Below the pieces are notes generated by a model, which saw only the letters and a list, made by a program, of their open reading frames with translations, was not told the origin of the DNA and did no database searches. Both the position numbers and the translations under genes were made by a program. A stretch of DNA of 64,000 nt from Aphelenchoides besseyi (lineage: Eukaryota; Nematoda; Chromadorea; Rhabditida; Aphelenchoididae), in the NCBI GenBank assembly GCA_024699855.1, contig JAMPIQ010000001.1, forward strand, positions 7,192,001 through 7,256,000. Reading direction: 5' to 3'. Positions 1 through 64,000 of the stretch are shown one piece after another (the stretch's first letter is position 1; each line of letters begins with the position of its first letter).

Positions 1-83
1 GGTAATTATTCGTGTTTGTAAAAGAAACCATAAAACAATAGACCGATGTCTATCCAACAATTCTAAAGATAATCGAAACTTAC

Positions 84-393
84 GTTTTGCTGATGAGAAA
101 TCTAAAAACGTCGATTAAAACTCTGAATGTATGAACTCACTTGTTGTTTCATAAGTACGTGCTTAATCGACTGTTCCATTGCATAGCGTTTTGCTCTTTC
201 CAGGTCTTCCTTCTTCTGACTACTCAACTTCGTCAACCCCAAACCAATGAGTTGAGCGTCGTTCTTAGCTCCCGGTCCGACATAAACCTTAAGTTTTAAA
301 ATAAACAGAACATCATATCAAACCCACTTGGCCGCTTTGTTGCAGCAGGGGCATCGAACCGCCGCTCAAAACTGCGCTACCGTTTTCGGCCAT
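84..393 (-). CDS. PUF60: PUF60 (poly-U-binding splicing factor), 5' exons only
   Basis: Three 5' exons on the minus strand: 328-393 (ATG at 393, 22 codons), 141-287 (49 codons) and 84-101 (6 codons). They are separated by GT-AG introns of about 40 bp; the gene continues beyond the left edge. The protein begins MAENGSAVLSGG, then VYVGPGAKNDAQLIGLGLTKLS and AKRYAMEQSIKHVLMKQQ. That last block matches the conserved segment before the first RRM of PUF60/half-pint (rnp-6 in C. elegans). The family binds poly-pyrimidine tracts and acts with U2AF in 3' splice-site recognition in the nucleus. The RRM domains lie outside the window. Identification rests on the conserved N-terminal block and is strong; exon edges are inferred from splice consensus. 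Confidence 0.85.
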
Positions 394-917
394 TTCAATT
401 GAAATCTGATTGAGTAAGTAGTTGAACAAGACCCCACGGGTAGTTGCACTGACCAATTAAATGCGAAATAATTTTTCGATGCTTAGCTGCAGTTCGACGG
501 TTGAAACGAAACGCCAAAAAGATTGAGAAACGACCAGAACTACTTGTGGATATGTTGTAGTAAGTCTCCTTTAACTCACAAGTGTTATATTTATGTCAAT
601 TAGTTCATTACAGACATCATCAGTGGTAACCTTTTTCTTTTATTCAAACACATGTGGTGGATAAGCATAATATGGAACTTAACTGGTTAAGAGCGGATAT
701 TTTGGACTTTTAAATGACAAGGAAAAAGTCATCATTGTTCAGAGTGAAGAGCTCGAGAGTTGAACTGATTGTATTCAGAGAATAGGAACCAACAAAGAAA
801 ACAATAGTTCTTAATCTTCATGTACAACCTCATCTTTTAGGTTGGTAGTTGAACTTCTGTTTATTCATCGCTCCTGATTGCCAATACAAATAAAGACTTG
901 CGATTTGAAGATACTAA
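394..917. other. intergenic, no gene seen
   Basis: AT-rich stretch upstream of PUF60. It presumably holds that gene's promoter and 5' UTR. No convincing ORF, RNA or repeat was seen. Confidence 0.4.
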
Positions 918-1413
918 TTAACAGAATATTTGAAATTCAGAAGCAAAATTCATGTCCGAAGTTGTGCTTCTATCGATTAGCCGCATGCTGTTGGTCCTAA
1001 GTAGATTCGAGACAAAGAACTTCAACGCTTTGTTGGTCGGCGGATTCCAATCGGGCTTCAACTCAAAGTTACAAGTCATATTGGACATCGACAACTTACG
1101 ATTATTTACCGTCTGTAGCTCTTTCCAATCGTACAAATCAGCGTAGAAGATGTTGCAGCGTTCTGTGGTTTACAAAAGATACTTGAAAATCATTGAGTAT
1201 TTTGGGTAGTTTGAGTTGTGAAATCTCGTCGGCGAGCAAGCTGGAGTTGACCGTTTCCAGCAGCATGGACATTATCATCTTTGGTTCAAGCTTTTTCTGC
1301 CGAGGCAAATCACAACGAATTTGATGAGCTTGTACAACAGCGACTAGATGGTGTCTTTTGGTCGTCATTCCAAAGTGGATGTCCATTCGCCAAACAGTAA
1401 AAATGTGTTCCAC
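918..1413 (-). CDS. possible hypothetical gene, two overlapping frames
   Basis: Two minus-strand reading frames overlap near 1138-1160. The upstream frame (1413 to 1138, 91 codons) contains DLPRQKKLEPKMIMSMLLETV. The downstream frame continues as ERCNIFYADLYDWKELQ to a stop at 918. Joined, they would give about 165 residues, but the change of frame has no usable intron: the only GT...AG span at the junction is about 20 nt. Either there is a frameshift, the exon structure is different, or neither frame is coding. No family was recognised. Low confidence. Confidence 0.2.
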
Positions 1414-1664
1414 AAAACTCAGTAATTGAATGCATCAGGCAATCAATCCTTTCGTTGTTGTAATGCGCTACAAACAATATCGTTGTTGATTACTATTTTG
1501 ACAGATAAACACAGCAATTAGTTCGTCACATTTGTTTATGGCTTTGAAATTTTCTTTTAAACCAGGAGACTACTTGTGAAGAAACAGTCGAAGTCTGCTC
1601 GTGCAAATCAGCCGCTTTTCACGTCGACTGTCAGCATTTCTTCTGGTCATTCATTTGATTATGT

Positions 1665-1767
1665 GCTCGGCTCAAAAAGCCAAGCGTTCCAAAATTTATT
1701 GAGTGTCTAGCCTCAGCATTTAGCGGGGCTGGACTTAATACTAACCTCAAACTTGGGTTAATAAACC
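1665..1767 (-). ncRNA. SL1 spliced-leader RNA gene
   Basis: Reading the minus strand from 1767, the first 22 nt (1767-1746) match nematode SL1 except at two positions (7, A to T; 9, T to A), with ACCCAAGTTTGAG identical. A GT donor (GTTAGT) follows at once, as in SL RNAs. Stem I pairs the leader with sequence just past the splice site. A second hairpin lies around 1710-1740. Then comes an Sm site, ATAAATTTTGGAAC, identical to the C. elegans SL1 RNA. The 3' hairpin at 1665-1685 has a 7-bp stem with one G-U pair. Total length is about 103 nt, normal for SL RNAs. The leader exon is added in trans to mRNA 5' ends. No coding role is suggested, although an ORF on the other strand overlaps it. Confidence 0.9.
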
Positions 1768-1801
1768 GACGATGTTTACGATTCTCCGACCTTTCTTATT
1801 A

Positions 1802-2047
1802 TCAAGTGCTAAAGAACCGACGGGTAAGACGCTCTTTGAAGACCATGTTCTCGTTGACCGCATGTCTCTCAATCTCCACACTCTTCTCGTTCCGCTTCTG
1901 ATCTTTGCATTGCAAAGTGACCATCTTTCGCTGCGCGACCTTTTCGCTAACGTCCCTAACAGCTGAACACGCTTGAAAGATGGCAGTTAGGCAGAATAAT
2001 AGATACACACTGACCATCAGAATCACGCCGAAAATCGTTCTACCCAT
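1802..2047 (-). CDS. small protein with N-terminal membrane segment (81 aa)
   Basis: Single-exon minus-strand ORF beginning MGRTIFGVILMVSVYLLFC. This looks like a signal peptide or single membrane anchor (residues about 4-25) followed by a charged tail rich in Lys, Arg and Glu. It ends 35 bp upstream of the SL1 RNA 5' end. No family was recognised. A plus-strand ORF overlaps it, but only the minus frame has a plausible targeting sequence. It could be a small secreted or membrane peptide, or a chance ORF. Confidence 0.3.
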   Translation of the reverse strand: MGRTIFGVILMVSVYLLFCLTAIFQACSAVRDVSEKVAQRKMVTLQCKDQKRNEKSVEIERHAVNENMVFKERLTRRFFST

Positions 2048-2444
2048 AGGTTTAGTTGAATCTCGCAGTCAAATAAAAGCGATTTCGTAATCAAATTTGC
2101 ATATCAAGTTATTGCCAAATGTTAAACTTTTGCCAAAAGGATCCTAATACACGTTAACTTAAAAAGTTTTATAGAAAAATAATCTTTTTCTGCTACAAAT
2201 CCTATCTTATGCTTATCTTTTCATTGGACCTTATTCCGTTGGTCTTCATTTCAAACGGGAATAACAAGAGTTCGCAGTTGACTTGTAAATCGATCTCATT
2301 CTCAATCCAGATATCTGGTTTTATTGGCCGAGATATCAACTCAAACTCAAGTAGTTGCGCAATGCAACCGAAGTGTCGCAGCACTTTGCGTCCACATACC
2401 ATTGTAGTTTACAGGAACAACTAACATAGAAATCTAAACACACT

Positions 2445-2520
2445 GGGTGTAAGCCCGTTTAGCACTCGCATCTTACACTCAAAATTTTTTGCAACGCTTG
2501 GCTTTTTAGTTAAGCCAATT
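2445..2520 (+). ncRNA. SmY-like snRNA candidate
   Basis: The 76-nt segment has a 9-bp stem (GGGTGTAAG at 2445-2453 with CTTACACTC at 2472-2480, one mismatch) around an 18-nt loop. An Sm-type site, AAAATTTTTTG (2481-2491), follows. The 3' hairpin has a perfect 7-bp stem (TTGGCTT with AAGCCAA, 2498-2504 and 2512-2518). This 5' hairpin, Sm site, 3' hairpin layout and length are those of nematode SmY RNAs, which associate with SL RNPs. The stretch AACGCTTGGCTTTTT is shared with the 3' end of the SL1 RNA gene about 750 bp away on the other strand. The assignment is structural. A degenerate SL RNA or another snRNA is possible. Confidence 0.6.
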
Positions 2521-3565
2521 TGTCATAACATAACTGAACTATCGCATGGACATTCATAGGGAAAACAGAACAATTGACATGATGAGTTCGATCAAACACA
2601 TGGTACAGAAGTCAACATATATACTAGGTAAAAAAGCCATTGCTTACAGATACATCAGATTTAAAGCAGAGATCCGGTTATCGCATTCTAATTAAAAATC
2701 ATTTTCAATTTTCCATCTAATGTTTATAAGAATGAAAGTTTCATCGACCATCAGTACTTTGTACTGTCAATCAACTTTTTGTTCATAGAACTGAACTTCG
2801 AGTAATAAAAATGTTTCTAACTCAGACTCGCAAAACTATAATCATTAAGGGAGTTTGGTTTTTATAGCCTTCAGCTGTTAATTTTAAACCAAAACTTCGT
2901 AGGTGGTTTATTTCGAGCGTTTAATTTCTTTTTAACGTCTCTCTTCTTCTATTATTAAACTGATGATTCGAGCTCTCATTTCCGCTCCCTCATTCAACTC
3001 GAAATGTTCGTCGAGTTGGCAAATTTAGCCACAGACTTCTACTCTGTTTCTGTCTGTTTGGCTTGCTTGAACCTAGAAACAAACAACCAACTTTAAATAC
3101 CAACTGTTTATAGCACGTGCTTCCCTGAACTCGTTGAACAATTTAACGCTCAATCAACTTTCATTTGTTGTTACGCTTCGAAACTTCTCGCTCCATAAAT
3201 ACTCTAAAGTGTTGATTATAAAATTAAGAGTCACATACTTCCCGGCGGTTACTATCGTTATCCGTTGGGAAAACGTTGTTCGAAGAAATTGACGCAACAA
3301 ATTGGATCAGCTTGTTTGCGTCGTTCTTAACTTAATCTTATTCTTGGAACGTCTTCAAAGGCGGGTATACATAAGGACGAGGTCTCTGGAGTTGGTGTAC
3401 GATCGAATGTTTGTTCTCGGTGTTTTCCTTACCGTCAACCGTTCAATTTGTTCGCTTAAATTCTGCAGATATTCATTTATTGTGCACAAACTTCTTGCTT
3501 TACATTTAAATTGTATTTTAGAATTAGCGAGTACATTCACTTACACAGCGAAAGTCTTCAGAGCC
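2521..3565. other. intergenic plus 5' region of the PDZ gene
   Basis: About 1 kb with no convincing gene. Open frame upstream of 3566 is in frame with the PDZ gene, but a TCTTCAG acceptor just before the ATG suggests it is outron or 5' UTR. Confidence 0.4.
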
Positions 3566-4712
3566 ATGAGTCCAAATCACCGTTCGTTCGACGGAATCCA
3601 ACAGCCGACTATTACAATTCAAAACATGGAAACCAACTCGTTCGTAGTTCGAAAACTTTCTGATTGTAATCGCGATATTTCTGATCAACTTCGTCGTCTT
3701 CATCGTTCGATTCTCAAGCGGCCGTTGACCTCTGGAAGTCGTTCTTCTCGCAATTCGATTGATCAGGAGAACTCTCCACTGGAAGCGAATGAAAATGCCT
3801 TTTTCGAAGAGAACCATCAGACAAACTCGAAGTATCGTTCTCGTACGAACAGCAACGTTTCGGATGGAAGTGGTCACGTCACAAAGGTCGCTCTCGTACT
3901 TTCGATTTGTACCGAAGACCTGCGTTTTGTTTATGCTGATGGCAGTTACTGGTGAGTTGATTACATTTAATAAGCTCAACCTTCTTGCCAACCACCCCAT
4001 TAAAGTTCTTTGGTTTTCGACCGCTGGAACATTCCCAAATCCACGTTCCGAGAACCCATCGAATGAAGACTAGAAACTTAATTTTGTTTTCAGGATTGTT
4101 GGCTGGGAAAATCGTCGAGTACAGTCTGCTCTGCGAAATTCCATTCACAGTGGAGACCAACTTATCAAAGTGAATGGTCGTTCATTGGATTCTACTAACT
4201 TGGATCTCACTAATGAGTTTTATGCCTCTAGTGACTTCGCCGTTCCGGTATTCGCATTACACGTTCGGGAATTGTTAATTGAATTTGAAGTTTTAGGTTC
4301 AATTGACAATTCGACAACTTCCGCATGCTCATAGATTTGTTTTACGAAAGCCGACTCAACTGTTGCGCAAAATTGGGATTGTTTTCGAAGCAGGAACAAC
4401 TACGGTATTCTAGTGTTATGTTCAATACTCTTGTTCAAACCAAATTTGTAGATTTCACACGTCGAAAGTGGATCAGTTGCCGCGATTGCTCGTTTGCCGT
4501 CAACTGTTTCGGGATTCTTTGACCCAACAATAAATGTTCCATCAGTTGTAACGGAAATTAATGGCATTCCATTGGATCCGTTCAATCGATCTGCCGAAGC
4601 ATACGATCGACTGCACGCGATTCCCAGTGGTCAAATATTCGAGATCATGTTGCATCCGAAGGATCTTGTCGATGTCTGGAAATCGGAAATGCGCTTGAAA
4701 GGATATTGCTGA
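3566..4712 (+). CDS. tandem PDZ-domain protein (302 aa)
   Basis: Four exons, 3566-3951, 4094-4247, 4297-4404 and 4452-4712, join in frame to 303 codons including TGA. The N-terminal 115 residues are polar, Ser/Asn/Arg-rich and low in complexity. Two PDZ-like repeats follow. The first carries GDQLIKVNGRSL (carboxylate-loop and beta-strand signature). The second carries VVTEINGIPLDP near the C-terminus. PDZ domains bind C-terminal peptides and scaffold signalling or membrane proteins; the partner cannot be told from sequence. The start was chosen at 3566 because TCTTCAG directly precedes AGCCATG, consistent with a trans-splice site. A longer frame runs back to 3302 but has no domain content. 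Intron donors are GTGAGT, GTATTC and GTATTC. Confidence 0.75.
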
Positions 4713-4905
4713 ACAGCTAAAAGTGGTGTTAATGTGCTTCTTTAAACTATAGTCAGCAAACGGATGCTTGCATTTTTAATGAATCTGCTTATTGTCAGCA
4801 AATGTATTTGGTCGATTGCTTCAAGCGTATAATAAACCGTTTATTAACCGAATAGAATACTTTTATTACCACTGGAGATCAAAATGCTCGTCAAAGATCT
4901 TCATT

Positions 4906-7900
4906 TTATTCATCGATCATCGTCGTGTTTGTCTCAATTGCGGGCAAATCACGAGCTTTACGTCTGTATTCTTTGCAACAAATTTGAGTGCACCTTTCCA
5001 TCGTCTAAATTATACGGTTGATTAACAGAAATACCAAAGTAATTGTTGTCACCTTAAAGTTGTTCAACGATCCGCCACAGCCACTGTATTTATACTCAAC
5101 GCACGTATCTGTGAGAGCGTTGTAACTGAAATAACAACAAACATATCAAGCAATAGACAAAAGTAATTACCCATATCGAATTTCCGTTTTATTGCAATTT
5201 CCTGGATCGCGTGGTTGTGTGCAGAAATTAGCGGGATTCTACAAAACACTCAGCTAATCTCCAATTGTTCTGATCACTTACTTCACAGCAAACCGAGATT
5301 TTGTATTCAATACTCAAGTGACAAACGTAGCCAATTTGACAGCTCTTCAAAATACCACAAGGCACTGGTTTTCGACTCACTGTATCCACTTGTGGCATTC
5401 CATGTGGACAATAACTTCGATGAGCTAAAGGACACCAATTTATGATGTTGATTGCATTTAACTTCCTACCCGGACATTGATCTTCACATGCCTTCTTCGA
5501 AATAAAAGAATTTTCAGTTCCTTTCGAACCAAAGTAATCGAACTCGTGGCACATTTGATCGTCGGCATCGTAATAGAAACGTACAAGTCGTTCATCGCCC
5601 TGACCGACATTCAACGGCTGATTGCACGGTTCAATGGGCGAACGTGGACAACAAACGGTCGTCAACGACGATCCTCCACCATGACAGAAATGACTGGTGC
5701 CACAGTCGTTCGTATTTCCACCAAAAACACATGACTTTCTGTTACCGTTTTCATCCAACAACGGTTCTCCCTCAGCACATGGATTGATTTCCGGACACAC
5801 ACGGCGACACAAGTCACGAGTGACAAAATTGTTGGAATTTCCTTTGATTCCTAAAACCATCAGCTTGTATAATTGAATAACTAAGAAATTGACCTTTGTA
5901 AGAAAATTTGCGACATAACTGAGAAGAACCGTCGTAGTACCATCGTTCCAACTGTTGATCACCTTCACCCAATTCAACGGGCAAATCACAAGGACGACGA
6001 GCTAAGACAATTGAATTGATGGCAAATATTGTAAACTTACTTCCGGGACAGCAATTTGTAGTTTGTGGAGTGGAGCTTACATGACACCTTTGAAAGAAGT
6101 TGCTATAAACGAGCGGAAAATCAAGTTACCAATAACCAGATGGACATTCTTGTGGTCCTCCACAAATGACCGGCTCACGAGTTTGCAGATCAAAAAGTGG
6201 ATCGCCGTCGCGACAAGGATTTGGTGGAACTTAAAAACAATCATCATCAGATATCTTACTGCAAACTCCCGCCCCGTGATTTCACAGAAACTCAGAAAAC
6301 AAAAAATGAACAGCAACCGTGAGTTTGCATTCTTGGAAACAAAAAACACAAATCGTGATAATAACCATTTACTGCACGCTTCTCACATCACTACACACAT
6401 TAGAACAAGTGGTTTAAAAGTGATGCGGCCAACTGTGCCGCTGATTCAGCAGCCGCAATGAATGGAATACCTTTGCAAACGAGTTCGCAGTCCTCCTGTG
6501 TTAAGAATGTGTTGGCGTTGCCTGCAATCGTAATGTTTACGTCAAAAAATTTGCTTATTCGTACCTCCAGAACCGTGGTAAAAAAATTCACGACATCGTT
6601 TGGTTTCACGATCGTAATAGAAACGTCGAAGTGATCCACTACCAGTACCGGATGAGACGGGATGTTCACACGGATCACCATATAAAACCGATTATTGAAA
6701 CAATTAGCTCGTTTATCGCCTACTCTTTGGACAACAGTAATTGGGAGTACCTTCTATGCCAATGTGACAAAAGTGTGTTCCTAAAAACTAGTTTGTATTT
6801 TGCGCTCTAACTCTAATTACCTGGACATCTTTGATTTGGATTACAAATTTTTGGTTTATGATTCACAAGCAACGGTTGACCGCTTCCACAGGGGTTGTCA
6901 AAAGCTGGACACGCCGCTCGACATTCGCTTTGAGTCAAAAAGTTGTTTTGATTTCCATTCAATCCACGGAAAATAAATCGAAGACATTGTCGATCTTGTT
7001 TGTTGAAATACCAACGCGTTAATTTCCCATCTCCGTAGCCTTCATTCATTGGCAAATCACAAGGTTGTTTGACTAAAGAGAATTCACATTCAGCTGAACT
7101 GATAACGTTTTACCTGAACTACAACAAACGGTTGTTAAGGGTTGAGTTGAAACATGACACCAAAAGCCTTCAAAATTTTTTCATTTAACTGCAAACTTCT
7201 TATTCCTTACCATTGGGGCATGGAGAAGTGGGACTACATTGACGTGGTTGGCCGTTAGACGGATTTAATAGCAGTTCCCCACTGGAACAGGGATTCGTAC
7301 ACTCCGCTAAAACCAATAACTATTTCGACTTCAACAATCAAACTAACTTTTACATGTCGCCTCACACAATTCCTTTGAAACAAAGTTGTTTTGATTGCCG
7401 TTACGACCGCGATAAGTGAAAGATTTGCATTGATTGTTGCAGGACTTATCGCTCGGATCAGAATACCATCGAGTCAAATTGTCTTCTCCTTCACCGAATT
7501 CTAATGTCAATGTGCACGGATTAGTCACGGCTAAAACTTGTATGATATCAATGTTATTCGCCGTTGATTTCACCTCCCGGACAACATGTCTTCTCTGTTG
7601 CCGATATATGACACCACTCGCCCTTTTCGCACAAATTGGAAATAGGAGAACACGACTTCAATTCTCCGTGATCGATACCCCGAGTTGGACACGGATTGAC
7701 AAACTCTAAAGCGGCTGTATCTGATTGTTGTTAGAATAAGATCAACTCACTCATGCACGTCTTTTTGCAGCTCGCATAAGTGGCGAATTGATTTTCGTTT
7801 CCTTTTGTTCCGTGATATTTGAATTCGAGACATTTTCTTGCGACTTCATTGTAATAAAACCGCGTTAACTGCGATGTTCCTTCGCCAATAGCAAGTGTTA

Positions 7901-10900
7901 AACGGCAGCGATCTTCGGCTGAAAACCAATCATTTACGGCGTTTATTTGATGCTAATACCTGAGGTTCGTTCACAGCAAACTCCCGCTTTTTCTGCCAAG
8001 TGACAGTAGAATCCAGCACCGCAAACTGATTCGTCTTCGGGTGTACAAGTAATAATCGTATTGTCGGGTGAACGTGCCGCCACTCCAACCGCACAAGGAT
8101 TGATAAAGACATTCGAGCGTGGATCAGATGTTCCCGTTCCACATTCTTCCATACACTAAATAAAACAGTTGATATAAAGGAGACTGAAAGTGCACTGAAA
8201 TACCTGAATTTGAGTGATGAAGTTGTTCGAATTTCCTTTTAGTCCTTTGTACAAAAATCGTTTACACTGCGCGTCCAATGGATCGTAGAACCATCGTGGA
8301 ATCAAATCCGCTCCTTCACCCAATTCAACGGGCAAATCACATGGACGTCGAGCTGGAATCGCTAATCAATTACAAATACCGTAGACTTACTTCCAGGACA
8401 ACAAACGGTGGTCTTGGCCGGAGCTTTTGGCGCAGCCGTCTTCAACGTGGACGGAACCGAAGTTCGATCAGTCGGCTGTTCATAATCAACCCTGAATTTG
8501 CAAACTTGAATTAACATAATCAACCCTTCAATTTGCATATTTCAAAAGTTATATAAGAACAAGTTTTGCTCATTTTCTCCACTCGTTGGTCCTTTGCGTT
8601 GGACTTCTTGGTTCCCAATTCGCGATGCTCACTCTTCTTCATTCCGACGATTTTTCTGCGCACGGCTCTTTGTTCACAATCCCAATGAATTCGGGTACGG
8701 CGTTCCTCGACATCTACCAGAATGAGCTGACCGTCACTCACGCACCTACTCTTCATCAAACGTTTGTTTTACGTTCTTGTGTTTTTAAATCCTCCAATTT
8801 CAGAACATTTCAATTCGAGCCTGCTTCCTCATCAGATCACACTGGAGCCGAATTTCGACGAAACGTTGTCTTCAAGGTGTTCGTTTTCGATCGTCGTTTT
8901 ACGGAGGTTACGTTTTTGACCAAGAACGTGGAGAAGGCGTGATTCTGTTGTGGGAAGCGGAAAAGAAGATCTACCTGTCCAAAATGACGCTCGACTTCGA
9001 TCAACTTCGTTCGTTCGTTTGGAGTACCGAAGTCGCTGAAGTTGGAAACTTGGAAAGGGCTCATCTCGCTGCTACAAAACCAATGGTTGGAGTTGAGGAT
9101 ACATCGTTCTTGCTGATTGGTCTTCCACCATCAGATCGTTCGAGTTTCGCCGTCCATCTTCATGTCGCGGAACTCACAACGATGAAAGTTCAACTTGGAA
9201 AGGCTCTTGTTCAAGGTCGGTTCAACCATGAGTAACAGTTGTACTACAGACTGTTATTTCAGAAGGTTCAGATGTTGTCGACCGTATGAAATGGATTTGG
9301 ATGGATGGGAAACTCTTCGTCATCAACTCGATCGGTCCCCGTATTCGTGTCTCATCTTTGGAAATGTGCATTGAAGAAATGGATCTCATTGCCAATTCTA
9401 CTGCTCGAGTTTCTTCAACTATCCCACGCGTTCCATTGAAGTTCGAAAAGGAAATCAATTTCATGGAGGCGAGTTTTGCCCATGAGCAGGAACGACAATC
9501 CAACTTTTTTCAGCAATTCGATCTGATCCCGGAAACCGAAAACGTCACTCTGGAATGGAAGGCACTCGGCCGTGAAAGCAACCAAGCAGATGTCGTTTTG
9601 TTCGTTCATCTTCGTCATCTCTCGCTTCGTTATGTCTCAGTTCCCGGGCGATTACCGATTTTTGATCGTACTGGCCAGACAACATTCTTTTTGACTCGCC
9701 AACTTGAAATCGCCCACCGACATCAACTTCAACCCTACACGAATGCTCTGACTCCTTCTCAGGCGAACAGCTGGGTCAACGATCTCTCATTTCGTCGTTC
9801 CGACAGCACAGAGTTGGGAAATCAGTTTCTGTTCATTTTGCGCATTGAACTCCACCGCTTCTCTTCGTTCCATTACGTCTTTACAAGCGAACATGCCATC
9901 CTCGCGGTCAAAACTTTCTTGCAACGTGTTCCGAACGCCGTTCAAACCCGAGTCATTGGACAACTGCTCGATGGCGGGAACTTGGTGCTTTTCAGTTTCC
10001 CTCAAGCCGGTTCAATGGACGTCAAGGGAATGAAATTGAGGTTTGTCAACACTCATACATTGACCAATCATGTACTTCAGCTCTGCATTCCAACCAGTCC
10101 CGTTCGATCTTTCTCTCGCCGCCGCATACCGCATTGTGAATACCGATTCGTGGGCCCAAGCTCCGACGGTTCTGATCCAACGTTTTGGTCCAATCTAGTT
10201 TCCCCTTGTGTTCCACCATCAATTTTCCGTTCCCGATATTGCCGTTCGAATAAAAACCTTTCCGATTTTGCTTTTACTCGGTTGTTTTTCCGCAAAGAAA
10301 ACCTTCGAACGTATTGCCAACCGTTTCGTTAGGCGCGTGGTTGTAGGCCTCCGCGTGGTTGTTTACTCGACGCATTTCTCGGCCTTTTTTCCTCGACTCA
10401 TGAAAGATCCTCCACAACCTTTTTATCTCAATTTTTCAGGGTAATGGCCTCGAGGTCAATGGAAGATGCTCTTGCGGTGGCAATAACTCCGGAACAAGAT
10501 GTTCAGTTCGAATTGATGTGGAATAGCATCAACAAAGCCGATGATCAGATCGCTAAAGCTCATGTAAGTAGTTTAATCTATTATGTTTCTATGATGTTCA
10601 GGCATTGAGTATCATCGAGGCTCGCGGAATCACGGATAACGAAACAAAGGCGAAAATCTTCGAATTGGCTGATATTTACAAAACGAACAAACTGTCATTG
10701 CAAGGTTTCAAGATCGCGCAGGTATTCTGTGATCTGGCTAAATCCGACAAGCCACTGATTGAATACTTCCCGACGATCAAGACCGACTACCAATCTGCAA
10801 TCAAGGAATCTCCGAAACCAACGTCAGTGGCAATCAAACGTGGAATCTCGAACGAAGACGTTCATCCACTCAAACGACCACGACGAGCTCTTGAATCAGA

Positions 10901-13753
10901 CACCGATGTTCAGGTAAATAGGAATTAAAATTTACGTTTAAGTGTCCAATTGTAGGAAAATAACGCGATGGAGGACGTGTTTGCCAATCTCATGCGTGAC
11001 CAACTGCAGAGGAAATCAAAAGCCGAGCTGTAAGTTTATATGTTAAGCACATTCATATTAACATTTAACAGGATCGAACTGCTCATGAACCAACGACATC
11101 GCGAGAAGCCGAAAACTGTTAAACACATTACTGGATTTGATTTCGGTTAGTTTTTTTCAACGTCTGAAATACGCGATTTTTGCAGATAATCCCGAGGATA
11201 TTGGCGCGTGGTTCAACAAACTTCGATTGCAAGAAGATGAGCTTCAGTGGCGTGAGTTAACTAACAAATTTCACTGATTAATTATAAACTTCAGATCTCG
11301 ACTTCATCTTCAAACGATTGCTACGTTTAGACATGAAGCAGATTGGAGTCGTAATCTACTTGATTAATCGACTGCAAGAGATTATGCACACTTTTCCGAT
11401 CGGGCACGGGCTACATGGTTTGGAGCTTTCCTGGTGGATTCGGAACACTTTGCGGATTGCGCCGATGTTCACTACACCATTCGGTGAAAAGAACGGGATC
11501 CACGGACAGTGCTACGGTGTTCAAAATGGCAAACGACCATCGTTTAAATTCATCACTGAGTACAAGTAAGTAACTACCTCGAATAAACTCCGTACAAAAA
11601 ACTTTTAGCAATGAGAAACATATTCTCACCTCCAGACTCATTGCATACATGCTCTACGGTAACCCAGAGGATAATGAAATCACCGCGTCCCACCTCTGTG
11701 GAAACCGAGAATGCGTGTCTCCGAATCACATCATTTTTGAGCCATTGGACATCAACCGATCGCGTGACCGTTGCCACATGATTGACCTCCTGGAATTTTG
11801 CACGCATGAGCCCAAATGCTTGCATAGTAAGTCCGTTCTCAATATTCATTTAACTGTTGAATATAGGTACGAAGGCCATAAACGATGAAGAAACTGAAAT
11901 CATCAAAATTGTGTAAGTCTCCAATCACCAACAATTGCTAACAATTTTTATAGCCAATCAAGTGAAGCTGAATTCACCAAGAATAGATACGGAAAATCGT
12001 TTGCCAAAATTGATAACTACGTGTATGTGCAAGAAGTTATCTACAAGGATCGCTGGATTTGCGTCAACAGCGATGAACTCCTCTGCACCGCGAATTTAAC
12101 CATGGCCGGAAACGATCTCAATTTCCGCTGTGACAAGCATTCGCCAGATTGCGTTGCAGATTGGGACGCGCTTCAAAACACGTACGTATGCCTACATATT
12201 TCCATTTATTCCAAATTGTTTCAGGGAACTTATCGAATTCAACCCTGATGCGTACTTGTTTGAAACATTGGAACCACATCAAATTAACCGAAATTGTGAT
12301 GGAATCATTACCACCATCAAGCACGGAAGACACACGTATTACAATAAGAACACGGCCAAATTTTCATCGTATACTTATACTTGGATTTGCGGTAGACACT
12401 ACACTCAGGACTGTAACGCTCAAGCCTTCTTCCTTGAAGAACAGATGATGTTCTGTCTACTACGTGCGCCGCATACTTGCATCGCTCACGAAAACCGAAG
12501 CGAACAAGTCAGGAACCCATTTTACGTATTTGAGAGACATGGATTAGCGATACCAACGGACCAGTTCGAACGTTTACCGGAATCCGCCATTTCAAAAAGT
12601 ACTAAAGGACGCAAAGTCATCACTCTTAATGGTTACACTTACCTCGAACGAATCAAGTGCAGACGCAATTACGTTCGATTCATCTGCACTGTAAATCAGT
12701 GCGAAAGCCAAGTGTTCATCTCCAAAGACTTTCAATATTACGAATTTAGCCCAAAAGTTCCTCATAATCACTAATTTCATATCTCATTGACTTCGAGTGC
12801 CATTCATAATCCTGCATTTACATTTCTCGTTAAATTGCCGGTTACTTCTCGTTGTACAGTTTTCTCTCATTAAGTTGCCAATTATTTCTCATTGCTCACT
12901 TATTTCTCAATGTCCAGTTATTCCACATTAAGCTTTGATTTTTCGGTTCATGCAAATCCATTACGTGGTAATCCACAAATAAACATGACTTAACCACAAA
13001 CTTACGTGACATGTTTCCTTGTTAGATTTGTAGTTTGTGGGGTTTCACTTACGTGGCACCTTAAAAAATAACTCATTGCTATAAAACGCCTTTTATCACC
13101 AGTAATCCTCTGGACATCCTCCATTTGGTCGAACGACAAAATTGCAAGTCATTGCATTGTCGAACTCATTCATTAATGGTTTTCCTTCCGGACACGGATT
13201 AATGACTCCTGAAATACAAATACTGAATTCGGTTTTAGTCGATTGAACTTACGATTTGAGCCAACAGTCGGATAGTCGATCTCTGGTTTTTTCGACGGAC
13301 GAAGAAAATTGTTTGAAGTAGAAGATTGGTGAATTGCCGGAGGATAAGTTCCAGTATAAGGAGCTGGAGTTGGCAATTCAGTTGTTGTAGTGGTCGGCGT
13401 TGTAGTAATGTAAATTGGCAACGATTTGGTCGAATAGGGAACAATTGGTTTTGGCTCGGGCATCGGTTTAAACTTTCCACTCATTCCATTGATATTCGGT
13501 TTGTATGGAACTCGGACGTCTGAAAATTACCGTTGAGAAGAGCTCATTGATGCATTCTTTTACTCATTGGCATTGGTCGATAAGTCCAACGATATCTGGT
13601 CTGCGGGATACATCGACTTTGACAGTTTGTTCGAACCGGATAATACAATTGACGTTGCTTTTGAGGATACGGATAGTAGTAGTAATACTGAAGTTGTTGC
13701 GCGACTACCAGAGGGAAAGCAAAAGAACACAAGATAAACCACGAAAGGTTCAT
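4906..13753 (-). CDS. secreted lustrin/Kunitz multidomain protein (1066 aa, 24 exons)
   Basis: Exons run from 13753 (ATG) to the TAA at 4906-4908 and sum to 3201 nt in one frame. Order: signal peptide (MNLSWFILCSFAFPLVVA), Tyr-rich segment, Pro/Thr-rich linker, then lustrin-type cysteine modules (NPC...CHV...CCPG) alternating with eight Kunitz domains. Kunitz 1-7 have the form PCDLPVELGEG...NNF...C but lack the C14-C38 cysteine pair. Only Kunitz 8 (FCTQPRDPGNCNK...SGCGG) has all six cysteines, with Asn at the expected P1 position. Nematodes encode many such proteins, secreted to extracellular matrix or cuticle; protease inhibition is doubtful for domains 1-7. Introns are 35-60 bp except 6230-6470 (241 bp) and 8492-13005 (4514 bp), which contains two plus-strand genes. 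The exon at 6565-6678 would use a TG acceptor. AATAAA overlaps the stop. Confidence 0.8.
8625..10198 (+). CDS. unrecognised 470-aa protein nested in the Kunitz-gene intron
   Basis: Four exons, 8625-8761, 8836-9215, 9263-10040 and 10081-10198, give 471 codons in one frame. AATAAA follows at 10249. No signal peptide is visible. Segments such as YGGYVFDQERGEGVILLWEA and WMDGKLFVINSIGPRIRVSS recall blades of YWTD-type propellers. Later stretches (ENVTLEWKAL, QLQPYTNALTP, AAYRIVNTDSWAQAPTVLIQ) recall fibronectin type III strands, as in Sevenless/ROS-type receptors. The resemblance is weak and I assign no function. The first intron (8762-8835) is placed so that the frame continues into the long downstream exon and is the least certain part. 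The gene lies wholly inside intron 8492-13005 of the opposite-strand Kunitz gene, directly upstream of the nuclease gene. Confidence 0.45.
10444..12774 (+). CDS. EH-like domain + I-PpoI-type His-Me finger nuclease + FLYWCH-like zinc fingers (652 aa)
   Basis: Ten exons (10444-10563, 10602-10913, 10956-11029, 11072-11145, 11186-11251, 11295-11565, 11609-11826, 11867-11912, 11954-12181, 12225-12774) sum to 1959 nt, one frame. Residues about 20-85 are EH-like (AKIFELADIYKTNKLSLQGF, degenerate calcium loop). Residues 333-376 match the zinc-binding loop region of homing endonucleases (zf-His_Me_endon). His334 corresponds to the general base and Asn355 to the metal ligand of I-PpoI. Cys336, Cys341, His346, Cys361 and Cys370, Cys376, His372 fit its two zinc sites, with spacings matching except one 2-residue insertion. 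Arg296 lies about where I-PpoI has Arg61. Three FLYWCH-like fingers follow (about 403-455, 487-548, 590-652, the last ending HNH). TTTTTCAG precedes the start. Activity and mobility are unproven; it could be domesticated. Confidence 0.8.
12825..12940. repeat. degenerate tandem repeat, about 40-bp period
   Basis: Copies at 12825-12854 and 12865-12894 fit one 30-bp consensus with TTGCC and TTCTC blocks. All observed differences between them are transitions. A third, partial copy follows to about 12940. The repeat sits between the nuclease stop codon and the 5' side of the host intron. Confidence 0.45.
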
Positions 13754-14350
13754 GTCCAGTTGTTAACTAAACGTACGAACGAATTATAAGGTAACGTTGC
13801 GATATCGTCAATACGTGCGCAGATCTCGGCATAAACAAAAACTTCTTTCGAAAAACGATCGGAAATGAAATGACCGTTTTAGTTCATATTCTGAAAACCG
13901 AACTTTTTGTCTCTAACCCGCAATTTCATTGCGCAATTTGAGAAACAAAATCGTCTCGATCGTCTTGAGTTCGTTGGTGTGCGTGACGTGGGTCAAAGGG
14001 CGTGACGGAGCAGATGAGCTCTTCATTGCTTCCGCACTCAATTTTTCGGTTTTTCCCATTCTTTTGTTTCATCGGTCATTTTTTGTTGTTTGTCCATCTC
14101 ATTAGCTTATACGAAAAGCTTAGTCACTGCTTTTCGATTGCTCGAGGGTCATTTTTATTGTGCGCTACCGAATTACGTGCTTTGCTTTTTGTATCACCGT
14201 TCCGTTGGATTGACCCGTGACCGAGAGATTTCGGTTTGACTCATCGAATGCGGAAGTAATCAATTCGAGGTTTTCAGATTCAATTCGACGCGTCGTTTAT
14301 TATAACTTACAGTAATGGAAGCTCTTCTACTTACAACAAGAATTCTAACT
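13754..14350. other. intergenic between the Kunitz gene start and the MPI 3' end
   Basis: This stretch holds the presumed promoter of the Kunitz gene (start 13753, minus) and, on the minus strand, the MPI 3' UTR. An AATAAA lies at about 14296-14301 on the minus strand. The 72-codon plus ORF here looks accidental. Confidence 0.45.
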
Positions 14351-15786
14351 TCAATGGGGCAGCGGAGTAAAAGCCCGATAACAACAGAAATCGTCAGTTG
14401 GGTTCGAAACTTGAATCGATTTTACAGTCGCCGGAATAAACACAATGTCTCCCGCTTTCAACTGCTGTTTCTGGCCACTATCTGCAGTTAAATCGACTTT
14501 TCCAACGATCACGATTAAAATTGCACTTGAATGAGTTGAAGGAAGATTGTTCGCCGAACTCTGAAAACTTTGAAAGTCAACAAAGGTAATTGATTGTCAT
14601 TACCGTGATTTTTTGGACTGCAAACTCGGGAACTGGCGGTGCATATTCAATGATACCAGTGGCCACTTCTTTCGGTTTGAAATACGGAGGTTCAATCATT
14701 CGAAATGTAAGTGAATTGCACAAAGTCTCAACATCTTTGAATTTTGGTGTTAAACCTGCGCGAATTGTATTGTCCGAGCAGGCCATGCATTCAACACAAT
14801 CTAAACGTAGTTGCTGGTTAGAAGCTTAATCGTTGAATGACCTCCGAATAAGTAAGCATGCGGTTCGTTCGGTCCAAGAAACGTTGATTCGCCTTCTTTC
14901 AAAGAAAAGTAGTTCAGAAAAATCGGTGCCAAAACCCCAACATCACCACCCGGATATTGACTATTCAAACGTAGAATCAACGAATGAAGATCGGTTTTTT
15001 CTTTGACTAAATCAAAGTTGAGCTGATTCTTTGCAGCCACGTACTCACCATCCTGAAGACGCTTAACAAGATCGCCAATTGCCGATGCGATCTTCTCTTG
15101 CGGTGATTTCCATATCGACGAAAATATCAAACTAAGTGTTTTCTTCTGAGCTTCTTCATCCTCCGAATGAGTTAAATCGGCAAGTAACTCGTCATCAAAA
15201 AGACTAGCAACTTCCATGTGCTCTGAAACATTCTGAGTTTTTGTCCGTGCAACTTCTCCCACCTTTGATGTGCCAAAGAAGATCTTTTGGTTGACGAAAT
15301 CCGCATAACAACTCAAAATTCGTAAGAGCAATAGCAATCTCCGGTTTGTGACGCGGATCGGGGTAATTCTTTGGGTCTTTTTGGTGCAAAATACGTGCTT
15401 GTGCCTTAAGATTTCGTTGCAACGAACTTAACATTCCAGTTGCTCACATTCGTCGGATGAACTTGAACGGAAAGTGCTTTTCCAACGGATAAAATTTTGA
15501 ACAGAAACTGAAGAGTTCCATCTTCGTGAAGAGCCAAGACTTCAGGATGTTGTTTGATGTATTCTTCTAAGGTTGTTTGCTCTGCTTCCAAACTTGCCAT
15601 TCCATTCGGATGTACACCCATCCATAGCTGAAAGTAAGTGGCAATTTAAAGTTCGACAGTTTTTGTACCAACTTCAGCATACGCTTTGTTTTCGTCGATT
15701 ACTTCGCCATTTAAACGAGCCACCGTGCTCTCCGTTCCCTTCTTCCCCCATTCGTAGTTTTGAACTTTGCACTTTAATTTCAACAT
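14351..15786 (-). CDS. MPI: mannose-6-phosphate isomerase (407 aa)
   Basis: Six exons (15673-15786, 15448-15627, 15263-15404, 14842-15222, 14604-14800, 14351-14560) total 1224 nt in one frame. The protein starts [14 protein letters not shown] and carries [27 protein letters not shown] and [20 protein letters not shown], all hallmark blocks of type I phosphomannose isomerase. The zinc-binding Gln and His of QVHP and the Glu and His around EPHAYL are present. The enzyme interconverts fructose-6-P and mannose-6-P in the cytosol, feeding GDP-mannose for glycosylation. Length is close to the roughly 420 aa of animal orthologues. Introns are 43-52 bp, all GT-AG. An AATAAA follows the stop on the minus strand. 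Confidence 0.95.
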
Positions 15787-16084
15787 TGTAATCTTAACCG
15801 TTACTATAGATGATGGCTGACGCTCATAGAGCTAAGATAATTGTAAACGGTTCCACAAACCATAAGATCAAGTTGCTTATTTCTATTAAGTCAAATTTAT
15901 TTGTTAACGGAATTAAAACCAATCGACTAGTAAGCTGCAATTAAGTTGAAAATAGTCCTTGAGTTGTTAAAAAGCATCAGGCAGTTCGTAGAAAAAACAA
16001 TGAGATTCGGATAAGAAGAAGAATTGAAAGAACAAAAAATATCCCTGAGTTTTAATTAAAAGTTAAGTTAATAAGCTCTTTCCG
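15787..16084. other. intergenic between MPI and KDM1B
   Basis: About 300 bp of AT-rich sequence: the MPI promoter region and the KDM1B 3' UTR. No gene was seen. Confidence 0.4.
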
Positions 16085-19000
16085 TCAAATAGCCGAATTC
16101 TCCAACATCCACGCTTCAGACATTCTGCTCGATTCGCGTAGACCACTGACATAGGCTCCGGTCATTGTTTGTGGAAACCAACGACTGGTGGCTTCTCCGG
16201 CGAAATAAATCCGATTTTGAACGGGCTCAGCCATCAAATCGTAATGATCGCCACTTGCACCGACCTTCACATACGAGTACGACATTCCAATGTTTGGATC
16301 ACGACCCCAATGCGTCACAACATGACCAACAGGTTCGGGAATTTTCTAAAAAAAAATCAACGTTATCAAAAGTTCGACACAAACTTCGTTGGGAAAAAGG
16401 TCTCTCAGTGCGTCCACGAATAATCCAACAACTTCCACGTCGGTGTGTTTGTTTACAATTTCCACCGAATCGCCACAAACGTACGACATGAGAACGTAGG
16501 TTTGATTGCTGTCATCCCGAGTCGAGAAATCGTAAAACATATTGAACAACCCACGGCCCTTCTCGTTCTTTGGCACATGACCGAAATAATCCAAAGTCCC
16601 GTCCTTCTTCAAGAGTGACGACCAGAAACGAGTGGGAAATCGAACGGCAACTTTCTCGATGAGTCCAGCACCAAGACCTTTGATTCCTTTGAGCTTTGAC
16701 GGCGGCAACGGCGGATTAAATCTTACAGTTTCTTTGTGGTACATTGCTAGCGGAATACACATGAGTATCTTGTCGCAATAGAATTTCTTTCCATTTTTGC
16801 AGTAAACAACTGGTTTTCTCTTAGATCCATAATCGACTCGCTCAACCACGTGCTTGAAGCGGATATCCAAATCTTCAGCTAAATTTTGAATGATTTTTGA
16901 CGACCCATCACATAAGATGGCGTGATCGCCGGCGAATTGTCCGATCGCTTCGTTCTGATCCCAATTACGACAAGAAACATCGGAAAGTCGTGATCCGCAC
17001 GAAAACTCGACGTTTCCAATTTGCCATTGTAGAATTCGCTCATAATTTTCGGACCACGGGAAGTCCAAGGATTCCGTAAACTTCTTATGAAATGTGTTGA
17101 TTTTCTCTAAAATTACCACTTATGAAATAAAACTGTTAGCTAAACAAACCCAATAAACTCGAATCTGTTCCTTTGGTTATTTTACGCCATTGGTTGATAG
17201 CATCCAGAACACAATTGAAATGCTCATCGACAACCCGATCAGCTGATGGCGATATAACTCGTCCACAAGATGCGTCGACTAATGGACATTCGTCTGTCAA
17301 CTTTCTAGAAACAAACAAATATTGGAATATGAATGATCGAAATATTACCTGTAATTCAAACCAACTTGATGGCACATTAAAATAAGCGGCGAGTTGATTA
17401 CTCCCGTTACCAACTGAGCACCACATCCGACGGCAACTTTAAGCGAATGATCGTCTTTCATTCGACCACCGCAACGTTCCGTAGCTTCCAATACCGTTAC
17501 TTTAGCGCCGTTCAATGTCAATTGCCGGGCCGCAGTCAATCCACTAAAACGTCATATCAATCGATATTCAGGATAATTAATAGCAAACCTGATTCCAGCG
17601 CCAACAACCACAACCTCCAGTGTATGCTATAATTTAAAACATAAAGGACAATATGTGTATAGCAGTCTTACTTTTCGGACTCTTTCCTTGAGTATTTTAC
17701 GTGCTGGAAATGGAACAACACCGTAATTGATTATGTTTTTTAAACACAAAAAGTCGTATACACGTTGCAACTGTGTAGCGTACCAAACACGAGCCAAACC
17801 GCGACAAATCAGATGTGCCAAGCACTTTTCGAATGCCAAATATTCCTTTAAAGTACCGAGTAAAATGTGTAAAATTGAATAAACATACAAATGGATTCAG
17901 AGTCCATAAAGCGACACACAAATTTCGCATAGCGAAATAAGGAACTGGTTCATTCGAAAACTCTGGAAACGCCTCCAGCTCGTCGTATTCCAAGCCATCG
18001 GGTCGAACACAAAACGCGATTGATGCGCCATTTGGAATGTTAAACGGAATCATAAACGTTGCTGCTTTGGCATCTGCACTTTGGAACAACAGTTAATTAT
18101 TAATTTTTGTTGTACTAACCGGGAGTCTTGGCAGATGCCGAGCGAGTTGGACTCATTCCCAATTCATCGCAGAAATATTCTTCTTTCAGATAATAAAGAG
18201 CCGGTGAGTTGTGAAGAAATGTTGGAGCACTTGCTGTTTGAATCCAAGACAAATCTCGTGCGACATTCACTTTCTAAACGCAGCTGTAAATTAGGAGTTG
18301 TTAATCGATTGACCACCTTGTTTTCCGGCTCTTCACACGCATCCTCCCGATTGTACAGTTGATCACAAGTAAACCCGGCAATCGTTTCTTCATTCCATTG
18401 ATTCTCGTCGGCCGAACACTTTCGGAATTTGTTACAGCGATTGCACGAGATCCAAAATGGCAAAAGTTCGTCCAAAACAAAAAGCCGCAAACTCGGAGCA
18501 CAACGACTGTCTTGTACCCACTTGTTCTTCCACGCGTTGTAGACGTTGAACTTACTTCGTCCACTAAAATGAAAACCTATCAACATTGTTGATATGATGC
18601 TTACACTCGTGCCATTTCTTCATAACAAAAATAACAAATGTGTTCCGTAGATGACAAATGGAAATAATTAGATCGTCCTTGTCGTCCATTCGGATCCGAA
18701 ACACACATGCTCGTGAACTGTCCGGAACACTCGGTATCCGATGAGCATTCACTTTTCTCACATGAACCTTCTCGTGATTCTCCGGATCCATTTTCGATTA
18801 TTTGCTAAACAGTCGATTAAACAGTCCACGTGGTCGACACTCACCAGTTCGACTCGTTTTCGTTTTACAACCACATCTTCCGTTGCAACGATAGCTTGTC
18901 TTTTAGCGGACCGAAGTTCACGAGTCACCGGAATTTCGGATTCACTCGACGATTCCGCCGATTCAATCGCATCCAAACGTCCATCGGTTCCATTTTGCGA

Positions 19001-19226
19001 CGAAGACGAACCGACAGTTGGCTCTGTAAGATTTGAGTCCTCGTTTGCAGTTGTCTAGAAATAAAAAAAAATTAGTCGAAAGTCGTGATAAGCATGAACC
19101 AAAAATTCACAATTGAGTTCACATAGAAGCTGCTCAAAAAGTATGAAGTCGAGTTGTTTAATGAACAATCGATTACACTTCTTGTTGTGATTAACAGACT
19201 ACGAAACGTTCACTCACCTCCGCCAT
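16085..19226 (-). CDS. KDM1B: KDM1B/LSD2-type lysine demethylase
   Basis: Multi-exon minus-strand gene. ATG at 19226 opens a 9-nt first exon (MAE); the stop is at 16085. Domain order is that of KDM1B (amx-1 in C. elegans). First an N-terminal zinc-finger module ([12 protein letters not shown], later [16 protein letters not shown]). Then a CW finger ([19 protein letters not shown]). Then SWIRM ([20 protein letters not shown]). Then a flavin amine oxidase with [13 protein letters not shown] (FAD), the catalytic-lysine motif [15 protein letters not shown] and C-terminal [20 protein letters not shown]. The family removes methyl groups from H3K4me1/2 using FAD. All key residues seen are intact. 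Introns are mostly under 60 bp; the first is about 160 bp. Exon edges in the middle were not all resolved. Confidence 0.9.
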
Positions 19227-19422
19227 TTTAACCGCACTCTTACAACTGCACGTCAATTGAACGAGACGCCGAGGAAACGCATCTGCGACAAATCAATATT
19301 CCAAGTGGACCATGTGTTTCCAAGTAAACGGGATGTTAGATTCAAACTAATCATACAATTTTAAGATTAAAGCAAACAATTTTATTCAACAAAATTAATT
19401 GGCAACTGTGTTTTAACTTCAC

Positions 19423-20644
19423 TTATGTGTAAAGTTTTATGAGTTCGTCGCCAACACAGGGCGCCGTGAAGATGCCCAAATCGGTCACCAACAAGTGAAT
19501 GAATTCTGAAACTTGAAGTAAAACCAAAAATTTCTGACAAAGAAACTCACGTGGCGGAGTGTAGTCGGTTAGCGGATGCTCAGCCTCGAGGTTTTTCGAT
19601 TTAATAGTCGAAAAACGATACTTGAACTTGTTCGGAATGTCACGCTAAAATGCCGATCAACTATTTTCATAAAATTGATTACCTGATTCAACGGATATTC
19701 CTTGACAAATTTAATCGATTCAGTGAATACGAAAACGGGAATGTTGTTGGCACGAGCTGCGATTGCAATTCCGTAGGTTCCGATTTTGTTAATTATACCG
19801 CCCGTCTAAACCATTCAGTTACATTGGGTTATTGCTGATTGAACCCACTTCCATCACTCCTTCAGCACCAAAAATAACCGAGTCGATACGCTCCATTAGG
19901 TAACTAGAATAAATCAAAATACGTCAAACGAATTTCTTACCCAGCAGCACAATCCAAAATCAACGTCGAATTGATGCCGTTTTCCGTCAATTTTGCGTGC
20001 ATCTTCTTGCCACTTTGATCGGGTTGTGATTCGGTGACAAAAACGCGGAATAAACGTCCAGACTTCTTTGCTTCAATTAGAGTTCCGAGAACAACTTTTG
20101 AATACGAATGCACCAGAATATTCTGAACTGAACATTAACTAATATCGAGTTTTCGCTTACCGAGTTATTTTGAATGAACGGAATAGCGTGTCGAGCAATC
20201 ATTGTTCGTGATTCGGAGATTCGTTTGATGAACTGTTCACCGCGACGTTTGTAGATCTGCAAAATCGAAAATAAACATACAGTCAGAATACGTTCACCTT
20301 CATTAACTCCTCCATATTAGCATTGTCGTTCTCGTCTTTTCGGACCAACGAAATAAAACGCAGAAACAACTCGGAGGCACTTTGAACAGAAGCCGAATAG
20401 TCTTCGCTTTCCAAAAGATTATTGACTGCAATATCCAAATCAGCGGTCAGTTCCCTGACGGTTTTTGCTGAAAACAAGTTGTCGTGTGTTTGTTACAAGA
20501 GTGCTAGGAACCTTTGCTTCGACTTAACACCCACATCAATGTCTGAATTGCCGCTAAACCGCTCGATTTTTGGCCGCCGCCTTGTTTGATAAGATCGTTG
20601 AAGTGGTTTTGAATATCCATCGGATCAATATCACTTTCTGTCAT
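19423..20644 (-). CDS. EIF2B1: translation initiation factor eIF2B, alpha subunit
   Basis: ATG at 20644 ([18 protein letters not shown]); stop TAA at 19423-19425, followed by AATAAA on the minus strand. Diagnostic blocks include [21 protein letters not shown] sequence, [35 protein letters not shown] and the C-terminal [18 protein letters not shown]. eIF2B-alpha is a regulatory subunit of the exchange factor that reloads eIF2 with GTP. It senses phosphorylated eIF2 in the cytosol. Exons are short and separated by introns of about 40-50 bp. Size is normal for the family (about 300 aa). The identification is strong. Confidence 0.92.
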
Positions 20645-20888
20645 TTCTTAACCCACATGTTTCGTGTCCGCCGATCTCATTGGCAAAATTTTTAAAGGAA
20701 ATCGAAACCTCAAACGGGAGTTTGAACAACGATATTCAACTTGATTGTGGCTTTTCCGTTTATTGAATAAGAAATTAAATGTAAACAATTAGTCCATTAA
20801 TATGAAATCAAAGATAAAAAGGACAGGACTTGCTCAATGTTTGAGACGAACGATTGACCGACTGTACAGAAATGGGGGTCGAGCACTT

Positions 20889-21740
20889 CTAACGCATCAG
20901 GTAGTTTCGCGGCTCGTAGAACGGATCTTGATTCTGCAATCATAAATGGTAACTGCTAAATGATAGTGAACAATGTACCTGTCGACGTCTTTGTTGATTG
21001 AAACGTTGATTTCCGAAACCGCCGCCATTACGCCCTCCGGTGTTGCGTTTTTCAACGTAGACGACTTGCGTACGATTGTTGTTGTTGTTGCTGTTCTGAC
21101 GACGAAATGGCGCGGAAAATCGACGTCGAACAGGCTCTTCAACAATAACTTCTCGTACGACTTGTTGACGTGGGCGTGGAGGTTGCTGAACGATTTGACG
21201 AACAACCACGGTTTCCGTTCGTGGGGGATTCTTTCTGATGACCTGAGAGCGATTCGAAACGCCGTTGGTCTTCACAATCTTGCGAATCACACGTGTTTGC
21301 GCCCCACCATTCCGATTGTTGTTGTTGTTGTTGTTGCGGTTGGCGGCACCTACGTTCTTCTGAGCGAGTGCTTTCTACAAGGTAGCAAATAATTCAAGGA
21401 ATATCAAGAGGAAACTAACTTGAACCAATTTCTGAACCAAACGTTTCGTCGCCGCGTTGTTTCCCGCATTTTGTTGACCACCGGACTTTCGGATTCCTTT
21501 CTTTCCGTTCTTGTTTGGTGAGTTTTGTTTGTTCTTAAAAAAACTCGATAAACGGACATTAAACGATGGAACAAACCTTTTGAACCCCGGCGCCTTTGGG
21601 CCCATTCTTCTTCGCTCCATTACGTTTCTGGCGGTTGTCCTTGCGGCTGCTCTTGATGATGTCGTCTGAAAGTGACATACAAATAACTTTATATGATTTT
21701 TGAACACACCGAGGCTCATTTCCATTTTGTTAGACGCCAT
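20889..21740 (-). CDS. UAP56-binding mRNA export adaptor (UIF/ALYREF-like, no RRM)
   Basis: ATG at 21740; stop TAG at 20889. The protein starts MASNKMEMSLDDIIKSSRK, a textbook UAP56-binding motif (UBM) as in ALYREF and UIF/FYTTD1. The rest is Lys/Arg/Asn-rich and low in complexity: QQNAGNNAATKRLV, an Asn run, repeats of VRQIVQQPPRPRQQ type and an RNTGGRNGGGFGNQRF segment. It ends DPFYEPRNYLMR. There is no RRM, so it resembles UIF more than ALYREF. Such adaptors couple spliced mRNA to the UAP56/NXF1 export path in the nucleus. Four introns of about 40-50 bp are visible. The assignment rests mainly on the UBM and composition. Confidence 0.7.
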
Positions 21741-21932
21741 TTTTGATTCCTAAAAGCCAAACAATGTGGTTGGTGGTTCTGTCCTTCTACTTATGGTCGT
21801 TCGCACAAATTCACGGGGGCTCCTCTCGATCTTTTGAAACGCGAAAACTAAAAGAATCGAAATGCCGATTCCAAAAATTAAAAAACTCGTTCGACGCATC
21901 GGAAGCCGTTTCAGTTGGACGATGAAGACAAC

Positions 21933-22199
21933 TCAACCAATGCCGTCACACTTCTGCCAAACAATCGATGCCACGCGAGCTTGATCAACGAGTTTCATGA
22001 CGAAATTCCAAACCATAAAACGTGCACCAACCGCGGAGAAAGCAACCCACACCAGTCGAGGAGCGACGAGCAATTTGACTGACGCGACCGACTTGAAGGC
22101 CGCTTTCGCATGACTCTCTTTGCAGTCTCTCACTTCTCTGCCTGTCAGAAGCAATCGTGTTGAGAACAAAAATGCTCGTGTTGATTGAATGTCCTTCAT
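21933..22199 (-). CDS. possible small membrane protein (88 aa)
   Basis: Minus-strand ORF from ATG 22199 with a basic N-terminus and two hydrophobic stretches (VKLLVAPRLVWVAFSAVG, ARFMVWNFVMKLV). An overlapping frame from 22275 is also open and cannot be excluded. No family was recognised. Mitochondrial targeting is conceivable from the Arg-rich N-terminus, but that is inference. Confidence 0.3.
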   Translation of the reverse strand: MKDIQSTRAFLFSTRLLLTGREVRDCKESHAKAAFKSVASVKLLVAPRLVWVAFSAVGARFMVWNFVMKLVDQARVASIVWQKCDGIG

Positions 22200-22454
22200 T
22201 GATTTGTGAGGTGGTGGGAAAATTTACGGAAAGCGGCGAAATGTTGGGCGCGTTGAATTGCAGAGTACGCTCCAACTCTTGGAGAACTTTGAAAACAAGT
22301 AGCTAATGAAGCTAATGGATTGCTTCAATTATATTGAGAGTTTGTTTCTGCTAAAAATTTTGATCTGCGCGTCGAGTTTTCGTTTTCGTCTTTCGATTTT
22401 TTTAAACTGACGTTGCATTTGTAGACCGCTTTAATTTGTTTCTTTTTCTGAAAA

Positions 22455-23199
22455 ATGGTCAACGAAATGGTAAGTTTTTTGGCTTTGTAGATTCTCCTCT
22501 TGTTTCTCGACTATTCAACGAGTTATTTTAAGGGCGAAGAAATGGTCAAGATCAACAAATGGGATGGAAACACGACCAAATACGCGCTTGACGATTCGAT
22601 TCGCAAGGTTTGTGATTTTAACTCGTTAGTTTTCATTGTTTGCTTGTAATTGCAGATTGTCACTAAGTCGTACAATTGGAAAGAGAAGCACACTCTGATG
22701 GATATTCGACTTTTGATTTCGGTTGCCGCGGTTGCTGTTGCAGCAGCCGGTTTGATTTACGACTATAAATTTCCGTATCCTGCTTCGAGCACCGTAAGTG
22801 AATTTTTTTCGTATTCTGTTGAGTTTTGTGTTCAGGTTTGTGCCGTTTGCTGCGTGAGCTACTTCATTTTGATTTCGATTCTGCAACTTTACATGATGTA
22901 CATTGAGAAGAATATTTTCTTTCAAGCCGTCGAACATACGAAAGCCGGTGATCGTGTTTGGTCGTTTTCCGGTGAAATGCAACGGTTAGTGGCCTTTACA
23001 TTTAATTGGTTAGTTGTTGGTTTTCAGATACGACGATAAGTACACGTTGACCATCAGTTGCTATCGTGGAAGCTCGTCCGGTTCGGCCAACGTGACCAAA
23101 TCGATATCGACTTACGTGACCGAAGATGGCGAGATCTTATATCCGATGTTGAAACGTGAGGTTGAGAGTTTGTATGCGCGCTTGACTCGTCAAGACTAA
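22455..23199 (+). CDS. SPCS2: signal peptidase complex subunit 2 (182 aa)
   Basis: Five exons (22455-22469, 22533-22607, 22656-22793, 22836-22984, 23028-23199) give 549 nt in frame. The sequence contains VKINKWDGNTTKYALDDSIR, SYNWKEKHTLMDIRLLIS, GLIYDYKFPYP and YTLTISCYRG. It has two membrane spans, residues about 47-70 and 82-104. This is SPC25/SPCS2, a non-catalytic ER subunit of signal peptidase that contacts the Sec61 channel. TAF6 begins about 220 bp downstream on the same strand, close enough for an operon. Length is slightly below the family norm of about 190-225 aa. Confidence 0.93.
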
Positions 23200-23429
23200 T
23201 TTCTTGATGTTGGATCAGAAACAGGGACTTATGTTTCATTGGTTGTGGTAAATTATTCGCTTAATTTTATTCACGGATAAGAAAACTGTTGTTATTAATC
23301 AAAACATTAAAACTGAATAAATTTTCTGTTGATTCTCTTGGAGTCGATAAATTCAGTTGAGCAGACTGTTCCATACCTACGAGTACAATCGACGTATTTG
23401 TTAAATCGATGATTTTAGCTCTATGAGCG

Positions 23430-25068
23430 GGACATGGTGGGATCGACTCTGTTGTCGTTAAGGTAATTAAATACGTTCTTCAATACTAAAAACCTTGTTG
23501 CAGAGTATCGCTGAAGGTCGCGGGATCTCAAATTTAAATGTGGAGCATGCGGCAAAGATTGCTGGGACCGTAAACACGGCTTGTCGAACGGTAATGCGAA
23601 TAGCTGCACGATTTCAACGAGCTGGAAGACGGCGGACGATGATACCCGAGGACGTGGATAACGCGATTCGTTCACTGGGCCTAACAGTGAGTATTGAGAG
23701 AAACGAGAACACAGTTGCTTATGTTTGCTTGATTCCAGCCATCATTCAGTTACGAGAGTAAACGACCGAACCTTCGATACGCAGGTCCACTTTTTAAGAA
23801 CGCACAAATCAAAGATGATCGTGAAGTTGAACTTGAACCACTGCTTCAAACTCCGTTACCTAAACTACCTCTCGCACCAACATTGCGCGGTATTTTCTGA
23901 TAAAATACCGATTATATGAACAATCTTTGCAGCTCACTGGCTTGTAATTGATGGCAAACAACCAGCAACGCCTGATAATCCGGTGCCTGAATCTTCACAG
24001 TTAGGTAATTTGATGTCCGACCAAGAACCTTCTACCTCAAATGACCAAACGCCTCCACTTCTACGCAATTTGGCTAAGAAAGTTCGAAAAACGGCACAAG
24101 TACAAGTCAAAACCACAACATCGCATGCAATTTGTTTGGAACAACAAGTTCTTTTCACTGAAATTATTGAAGCGATTATGGGAAATGATGAACAGAAACG
24201 AATTGTATGTTTCTATCGCATTCTATATAAAGACTTCTTGTTTTAGGAAGCATTGAACACTTTGCAAAATGATTGCGGTCTTCAACTTCTTCTCCCATCG
24301 TTTTCGATAGCCATTTTGGAAGGAGTGAGTTTTAGAACTATTACAGTTGGTTATTCTTTATTTCAGGTCCGTTGTAATATAGCACAACTTAATTTGGCTT
24401 TACTTATCTATCATATGAGAATGTTACAAGCTCTTTCACAAAATAAAAACTTGTCCTTGGATCGAGTAGTAAGTTGCTTGTCAACAATAACGAATCACAA
24501 GTTTATTTGACATTTTTAGCTTCACTACCTGTTGCCTGCAATGCTTAGTTGTATTCTCAGCAGAAGAGTCGGAAAGCCCAACGTTGACAATCATTGGCCA
24601 CTCCGAGAATTTGCTTCTAAATTACTATACAATATTTGCAAGTAAGCAAATAGTGTTTATTCGATTTCGATCATCTGATTGTTAAGAACGAACGCTAATT
24701 CCAATACTCAAGTTCGTGTAATTCAAGCACTTTCGGGAGTTTTTACTAAAGGGAACAGCTCGATGACAACAATGTGTGCGGCGGTTGTTGCATTGAAAGA
24801 TTTCGGAAAAGAGGTTTGTTATTTCTTGTGTGTTATATGGATTAGTTGATTGGATTGTAGGTCATTAACTCCACGGTTGTTCCAATAGCTGAACAGTTAG
24901 CAGTCGCCGTTCAGAAGGTGATCGACGAAGACTCGCCCAAAGAAGAGGTACCGGCAGCATTGAAGTTGCGGGACTTGCTGGCTGTAAGTGGATTTTTGAA
25001 TTCACAAACATTCTTTTTAATAGCTGTGGTATAATGCTCCAGTTCAACCGAATGGAAAGCCGAGATAA
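23430..25068 (+). CDS. TAF6: TFIID subunit TAF6 (start not resolved)
   Basis: The histone-fold segment (SIAEGRGISNLNVEHAA, TMIPEDVDNAIRSLGL) is followed by the TAF6 linker (SFSYESKRPNLRYAG, EVELEPLLQTPLPKLPL, AHWLVIDGKQPATPDNP). The C-terminal HEAT-like region follows (LLPAMLSCILSRRVGKPN, HWPLREFASKLLYNIC, VRVIQALSGVFT). Stop at 25066-25068; AATAAA near 25151. TAF6 pairs with TAF9 in TFIID and in SAGA-type complexes. Introns are 40-60 bp. The first exon is unclear: the reading frame entering the histone fold has no ATG before an in-frame TGA near 23426, so a small upstream exon is likely. A C-terminus shorter than in vertebrates is expected here. Confidence 0.88.
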
Positions 25069-25185
25069 TCATCGAAAAGCGTTTAACTTGTCTGAACATT
25101 GTTGTTGTGTTTTTTAATTGTTTCTCACTAATGCAGGTAAAATGTATGAAAATAAATGCCTGAATAGCATGCTAATTAGTATGTT

Positions 25186-26218
25186 TTATAAACGACAGTG
25201 ATCTTTTAAAACACCGGCAGGATAAACTTGAAGATATTCGCCGCAGCCGGCAAAGGTCTCGACTTCCAAATAACTCCAAACTGTTCTATTTATCGCGTTT
25301 TTTAAATCGATCAACGGTAACTTGATTGTGACAATCAAACAAGTCGAAAACGGTCGGTTTGCTATCAACCATGCAGACGGACTTGTAAGTGTATTGTTGA
25401 TCGAAACCAGGAGCATCTCCGAGTTGATCTCGTTGCTTTCTAAAGTGTCGAGATTCGAATGAGTCAACGTTTTGTTCGCCGAAGAAGCCATCGTCTCCAA
25501 ACCTTGAATCGGTTTGGGTTTAGCTTTTTTTAAGAAAATTTTAAGATAAAGAAAAGAGTTTATGAAGAAAGAAGATAACAGACGGCACATCGGGCGAAAA
25601 AAGAGAATCGCGATTAATCGGTTTCGTTCTCGATTTCAAGATCCGATGACTAAAGGGAGGTGTTAACTGAGGTAAAGCAAAAGTCGCTTATACCATTTGG
25701 AAACTGAAATAGTTTCGAGGACAGCCACGCGCATTGATCGAAGACAATGCGACTTTTGTAATTGAAATGAAAGAGATGAGTGGAAGCTGAGAAGTGGAAG
25801 AGAGCTTACCGTTGCACTCCGGCTGCCCGTTGAAGTCGGCTGATGGTCGTTGAGATAAAAGAGAGTTAGAACTATAATCTAAAAGCGAAAGAAGTAAGGA
25901 ACGAAGAGTAAAATGGACTTGCCGAATTTAGTGCGCCGACTGTAGAAGATGCGGGCGATGAAGCGATCCAGTCCAAATCTGCAAACAGACGATGATTAGT
26001 AGGAAGTAAAAAGAAAATGACTTACCGATGCGGACTGAAGGGTCGCGGCTTTGGATTGGTGAAGACGACGGAAGTTGCGTTGATTTGATGTAAATTTCCA
26101 TATTCATTTTTGATTTTCGGGGTTCAGTCGTAATTTTGCATAAGCGAGCCGAGTTTGTTTCCATTGGAGAGTGAAAAGAGGAAGGCAAATTGGCATGAAT
26201 CGCACTCTGTTTTTTCAT
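25186..26218 (-). CDS. hypothetical gene, structure uncertain
   Basis: Minus-strand exon-like segments start at ATG 26218 (MKKQSAIHANLPSSFHSPM), with a GT donor at 26025 and an exon at 25923-25978 (DLDWIASSPASSTVGALNS). The next donor would be GC, and phase then conflicts with the exon-like segments further on. These are at about 25680-25860 and a C-terminal piece ending at 25614. A separate open frame covers 25186-25590. No family was recognised. The protein could be Ser-rich and about 100-140 aa. Read as low-confidence evidence of a gene, not a model. Confidence 0.25.
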
Positions 26219-26377
26219 TCGAAAATAAACACGGAGAAAATCGGTCGCACACAGACAAACTGTTCTAGTAGCTTTTTTGGTTTGGATTATATAGAAATGG
26301 AGAGGAGAGGAAATCTTTTATTTGGAAATTCATTTGTTTGTTTTCAGTTCGCTCTTTTTCGCTTTTCACCTCAAAAA

Positions 26378-27044
26378 ATGTCGGATGAGCGAAACAATGT
26401 AAGCGCTTTATTTTCACAATTTCTTTACTAATTCCATTTGTTTTAGTGCTCTTCGGATGAGTCGCAGTACTTGGCCCTGCCTTACAACGAATTTGATGTC
26501 TTCGTGACCGATATTAACGAAAATGAGCTCACATTGGTAATTATTCTGCTTTATTATTCGTTTTTATTCTGCTTGATTTTAGATTGGTCAAATGTATGAA
26601 ATCGAAAATTTGAGTGCAGGCAATTTCTCTTGTCCGGCTTTCCCAGTCGATGGCCATATATTGAAGCGAAATTTGCGCTACATGGTGCCGTTGGTCTGCC
26701 AATGGGCTGAGAAACCGAACAAGCCGAGCGTCAACATCTGGTTTTAATCGATACTGGTGCACCATTCACTTGTCTCACAATGAAATCGCTGAAGGCAATT
26801 TTTGGCGCTAACAAGGAAATTCCTGAAAATGCTTTCTTTGAAATTGCAATCCAGGTTTGCTTTTTTGGTTAGAATTAAATGATTAATTTCGAATTTTTAG
26901 GATCAAAGCAGCAACATCCAATGCCGACTTTCGAAGGCACATTACAAGGAAGTTAATATCCTAGGAGCGGATACTTTGAGCGAACTGAAGTTGTGGTTGC
27001 GCGGCAATTGGGAAAAGAAAAAGTTCCAACTCTACAAACAATAA
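26378..27044 (+). CDS. retropepsin-like aspartic protease domain protein (163 aa)
   Basis: Exons 26378-26398, 26447-26536, 26583-26693, 26729-26854 and 26901-27044 join to 164 codons. The protease core carries VLIDTGAPFTCLT (active-site Asp-Thr-Gly) and a later NILGADTL strand, the layout of DDI1/retropepsin-type single-domain proteases that act as dimers. The join at 26693/26729 needs a 35-nt intron with a GTCTGC donor and a weak acceptor. Without it the frame hits a stop, so the alternative is a decayed copy. The gene is flanked by the Polinton-like polymerase remnant, so it may derive from a mobile element. The substrate is unknown. Confidence 0.55.
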
Positions 27045-27165
27045 ATCTAGTCTGTTGTAAGTCTGGATTTAGTTCAATAAATTGTGTTCTCTACTTGGTG
27101 GATTTGTTATTTGGAGGATTTTATATTCTTGGCATTGTTTTTTGAAGATCTTTTGTGAGCAGTAT

Positions 27166-30100
27166 CTAATTAGAAGTAGAGTGGTTCAAGTATCGAACAG
27201 CGCACAGAAACGAACAGCATTTATGGATGATTAGAACAATCAACAGCACTATGCATAGAAAATTTGAAGTCAGACCAATGGTCACTATCTTGAGTTCGTC
27301 TCGCAAGATGTCGTCGATGCGTTGCACATGATCAATGCTCAACAAAACTCCCGGATTGTCTTTCATTTCCGCGGCGTTAATGTCGATTTGCAAATGTTCG
27401 CGAATTTCTCGTTCGAAATTGGCACGCTGCTCCGCTTCATCGTACTTGCACTTCTTGCTCTCCATTTTCGCCTTCAAAAATTGTCGAACGTATGGTTTGA
27501 AGAGCTCGGTCGTCCATTCCGAGTAGTGCCACGCACGAAACAATCGCGTAACTTTGTAGCCATTGCGCAAAGCTTCGGCCAACTCAAACGTTGTGCCTTC
27601 GAAAACGAACGATCGTTGGTGTGAGTTGTGTTTGCAGTTGAAAGCCGTCTCCTTGTTCGTCATGGTGATCTGCTCATGAGCACATGTTCGACACAGTGGG
27701 AACACGAGAAAATGCCCGACTCTCAACGGAAGAACGGGAAGACGTAGACGTTCGGGCGGCAAAACGACACACTTGATCATTCCCTTGTATGGAATCTGCT
27801 CCGGTTTTGTCCACGGATTGCTGCTCAAGTCCTCGTCTTTAACCACAATCTCGGGATGATGCAGCGGAAGTTCGGCAGTGAACTGTTGAAAGGAATACCT
27901 AGAAATTCGCGAATATTTGCTTCAACTTTTAACTTACATTGATTGAATGTCGTAAAAGACAATCTCCGTATCGGTATCCGCTTTCGCATACATTTCCACA
28001 GGTCCACATCGTCCACCTGAAGCCTAGGCTTAAAAAGATTCAAAAATCAAAACTAACCAAAGAATGCGTTGCGTGGAGTTATTGGACCCTCGTCGAAACA
28101 GTTCTCAAAGAACTCACGCATTTCTCGATTCTCTTTCAATTCCCTCTCAATTTCGCATGTCCACATCACTTGAACTTCAAAAGCTTCGGTCAATGTTTTC
28201 AACCGTTGCGCCTTAATCTTTTGATTCGCCGTCGCCGTCCGACCATTGGGCAACAAATCCGACTCTTCGTAACAGTCGAGGTGTCCGTGAAAGCTGAATC
28301 TACGTGTTTAGAACAAAAAAAATTCGCCTACTAGCATCCGTTGATTTCCAGAGCCAAAGGCTTTTGTCCATCGCGTTCGATTACCGCGTCCACGCTGTAG
28401 CCCATGTACTTGATTTCTCCACCGGCCGAGTCTCGATGGCGAATGGAAAGAGTGGGATTGTTGTGCGCAAACCATTTGATGTATTTTAACGCAATCGACG
28501 ACTGACGAGTCTGATCCTCGTATCCGGTCTCCGGCACAACAGCAATCGTATTCTCCTTCAGAACGTTGGTGCGAAAATGCAAATGCAACAGGAAGCAATC
28601 GTCGTTGCATTCTCAATCATGTCGATCGAAGTCTCATTCAAAAAGATTTGACGAAACGCCGCCACAGCGTGCATGAGAATGATTACATCGTTTCGACCGT
28701 ACTCCTCCAATTCTGTCTTCAAATCAAACGGTGTGTTGAGATTTTCCGTGTAGTAGTTCAGGAACTTGGCGTATTTCTTTTCCGTCATGCAATCGACCGA
28801 ATAATATTCCATTGGCGGCAAATAAGGCAACGGATTGTTGTAGTTGCATCGTTTATTCCAAAGGTATGGAAACCATTGTTTCTCCTCCACATCCAAATTG
28901 AAAGTTGACGGCAAGTCGGAGAGTGGTAGCGGAAAGAGAAGATAGGAGTCTTTGAAGATGAGCGATCCCCCATTCCGATGCTTCACAACAACTTGGAAAA
29001 TTTTGTTGCCGTGGGCCACGATTTTCTCGATGTCGATTTTCTGTCGAACCAGTTCGCCAATGATCAGAATCAAATCGAAGCGAGAGGCGTAATGAGCCAA
29101 CGCATAGACGCGCATCTTCTTCACATTCGACAGTTTGAGTAGCCATTGTACAAACTTCTCCAGTGGCTTTTCACAGCCCGCTGCTTCATTTCAAGTTTTG
29201 ATTCGTTTGTACGTTCCACAGCACTGGCGGAAACCATCGGTTTTCCATTCACCCGTGTCCAGGCATTTCGTACAGGTGGAGTAGGCAGCCGCAAAATTGA
29301 CAATGTGTTTAAATGTTAAATCCGGCTGTTGATCTTCTTGACGTGTCTCGAAATCGTAGGACACAATTCGCGGTGGAAGTTCTGTCGTTTTCTTGGGTGC
29401 TGTTGTAGTGATGTAACATTTGCCGTCGGCGTGATATTTCTTGCACGTGAAGCAAAATTCAACGTTGCACTTGTGCTTGCGAACTTTTGTGTTGTAACAT
29501 TTGCCACAATGCAAACAAAAACGGTACATTGCACAAATCCGCCTCTCGATGTGAGATTGAAAACAATCGTAATTGGAGAATGTTTTGTTGCATTCTCCGC
29601 ACGGGTAACGCATTCGTTTTCCGTCTTCATCGTATTCAATGGCGCATGGACGATCGATTCCGACTCTCGCACAATACGTACACTTGCGTTTACAAGTTGA
29701 CGTGTGTCGTTGCGCATCGGCGAACGATGAACAACAATCGATGCAAAAATTCCGAATGTTGAAAAACTTTCGAATGTTCAAAATGACATCACAGTGATCG
29801 TCGTGGTAATACAATAGAAGATCGTGAGTCAGATTGCTGATTTTCCCCTGATAAAAGGGTTTGAAGTTTGTTCGCGAGTCGAAAACAGTGATTCGAATTC
29901 GACGAATCAAAAGCTCGCCAGTGTCGCGTCGGCTACGTCCATATTTTCGATTGTAAAAACTTTCGATGAGTGGCAGCCATTTGGTCACATCATGAGATTG
30001 CTGATCCAGCGGATAACGCAAACCATCGGCACGCAACTCCGCAATCATCTTATCCAAACGAGCCGGATTGTCACGCAGGTATTTGCGCTGGACTTTGGTT

Positions 30101-30647
30101 GACAAGTCCTTCAAAGCAAAAAAAGTGCAAATTCCGCCGCTCGAAACAAACATGCTCCGTCGGGAGAGAAAATATGGAAAACGCCAAACTCATCTTCTTT
30201 GTGGCCATCGACACACCGGCCTCCGCCGTTGCGCGAACCATAGACAGTGATGCTGAGTTCCATTGGCTGTTGGTAGATGTTGAGCTCACGGTGGGATTGC
30301 TCAATCTAAAACACGCGGATTAAGCGTATTAATTTCGACTCTACCTGATCCCATGCGTGCATGAGTGCATCAACATTGTTTTGTTCCAAGGGGCGAAACG
30401 AAACAAACAGCGGCCTTTCCAATCCAGCGGCGTTGATACGAAATCCGATTTTCAACGGATTAATTCCACGATCACGAGCGGATTGGAGTGCTTTGTCCAT
30501 AACGTGAACAACTTGTTGTTTCATGGCGGCGTACGGTGTTTCTCCTTGATCCAAATCACGAATAGTTGCTTCCTCCGTGTATCGTAGAAGCACACCCAAT
30601 CGAGACGAGTATTCGATTTGACGATTGTGTACGGTAAAATTCGGCAT
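27166..30647 (-). pseudogene. decayed Polinton/Maverick-type protein-primed DNA polymerase B
   Basis: From 30647 downward: an N-terminal region, a Cys/His-rich zinc-finger region (about 29490-29740), then the exonuclease motif Exo I (VSYDFETRQE, about 29350), an Exo II-like block (ALAHYASRFDLILI) and palm motif A (EIVFYDIQSMY). Next come PYKGMIKCVVLPP and FPLCRTCAHEQ blocks typical of Polinton PolB. GT-AG introns are present (for example 27902-27940), so it has lived as a nuclear gene. Lesions: an apparent frameshift at a 7-A run (30118-30124), an in-frame stop at 29191-29193 and a frameshift near 28590. The sequence diverges after DNPG (about 27340), just where motif B should start, so motifs B and C are missing. 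The normal element would copy its own DNA. No integrase, ATPase or capsid gene was seen nearby. Confidence 0.75.
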
Positions 30648-30721
30648 TTTTCAAGCGCGAAATGGACGTCAATCGAGACCGAGCAAAAATCGTAAAGTGA
30701 TCGCGATTGTTGCATTTTGGA

Positions 30722-30779
30722 CCACCGGAGTCGAGATTAATTGTTTTTGGCCACCGGGGTCGTGATTAATCGTTTTTGG
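30722..30779. repeat. two tandem 29-bp repeats
   Basis: Copies at 30722-30750 and 30751-30779 share CCACCGG, GATTAAT and GTTTTTGG blocks with three differences. They sit between the polymerase remnant and the 74-aa gene. Confidence 0.7.
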
Positions 30780-30875
30780 GCAACAGTCACGGATTTTAAA
30801 ACAACTGGTGCCGATTTCATTTGTCACTGAGTCTATTCAAACAGTTGGTTGACTTTTTTTCCTCTGATATTTGAA

Positions 30876-31139
30876 ATGGTAAGTCGACCCGATAAAAAAA
30901 CCTGAGTTTGTGTTCAGTCGGGACAAGACGCGCAACGTCCTTTGGACTACGATGCTTCCGAGAGCAGTCATGATTCGTGCTCACCTTCCAACGACAACAA
31001 CGCACAATTCATCTTCTCTTCTCCACCTGTAGCCATGGAGATTGGTCCACGTGATAGTGGATTTATGATCAAAATTCCGTCTCATTTGTTCGATCAAAAG
31101 CGCAACTTTTGTTGCTACTTTTCGTTTACACGCAAGTAA
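30876..31139 (+). CDS. orphan 74-aa acidic/Ser-rich protein
   Basis: ATG at 30876 forms a 3-nt first coding exon, followed by a GTAAGT...TTCAG intron and exon 30918-31139 (75 codons in total). The protein starts MSGQDAQRPLDYDASESSHD and ends KRNFCCYFSFTRK. No domain was recognised. The good splice signals argue for a real gene. The neighbouring polymerase remnant and repeats suggest an accessory, possibly element-derived, locus. Confidence 0.45.
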
Positions 31140-31154
31140 GAGAGAGAGTTGTTG

Positions 31155-31625
31155 TCCATTTGTTGGTCATTACCTGTTTACAGCAATAAAATTGTTATTT
31201 CTGTATTCTGTGCTTTATTTGGAGTCGAATGATAGTAATTTTGTTCAAATCGGTTCAGTTTCCATTAACCGACTGCTTGTGATCTCAGTGGGATTTTCGA
31301 ATTCTCGACGCTGTTTAGCGTCGAATGAGCCTAAGAACACGGTGATTGCCGCGGGTTTCCATTTATGGTCATTACCTGTGAACAGGTAATCAGTGTTGAA
31401 AGTGTGATTTCTGTTCCCGTGACCAAATTTGGAGTTGAATGATACCAATTTTGTACAGATTCGGAGACTTTTGTATTTTCACGCATTACCTGTGCGTGTG
31501 ATTGCGCGTCGTCACGCGCCTTTTGGCGGCATTTTTTCCTTTTGTCGGTATTTTTCCATTTATGGTCAATACCTGTGGTTTTTGTGCATGTTTCTGCCTA
31601 ATTTGGTGTTAATTAATGACAGGTT
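31155..31625. repeat. degenerate tandem repeats, about 200-bp period
   Basis: The segment TCCATTTATGGTCATTACCTG recurs in variant form at 31155, 31358 and 31555 (spacings 203 and 197). A second shared block (GGAGTYGAATGATA...AATTTTGT) recurs about 65-70 bp after the first two copies. The three units are diverged. No ORF spans them. Confidence 0.6.
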
Positions 31626-31792
31626 ATGATTACAGTGATAATTATGACAGGTGCCGTACAATAATGATTAATTGTTTTTTTATTGATTTTCTATCGATTT
31701 TCTTATGGGCAATACGTAATAGACTACTGTCGGTAAAATCTCGAATCATCGGCCAGTAGTTCAGAATGATATTCGACAGTCGGCGAGTTTGA

Positions 31793-32110
31793 TTGCTTTG
31801 TACGATTATAGGAAAGTTGTTTGCTGACGATGAAGAACCGAATTCACCAAAAGACATCGACGACATCGTTGGCAAAAGCGAGAACTCGGTATTCAGAGGC
31901 GTTTTCAAGGAAGAGACAAATGCAGAAGAAGAGGAAACACTAGCCGTGAGTGTTCAAGGCGGCGAAGATCTAAAATCAAGACGCTTTAGCATAAACGTCC
32001 ATTGTTATTTGTTTGTAAATCGAATGAAAACGATTGTAAATTACGTTGATTTGGTTTTTGACCACTTGTTTGCAAGACCGCACCTTGATTCCACGAAAAG
32101 AGGTGAGTAA
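31793..32110 (+). CDS. possible acidic coding exon(s)
   Basis: Open frame with a strongly acidic stretch (FADDEEPNSPKDIDDIVG, EETNAEEEETLA) ending at a consensus donor (GTGAGT, about 31945). A second consensus donor lies at 32103. It may be part of a small gene or a 5' exon of the downstream secreted-protein gene. No family was recognised. Confidence 0.25.
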   Translation: MLCTIIGKLFADDEEPNSPKDIDDIVGKSENSVFRGVFKEETNAEEEETLAVSVQGGEDLKSRRFSINVHCYLFVNRMKTIVNYVDLVFDHLFARPHLDSTKRGE

Positions 32111-32396
32111 TGTGTAAAAAATAGTTTGAATTGATGCGACTCAGCATTCCAACACACAAGTGACTGTAATTATTAGCGGCAACAAGCGGGTCGAATTAGA
32201 AGGCTGAAGTGTTTCCACTCGTCAACCCGCGGAAGGAAGAAACTTTTGAACTTATTGTTTGGTATTGTTCCGCGTATTTCGGATTGTCTTTCTTCTCATC
32301 TCCATTTCGGATTGTTTTCGTAGGTTGCCCGTTCCTCAGACAAACATTCAAACTGATCGTCGGGTTTCATATGCTCGTGTATCATCAGTTGTTGGA

Positions 32397-33872
32397 ATGA
32401 GATTGTTGTTTTTCGTGATGTTCCTAATTGTTGTCCAACTTATGGGTATCAAGATAGATGCTAAACGTCTATCTAATTGGTAACTGTAATGTCACTTTAA
32501 AGCTACTTGAACATTTAGGCGTGTACGTGCTGCCCCTGCTTGGAATCCCGAAGAAGAAGAAACTGTAACTCGGGAACCGACTGTGAAACGACGTTTCTTT
32601 ATCACTCCTCCAACTTTTCCACCATCGCCTCGCAATCCGCCTATCGATCCCAACGAAGAATTCGACGATAAGACGGCTCTTGATCGTTCTCGAGAATCCG
32701 AAAGTTCAGAAGTTATTCCAACAACCGAAACCACAAACCTTCGAATTGTTCCGTTCAAATCTAATCGGCATTCAATCCTACCAATTCCTCCGCCTATCTT
32801 TAGTAGTGAAATTGACGAAGAAGAATCTTCAGGCGAAGACATCTCCCAAAACGTTCAGGAATCTAAAGAAATGCCAAGAGAAATACTGTTTCCTACTCCA
32901 TCATCACGTTTACCTCCTCATCGGAAACCCCAAGGACCACCGGGACATAACCATCAGTCGGCAAAACATCGTACTCATTCAATAGAACAATCGTCTGAAT
33001 GGATACCGCAAGAGCGGACAATCACTCGAATCAGACGACCTCGACCGCAATCCAAGAAGCTTCTTCCACCGCCGATCATGATTCTTGAATCCGAAGAAAC
33101 TTACGAAGATCCATCTTCTGAAAGAGTTCAATTAATTCAATCAACTCCGTCGCCAGTTATTCGAATTCGACGACCAACAGAAGAATTCGCTCGACATAAA
33201 CATTCGAAGAAGAAAAAGAAACAATTCGAATCAAAATCTTCAAGTTTTGAATACACACGTGATCGTCCAGTTAAACTTCCACAACCCAAATCTCTGGAAC
33301 AAAAACTTCCGCCTTACGAGCCGATTATTGTCTCCAAACCCGCAGATCCAAAACCGATTCGTGTTACAACTAAAATGACACCAATTGTAATTGAAGAAGT
33401 TGAGATCCCGGACGATTTGATGGAGGAACTGATTCCTCACAACACTCCAGTTCCCGTGGTTTACGAGCGACTGATTTTACACAAATCCTCCGGTACATCA
33501 AATCAACGGTACTTGAGGTAACTGTTATACTTTGAATTATCTCAACAAACTTGTTTCAGAGCATATCGACCTACAGAATATGATGAACAAATCGGTCAAC
33601 AACTCATGTCAACTACTCTAACACCTTCGACTCGCGCTACAAATTCGCGTCGTTTTATCTCGAAACAACAGATATATCGTAACCGTAAACCCCGCAGTCG
33701 ATTTATTTACAGCACAACAACCGCAGCACCTGATTCATGGCCTTACGAGAAACCGACGACGAAATTTTCTTTTCCAAGACGAACGACCTTCAGCCCCGTT
33801 CGAGTACGACAATTTCCCAGTGGTTACCAACGTCAGTTAGCCAAACACTCGTTTCATGGCTATGCGACTTGA
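32397..33872 (+). CDS. secreted basic Pro/Ser-rich protein (464 aa)
   Basis: Exons 32397-32479, 32519-33517 and 33560-33872 join to 465 codons. The N-terminus MRLLFFVMFLIVVQLMG is a clear signal peptide. The rest is low-complexity, Pro/Arg/Ser/Glu-rich, with repeated IRRP and PPP motifs, a KHSKKKKKQF cluster and a Thr-rich C-terminus. There are no Cys-based domains. It may be an extracellular-matrix or cuticle-associated protein, but composition alone cannot show function. AATAAA lies near 33957. Confidence 0.65.
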
Positions 33873-34142
33873 AGAAGACCGGACACTAGAATTAGTTGAT
33901 CTGTTAGTTGGATCTCATTAGTTTTCGATATGAATGATGCTCATGTTTTGGACTTCAATAAACTTTTTTATCTCGAAATTGAAAGCACAGACTATAAAGT
34001 TCATTTGGTCGAACGGTCGTCCACTCGTCAGTGCGTTCCGATTTTTTGGCGTGGTGTTCGCTTTTACTTTTCGTCTCAATTCGCTTTTTGATTAAACGGG
34101 TTTGCCATCACAGTTGAGTTCTTTTAGACTCCCAACATCAAA

Positions 34143-35415
34143 ATGCTTAGCTCCAATTTGTCGAAATCGTTTGTCCGTTCGTTTAGCATGAGTAGTCCCG
34201 TTTTCAAATCCATCAAAACGGTTGCAATTGTTGGATCAGGTTTGTTTCTGTTGTTGTGATTAACGCCTTCAATTTATCTTAGGTCTCATGGGCAGTGGAA
34301 TCGCACAAGTGAGTAGGGTGAACAAACGGTAGTCTATATTCAGTAGCTTAGGTGAGTGCACAAGCCAAATTGAATGTTGTTCTAATCGACCAGAACGAAC
34401 AAATTTTGGGAAAAGCACAGAAAGCGATTGACAAATCACTTCGACGCGTTGCAAAGAAGAAATTCGCTCAAGACGAATCGGTTATTTGAACCTTATATCA
34501 ATGTTTAGAAGGAGTTTTAGGAGCAACAGAAATTTGTTGACGGAACGCTTCAATACATCAAAACAACTTCGAATTTGTCGGAAGCTGTTAAACAGGCGGA
34601 TTTGATTATTGAAGCGATCGTTGAGAACATTGAAGCAAAACAAAAACTCTTTGAACAAGTGGAGAAAGACGCTCCACAAGATGCGATCATTGCAACTAAC
34701 ACGTAAGTCCGAATTCATTACACATTTCTATTTCTCATTTACAGATCATCATTACGCTTGGTTGATATCAGCGCCAAAATGAAGCGAAAAGAACAATTTG
34801 GAGGTCTTCATTTTTTCAATCCGGTACCTGTGATGAAACTTCTGGAAGTTGTACGCGGCGAAAAGACCACCGATGACACTTTCGATTCGATGGTCAAATA
34901 CGGCGAAACTGTCGGAAAAACTACGGTTGCTTGCAAAGTCAGTTCTAATCATAATCCTTGTAGCTGAGTTCACTTTTAGGATACTCCTGGTCAGTGATAT
35001 TTAAAATGGGAAGCTAAAAAGTATACATTTAGGATTCATCGTCAACCGTCTTCTTGTGCCACAGATGTACGTTAAATACACTTTTATTCTTAATGGAACT
35101 TTCAGGTACGAAGCTTTGCACATGGCTGAAAGAGGTGATGCAACGGTCAAAGATATTGACACGGCAATGAAATTGGGTGCTTCTCATCCAATGGGACCAT
35201 TCGAACTCGCTGATTACGTTGGATTAGACACGGTGAAGTTTATTCAAGACGGTAGACAATCTTTTCGCGTATTCGAACTCGTATCTTAAGGTTGGCGTAA
35301 AGTGGATCCGAAAAATACGTTGTTCCGCGAATCAAAGCTGTTGAACAAATTGGTTAGCGAAGGAAAGTTAGGAGTCAAAAGTGGTCAAGGATTCTATTCG
35401 TATACGAAAAATTAA
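34143..35415 (+). CDS. HADH: mitochondrial L-3-hydroxyacyl-CoA dehydrogenase
   Basis: Nine exons (34143-34239, 34283-34308, 34352-34480, 34521-34702, 34745-34937, 34980-34989, 35033-35066, 35106-35251, 35291-35415). A Ser/Lys/Arg-rich N-terminus ([18 protein letters not shown]) looks like a mitochondrial presequence. The NAD loop is [11 protein letters not shown]. The catalytic-His motif [17 protein letters not shown] is intact, and [17 protein letters not shown] and SGQGFYSY follow. The enzyme performs the third step of mitochondrial beta-oxidation. One exon is only 10 nt (34980-34989). AATAAA follows near 35442. Confidence 0.95.
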
Positions 35416-35783
35416 ACGGATATAGTTGTGTAGTCATGTGAACAATAAAACTCTCTATTGCTTGTATCGTCCAATTTGATCAAGAGAACGAAGTTGCAAA
35501 GAATTCTGATCGCAAAAACCTTTTTGAACATTTTTGCGTTGTGTATTCCACCACGACTTTCTGCATCGAAGAAAACAAAATCGGGGGTTTTGGGGACAAA
35601 ATTTTAGTTTCCACCGACTTGTCTAATATTTTCTGTTGTTAATTAGCATAACGGTTTTCAATTTTTCGTGGTTTGCTGTTTTTGCGTGTCCATGGACAAC
35701 ATGATCGCTGAAGTCAATCAAAGCTTTTAGAAATCATCAGTAAGGTGTCAATCAATTCTTTTCGCTTTCACATTCTTCACACG

Positions 35784-36215
35784 ATGGATTGTAAGTTTCA
35801 CGCTCTCAGATGAACGTTGATTATGATTATAGCGTTCGCTGACTTCAAGAAAGCAATCACTGGTGTTTCGTTGGATAAACGTCGCGAGATTTTGGCTTCG
35901 CTGGTCAATCTGATGAAGGAAGATAAGAAGTTGGATCATTTTCGTCCACAAGCATTGAAGTTGCGAAATGCCGACTGCATTCGAAGTCTTCCACCACCGG
36001 TTAATCAAGTGTTTTACACGTGGAAAGAATTGCAATACACGGACGGATTACCTTCGACATTCTCGCCGGGTCCAAAGACTACGGGACCGTCGTTCGCTCC
36101 GAATGGCACCGTTTCATCGTCGCCAAAGACGTTCAACGAGCCACCAATGTCCGCGACCACTCATTTTACTTTTGATTTTCCCGATATCCCAACACCTATT
36201 TCTCATTTCAAGTAA
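35784..36215 (+). CDS. orphan 129-aa protein
   Basis: A 7-nt first coding exon (35784-35790, ATGGATT) is spliced over 42 bp to 35833-36215, giving 130 codons. The N-terminal half is helical and charged (FADFKKAITGVSLDKRREIL, LVNLMKEDKKLDHF). The C-terminal half is Pro/Thr/Ser-rich. No family was recognised. Splice sites match consensus and AATAAA follows near 36379. It lies between HADH and eIF2A on the same strand. Confidence 0.5.
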
Positions 36216-36577
36216 TCTTTCACTTCTTCAATACAGTCATCTCATTCAACATAATCATCTTTCACAATGTACTTCGTCTATTGTATAATGTATTTAGGAA
36301 ATTCTGTTTCAAATTATCTCATCTTCTGACCTTACTCTTCACTCTCTTATTCAATTTGTCTGACAATTCTTCGTTAAAAAATAAACTACTGAAAGTACAC
36401 CCGAATTGGTCGTCTAAGTGCATTTCGGAGGGTGCAGTTCGGGCCCATTGGCTATTTCTCATCAATTTCAGTCACTCGCTCGTTTTGTGGATTTCGTTCT
36501 TAGGATTTCGTTGCAGTGTACTTAATTTATTTCCTATTTCAGGTGGAAAAGTCGTGGCTCTGGACTCAGACTTCAAG

Positions 36578-38597
36578 ATGGGTGAAAACCTTGCTTTTGC
36601 ATATCGATCAGCAGAAGGCGTTTTTCTCAAAAAAGGAACCAAAGAAAGTAAAACTATTTTGGAGAAAGAGTTGTGAGTTTCATCGACTGTTCGGCGAATG
36701 AATTCGAAATTCCAGAGATCCATGCCAACAAATCTGCCGTTCCATACAGTTCAGTAACGATGGTCAATACTTTGCGTATTGCGATTCGGCGACGTAAGTT
36801 CTCGTTTGTGTACTTTCATGGATCAGGATTTAGGACTACGTGCATAAAGACTTCGAATGCCGAGGAAGTATTCTCGCATCCGTTGTCCAAAACGTCGAAA
36901 ATGGGCTTCTCGCCAAACAATTCAACGTTCGTTACTTGGGAACCGTATGTTGTTTATGGAATGAGAAAAAATCCGGACGGTTCGGATAAAATCCCCGATC
37001 CAAACCTGCGCTATTTCAACGTTTCAACCGGACAAAAAATCAAAGATTTCATAGTAAAGAATCAGGTAAACAAACGGCTTGTACTCGATTGAGATCAATG
37101 TTTCAGAGTGGATGGCAACCGCATTTCACGAGCGACGACAAAACGTTTGTGATCATCGAGAATTCAGAATTGCACTTCTACCACACAAAGGAGCCGGGTA
37201 TGTGAATGGATACAATAACTGTTGAAAACAATAATGTTTAGAACGTTTCTATAACAAAGGAATAATCAAAGGTATCTCGGCTATGGCCATTTCTCCTGGA
37301 CAAGATCCTATAATCGCTTGCTGCGTTACACCCAAAAAGGTTTTTCTCATTAATCCAATCATAAAAACAATCTTGACTTTAGGGTGAACCTGCTTCTGTT
37401 CAACTTCGGAATTTCCACGACGATCTGCAGGTGATTTGTCGTCGTACTGCTTTCCAATGTGATTCGTGTAATTTGACTTGGAATTCAAAAGGAAACGCGT
37501 GTTTGGCACAAACAAGTGTCGAGGTCGATAATACTGGTAACTCGTACTACGGAATCAGCAACTTGTATCTGCTCACGAAGACAAACAACGATTTTCAAGT
37601 TCATTTGGATAAACAAGGTCCCGTTCACTCGCTTCAATGGTCACCCAATGGCAATCAGTTTGTCGTTTGTTACGGCTTTATGCCATCTAAGGTAAAAGAA
37701 ATTAGACAACCTTGTAGTTCGTTTAACTTTCAGACTGTGCTATTCAATTTAAAAGCATCACCCGTTTGGAATTTGGGCGAAGCGTTTCGCAACGAAGTTT
37801 ACTTCAATGCGTTTGGTAATATTCTTCTCACTTGCGGTTTTGGAAACATTGCCGCCGGAAAGATTGAAGTCTGGGATGCGGAGAAACAAACTGAAGTTGT
37901 TGCTCTTGAAGTCCCAAACACCACTTATTTCGAATGGGCTCCCGATGGTCAACATTTCATGACGGCCACTACTGCTCCGCGATTGCGAATTGATAATAAC
38001 TACCGTGTGTGGAAGTATACTGGTCAAATGGTGTGCGAGAAGTTACTATTTCGTGAGGGAAAACACGTTGAGTTGCTTCAAGTTTGCATAACAATCATTG
38101 TGCATTTAATGAGAAGAGTTTTCAGATCATGTTCAAGCCCATGCCCAACGTGTATTCTAAGTTTGCGGTTCAACAACTGACCGCCGATGATCGGAAGAAG
38201 TTGATGACAATGAAGGCGCCAAGTGCTGAGCATCCCGTGAATAATATGCAGAAGGTTGGAATAGTCAGTCAAAACAGTCGCTACGTTCCCCCAGCTCTTA
38301 GAAAAGGTGATTGGATTGACAGTTAGGTAAACAAGATTTCGTTTAGGCAACAATCCCACTGCGTCTTCGTCTCCCAACGGACTTGCAGCAACAGTGCCCA
38401 AGAAACAGGTTTCGGAAACTGAAAAGAAGCGCAGTCAATTGGCGAAGAAAGTGAACGAAACGAAAAAACTACAAAAGCGTCTTCAGGACGGTGAAACATT
38501 GGAGAAGAATCAAATGGACAAGTTGGATCGTTTGGATTCAATGTTGGCCGAATTGGAGAAGTTGGAGTTGGCCGTGAAAGAGGAACAGTCTGCATAA
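36578..38597 (+). CDS. EIF2A: translation initiation factor eIF2A
   Basis: Nine exons (36578-36672, 36716-36793, 36834-37065, 37107-37197, 37242-37339, 37383-37691, 37734-38081, 38126-38306, 38347-38597). The start MGENLAFAYRSAEGVFL aligns with the family N-terminus. Propeller blades follow: FSNDGQYFAYCDSA, HSLQWSPNGNQFVVCYGFMP, FGNIAAGKIEVWDAE and YFEWAPDGQHFMTATTAPRL. The C-terminus RYVPPALRK plus a charged coiled coil ending LEKLELAVKEEQSA is also typical. eIF2A is a monomeric, non-canonical initiator-tRNA-binding factor with a nine-bladed propeller. Upstream TATTTCAG fits a trans-splice site. All introns are 38-50 bp. Confidence 0.93.
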
Positions 38598-40008
38598 GCC
38601 CAAGAAGATGCCGGTTAACATTTCAACACTCCCGCTACACTCCCGATCTTTTTTTATCTGACGATATTGTTTGATAACGTCGTTATTATCTTTTTTATTT
38701 TTGTAATTGGGTAAATTTGTTTGTTGTTGTTTTCTCGACGAAATCGTTTTGAGTTTTTGCCCTCAAGTGTTGAGTTGATTGTCGCTTGAAATTCGATCTG
38801 TGGTTTGCAGAAACGAAGTCATACGATTGAACTTTTGACGCTCAAACGTCGCAAAAAACAGCGGTCAATTAATGGCATCGGGAAGATCGGTTGAGTAATG
38901 AGGAAGGGCGTTCAAGTGTGAACGAATTAATTTTTTCATTGAGCCAAACAGTTGGGTTTCTTTGTTCCGAAATATAACAGCGGCAGTTTTTTCGTGGATT
39001 GTTGGTCATTCTGACAAACGGGCGCTCGAAGACGCCCGGCACCACGATGCCACTGCCCAAGCTCGTGGAATGCGATTGAGGTACATAAACCGGTAGTTAA
39101 ACGAGATCGAGACATCGAAAACTCATGAAATCGAAAGTTAGAGCGGGAATTCGATTTCGATTCGGTCGCCATTCAAAAGATCAGCAGCCGATGTTTTGAG
39201 TTCGTTTGGATCGGACAGCACATTAATTCTCATGAGTGGCATTCAGTTTGCAAACTCGTGAATTTGAGTCACATTGAAGATCACGTAACCCGACATTGTC
39301 GCGTGCCACTCGCGGTTTACTCCGACTTTGATAAGCTGCTTAAGTCTTTTGATCAAACGAACGTTCTTGTTTTATCAGCTGTTGCGTTTTTCTTGTCGTC
39401 GGAACTTCCGCAAGTGACCTAAATGCTGTCGGTCAGCAATTAGACCTCGTATTTTCTTTGTCACAATTCTTCTTTGACTAATTGCAAGACGTTGCATCTG
39501 CGAATTAATTTCTGCCCGCAATTTTGTTTTGCGTGAATCTTCAGCTGATTCCTATAAGCGAGGTTTCGCGAACGGATTAGCGGAACCAACACGTTTGATT
39601 ACGCACATCTCATTACCGTCACAGGTGCTGAGCGACAAACTCAACAATCCCAGATGATGATCGAGAGGAGGCCATGAAAACCAAACACTCAACCAATGGC
39701 TTTGATCGCATTCTTTTTGTTTCTCGGCCGGAAGACTCATTCCAAGCAAATTTGTCGACATCACCACTCAACACTAGAGGGCCAATGCTTTTTCTTTTAA
39801 ACTTTTGACTTGACAGCCGCGGTTTTCCTTAAAATATCCGAATCGTTCGCACTTTTGCAATTGTCGAGAGCTTGCGCAGACTCCCGTGAGTTTTAAAGAC
39901 AATTGCACTGAAGTGTTGGGGTTTTCTTGAAATTTCCACTTAAAATATTCTAACGGTCAAGTGTCTAGCGTGATTATTGCCAGTGTTAAAATAGAAAAAC
40001 GTGTTGAA
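38598..40008. other. 1.4 kb upstream of the LZTS-like gene
   Basis: No convincing coding sequence. It probably holds promoter or 5' untranslated exons of the long downstream gene. The minus-strand ORFs at 38936-39172 and 39552-39767 have no recognisable content. Confidence 0.4.
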
Positions 40009-40053
40009 ATGAATTGGATTGGTATTCACGAATGGGTTTCAGCGTTTGCCACA

Positions 40054-43000
40054 ATGCCGACGGCAAGTAAAACAGATGAGTCGAAAGCGGTCGATTCGGA
40101 GGCTAAGAAGTCGACAGCAAATGAACTGAAAATCTTCAAAACACGGTGAGTCAAACGGTTTTTTGTCAAATCGGCTGTTCGAACTTCAGAAAAGAGATAA
40201 AGGAAAAGGTGTCTGATGAGAAGAAAGCACCTGAGAAATCGACAGAGAAACCAAATGCTGAACCGAAAACCACAGAAACGAAACCACGTCGACCACGACA
40301 CCGATCACCCACCAAGTTACTCCAACGGCTGCTGAGTCCGACAAGATCGAGTGAAGCCAAAATCAAAACTCCAACACCGAAGAAATCCAAAGCGAAAAGC
40401 AACGCAGAAGCCAAAACAAAATCGACCAGTGATGTCAGAGACATTCAGTAAGTAATCAGTTCTGAGTCATTAATTTGACTCATTTCCGTCATCAGTCCCA
40501 AAGAAATTTTGGGCATCTGGTGGGACCGAATGTATTGAATTTTGTTTTCTCCACATGTCGCCAATGACATTTCTCGATCTGTGGCTTCTGCCAATCGAAA
40601 TCGTCTTTGCGCGATAACCCTCAGATTTTGCTGTGAACTCATGGTGGTCCGCTCGTTTTTATCGACCGCTCGGATCATAAACTCGCGGGTGTTTGTTTGC
40701 TTGTTATCACTTCCGACGGTTTGAATAGTTGAGAAATTTGGACAAAAAATTGAAATTTGAAGTTCCGATAGAAACGGTCTTTAGACCGCACGGTCATTTT
40801 TTTCGTCCTTGGGCTCATAGTAAGACCTGAAGTACACACACATTTCGTTTGTTTCATGAGGTGTGAAGAAGTGGATTGCGATCAAATTGACAATGCGACA
40901 ACAACAACGAACATCGCGCGTTACTTCTTCGTTTGACTTTGTGCGGTTTTGTATGAACGGACGAATACGAATTTTTTTATCGAACACGTTGATCGATTTG
41001 TCTTCTTGCAGGCCACCGCCAACCATTGAACCGGACCCCGAGGAGAACGCTTCGAAAGTTGCTTTGAAGTCCGACTCGTACGAAAGAACCTCGCGCACGT
41101 TGGTGATGCGTCGACAACCTCAGAAGGAGCAGTGTGATGTTAAGGTTGTGGCACGTAAGAAACGAATGTGAGTTTACCATCAAACTCTGGGGTCAATTCG
41201 AAAGTATTGAGTTTCTAAGCTGTCAATATTTCGATTCTGATGTGCCGCTTCGGACAGGAAGATCGAATTTCCAGGGTGTCGGTTTCAAATCAAAGTTTTT
41301 TCGACTTTAATAGTGAAATCATGGGAATCTGAACATAAAAAGCACGCGCACTAACAAAGAAACAAAAATCGCCGTTTATAGCGTCCGGTCATTCGGGAAT
41401 GTCAAAGCGGCTTAAAAGCTCTTCGGTATGTTTGCAAACCATTGCTCCAGTTTGATCGCCAGCCGATCGACCTTTCAGGTCTCTGACCATTAGACGGTTT
41501 TGGGAAAAGATGAACAACTGTATGGTCATCTTTGTTCGGCCGCTATGATTCGTTCGATGACTTTTTGTTTCCTTTACGCGCAATCTCCAAACTTCGAGAT
41601 GCCGCAATGTTGAACCGGTTATTGAAAGTGGAATAAGCGGACAAGAGATCTCGAAACCGAGCGGTTTAATTGGTTTGCTGTTGTCGAAGATGATGACCAC
41701 GATTTCATGCCCATTCGCGCGATCTCTGTCGTTTATAATCCGAAAAAGCAATTCGTCAAATTTTCCGTTTACTCACATTGTCATTTTTTGCGGCTCATTG
41801 CGCTGTTTACCGTCGAAGAAAAAACGTCTGAACGATCCCATCAAATTGACATTAAGCGATTCGTTTCGCTCAAACTCTCGAGATTCCAAAGCCCATAGCT
41901 TCGAACTGTTCGGTTTTTGTTGAGAACAAAGTGAATGTCAAGGCCAATCGGCATCCACTAATTAACTCCACTCGTTTCGTTCATTTCTTCTTGCGAATCA
42001 AGTTGATTAGCTGCTGTTTGAATACATGATCCCGTTCGATGAGCGCATTTTATGTCGAGAACGGCAACCTCCGGCTTCTCAGCAATCGGCTTCTTCACGG
42101 CAAATTAAACAATTGGGTTGGCGCGATCAATTTCCACGCTTCCGAAGAGGCGTTTCGATTGAATTTCGAGGTTTCGAACAAAGTCGATGAGGCTGTTGAC
42201 GCGTGTGTTTGACGTGCAAATCGTGTTCAAAACATTCGTGTCATTTCGGTTTAGCATCACATTTCACGAGCGTCCATTCTCCTCGCGCGTCCTTACGTTT
42301 ACCTCCGCCTTCTTATCATCGGCGAGGAATCGACTCAAACTTTTTCTTCGCAGTTTCTCGACCTTTTGAGTTAAAATGGAGTTCTTTTCCACGATTGACC
42401 GTCGACCTCGACAATACAAAAGAACCATTGGGGCGTCTTGTAAACAACGTCCGCTTATTCAGCGCTATCGGAGTTTGATGTGAGTGCTCCGATCCAATTG
42501 GCCAAATTGGCTGTCGAAGTTAATTGGGACTGACATATTTGGGACCAATACAAACACTCCAGCAGACTAATTTGTGGTTATTTCAGGAGTGTGGACAGTA
42601 GTGCGAAATCACGACCAAATGAATTCTTCTACACGGACCTTATACCAAGAGCTTCAGTCTGTGGAACTTTCACTCTCGACAGACCGAAGAAATTAGCCGA
42701 CGGAGTCCTTGGAAATTCAGTAGGTTGAATTCTTCATTTTACTCTGGGAATCGATGGCAATTTACTCGCAAAGAGCGATGGCGATCAGTAGGCGCTTCCG
42801 CTCGTTGATTTCGATCAGCAGTTGACGAGCGAAAACGAGTGGACGTCTCGTTTGTTGAAAGGGCGCGAAAATAGAGCAAATGGGCGACTTAGTTTTTGTA
42901 TTTTAAACGTTCGTAAAGCGGACATGAAACCCGGGATTCATATCCTTTCACAAAATTTTTGATTTCAAGAAAACCATTTCGTTTTAGCCGCGTAGTCCGG

Positions 43001-46000
43001 GACTTGTTTCCTTGCAGCCCTCAACAGTTGGATCTCTAGGTACTCGCTCGATGTCTTCACACCATCTCGTCGCTCAACATTCAACGCCTCCAATCACTAC
43101 TTCCGCTTCAACTTTGACTCTACGAGCAAGCTCACCGTCAACACAACAAATCGTTGATCTCGATGTGGATAACGTCTTGGCGTCTTTGTCAAACACACCC
43201 ACGGCATCGATTAATTTGCCAGCTTCTGGTTCAACAACAAGTACATTGGCTAAATTCCCTGCTACACCTTCCGACACTTCACCAACGAGCAATCCAACAA
43301 CACCGATTGCCGATAATGAAGACAAAACTCCGACGGCTGATGCCCAAGATGCAATGGTTGAATCGGTTCATGCAAAAACAGCGTCGTTGGCCAACAAACT
43401 TTCTCGCTCTTTCTTCGACTTAACTCACGGCTCTAGTGATCGTTTGGCACGTTGGAAATCGAAACTTCAACAATACGGACAACAAAGACAACGATCAAGT
43501 GAAAAAGAGCAGATGTCTCCATCAAAGTAAGTTTACTGTCTGCAATGAACATTGAAAGGACTTAAAAAGTAAACAATATGGTGAATGCGAATTGATTCTC
43601 AGCTTGCGTTCGTTTTTATACGTTTTGCGTGTTTTGGAATAATTTTCGAAAGCACTGCGGGAGTCATCAGTCACAAAAAACGGGCCTTCCACAACCAACT
43701 GTGCGAATTCATGATGCCCATCAAGCAAAGAATCCGCTTCTACGACCAGAGGGGCAGCTAAACGAGTCGCGCGTTTCCTTTTGATCCGAACGAGTCTTCT
43801 CCACCGCGATCATTCACTTTCGAAGGCCGTTGAGAGGCCGAGTAGTCAGTTGGTATCGCGCACACACTCATTTTTGTCCCAAAGGAGTTGTGGCCATTTG
43901 CGATGGGATTGTCTTGGTTGACAAGGCGTTTAACGTGAGTTTCCATTTGTCGCTTGCCTTTGTTTATTTCGGTTAAAATGCATTGAAAATGAAAGGGATT
44001 TTGGGTTTCAATTAACCAAATCGGCAATTTGTATCCCAATTGTTGCTTTAGCGAACAGCCGTGTGGTCAATTTAAAGTGTCGAGAATAGCCGAAGTGTCC
44101 ATTTTTTGTAAAGTTTAAAGGGCCATTTACGTTGCTCGAAGTTAATTTGTTCTCAACTCGACTCGAATTTCAACGGTCCGGCAGTGTAGAGGGCGAATTT
44201 GAAAAATGTCCGCCAAATCTCCGGCTTCACAGTTGTCGTTTTGATTTGTTAAGAGAGAGAGGCCGTAGGTATTCTTGTTGCCGATAGCGGTCAGCACTTT
44301 TCAATACGAACACCATTTTTGGCTCCGACTTTTCAATCGGCCGTTTCGTTTGCGGTCGTTGAATGCAATTTAAATTGGTGACCTTTAGAATTGATAGTCA
44401 CGCGGAGTGCAACTTATCCGACACGCACTCCCCCACCGCCATTGATGCGATTGAGTTAATTAGCGAGAATCGAAAGACTTTCTTCCACTTCATCACTGGG
44501 TCCCGACTTTTATTTGTTGCAGTAAAACATATCCGGGTCCCCGATCGCTCGTCATAAACTGCAGTTTTTTCGTCTCTTTTGCTTTCGGTCGTTATGATCT
44601 GGCGGAGATCCAATTTGCACTGTTGAACAGCGAATATTCTTCTGAGCCAAATTGGATGCGTTTTTAATGCGGTCGTTTAATGTTCGTATAATCTCAAGTA
44701 ACTTCACTACATTCTTTGATAGAGTGATCAAGAAAAGTCTTCAAATGCTCTCAATTTTCAGGCGAATGGCGTCTCTTGATGGCAGTGTTCCTGGAAACGA
44801 TGTGATTGTGGACTGGAGAACCGAAACCAAAACTCGTCGTAATCCTCCACAAGCCGCTCCAAGACCTTTGCACACGTCACGTTCAGCAACAAATGCACTG
44901 TGTCATGGATTATCGTTGGAATCTTCGTTACCGTCTCAACAACCGACCAACGTTGCAACCGCTACGTTTCCAAAAGCCTTGCACAAAAGGTCAGTTTCTC
45001 ACAGATGGTAGAGAAGCGTTAAGACTGCTACTTGATTTGTTTATTTGCCCTCAATTTCCGTTTCAAAGATCGAAATCGGACGTCCACTTGTGAATTTGTC
45101 ACCCACTTTTGCATATTGTTTGGACAGCTGTGTTAAAGCAACAAGCCGATTGTTTGATTTTACGCCTTTCCGACGGATCATGTTGCCTTTTCAATTCATG
45201 TTCTATCAATCGTCGCATGTTGTCCAAACATCTTTCTTGTATTCACCCGGACAATTATGGATTGTTTCTTTGGGTTAATCTTTGGCTTATGACTCCGCGA
45301 GTAGTCGTCTTGTAAGTGCGTGTTTCTGCACGAAAATGGTCCAGCTGTTCGACCCATCCGACGTGTTTATTGTCTAATCCAAGGACCGCAATGACCTCCA
45401 CTTTTTATTAACAAGTTTGCTGTTTCTCGTTAATCTCACACTTCCGAGTTGGAGATCGTGACCTCCCCAAACTTGTTGTTTCTGTGAGTTGTGGCCATTG
45501 ACTCGACCGGTCACAGGGCGGATATCCGAACTTTTCGTTTTGCGTGTTCAAATCGCCAAATCGTATTTCCATTTCCGAACATTGTGAAACTGGAAACGAA
45601 GAAATGAGTTTTAGAAACATGAAAGTTGAGCAGAAAATGGACTGCAGCTTTTCGAATGCATTTAACAGAACGATGAGCTTACTAATTGAATTAGAAGACA
45701 CAAAAGTAGTTGCCGCCCAGCAATTTGTGGTTGAAATCCGATTACGAAATACACTGCGGGAGTTTTAAGACAAAAAGAAAACCGAACAAATCCAATCAGT
45801 TCAGATCCCAAAGTCAGAATCGTAAAAATTGACCGAACGAAGATCGTGGGGATTTCACACCATCTGCTGCTCTTCGATTGTTTGTTTTTTGGATCTTCGT
45901 TCGAGACGTCCACTTCGTCTTTCCAACGAACAGTCATTTTTTGTGCTTTGATCCAATGGTAGTTAGCAAACGGAGCTTATACATTTCACTTGTTTACTCT

Positions 46001-49000
46001 GTCGCAGTGGGTGGTTATGATTGCTACTTTTGTACGTCGCATTCAATTAACGCGAATGAAAGCTTAAAAATCGCACTTCTTTTCACTTGACCATCTGCAA
46101 CGGGACTTCGAGTTGCTCAATGCGCGACTCGTCATTTTTGAATCCACGCTCATAAACTCGACGGAATGGGGACTAAAACGACTTACGAGCGGTATCCTCA
46201 GAACGAGCCGCCAGCTCGGCGGTTTTACTGCGAGGTTTTACGTTCCGTGAGCTTTTGATTGTGTGATCGTTGAACGAATGAGGCGAATCCTCCACGTTTT
46301 CCATTACAAAATATCCCACCACTGTGTTCCGTTAATTATCCGAATACGGAGTTTCATATTTCGGCGCTTTAGTGAAAATCGTATCGTTTTTGCTTACGAC
46401 TCAAAAACGATAACACCAAGGAATCCTTTCGTCTGCACCGCAACAGACTACTCGACTTTGTAGTTCGCGAAACCGTTGCGCAAGACGTTCCAATGACTGA
46501 AAGTAAGCGAGTGTTTTTGCGAAGGGACGATCGGGCGTTCGATTCGCACTGTTGACCGCAGTGTTCGTGGTCTTCGGCTTCTCATTTGCATTTCCACTTT
46601 CGGTCGTGAGATCTTCTTTTAATCTCCGCGTCTTCTTCTTCTCAAATTGCGCACTTTGGCCACTGGCATCGGGTATTAGATTCGGAAGGATCAACCGCGT
46701 TCTCGTGGGAATTTTGACGTCTTTTGTTTTCCATTTCCAACGACCATTCGAAGCTCCGCCTTTTCGCCGCAATTGCCTTCGGTTTTCCGTTCATTAGCAC
46801 TGCGATCCGAAACTGCGATCCGATGATTTTGCGTGTTCGTCGTCCAAAATTTACGATTCGTGTTGCGGTGTGATTTACGAGCGATCGTCGATGATCAGCA
46901 AACGTTTCGGCTTTAATCTCCTGCATACTTCTTTGTTGACGGCCAATCGTTTTTGCGCTCACCATTCCGACGCTTCCAAAGCGTGAAAACGCGATCCCAA
47001 CGACTGCAATCTGCTCAACAAACAACTCGATTATACGAATCAACTTATTTCTCCGATCGTAGAAATATCAACAGTCGAAGTTCGAGAAATCCAATCGAAC
47101 GTCCTTGGCGACGCGCGTTCGACCCGCTTTCTGGTTCGAAGCAAAAGACGCTTTAGCCGCAAGTCGACGGCTACAAACGTCGTTGATTCCCGGGCTTTTG
47201 ACTGTTTATCTTCTTGAATCGACCTTTCGCTTGTTATCTCCGAAATTACGCAAACGAAAACACGGAAACTGACACGAAAACAAACGGCGGCCGTTGCGTC
47301 GAAGATTCGAATCAACGCGCCAAAAAAACTTGCGATTTCTTCGTTCTTTTTATTTGACGATAAAAATCTTCGCGTTGCATCGGGAACCCCAACGAGCACC
47401 ATTGGCGAGGGTTTTGATTTGCAGGTTCGAAGGCATTCAAATTCGTTGCCATCTGTCCGACTTGTTCAACAGGAAGTTTTGTGTTGTAAACATCGACGGT
47501 TTAAACTCAAGTGCAAGTTGCAACCAAAAACCGGAATCCCGTCGGTCTTCCAATTGAACCCGATTGATAATTAGTTTCAGCGGTTTTTAGATTCACTAGT
47601 CGTTTATCATTTTTCTCGTATTCTGTTTCGGCGCAAAATTTGTTTAAAAGTCTAAAGAGATTACGGTCAACGAATAGCTAAGAGTCTTCTACGCACTTCG
47701 TTCCAAATTCGTTCTCAGACATCTGCCCGCAGGCAAAAACAACCACCGGAACTATTCTACCTCAACCTTTTAACATTTACGTTGTGATCAGTTGGATTCG
47801 AAGACGAATTTGCTGTTCTCTCGAGTTAATTAAAAGGAACTTTCAGTTTTTTGTCTTCCGATTTGCGCACTCCATGAACGATCGGGGGATCTGAAGATGC
47901 GGAGAAGACTGTCGCTTCATCGCCGTCAAAACTTTTGATTCTCGCCCTCTAAAGTCTCCTAAACGTTCGCGCGCTGCTCAAAATCGCTCGCCATAAGGTC
48001 GAGGGACAACTTTTCAGTTCTCCATAATTTGCGAACGCCGTCTGAGTCCACGACGAGTACTCTGAGTCTTCCGCCCTGTTTTCTATTCCTGTTTTTCCTG
48101 ATTACCACTCCATTCAAGACCAGCTAAACGCTCTTATGCCTTTTATTGCGTGATTTGTATAGTGAGTAATGGGTTTTTCAATTTTAGTGCCTCTGTACGT
48201 GAAGTTGAAATTCCAAGTGGTCATCGAAATCGACAGTCGTCCCCTTCACATGCAATGGAACATCGGACATTAAAACAACGCGAGAACTTTGTGTCCGGTC
48301 GTCGTTCTCCTCCCGATCCCGCTCACATGCAGTCGCTTCACGAACTCGTTCAGTCGATCGAAGGACTTCAACAGAATACCGGAACAAACAAAAACAGTCG
48401 AAATAGCTCGTCGACGTTGAGTAAAACACGAGGAGCCATGAGTCAAGACAACACTACGGATACGACCGTTGATCTTCCACCACCTGCTCGTATTACTCCG
48501 TACTCGGGAATTAAACCACAGGTTTGTTTGTTTTTTGATTTCAAACCTTGCAACTCGCAAAAACATTCCAACTGGCCGGACATCGTAAAATTCCGCTTGT
48601 AATTCGATAGCTTCGTTCCAACTGACCTTTGAGTCGCTTTTTCGATCTGAGATCCGTGGCAGGAAGTGCCCGTTTTTCGCGATTCGTCTGACCATCGGCA
48701 AAAATCAGCTGCTCCATCACTTTTCATTGTTCTCCTTCCACACACTCTTTGCCACATGGTTTTTTGTCTATATCGTGTTGAAACGAACATTAATTTCTGT
48801 CACACTTTCTCACGGAATCGGCTCGTTTATCACCGGCAATCGAACAATCTTTTTGTTACTTCGCTTTTATTTTTGGACTCTTGATCTGAAGTTTTGATTG
48901 CGTTCCGTTTGATCTTTTGGGTTTTCCTCCCACATCGTCTGTTCAAATTGAGATGCATGCATTAGATTGGTTGGATTGTTTTTGCTTGGTAAGAACACAT

Positions 49001-51087
49001 TGGATTTCCAATTAGCACTTGATCGTTTGCTTAATTTATTCGTTTCAGGACAACGGAATCATTCGACCAATAGCCTTCCGTCCGTTAGCTCAAAACTCGG
49101 GAGTCAAACGGGCATCTGATCGTCAATCGAACAGTCCCGACGGAATGCTTCCAACTTTCTACAACAAGTCGAATTTGACCATCGAACAACATAAACAGGC
49201 GTTGAAGTAAGTCATGTGCTTATGAGTCGTTTTAGTTTCGGTTTTAAGAGATCACTCTCGTAGTATTGGAAATCTGAATAATCTTTCTGCGCCCCGCTCT
49301 CGACATCCTCTTCATCAGCCGTCTACCAGGTTTGTGTTTTTACTGAATGGACTTTTGCTTTGAACCCCAAAGTTTAACATTTGGTCCAAAGAACTTCACT
49401 GCGACGCTCCGAATGCCGTCTTTTAAGAGTTTGTTGCGTAAAATTGTTGTGCAAAAGCGATTGATCTTCGAAATGTCATCAAATTTCAATTTTCAATATA
49501 CGAAAACAATGACGGAAACATGAACCGCGGAGAATTTCCACTCAATTATGATCCTCGAATTCGAGACAATTGTCATCCACAAGCGACTGATTGTCCGTTT
49601 TAAGTTGCTATTGCTTTTCAGTTCTTCGAGCCAACTGTTCGCTGGAAAATCGATCGGCTCGTTGCCAACAAGCAATGACGAGAATGATTATGACACCGTG
49701 CCTGAATATATTGATCGAAACAAGTGTTTTGGTATGTTCAGTAAATGATGGAAAAAACAATTTTTTGTTCAGATGATCAAAACCGAAGTGAAACATATTC
49801 TTCAATTAATTCGTACCACACTCATCATAATCGAACTCATAGTCAAAATGCTCCGGGTATTCGCAATCCGAGTACCTACTTTACATCTCTCAACGGCGGT
49901 GGAAGTACTACAACTTCATCACAGTTCACAAGCAGCAGTGCATCATCCACCGGTTCGACCAATTCGCCGCCATCAAATGGATTGAAAGTAAGTTTTTGAG
50001 TGTGCGATTCATTAATCTGTTCTCCGTTGCAGAAATCGATCAGTGGAAGTCAACAAAATTTGCCGCGTCAATCCAACGGTCAACATATTACGCCATCACC
50101 CGATTCAGGAATCATTGACTATGAGGTGATTTTTAACTCAATTGGCCCGTCAAGTAGTATGCGGCCTACGAGAGATCTTCTGTTCTTGTCTCCTTGCGAA
50201 CACAATTCACATTTGTTTCTCGCTCTTGTTGCGCTTTGATCTCAAAACCACTTGTTCTTTGCGGATTAACAAAAACGCTTTTCAGAGTTTAATTCGAGAC
50301 AAAGAAAACGAACTGCACAGCGTTCGACAGGTCAGTCGGTTTCTTGTTTTCGATGTTCAAGTTCTTTTAGGCAATGGAGACTAACGAAAGTGTTTTGATT
50401 CGTGTCTACAATGAAAAGGAACGACAATATCGGGAACAAGTTGCCGACTTGAAACAAAAACTGATGAATGCTCAACAGGCAGAAAATGCCCTTCGCAAAC
50501 AACTGCGACAATCCGACGATCATCGGGCTCAACTGCAGAAATCAGTTCAGTCGTTGAATGACGAAAAACTGAGTATGCAGCGACAGTGCGTGAAAATCGA
50601 ACGAGAACTTCAACAGTTGCAATCTCGATTAGACGAACAACGACCATGCGATTCGTGTCGTCGTAATCAAACTCAACAGTCACAGTCGATTTACGAGAAC
50701 AACGGGCAATCAATGGGCAAACCCGTGCCGGCACCTCGTTCGTTGACCAAGGTTTGTTAACAACAACGTTCTGCTAATCCATTCCCCAACTTTAGGAACC
50801 ATCAGCCGATCGTGAACTGCGAAGTGAGTTGCACGAAATGCTGAAATCTGAAATTTGTGCGTTGCGCAATGAACTTCATCAGCAAGTCCAAATATTCGCC
50901 GAGGAGCGCAGAAGATGGGAGGCTGATCGAAACGTAAATAATTGCAATATTCTGCTTTTACAAACGCTTATTTCAGAGTGTAACTCATATGTCAGATTCG
51001 ACTCAGTTGAATAACAATCTGCCGGGAATCAAACCGAGTGCTTTCGCCCAACATCGCAGTTTGTCCGAAAAACGTCCGATGCTTAGT
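40054..51087 (+). CDS. LZTS/Fez1-like coiled-coil protein (1008 aa, long introns)
   Basis: Sixteen exons: 40054-40145, 40190-40447, 41012-41167, 42587-42719, 43018-43526, 44762-44989, 48188-48521, 49049-49206, 49264-49329, 49622-49731, 49773-49987, 50033-50125, 50286-50330, 50371-50751, 50796-50933 and 50977-51087. They total 3027 nt in one frame. An in-frame ATG at 40009 could extend the N-terminus. The first two thirds is disordered, Ser/Pro/Thr-rich and basic. The C-terminal third is coiled coil (RDKENELHSVRQ, MEtNESVLIRVYNEKERQ, LRSELHEMLKSEICALRNEL), resembling the Fez1/LZTS family of cytoskeletal or synaptic scaffolds. The family call is tentative. Introns reach 3.2 kb (44990-48187), far above the local norm, and may hold regulatory elements. 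AATAAA lies near 51288. Confidence 0.6.
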
Positions 51088-51697
51088 GCCGATCGTTTGA
51101 TCTAATGAGCTACATGTGCCTATTAATTGACAACTTCGTAATTCAATCCACAAACTTCTAAGGTCCATTGCTTGTTTTTGCATTTTATTTGTTAGTTTGT
51201 TGTACATTTGATGTAACAACCGATCATTCAATACGACCCTTTTGGCTTTGAGTACCATGTCGATTGCTTCTGTGCCATTAAAGCGAAAATAAACGTTAAA
51301 ACAAACTGAATGCTGTTCTTTAGAACAACAACAGTCCTTCAAACACAAAGAATAGGATAAAGCTGACTTAAAATGAGTGGTTTAATAGTTGAAAATTAAA
51401 GTTTTTACATTGATGAAGATCATCGATTTGAAAGAAAGTCAACGAGGTCCTTATTTGTATGTCCATCTAATACGAAGATAATTTATGAGCTTTTAGATCC
51501 TGAAAACGCACTTCGATAAGATAACTAAACTGCAAAGTGTTAGTCTGAGTGTTGAAAGAAAGTTCGTGTTCTTGATTTTAAGAGACTTTTTGTAGTAAAC
51601 ATCCAAAATGTCGTGATCACAATTTCGTGGAAATTGCTGCGAACCACGCCGACAGAACCGATCTTATACATTCACGCGACCAATTATCAAAATAAGT
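51088..51697. other. convergent 3' regions
   Basis: 3' UTR of the LZTS-like gene (AATAAA near 51288, plus strand) meets the 3' flank of taspase-1 (minus). The minus ORF 50992-51348 overlaps the last exon and looks like a shadow. Confidence 0.45.
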
Positions 51698-52846
51698 TTA
51701 TAAGCGAATTAAATACGAATCAAATCTGATAGACTGAGAGTTGGACAGTTTCGAGAGTTGATGAGAAATGTTATCGTTTTCAACGAAAGCAAAAGGAAAA
51801 TGACGAACGTTGTGAAATGTGATTAGTTCAACGGTTTCGTCTTCACGAAAAGCCACAAGTCCACCGATTTTGCGTTTTGATTTCGGAAAAACGCTTAGAA
51901 GTGGAGACTCAAGGAAACCGTCTGTTACACATTCTGATAACACGGACAGAAGAATAGACTCGTCGTTCCTAGAAATCGGATTAGTGAAAAGATGCCTTAA
52001 GGAACGAACATTTCGAAAACTTTTTCTGATATTCTTTGTGCTAATCTTGTGCGTACGATTGCTTCTCCGGAACCGGTCAATGTGATTCCAACGGAACGAT
52101 TGTCACGGTGCTCCGCCCAAACTCCTGCACCAAAAACAACCGAGTGGCCCAGTCGTCCGCATTGTTTGTGCTGAAAATCTTGTAAAGAAATCAAAACCAC
52201 ATCTCACCTGAATTCCACCAGAAGATATGCACGATTCGACCTTCCCGGACTTCTAGATTTGATGATCTTTAATTTACGATTGCTTCTAAGATACCGAAAT
52301 CGAAATCGCTCCCACTGTATCGTGTAGATAATCTTCCGTTTTCTTGAACAACCGTTTTGCACGCTCTGTAATCAGCTTTTGATTAGAACATGTTGGCACA
52401 TCTTCATCATTTTGGGCCATCAAATCGGCTCCGTTGCCTACGACACTAATTGATGGAAGAAGTTGAAAGTCTGAAGTAAGCTGTTTCATCGCCAATTTCT
52501 TTGCCTAAAAATAACAGTAAGCTGTGAGGTTCTCCAACTTTCTCACCAATATGCTCGGATGAGGCGAATTGGACAGAGCGCCCACAGATCCGAACGACAA
52601 CTTTTCAGACGTCATAAATCCTGCTTCGCATTCGACAGTTCCTGCGACTGTTAACGAAGAACCGACACCGCAGTTACTCAGACCATCAACTTCCAGATGC
52701 TGAAGAGACAATCTCAGAGGCAGAAATCTACGTCCATTTACCTTGACAGCTTTCAAAACGTCCAAAGAAGCGACACGAGCAGCCTTCGAACAAACGTTTT
52801 CCAATCCATTTTGTTTCAATCCAACTCCTGCATGAACCGCCAACAT
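51698..52846 (-). CDS. TASP1: taspase-1 (threonine aspartase)
   Basis: ATG at 52846 (MLAVHAGVGLKQNGLENVC); last exon ends at 51698. Motifs: GLSNCGVGSSLTVAGTVECEA, SFGSVGALSN, then the autocleavage site HDTVGAISI, whose Thr becomes the N-terminal nucleophile. After it come ESCISSGGIQ, CGRLGHSVVFGAGVWAE and TLTGSGEAIVRT. The enzyme is an Ntn hydrolase that self-cleaves before Thr and then cuts substrates such as MLL-type proteins and TFIIA after Asp. The C-terminal exon (from about 51965) is divergent. Introns are about 40 bp. Some internal edges, chiefly near 52000, were not fixed. Confidence 0.9.
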
Positions 52847-53098
52847 TTCTCTAATTGTTACTTAAAAGATGTTCAAGTTTCTCAATTACAAGGACTTTAA
52901 CCGTTCTCTTATCACGAATTCAATTTTGTAACTCACGATAAAGTCCAACTTTTGGTTTCTTTTTATTAAATAATAAACTACAACAAACAACATAATCGTT
53001 AATAAAAACGTTAATTTAAAAAGTTAATTCAACCATATACGCCGTGCTGACAGCGAGATAAAGAAAATACGATCATATGATCAATTCGGCAATTGGTC

Positions 53099-56000
53099 TC
53101 ATGCGTTGAAGCGTGTACCAGCAAGGCGGGAACCCGAGTAACCCAATTCCTTGGTCAATTCATCGTAGTTAAATACGCCCTTTTCCATCACGAACTTGCT
53201 TACAAAATTGCTCGCATCGGGTCGTCGTTTGGAATTACGGATGGCGTAAAGTTCGTTGTAAATATTTTGACCACGTTTAGCCGTTTCATGAGCCACATAA
53301 ACCGGCGCAGGCAAAGAAGTTGCAGTTGCGCTGACTTGATGCATGTTGGAAAGACAAACCATGAGTTGTTGCATATCCTCCATAGACATTCCAAGCTCGT
53401 TGGTTACAACACCGTATTGAGGCATCTTTGGTACTCCCTTGAGCGGATAGTGCGACTAAGAAACAAAAAAGTTTAGTCTAATGAATTCATTGCTTACTTG
53501 CAAGTAGAACTCGGGTTGATCAATGCGAGTTACACCACTGTCAATGACATCACCAGGGTTTGTGTTGGTGATGTCTTTTCCATTCTCGCGATAAAAACGC
53601 TTTTGATGTTGTTTGGTGCAGACAACAAAAGTGATTTTGCAAGACAAATTAGCGGTTTCCTATAAATCAAAAACAATTTCTATCGAAAACACGACTACTT
53701 ACGGCAGTATTTGGTATTCCATTGCGCCAACCAGCACGGATTGCCGGCAATTCAAGGTTAGCTGCCATGCTCATTTGTCCTTCTGAGAGTCCATCGCGTA
53801 CAACGATGATACGTTTCGGTCGACGTCCATGTTTCACAGCCATAGCGACGATGTTGGCAACCGCTTTGGTCAACGATTGTTCATTGATGGCTTCTTTGCA
53901 TGTTTGCTGAAGTTAACGATAAAAGCCATATTGAACACAGCGAAGAACTAACTTGATAGAAGAAATCACCAATAAACGCAAACGGATCAGCACCTTTGTT
54001 GGCGCAAATGCCGACCACTAAAATCACGTTGACTTATTGACCCACAAGAATTTTGAATTACCCGATGGATGACGATTTTCTGGAGGATCTACGTCACCTT
54101 CGTACGCTTTGTTGAACATATACTTCTCGGTTCCATTCATCTTCTTCGGGTGCGAGACGTCCATTCCAATGACCAACAAATCAACGCAATTCAAACTGTA
54201 GTTCTTCAATTGCTGTGGGAATAGAGCAACATAATTCAAACCTAAACACGCAGAACAATCAGTGAAATCAAAAGTTAAACAAACCAAAACATTTTGCGTT
54301 CAACTTCATCGCGATATTCGTAAGAGTTTGAGGCTGAGCATCGAGATTCTTGGCGACCACATGTTGAGTCAGAATCTACAAATCAAACGGTTTGAGCAAC
54401 AAACAGAAAATAACCTCATAATGTGTTTCATAAAGTTTCAATTTGTCATGAAACTTTTGGTTGACGTCGTCAATGTAGAGGATGAATTGTAAATTTCCCT
54501 TGTTTTTATCGAAAACATCTTGAAGATTGTAGACGTTAATCGAAATAAATTCTTTCGGTTGCTCTATGACCATTCCCAAAGCACGGGCTTTGGTAAGCAA
54601 ATTTCTAATGAAACCTTGAACCTTATTGGAAGAAAATTTGTTCTCGAAAACCACAATCCAGTTCTTGAGTTTATTGGAAGGGTTGATAAACTTTCGTTTG
54701 ACAGCTTCGTTCATCCAGGCGCCCTGAAATACAAATCATTGTTTGTTAACATAAAAGAAAGCATACCTTTGGATCTGTTTTGATGACAGCGTCTTTATAT
54801 TGGATGCTTGGAGTTTGTCGTTGATTGATCTTGACTTTGTTTGATTCGATATCCAAACTGACACCAAAATGGTTGAGAAAAGCGGCCGAATCGCCCGTTG
54901 CCAATTTTAGCACTTGCTGTTGAACGTACGCGTAACGTTCCTTTGCTTGAACCGAATTCTCCTAAACCCAGTTTACAAATAAAATACTCAAAACGGAATC
55001 ACAAACCATCAACAATTGTCGACTTGCTTGACCGTGAAGCTTTTCAATAGGAACCAATTGACCATGGAGAACTTCGAGTGCTTCAATCGGATAAACAACC
55101 TTTGAGTTCTTTGGACCGGCGGGACGAACGCCACGCCATTGTGGATTCTGGATTGTGAGGTTGTGTTTTTCCTTCATGAATTGCGGTAATGATTTGCCCT
55201 GAACTGATAGTTTCTTGCTAGTTAAAGGCTGATCATCCAAATATCCGAAGACGAATGTGCGCGACGGGTCGTACGAGACAACAACACGTACACCTTTCAT
55301 GTGATTTTCAAATTTCTTTGTGGGGTCCTGGTATTTTGCTCCCGGTTCGTTCAAGAACTCGGAATAAATATCACTAAGTTTTTTGTTAGCGAAGAAAGCC
55401 GTTCGTTTCACTAAAATCAGAAATCCAATTACAAAACAACACGACTCCAATACTCACTATCAACAACAAGTAATGCGCATGTTTTTCCCTTATCATCGTT
55501 GGTGACTCGAACTCCCTTCTTGAAGCCAACACGCATATCCATTCCAGGGACCAAATATTTGGTTCGATTCTCAAACAATGTTCCAACACTGACGTTTTGG
55601 TATTCGCGACTAAAACAACCGCTATTTAATCACTAATAGATGAATAAAGACTTACGAGTTGATGAAGAACTGCGAAGTCAAGAGCTCCAAGAATGTTCGA
55701 ACAGAACGATCTGCTTGAACGGACACGTCGTTGACCAAAGCCGAACTCAAATTCGAATAATCCAATTTTGGAATCGATTCGTTTGGAGTGATCTACAAAC
55801 GCACTAGTAAGATTTCAGTTCGAACTTACCGTCACATAGACCGGTTCATTTTTCACAAACTTTGCCGTCTGTTCGAGCATTTGATTTGGTTTAATGGTAG
55901 TCGTTTGCTAAAATGACATTCGTTAGTTCGTTAACGAACTAAGTTTCTTACGCGTTGAAGTTTGATTTCCTTCGTGGTGTAGAGCGTATGTTTGCCATCG

Positions 56001-56342
56001 TAAACATACTTGCAGTCGCGTCCGGCTCCGAAGTGATCGGTTAATGTGTAGAGCGTTTCGATAAGCTCATTACAAGCTTGTCGTTGGGCGGTACGCATAC
56101 CGTCATCGTTTTGCTTCGTATAAATTTTTTGCGGTCGAGGTTCGACTGCCGGCTTTATGATGTCGACATCATATCTGTAATTATAAACATAAACACATAA
56201 CGAAAGCTTTCACGTACCGATAGACGACCATGTTCGGCTTGACGTTCAATTTGTAGATCGTTGATCGTCCGTTCTGTGAGCCGACGTAGTTCAGCTTTCC
56301 CAGCTCCATTATGGCTAAACCGTTGGTAACGCTTTCAACCAT
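53099..56342 (-). CDS. Argonaute (PAZ-PIWI), catalytic residues present
   Basis: ATG at 56342 (MVESVTNGLAIM), preceded by a TTTTCAG acceptor; stop at 53099. The N-terminal and linker regions lead to a PAZ domain (about 54960-55450: FLNEPGAKYQDP, NLTIQNPQWRGVRP). The PIWI domain carries VIGMDVSHP (first Asp), a candidate Glu finger in QTCKEAINEQS, VVRDGLSEGQ (second Asp) and PAPVYVAH (His). So a DEDH slicer tetrad appears intact. EFYLQSHYPLKG is closer to the worm-specific (WAGO-like) style than to miRNA Argonautes, though the clade cannot be fixed by eye. It would bind small RNAs and may cut targets. Multi-exon with introns of 40-60 bp. The protein ends RFNA instead of the usual YFA. Confidence 0.88.
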
Positions 56343-57358
56343 GCTGCCGAAAGTTTTCTGAAAATCATTTCGGAGTAAACAACAACAGTAAATTTCGCGT
56401 CAATGTGGCACGAAATCGAATCTGTGCGATCAAATGCGAAGATGCTGTGGTATGAAAAAGCGAATTGAAAGGCCGGAAAACTGCGCTTTAAAGAAAAGTC
56501 ACTTGTGGACTAAAAAATGACTGTTCGCCGTTTTCCCATTTCCATAACAAAAAACGCAATCGATTCGAGTCGATTGCCGGGACGATAGTGCGCTCGTAGA
56601 AAGCAAACGCGTGTTTTCCCACAAACGCGGCAGCGGGCGCAAAATGTTCTGCTCTGGGGCACGCAGTCGTCGAAAGCAAAGCGTTTCCGCGAAAAAGGCA
56701 CGAAAATGCGTACGAGAAGCAGCAAAATTGTGCAAAAAAACTCGCTTCCGCATCTCAGACGAACGTAAAGAAAACGCCAAAGAACGGGGAATCTGTTCGG
56801 ATCGAGGGCAAATCGACGTCGAGCAAAAACAGTCGAACGCAGAATTCCAACGCAATTAACCACACGGACGTTCGGCGGATTTACTTTGCAAGTTGCTGTG
56901 AATATTTTCGAGTATAAACGTCACAACAAAGAAATAGGATCTAGGCTACGTAAAACTTCTTCCGGTGATTTGGACGAAATTGGCGCTTGGAGAGAGAGAA
57001 AGCGCGTATTCAAGGACAAGAACCAAAAACATCGGAAATTGTACGTTCCCGAAACCGTCAAATTATATGCGCCGTCTCGTATTCGGTTTGAATTGTGACC
57101 ATTTGGACGACCGAATTCTTTTCGCTTGTCGACTTCACACAACCAAACTCCAGGACTGATTGATGACTTGATCCCGTTGTTTAGACCCGAATTAAGGCTC
57201 AAGGCTATCGGCCTCTTTATCACACGTCCGCGGATTTTAATTCGTGGATCTTTTAATCACGAGCTTTCAAGCAAACAGTGGATCTTATTCTCAGCTGATC
57301 TTTGAATTTGCAGCTCAAGAAATGGAGAAAGTCATTTGAATTCTTCCGGTCATCCCAA
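56343..57358. other. divergent promoter region, about 1 kb
   Basis: Separates the Argonaute gene (minus) and the LEV-9-like gene (plus). Several ORFs of 60-118 codons occur on both strands in the 56488-57223 interval but none shows domain content or splice logic. Confidence 0.4.
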
Positions 57359-60300
57359 ATGAATGCGCGACTAATTCTTTGGCTTTTTTGCGGGTCATTT
57401 ATCTACTCATTGTTCTTCCAAATTACAACCGAGGCTTCGACAGTAAAGTGCGCTCAATCAACAACTCATCCTCGGCCACGTTACTGTCGGAAATCGTGCC
57501 GCAGAGACGACAATTGCAAGCGAGCCAACAAAAGATGTTTGTGTGATGGAGAGTGCGGTTTGAGTTGCGTAAATCCGGGCAAGTAATTAAGATTAAGACC
57601 GAGAAACAAAGTTCAAATTTCAGCTGCTGCGTGCCATCCACTTCTGGATATTTCGAACGGATATCTTCGAACTCCATCGGAGTTTCGATTTGATTCCAAT
57701 GTCGAGTATGGATGTAATGAAGGTTATGTTCTTGTTGGACCGTCGCAGCGTAGATGTCAAGGAAATCGAGAGTGGAGTGGAACTAAACCAATTTGTCGAT
57801 TACAAAGTAATCGAAACTTAAAGGCTTTCATTAACAGTTTTGAAGAGAAGTGCGGTCCACCTCCGGAGTTGCCATATTCAAGACATAACGGAAACTCGTA
57901 CGACGGTCAATATGATTTGAATGCGGAAGTTCACTACTCGTGTATTGCGGGCTATCATCGCTATGCGAACGAGGGACTTCCAATGGCAAAATGTCTGCTG
58001 AACAGAAAGGAAGTTGCGCAATGGTTTGGTCCCGATATTAAATGCAAAGGTTGGTATGAATTGCGAAAGTCGCATCAGAGATTGTTTTAGCGCAATCTTG
58101 CATAGATCCTGGAAGTAAGTGGTTGAAGTTGCAGATAAGGCATTGTTTTTAGTCCCATTAAATGGATTCAGAAACGGAGATCTTTTCCAATTTCCATACA
58201 CCGTTGAGTTTTCGTGTGGTGCGGGATTTCGTTTGGTCGGATCGGCAATTCGAAAATGTACAAAAGAGGGAAATTGGACGGGAGAAGTCGCTGTTTGTAA
58301 ACGTAAACTGTTTGTTGAAACTTAGTGAGAGCTTGTCAATATTCAGCGACTGAATGCGCACGACCATCAGATCCTGTTCATGGAACAGTTCTTGGCAGTT
58401 CGCTTACTTATCAGTCGGTAGTCACGTACTCATGCAATGACGGTTATCGTTTAGTTGGACAAGTGCAAAGAATTTGTTTGGCTGAAGGGCTTTGGGCAGG
58501 ACAAGAACCGAGATGTGAAGGTGAGAATAAAAGTCTCGTTTGGATCAACAAGTATTCAGAAATTCGATGTCCACCACTTCCGAATTTGGACAATGGATAT
58601 CTTGAAGGAGAGGATACACGATTCGGAAAAACGGTCATCTTTCGATGTTTGGAATCAATGTCACACATTGGTAAGTCGGAATTATGTTCACTGAGAGGTG
58701 TGTTGCTTCGGAGAGCAGCAATCGAAAAATGAACGCGAAGACCCGTGTTCGAACATAAACATCCTCCCTATAAATATTAGGGAAAAGACGTTGTTTTGTG
58801 GGCGGAGTCAAAATAGCGAAAAGATGATACACCCCATTTTTGCAGGTGCACCATATGCTAAATGTGAAGAGAACGGAAAATGGAGTCATGTAATGCCGAA
58901 ATGCATGGGTATCCAAATGATATTGTATTTGGTGTGTATTCCTTCGTTTAGCGGGTTGCAAAATCCCACGAGTAACGAACGGACGACTCGAGAATTATAA
59001 CGAGGGCGAGAATGTGCCCGACGGCTCGCAATTGGTCGTTAACTGTGAAATGAAACACGAAACAAAATCGGATCCACGGGTCACATGCAACAACGGTACA
59101 TGGTCACATACACCTCAATGCATGCCGGGTAATTTGCAAATGAGCAGGAAACGGAAATATCAACTTTTACAGTAAGATGTCGTCCGTGGCCACCTCGTGT
59201 TTCGAATTCACGTCCAATTTTCACGAAAACAACACACGGTGCAATCGCCAAATATCACTGTCTACACGGCTATCGAGCATCATCTTCAAACAACGCAATC
59301 AAATGTCTTTACGGACAATGGACACGCGAAGGCCCACAATTTCGCTGTTTGGCGAGTGAGTTCGTGGGTTTGAGTTCGAAAACTAAAAGCGAACATTTCT
59401 GATTTTCATTCATTTTAGTGGCTTGCGAACATCCAACCAAAGTTTATGGGGACTTACAAGGCGGTCAAATTATGTTGGAAGGTCAGATGGGCGCCTATGA
59501 TTTTGCGCAGTATATTAACCGAGTACCCGAGGGGCGATCAATTTCATTTGCCTGTCACAAAGGAAATCTGTTGATTGGTTAGTTATAAATCAAAAAATTG
59601 AGAAACTGAAATTGAAGGTCCACCAAAAGCAACATGCGCTAATGGTCAATGGAAGCCATCAATCAAACCGAAATGCGTATCTCAACGTCATCCCGATATG
59701 GAAGGCCAGATAATTTGGAGTCGAAACAAACGACAAATTGGTTCCGAAATCCAAAGACACGAATGTCCAGACGTTAAAGACACCGTTGAATATCAAGTTG
59801 CATTTACAGCCCGTGGACAAGAAGTGATGGTAGGCAGAAAATGGAAATTTATGATTCATCCACCACCCACAACCTAAAGGTCGTTTGCAGGCCCAGCCAT
59901 CAGTTGGAATCGGATCGTCACGACGGACAAAGCCGTTGTGTTGACGGCAAATGGCAACCACCATTAGCAAAATGTGTTCCGAGTAAACAAAACAGAAATG
60001 AGAGAAAGCGATTTTTGATTGCAGAAAAGTGCCGAATCCCATCACGATTACACTCGTTTTTCTACACCTTCAAATTGGCCCAAATTTTGCAATCGGGAGA
60101 TTTTCTCGACCACGCACAAACAGCGCGAATGATTTGTTTGAAAGTAAACAAAAACAACTGAAATGCGTACTCATGAAAACTTTAGGGCTTTGAAGCTCGT
60201 GGTAATATCGATTTGGAGTGTTTTCAAGGTCGTATACTACGACAAACTGGTTACTGTCGGCCAAGTAAAGACAACTAGATTATTGAGCGGATGGTTGAAT

Positions 60301-63243
60301 TTAGAGGATTGTGCTCTACCGAGTCAATTTGTCGACAAATTTCCCAATCAGTCAATGATTCTCGGACACACGAAAGTCGCTCGTTTGCAGTGTGATAAAA
60401 CAACATTAATCAACATCACTTGTCGTTTTGGACAACTCGAACCCCAGCCGAAATGCACAGTACCAAGTAATCGAAAACTAATTTCGGCATCAGTTTCGTT
60501 TGTAGGAAATCTGAGCTGCATCGCACCGCGCAATCGTGCCAGCACCGCGTTAGTTCTGTTGAATCAAAGCAGCGAACTAATCTATTTGGATCATTCGCAA
60601 GACGCTTTTCCAAACGGAACAATCTTACAGTATACGTGTGAGGAGAACAACAACGAAGCGGGAGCAATCCAATGCCAAAACGGCGAGTGGATAAGTCGAC
60701 TTTTACCGTGCATTACAACACCAAATCACACAACAACCCTCGATCGACTCGCCGACCCGAGTCTTTGTCGAGCTCCAGATTTGGAAGCCGAATTGACAGT
60801 AACAAACGTTGAGAACTGGAGGTCACTGGGACGACCACTCACGTTTCCACACGGAACATTGCTGACAGTGAGCAGAAGAAGTGGAAGTCAATTCGTTTTG
60901 CTGTTTAGGTAAAATGCGTTCATTTTGACATCCCCGGACGTTATGAAATGTGGCGATGCAAACGTGGAAAATGGCAACGAAAAAACCCACATCAGTGTCC
61001 GAAGAGTAGGAATTGAAAGATCGCTTAAACAAGAAACATTTTAGCAAAAATTTGCGAGTACCGAGTTTCACCCATTTCGAGAATTCGCGCATTTCACGTT
61101 CAAAATCGTGAATCCGTTGTTTTCAATCAGGTCTTTCAAGGTGAGTTAGATACGATAAGCAGTTAAAAGCGCAGTTAAAGAGGGAGCAAAGCTGCTGTTC
61201 AGTTGTGAACGCAACTTCATGGAACAACTACGTGGTTCTTCAGAGTCGGAGTGTGTGAACGGCGAATGGAAACCGCAGATTCCGCACTGCATACCACTCG
61301 ACACTAAGAATAAAAATGGCAACTGATGGGCAGTCGGCACAGCAACTAAAGCAAAAAATCGTTTCAGGCATGTCGCCGCCCATTTATTTCGAAATCGACC
61401 GTTCACCGCACACCATCAGCCACGAAGGAGTTTTGGTTGTAAACCGCTCAGCAACAATCAATTTGTTTTGTTTTTATCCGAAAGAGCTAGGCACCCCAAG
61501 ATGGGTCAGAAAACGATTTCAATCGAGTGAAAACAAATGAGTTTGCAGGAAAGTTCATCACCCTATAGAAGTTACCCGCAATTTTGGACCAAAGGTGTTC
61601 ATCCGCAATATCTGAATGCCAGCGCATACCAAGTAATAAGCACAATAAAAGACCATTAAGTCTCGATTTAGCTGATCATTTCTCACGCACAGTACGAAGA
61701 CAGTTCACTTTTCCATTGCATTTTGCCGAACCATCAACGTTCAAGTGTTCGTTTGGAAATAAAAGGTAACCGATCGGCTTAAAGCGTTTTTCGCTTGACT
61801 TTTGATTGCAAGCAGACACTCAGATTAAAGAACACGAGTGCGTGTAATTACAAAGGAAACTACCGCTCTATCGTAAGACATCGGCAGTTTAAAAGAAAAC
61901 GAAATTCTGAGGGCGCTGAGGCAACACATAAAGCTATTCGACATTAACCTTATGGATCGCTTGTCATATTGGTTGTTATTTACGTCGACCAGCAGTGCGA
62001 CGCGCCAAGCGTCGTTCTTTCGATTCAAATTTGCGTTGCTTGCTTTTCAAACAATTGAAAATTCCTTCTTAGCGAACAGAAAGAGTTTTGTTCGCAGAAT
62101 CGGTCGATCATTACAACGATAGAAAACATTGGTAGAAAGCAAAACAGCCACAAAGCAGCAGCTGAACAATCTTTTGAGTGTGAAGCTCGACAGGGAAGAA
62201 TAAGACTTTGATAAGCCGATTGCATCATATGCACGCCGAGTGTTCATTTTTGTTTATGCGAACAGACGTTGCAAAAGTCATCAAAAACGCGATTTCTCAT
62301 AAACAACCAACCACATGAAAATGGATGTTCAGTGACCGGAGAGTAAGCTTTCGGGCCGAAGGAGTGAAAACAAATTTATCGCACGTCTACAAAAATAAAA
62401 TAGTCGTGTGTATTTAGACGAATCATGCAGACCGATTCACAACACAACAACACTTCGCGTTCATCCAAACTCACAACATCGATATCTGGGTGCCACCGTA
62501 CATTTTTCATGTATTCCCGGCTACACACTTCAGGGCTACAGATCAGTGACGTGTTTGGAGGGCGCTGGTTGGAGTCATTTTCCACCGAACTGCGAGACTC
62601 TTCAGTGTCCACCGTTGGCGTTGACCGATTCACATCTGAGTTGTTCGGTCAGTTCACACAAATTCGGAGGAATTGCTCATTTCTCGTGTATCAACGGTCA
62701 CATTCTAACCGGCGCCAAAACTTTGCATTGCGATCGAAACGGCGTTTGGTCGGATAAAATACCAACCTGCAAACGTAAATTGAAACCAATTCTTAATGAT
62801 CACAGCGGTTTTTAGCTATTTTCTGTACAGCGCCTCCAATTCCAGCTCACGCTCACTATCTGGATGCTCAAGCACAACCACAGATGGTGCCCAAAAACGA
62901 GTACAAAGAAGGCGAATTGATGATTTTCGGTTGTGACAAAGGTCACATATTGAGTGGAAATGACTTCGTTGTTTGTCAACGGAACGGTCAATGGTCCAAA
63001 CTAATGACCACGTGCTCCGCATTCTGCACGTTTCCCGGATACACAAATCACAGTCGAACAACTCAACCGCCCCAAGACAACTACTCAGTCGGCGATCGTA
63101 TCGTCTATTTCTGTGAAACCAACTACCGCTTAGGTGGCGAGAATGTTTTGGAGTGCCTAAACGACGGGAACTGGTCGAGAACAAAACCATCGTGCATCAA
63201 ACGACATCGAGAGACTTCAAATCGCAATTCTCTCGACCCGTAA
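57359..63243 (+). CDS. LEV-9-like secreted WAP + multi-sushi (CCP) protein
   Basis: ATG at 57359 starts a signal peptide ([20 protein letters not shown]). Next is an eight-Cys WAP-type module (57466-57580). Then come many CCP modules of the C...C...W...C pattern, e.g. [57 protein letters not shown] and [16 protein letters not shown]. The final three or four, e.g. [15 protein letters not shown] and [13 protein letters not shown], lie at 62408-63190. I count roughly 15-17, some atypical in the 59.6-61.8 kb part. WAP plus CCP is the layout of C. elegans LEV-9, an extracellular factor that clusters levamisole acetylcholine receptors at muscle synapses; LEV-9 has eight CCPs, so this protein is longer or only a relative. 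Exons number over 20. Intron 61770-62407 is large. Exon edges in the middle are approximate. Confidence 0.7.
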
Positions 63244-63439
63244 ATTTCTACGAACCCAAATGTTCGATCTCATACTTAGTTTTTCTTCTGATTCTATTCG
63301 AAAAGTATTTCAGTTAACAGCCATTTTGCCGCATCGTAAATTTTATTGCACTCATGTAACAAATAAAATGTTTCCGTGTTCAAGTATTCGACTAAAAAGC
63401 GGACATCAGATTCAAAACGACAACACGAGAAGCAGCTGA
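63244..63439. other. short convergent 3' intergenic region
   Basis: Lies between the LEV-9-like stop (63243) and the troponin I stop (63440, minus). It holds 3' UTR sequence of both, including a minus-strand AATAAA in the TTTATT at about 63340. Confidence 0.4.
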
Positions 63440-63961
63440 TTACTTTTGTTGCCATTCTGCTTTGTTCTTCTCTTCGGCCTAAACAAACGCATAAACGAAG
63501 AATTCTGTTCGAGTTCATCACCTCGTCCATAGCAAACTGTTTCTTATCGACAACCTTGAGGTTGTTTCGGAAGTCAACATTCGATCCCTGTTTCTTCTTC
63601 AATTTGTCGAACTTGCTGTCCGTCTTGCTCACTTTCTTAAGTGTTGGCTTAACGCTGAAAGAACATCTCCAACATAACTTTCGCTTCTGTTGACTCACAA
63701 TTTGCCGCGAAGATCATTCACTGCGATGGTCAACTCGTTGATTTCGAAATCTTTTTGACGAACAGTGTACGAAAGATCGTAGATCTCTGACTCCAATTCG
63801 CAGATTCGTTCTTTGAATTCATCACCAACCGAATGCAAGTCGCCGACTGAGTCCAAATCGGGCAGTTGAATGATTCGTTCCGCTAAAACCCGTTGACGTT
63901 CTTGTTCGCGTAACATTTGCTGCTGTTTCAAATCTTCAGCGGCTTTCATCATTAGAAGTTT
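63440..63961 (-). CDS. troponin I, 3' exons
   Basis: Three exons: 63699-63961, 63522-63654 and 63440-63478 (13 codons ending TAA). The sequence KLLMMKAAEDLKQQQ, ERIIQLPDL, YTVRQKDFEINELTIAVND, VKPTLKKVSKTDSKFDKL, NVDFRNNLKVVDKKQF and C-terminal DEAEEKNKAEWQQK is troponin I. It covers the troponin-T/C binding helix and the inhibitory/actin-binding part, as in C. elegans UNC-27 and its paralogues. The protein holds thin filaments off in resting muscle. An acceptor at 63962-63964 shows the gene continues to the right. There is no long acidic C-terminal tail. Confidence 0.93.
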
Positions 63962-64000
63962 CTGAACATCATTCATATTTATCAGTCTTTTCAATCAATC

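Follow-up and report, generated by a model that had tools for sequence, protein, structure and literature searches.

An I-PpoI-type nuclease core joined to FLYWCH-type fingers in a spliced gene of the nematode Aphelenchoides besseyi

INTRODUCTION

Group I introns of fungi and protists harbor I-PpoI-type nucleases. The FLYWCH finger binds DNA and is reportedly found in a Mutator-like element of root-knot nematodes, Tm1. The MH1 domain of SMAD, an animal DNA-binding domain without catalysis, has been proposed to descend from a His-Me nuclease, and typical EH domains grip NPF peptides via a Trp. According to the accessible passages of two papers, I-PpoI-type nucleases are also present in one animal transposon lineage (PMC9587614) and in Naegleria rDNA plasmids (PMC12482156). 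The animal nuclease, KolobokP, has an I-PpoI-like His-Me core in which H98, H110, N119, S97, and E114 are named as conserved, and long terminal direct repeats flank it and the adjoining DDD/E transposase; the seven phyla given in those passages do not include nematodes (PMC9587614). The Naegleria plasmids carry PF05551 ORFs, one of which (orf566) has two copies of the domain (PMC12482156).

We have analyzed a gene located in a 64,000-nt stretch of DNA (the window). The source of the window is Aphelenchoides besseyi, a nematode parasite of rice. Sequence analysis confirmed that an I-PpoI-type core and at least one FLYWCH finger are joined in one nematode gene, with the predicted catalytic residues intact. 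In a literature search of partial coverage, based on titles and abstract openings, we found no paper on this architecture, and an earlier sequence-only reading likewise knew of no described protein with it.

RESULTS

Gene model and locus

The gene was described by a 10-exon model (10444-12774, + strand; Table 1) encoding a 652-aa protein, which is identical over its full length to NCBI M3Y96_00208100. The nine introns are all GT-AG and measure 38-43 nt, and the ten exons and nine introns of the sequence-only reading were thus borne out. Its coordinates (11295-12774) were not, as they take in just the last five exons (6-10); the start of the gene is at 10444, and they leave out the EH-like part (~10480-10781). 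The TTTTTCAG preceding the ATG probably is an acceptor for a spliced leader or else ends an intron in the 5' UTR, and the basic stretch is a possible, predicted nuclear localisation signal. Directly upstream lies a predicted gene on the same strand. An NCBIfam search with the 652-aa protein gave no match.

Table 1. Coordinates of the features of the gene in the window
Feature	Position	Strand	Basis or remark
Acceptor TTTTTCAG	10432..10439	+	4 nt 5' of ATG; by sequence
Coding region, exons 1-5	10444-10563, 10602-10913, 10956-11029, 11072-11145, 11186-11251	+	
Coding region, exons 6-10	11295-11565, 11609-11826, 11867-11912, 11954-12181, 12225-12774	+	
EH-like region, residues 13-100 (exons 1-2)	10480..10781	+	Sub-threshold Pfam/PDB matches
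Basic stretch, bipartite-type, residues 118-136 (IKRG...LKRPRRA)	10833..10889	+	By eye
Pre-nuclease region, residues 213-300	11242..11548	+	Matches at L030, L024, L033, L037
I-PpoI-type His-Cys-box core, residues 288-386	11510..11889	+	Pfam, PDB I-PpoI, paralogue conservation
His334 codon (I-PpoI His98, general base)	11691..11693	+	Sequence
Asn355 codon (I-PpoI Asn119, metal ligand)	11754..11756	+	Sequence
Possible FLYWCH-type finger 1, residues 405-462	11985..12158	+	W-I-C...C...H...C by eye
FLYWCH-type finger 2, residues 495-556	12298..12483	+	Paralogous-repeat profile
FLYWCH finger 3, residues 593-652	12592..12771	+	Pfam 27 bits, above cut-off; repeat profile
AATAAA, candidate polyadenylation signal	12978..12983	+	Sequence

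The nuclease core

The Pfam family zf-His_Me_endon (PF05551) matched the protein with 51.3 bits (E 1.8e-13), over its cut-off of 27, which confirmed the domain assignment proposed before. At E<=1, I-PpoI accounted for all five PDB sequences matched, the best E being 3.8e-5 with the single sequence as query and 8e-10 with a profile of 13 family members. The core residues noted were C288, H334, C336, C341, H346, E350, N355, R358, C361, C370, H372, and C376. Nine of them (H334, C336, C341, H346, N355, C361, C370, H372, and C376) are spaced as in I-PpoI, except for two additional residues between C361 and C370. Both the catalytic His98 and the metal-binding Asn119 of I-PpoI are present (H334 and N355, respectively). 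There are eight candidate zinc ligands, in two sites; seven (C336, C341, H346, C361, C370, H372, and C376) align to I-PpoI, and the eighth, C288, would be the counterpart of Cys41, based on the paralogue alignment only. The hallmarks earlier ascribed to the core, namely His334, Asn355, and seven zinc ligands at I-PpoI spacing with a 2-residue insertion, therefore hold. I-PpoI Arg61 aligns to S298 and has no clear counterpart, the adjoining Arg/Lys residues being not resolvable. An AF2 model built from two sequences had a mean pLDDT of 31, too low to be usable.

The FLYWCH-type fingers

Pfam returned three FLYWCH stretches at E<=1 within residues 394-652, and finger 3 exceeded the cut-off of the family (PF04500; 27 bits vs. 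23.6). A repeat profile was built from six paralogous repeats, with 200 shuffles as the null. On this profile, which is not general for FLYWCH (that of a nearby transposon-type element scored 4.2 bits, which did not exceed its shuffles), finger 2 scored 20-26 bits (best of 200 shuffles, 7.8), whereas finger 1 scored 3.4 bits with shuffles reaching up to 7.9 and gained no support. Hence, the FLYWCH-like part of the sequence-only reading is confirmed for finger 3 and supported for finger 2, finger 1 being a possible one. The tail repeats of two paralogous loci, L019 and L021, reached 9.0 bits on the same profile (best of 200 shuffles, 4.8); Pfam listed no FLYWCH in these repeats, and NCBI P0002 leaves them out.

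The EH-like N-terminus

A search with residues 14-102 matched Pfam EH with 13.1 bits (E 0.094), which is sub-threshold for a cut-off of 22, and the best PDB match was the intersectin-1 EH domain (E 0.17). With residues 1-111, EH was absent from the Pfam matches at E<=1, and DUF6955 matched with E 0.028. The N-terminus was not among the 10 EH matches found in its own genome at E<=10 (nine candidates scored). The Trp of the NPF pocket is replaced by Phe, with IFELAD where intersectin has IWNLSD. A second EH-like copy was found at C1:5002119 (L035), with no nuclease detected there. The EH identity of the N-terminus is thus no more than suggestive.

A multigene family

The genome of A. besseyi contains 32 PF05551 matches at 27 loci, and 30 of the 32 matches exceed the family cut-off. 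The core hence belongs to a multigene family, which the copy-number search revealed and the sequence-only reading had missed. Among the 31 other matches, Asn119 is kept in 28, Cys100 in 31, Cys105 in 30, His110 in 28, and Cys125 in 26, a retention that is biased because the copies were located by the same motif; His98 is kept in 31 of 31, but this is fixed by the search, the matches having been located via that residue. Two-core loci exist in the family.

At L030, L033, and L037, the pre-domain, nuclease, and finger repeats have the same order as in the window gene and share a strand. These three loci look broken, and none gave a match in the N-terminus search. L037, which was found through its other domains, has lost both the His and the Asn, yet its frame also looks broken, so the search for homologues deprived of His334/Asn355 gave a mixed answer.

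The best other genome match to the window gene scored 46 bits, and there is no near-identical copy. Elsewhere, 2.7 kb are common to L012 and L013 (both C2; 99% identity) and ~1.35 kb to L015 (C3) and L018 (C2; 96% identity). A transposon was considered as carrier of the family and rejected, the edges of L012/L013, L015/L018, L019/L021, and L009/L017 showing no visible inverted ends or target duplication, with the inverted-repeat search covering 3 of these 8 loci. A transposon-type match occurs within 5 kb of 6 of the 27 loci (1.8 expected), which for the family as a whole leans toward mobility.

Selection among paralogues

Nine dN/dS comparisons with bootstrap intervals were made, all of them between paralogues other than the window gene. 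Five gave values of 0.12-0.48 with intervals below 1: core A (0.15; 0.05-0.32), the region before core B (0.48; 0.25-0.87), and core B (0.12; 0.04-0.28) of L009/L012, together with L010/L026 (0.29; 0.10-0.90) and the linker plus B of L009/L017 (0.42; 0.26-0.70), the two lowest values coming from comparisons in which silent sites are almost saturated (dS 1.3 and 1.7). The interval spans 1 for L009B/L017B (0.35; 0.06-1.19). Values above 1 were found for L019/L021 (1.68), its pre-domain-plus-nuclease part (2.62), and L015/L018 (5.09), each with no more than 2.3 silent changes. It is the more divergent pairs of paralogues that have dN/dS below 1.

Surroundings and relatives

At 8000-14500, neither long terminal repeats nor inverted repeats of more than 27 nt were detected, and among the matches listed none to PF04500, PF10551, PF00078, or PF13358 (FLYWCH, MULE, RVT_1, and DDE_3, respectively) lies within 5 kb of the window gene. 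No group I intron was found at 8000-16500 or in the genome (26 of 3,469 candidates scored); the window gene carries spliceosomal exons and is not group I intron-encoded. The own-genome FLYWCH search listed 17 matches but not the finger of the window gene itself, and for this reason absence from the own-genome matches is weak evidence. Transposon-like elements that have inverted ends contain at least four of those 17 (L010, L024, and L031). An origin of the fingers from such an element was examined and discarded, since these matches, which adjoin three nuclease loci, are part not of the window gene but of a MULE-like element inserted there, whose inverted ends are of the CCCCGCCGATTCATCCCCG type.

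Protein searches for relatives in other nematodes, made with an insensitive word filter that in one case passed two candidates, matched only the A. besseyi protein itself and one paralogue, P0002. Two outside sources were tried and set aside: a pattern scan of genome contigs for a prokaryotic source confirmed 0 of 6 matches, and for a viral source 1 of 9 pattern matches was confirmed, a phage HNH gene.

DISCUSSION

We favor, with a probability of roughly 0.55, the reading that the window gene codes for a resident enzyme of the nucleus, which would cut DNA where its fingers direct it, as suggested by its His-Cys-box motif and at least one FLYWCH finger. By analogy with I-PpoI, His334 would act as the general base and Asn355 would bind one Mg2+, the fold would be held by two zinc ions (C288/C336/C341/H346 and C361/C370/H372/C376), and both strands would be cut by a dimer or a tandem core pair. 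The DNA contact may be determined or extended by the C-terminal fingers, nuclear targeting may depend on the basic stretch around residue 130, and the EH-like N-terminus could be a protein-binding arm.

The sequence-only reading had left the choice between a mobile nuclease and a domesticated protein. The lack of long terminal repeats and of a near-identical copy, the ten exons, and the lack of a listed transposon-type domain within 5 kb favor a resident or domesticated gene over a mobile one. The gene could still be a selfish free-standing homing-nuclease gene, which would cut chromosomes that lack it and be copied in by repair, its fingers aiming at the insertion site. Such behavior would suit a core of homing-nuclease type, the dispersed copies without terminal repeats (L015/L018 and L012/L013), the decayed look of some relatives, and the loci near transposon-type matches; we consider it rather unlikely, however, for a gene that has no near-identical copy, whose family shows no common target sequence or repeat at the examined copy edges, and whose ten exons stand in an ordinary-looking gene row rather than in a compact mobile unit.

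A resident protein might also have kept the nuclease fold and lost cutting, as proposed for SMAD MH1, and bind DNA through its fingers. The DNA-binding nature of FLYWCH, the unmatched Arg61 of I-PpoI, and the lost active site of L037 are in line with this, whereas the retention of His334, Asn355, and eight candidate zinc ligands, most of them kept across most of the family, makes it very improbable. We give similarly little credit to the view that the EH-like exons 1-2 form a separate small gene and that the nuclease-FLYWCH gene starts at the in-frame Met within exon 3: L035 does have an EH-like stretch with no detectable nuclease alongside, and the N-terminus search was matchless at L030, L033, and L037, but exons 2 and 3 are separated by 42 nt with GT-AG ends, an intron of the same kind as the remaining eight, and the NCBI model joins the two exons.

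As to the history of the resident enzyme, the core may have passed from a homing-type nuclease into a spliced chromosomal gene, followed by multiplication and tail swaps in a birth-and-death family. The family is best read as fast-turnover, and birth-and-death with tail swaps is what a part in conflicts with foreign or selfish DNA would lead one to expect. A bolder version, which we hold to be distinctly unlikely, is that an intron-type homing nuclease gave rise to a family of chromosomal "natural zinc-finger nucleases" making programmed breaks at specific sequences in own or invading DNA, for genome defence or programmed DNA elimination. Its members would combine one cutting core with swapped DNA-reading tails, some having two cores per chain.

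A spliced animal gene with active-site residues and its own fingers, in a 27-locus family, would parallel engineered zinc-finger nucleases, and the family would be a test case for the passage from selfish nuclease to host tool. We know of no site-specific nucleases established as responsible for programmed DNA elimination in nematodes; the family is a concrete candidate class for this process, the link being hypothetical.

Among known systems, SMAD MH1 is a precedent for domestication, with the difference that MH1 lost catalysis and the window protein keeps the catalytic residues. The phage HNH nuclease (IMG/VR contig, L047) shares the ASHLCGNxxCVNPxHIxxE...N motif, whereas its second Cys/His cluster is patterned otherwise (by eye) and it is a 137-aa ORF. 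Like Tm1-type FLYWCH, the window gene has a PF04500 finger, but it is not a transposon-like element with inverted ends. The residues named as conserved in KolobokP in the accessible passages (H98, H110, N119, S97, and E114; PMC9587614) are all kept in the window core; unlike KolobokP, the gene has no long repeats (8000-14500) and, for the four families searched (FLYWCH, MULE, RVT_1, and DDE_3), no listed match within 5 kb. The two PF05551 copies of Naegleria orf566 recall the A. besseyi two-core loci, although the Naegleria ORFs reside on protist extrachromosomal rDNA plasmids and the accessible passage does not mention FLYWCH (PMC12482156). I-PpoI of Physarum polycephalum shares the catalytic His and Asn, seven aligned zinc ligands, and a likely eighth (C288), with Ser97, Glu114, and Arg122 also in register with the window core. 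It differs in being an intron product with a PDB chain of 163 residues, whereas the window core is part of a 652-aa spliced gene with fingers.

Nuclease core and gene structure

Translation of the ten exons gave a 652-residue product identical to the NCBI entry "hypothetical protein M3Y96_00208100 [Aphelenchoides besseyi]", the nine introns being all GT-AG and 38-43 nt long. The sequence-only reading was right in its observation of a nuclease-type core with FLYWCH in a nematode gene, which gains interest as that of a family; its interval, 11295-12774, covers exons 6-10, but the gene itself begins further upstream.

Pfam assigned the proposed I-PpoI-like core to zf-His_Me_endon (PF05551, E = 1.8e-13), with a weak additional match to HNH_3 (E = 0.051). 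The window protein retrieved five PDB sequences at E ≤ 1, all five being I-PpoI (best E = 3.8e-5, residues 298-378), and a profile from 13 family cores found I-PpoI only (E = 8e-10). The PDB alignment paired H334, C336, C341, H346, E350, N355, R358, C361, C370, H372 and C376 with I-PpoI H98, C100, C105, H110, E114, N119, R122, C125, C132, H134 and C138, respectively; relative to I-PpoI, the window core has two more residues ahead of C370. Paralogue alignment indicated that C288 is likely the counterpart of I-PpoI Cys41. I-PpoI Arg61 fell opposite S298, near other R/K residues, and had no clear match in the window protein.

The gene appears to lie in a usual row of nematode genes, which may form an operon. 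An TTTTTCAG acceptor lies 4 nt 5' of the ATG; this strong acceptor comes close after the end of the upstream predicted gene, compatible with an operon.

Coordinates of the window gene, its protein regions (residues) and related loci (C1, C2, C3 and C5, sequences of the A. besseyi genome)
Feature	Location	Strand
Ten-exon gene	10444-12774	+
Gene predicted directly upstream	about 8685-10330 (end about 10200-10330)	+
AATAAA by end of upstream gene	10249	
EH-like N-terminus	13-100	
Basic stretch	118-136	
Pre-domain	213-300	
Pfam nuclease core	327-386	
First (candidate), middle, last finger	405-462, 495-556, 593-652	
L037, decayed relative	C3:4230000-4237000	minus
L036, finger repeats	C3:4689500-4697000	
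L048, finger repeats	C2:3175800-3181300	
L035, EH-like stretch	C1:4999500-5005500 (stretch at C1:5002119)	
L009, paired cores	C1:12.13M	
L017, paired cores	C5:43k	
L012, paired cores	C2:15.52M (inverted repeat about 3924-3939)	
L013, paired cores (deduced)	C2:15.44M (inverted repeat about 4259-4274)	
L019	C1:5.08M	
L021	C1:5.50M	
L047, phage-contig HNH gene	1884-2297	

Fingers and N-terminus

Three FLYWCH stretches were found by Pfam at E of 1 or better within residues 394-652, and the last finger exceeded the Pfam cut-off, in agreement with the FLYWCH-like assignment made earlier. A profile was built on six repeats of paralogues, to which the window gene contributed none, and was controlled with 200 shuffles per stretch. 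The last finger scored 36.6-38 bits (shuffle maximum 10.9) and the middle one 20.5-26 bits (maximum 7.8), with the first finger, at 3.4 bits, falling inside its shuffle range (maximum 7.9). The FLYWCH of a MULE-like element reached only 4.2 bits, not above its own shuffles; hence, the profile is specific to this repeat type and not to FLYWCH in general.

The EH-like N-terminus fared less clearly. For residues 14-102, EH was the sole Pfam family at E up to 10, but at E = 0.094 it did not reach the cut-off, and for a longer piece (residues 1-111) Pfam listed DUF6955 alone (E = 0.028). The best PDB match of the region was the intersectin-1 EH domain (E = 0.17), followed by a ribosomal protein (E = 0.4). 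Typical EH pockets carry Trp; the window gene has Phe at that position. EH identity is thus plausible but unproven. An EH-like stretch also occurs at L035, where the 6 kb examined gave no sign of a nuclease. By eye, the basic stretch looks like a bipartite nuclear signal.

Nuclease family and related loci

The copy-number search proposed by the sequence-only reading placed the core at 27 genome loci, window included, with 32 PF05551 matches (E ≤ 1e-3), 30 of which exceeded the family cut-off. Among the 31 matches other than the window copy, the residues kept were H98 (31/31), C100 (31/31), C105 (30/31), H110 (28/31), E114 (28/31), N119 (28/31), R122 (29/31) and C125 (26/31), figures that are biased upward because copies were selected by motif, the H98 and C100 counts being fixed by the search pattern used to locate it. 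One miss, in L028, was a two-residue insertion shifting the count.

Five loci held two matches each. The second core lies downstream of the first in L009, L017 and L012, and was deduced in L013 from 99% identity to L012; if in one protein, these paired cores could form a one-chain nuclease pair. The L012/L013 copy stops just past a short inverted repeat, CGGATCT-AG-AGATCCG, somewhat similar to a Helitron end hairpin. Gene-finder models predicted differing tails in several members. L019 and L021 are near-identical, but have one versus three tail units of about 560 bp; these resemble zinc fingers, and the NCBI paralogue model P0002 ends ahead of them.

Pre-domain, nuclease and finger repeats occurred in the window gene's order on one strand at three loci, L030, L033 and L037. 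All three look broken by stops or frame changes, L030 least surely so, and from reading the sequences the window gene appears to be the sole intact one of the four. The core of L037 scored 8.4 bits, whereas none of 120 shuffled one-frame translations exceeded 1.3. Regarding the catalytic residues, whose preservation had been stressed, L037 has Tyr at the positions of His98 and Asn119, but its frame looks broken too. Finger repeats resembling the window gene's were also present at L036 and L048, with no nuclease detected in the stretches examined.

Resident gene or mobile element

On sequence grounds, the window gene is most likely settled in the genome and encodes an endonuclease descended from His-Cys-box enzymes, which would act in the nucleus with its fingers as guides. 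The main rival is a selfish homing gene. Around the window gene, no inverted repeat longer than 27 nt was found at 8000-14500, no close copy in the genome (best other match 46 bits), and no group I intron, either at 8000-16500 or in a genome-wide scan that scored 26 of 3,469 candidates. Among the matches listed, none of PF04500, PF10551, PF00078 or PF13358 lay within 5 kb of the gene; the lists are incomplete, the FLYWCH one omitting the gene's own finger. Across the family, 6 of 27 loci had a transposon-type match within 5 kb, with 1.8 expected (P about 0.007; near matches picked by eye from lists), and no transposon signature was seen at the copy edges of L012/L013, L015/L018, L019/L021 and L009/L017, inverted repeats having been sought in three of these eight loci. 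L010, L024 and L031 lie beside a MULE-like element that carries FLYWCH and has inverted CCCCGCCGATTCATCCCCG-type ends; at L024 this element touches the nuclease exon.

Selection was estimated from Nei-Gojobori counts with bootstrap in nine comparisons, some overlapping, all between paralogues other than the window gene. For L009/L012, dN/dS was 0.15 in core A (0.05-0.32; 476/500 bootstraps usable) and 0.12 in core B (0.04-0.28; 376/500), these two lowest values resting on dS of 1.3 and 1.7, near saturation; the region ahead of core B gave 0.48 (0.25-0.87). L010/L026 gave 0.29 (0.10-0.90), and L009/L017 gave 0.35 (0.06-1.19) for core B alone and 0.42 (0.26-0.70) with the linker. The young pairs carried no purifying signal: L019/L021 gave 1.68 (0.68-7.18; 327 codons, 2.3 silent changes) and, for the pre-domain-plus-nuclease part, 2.62 (1.19-7.26; 163 codons, 1.3 silent changes), and L015/L018 gave 5.09 (1.82-9.03; 0.5 silent change), silent changes being too few for a claim of positive selection.

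Comparison with known systems

The available text on KolobokP describes I-PpoI-like nucleases inside transposons of seven animal phyla, Nematoda not included (PMC9587614). PF05551 was named in one paper found, on Naegleria rDNA plasmids (PMC12482156, available text). The literature searched, of partial coverage, held no fitting description of a nuclease-plus-finger architecture in nematodes. The nematode family shares its ASHLCGN motif with an HNH gene located beside a DNA polymerase gene on L047, an IMG/VR phage contig.
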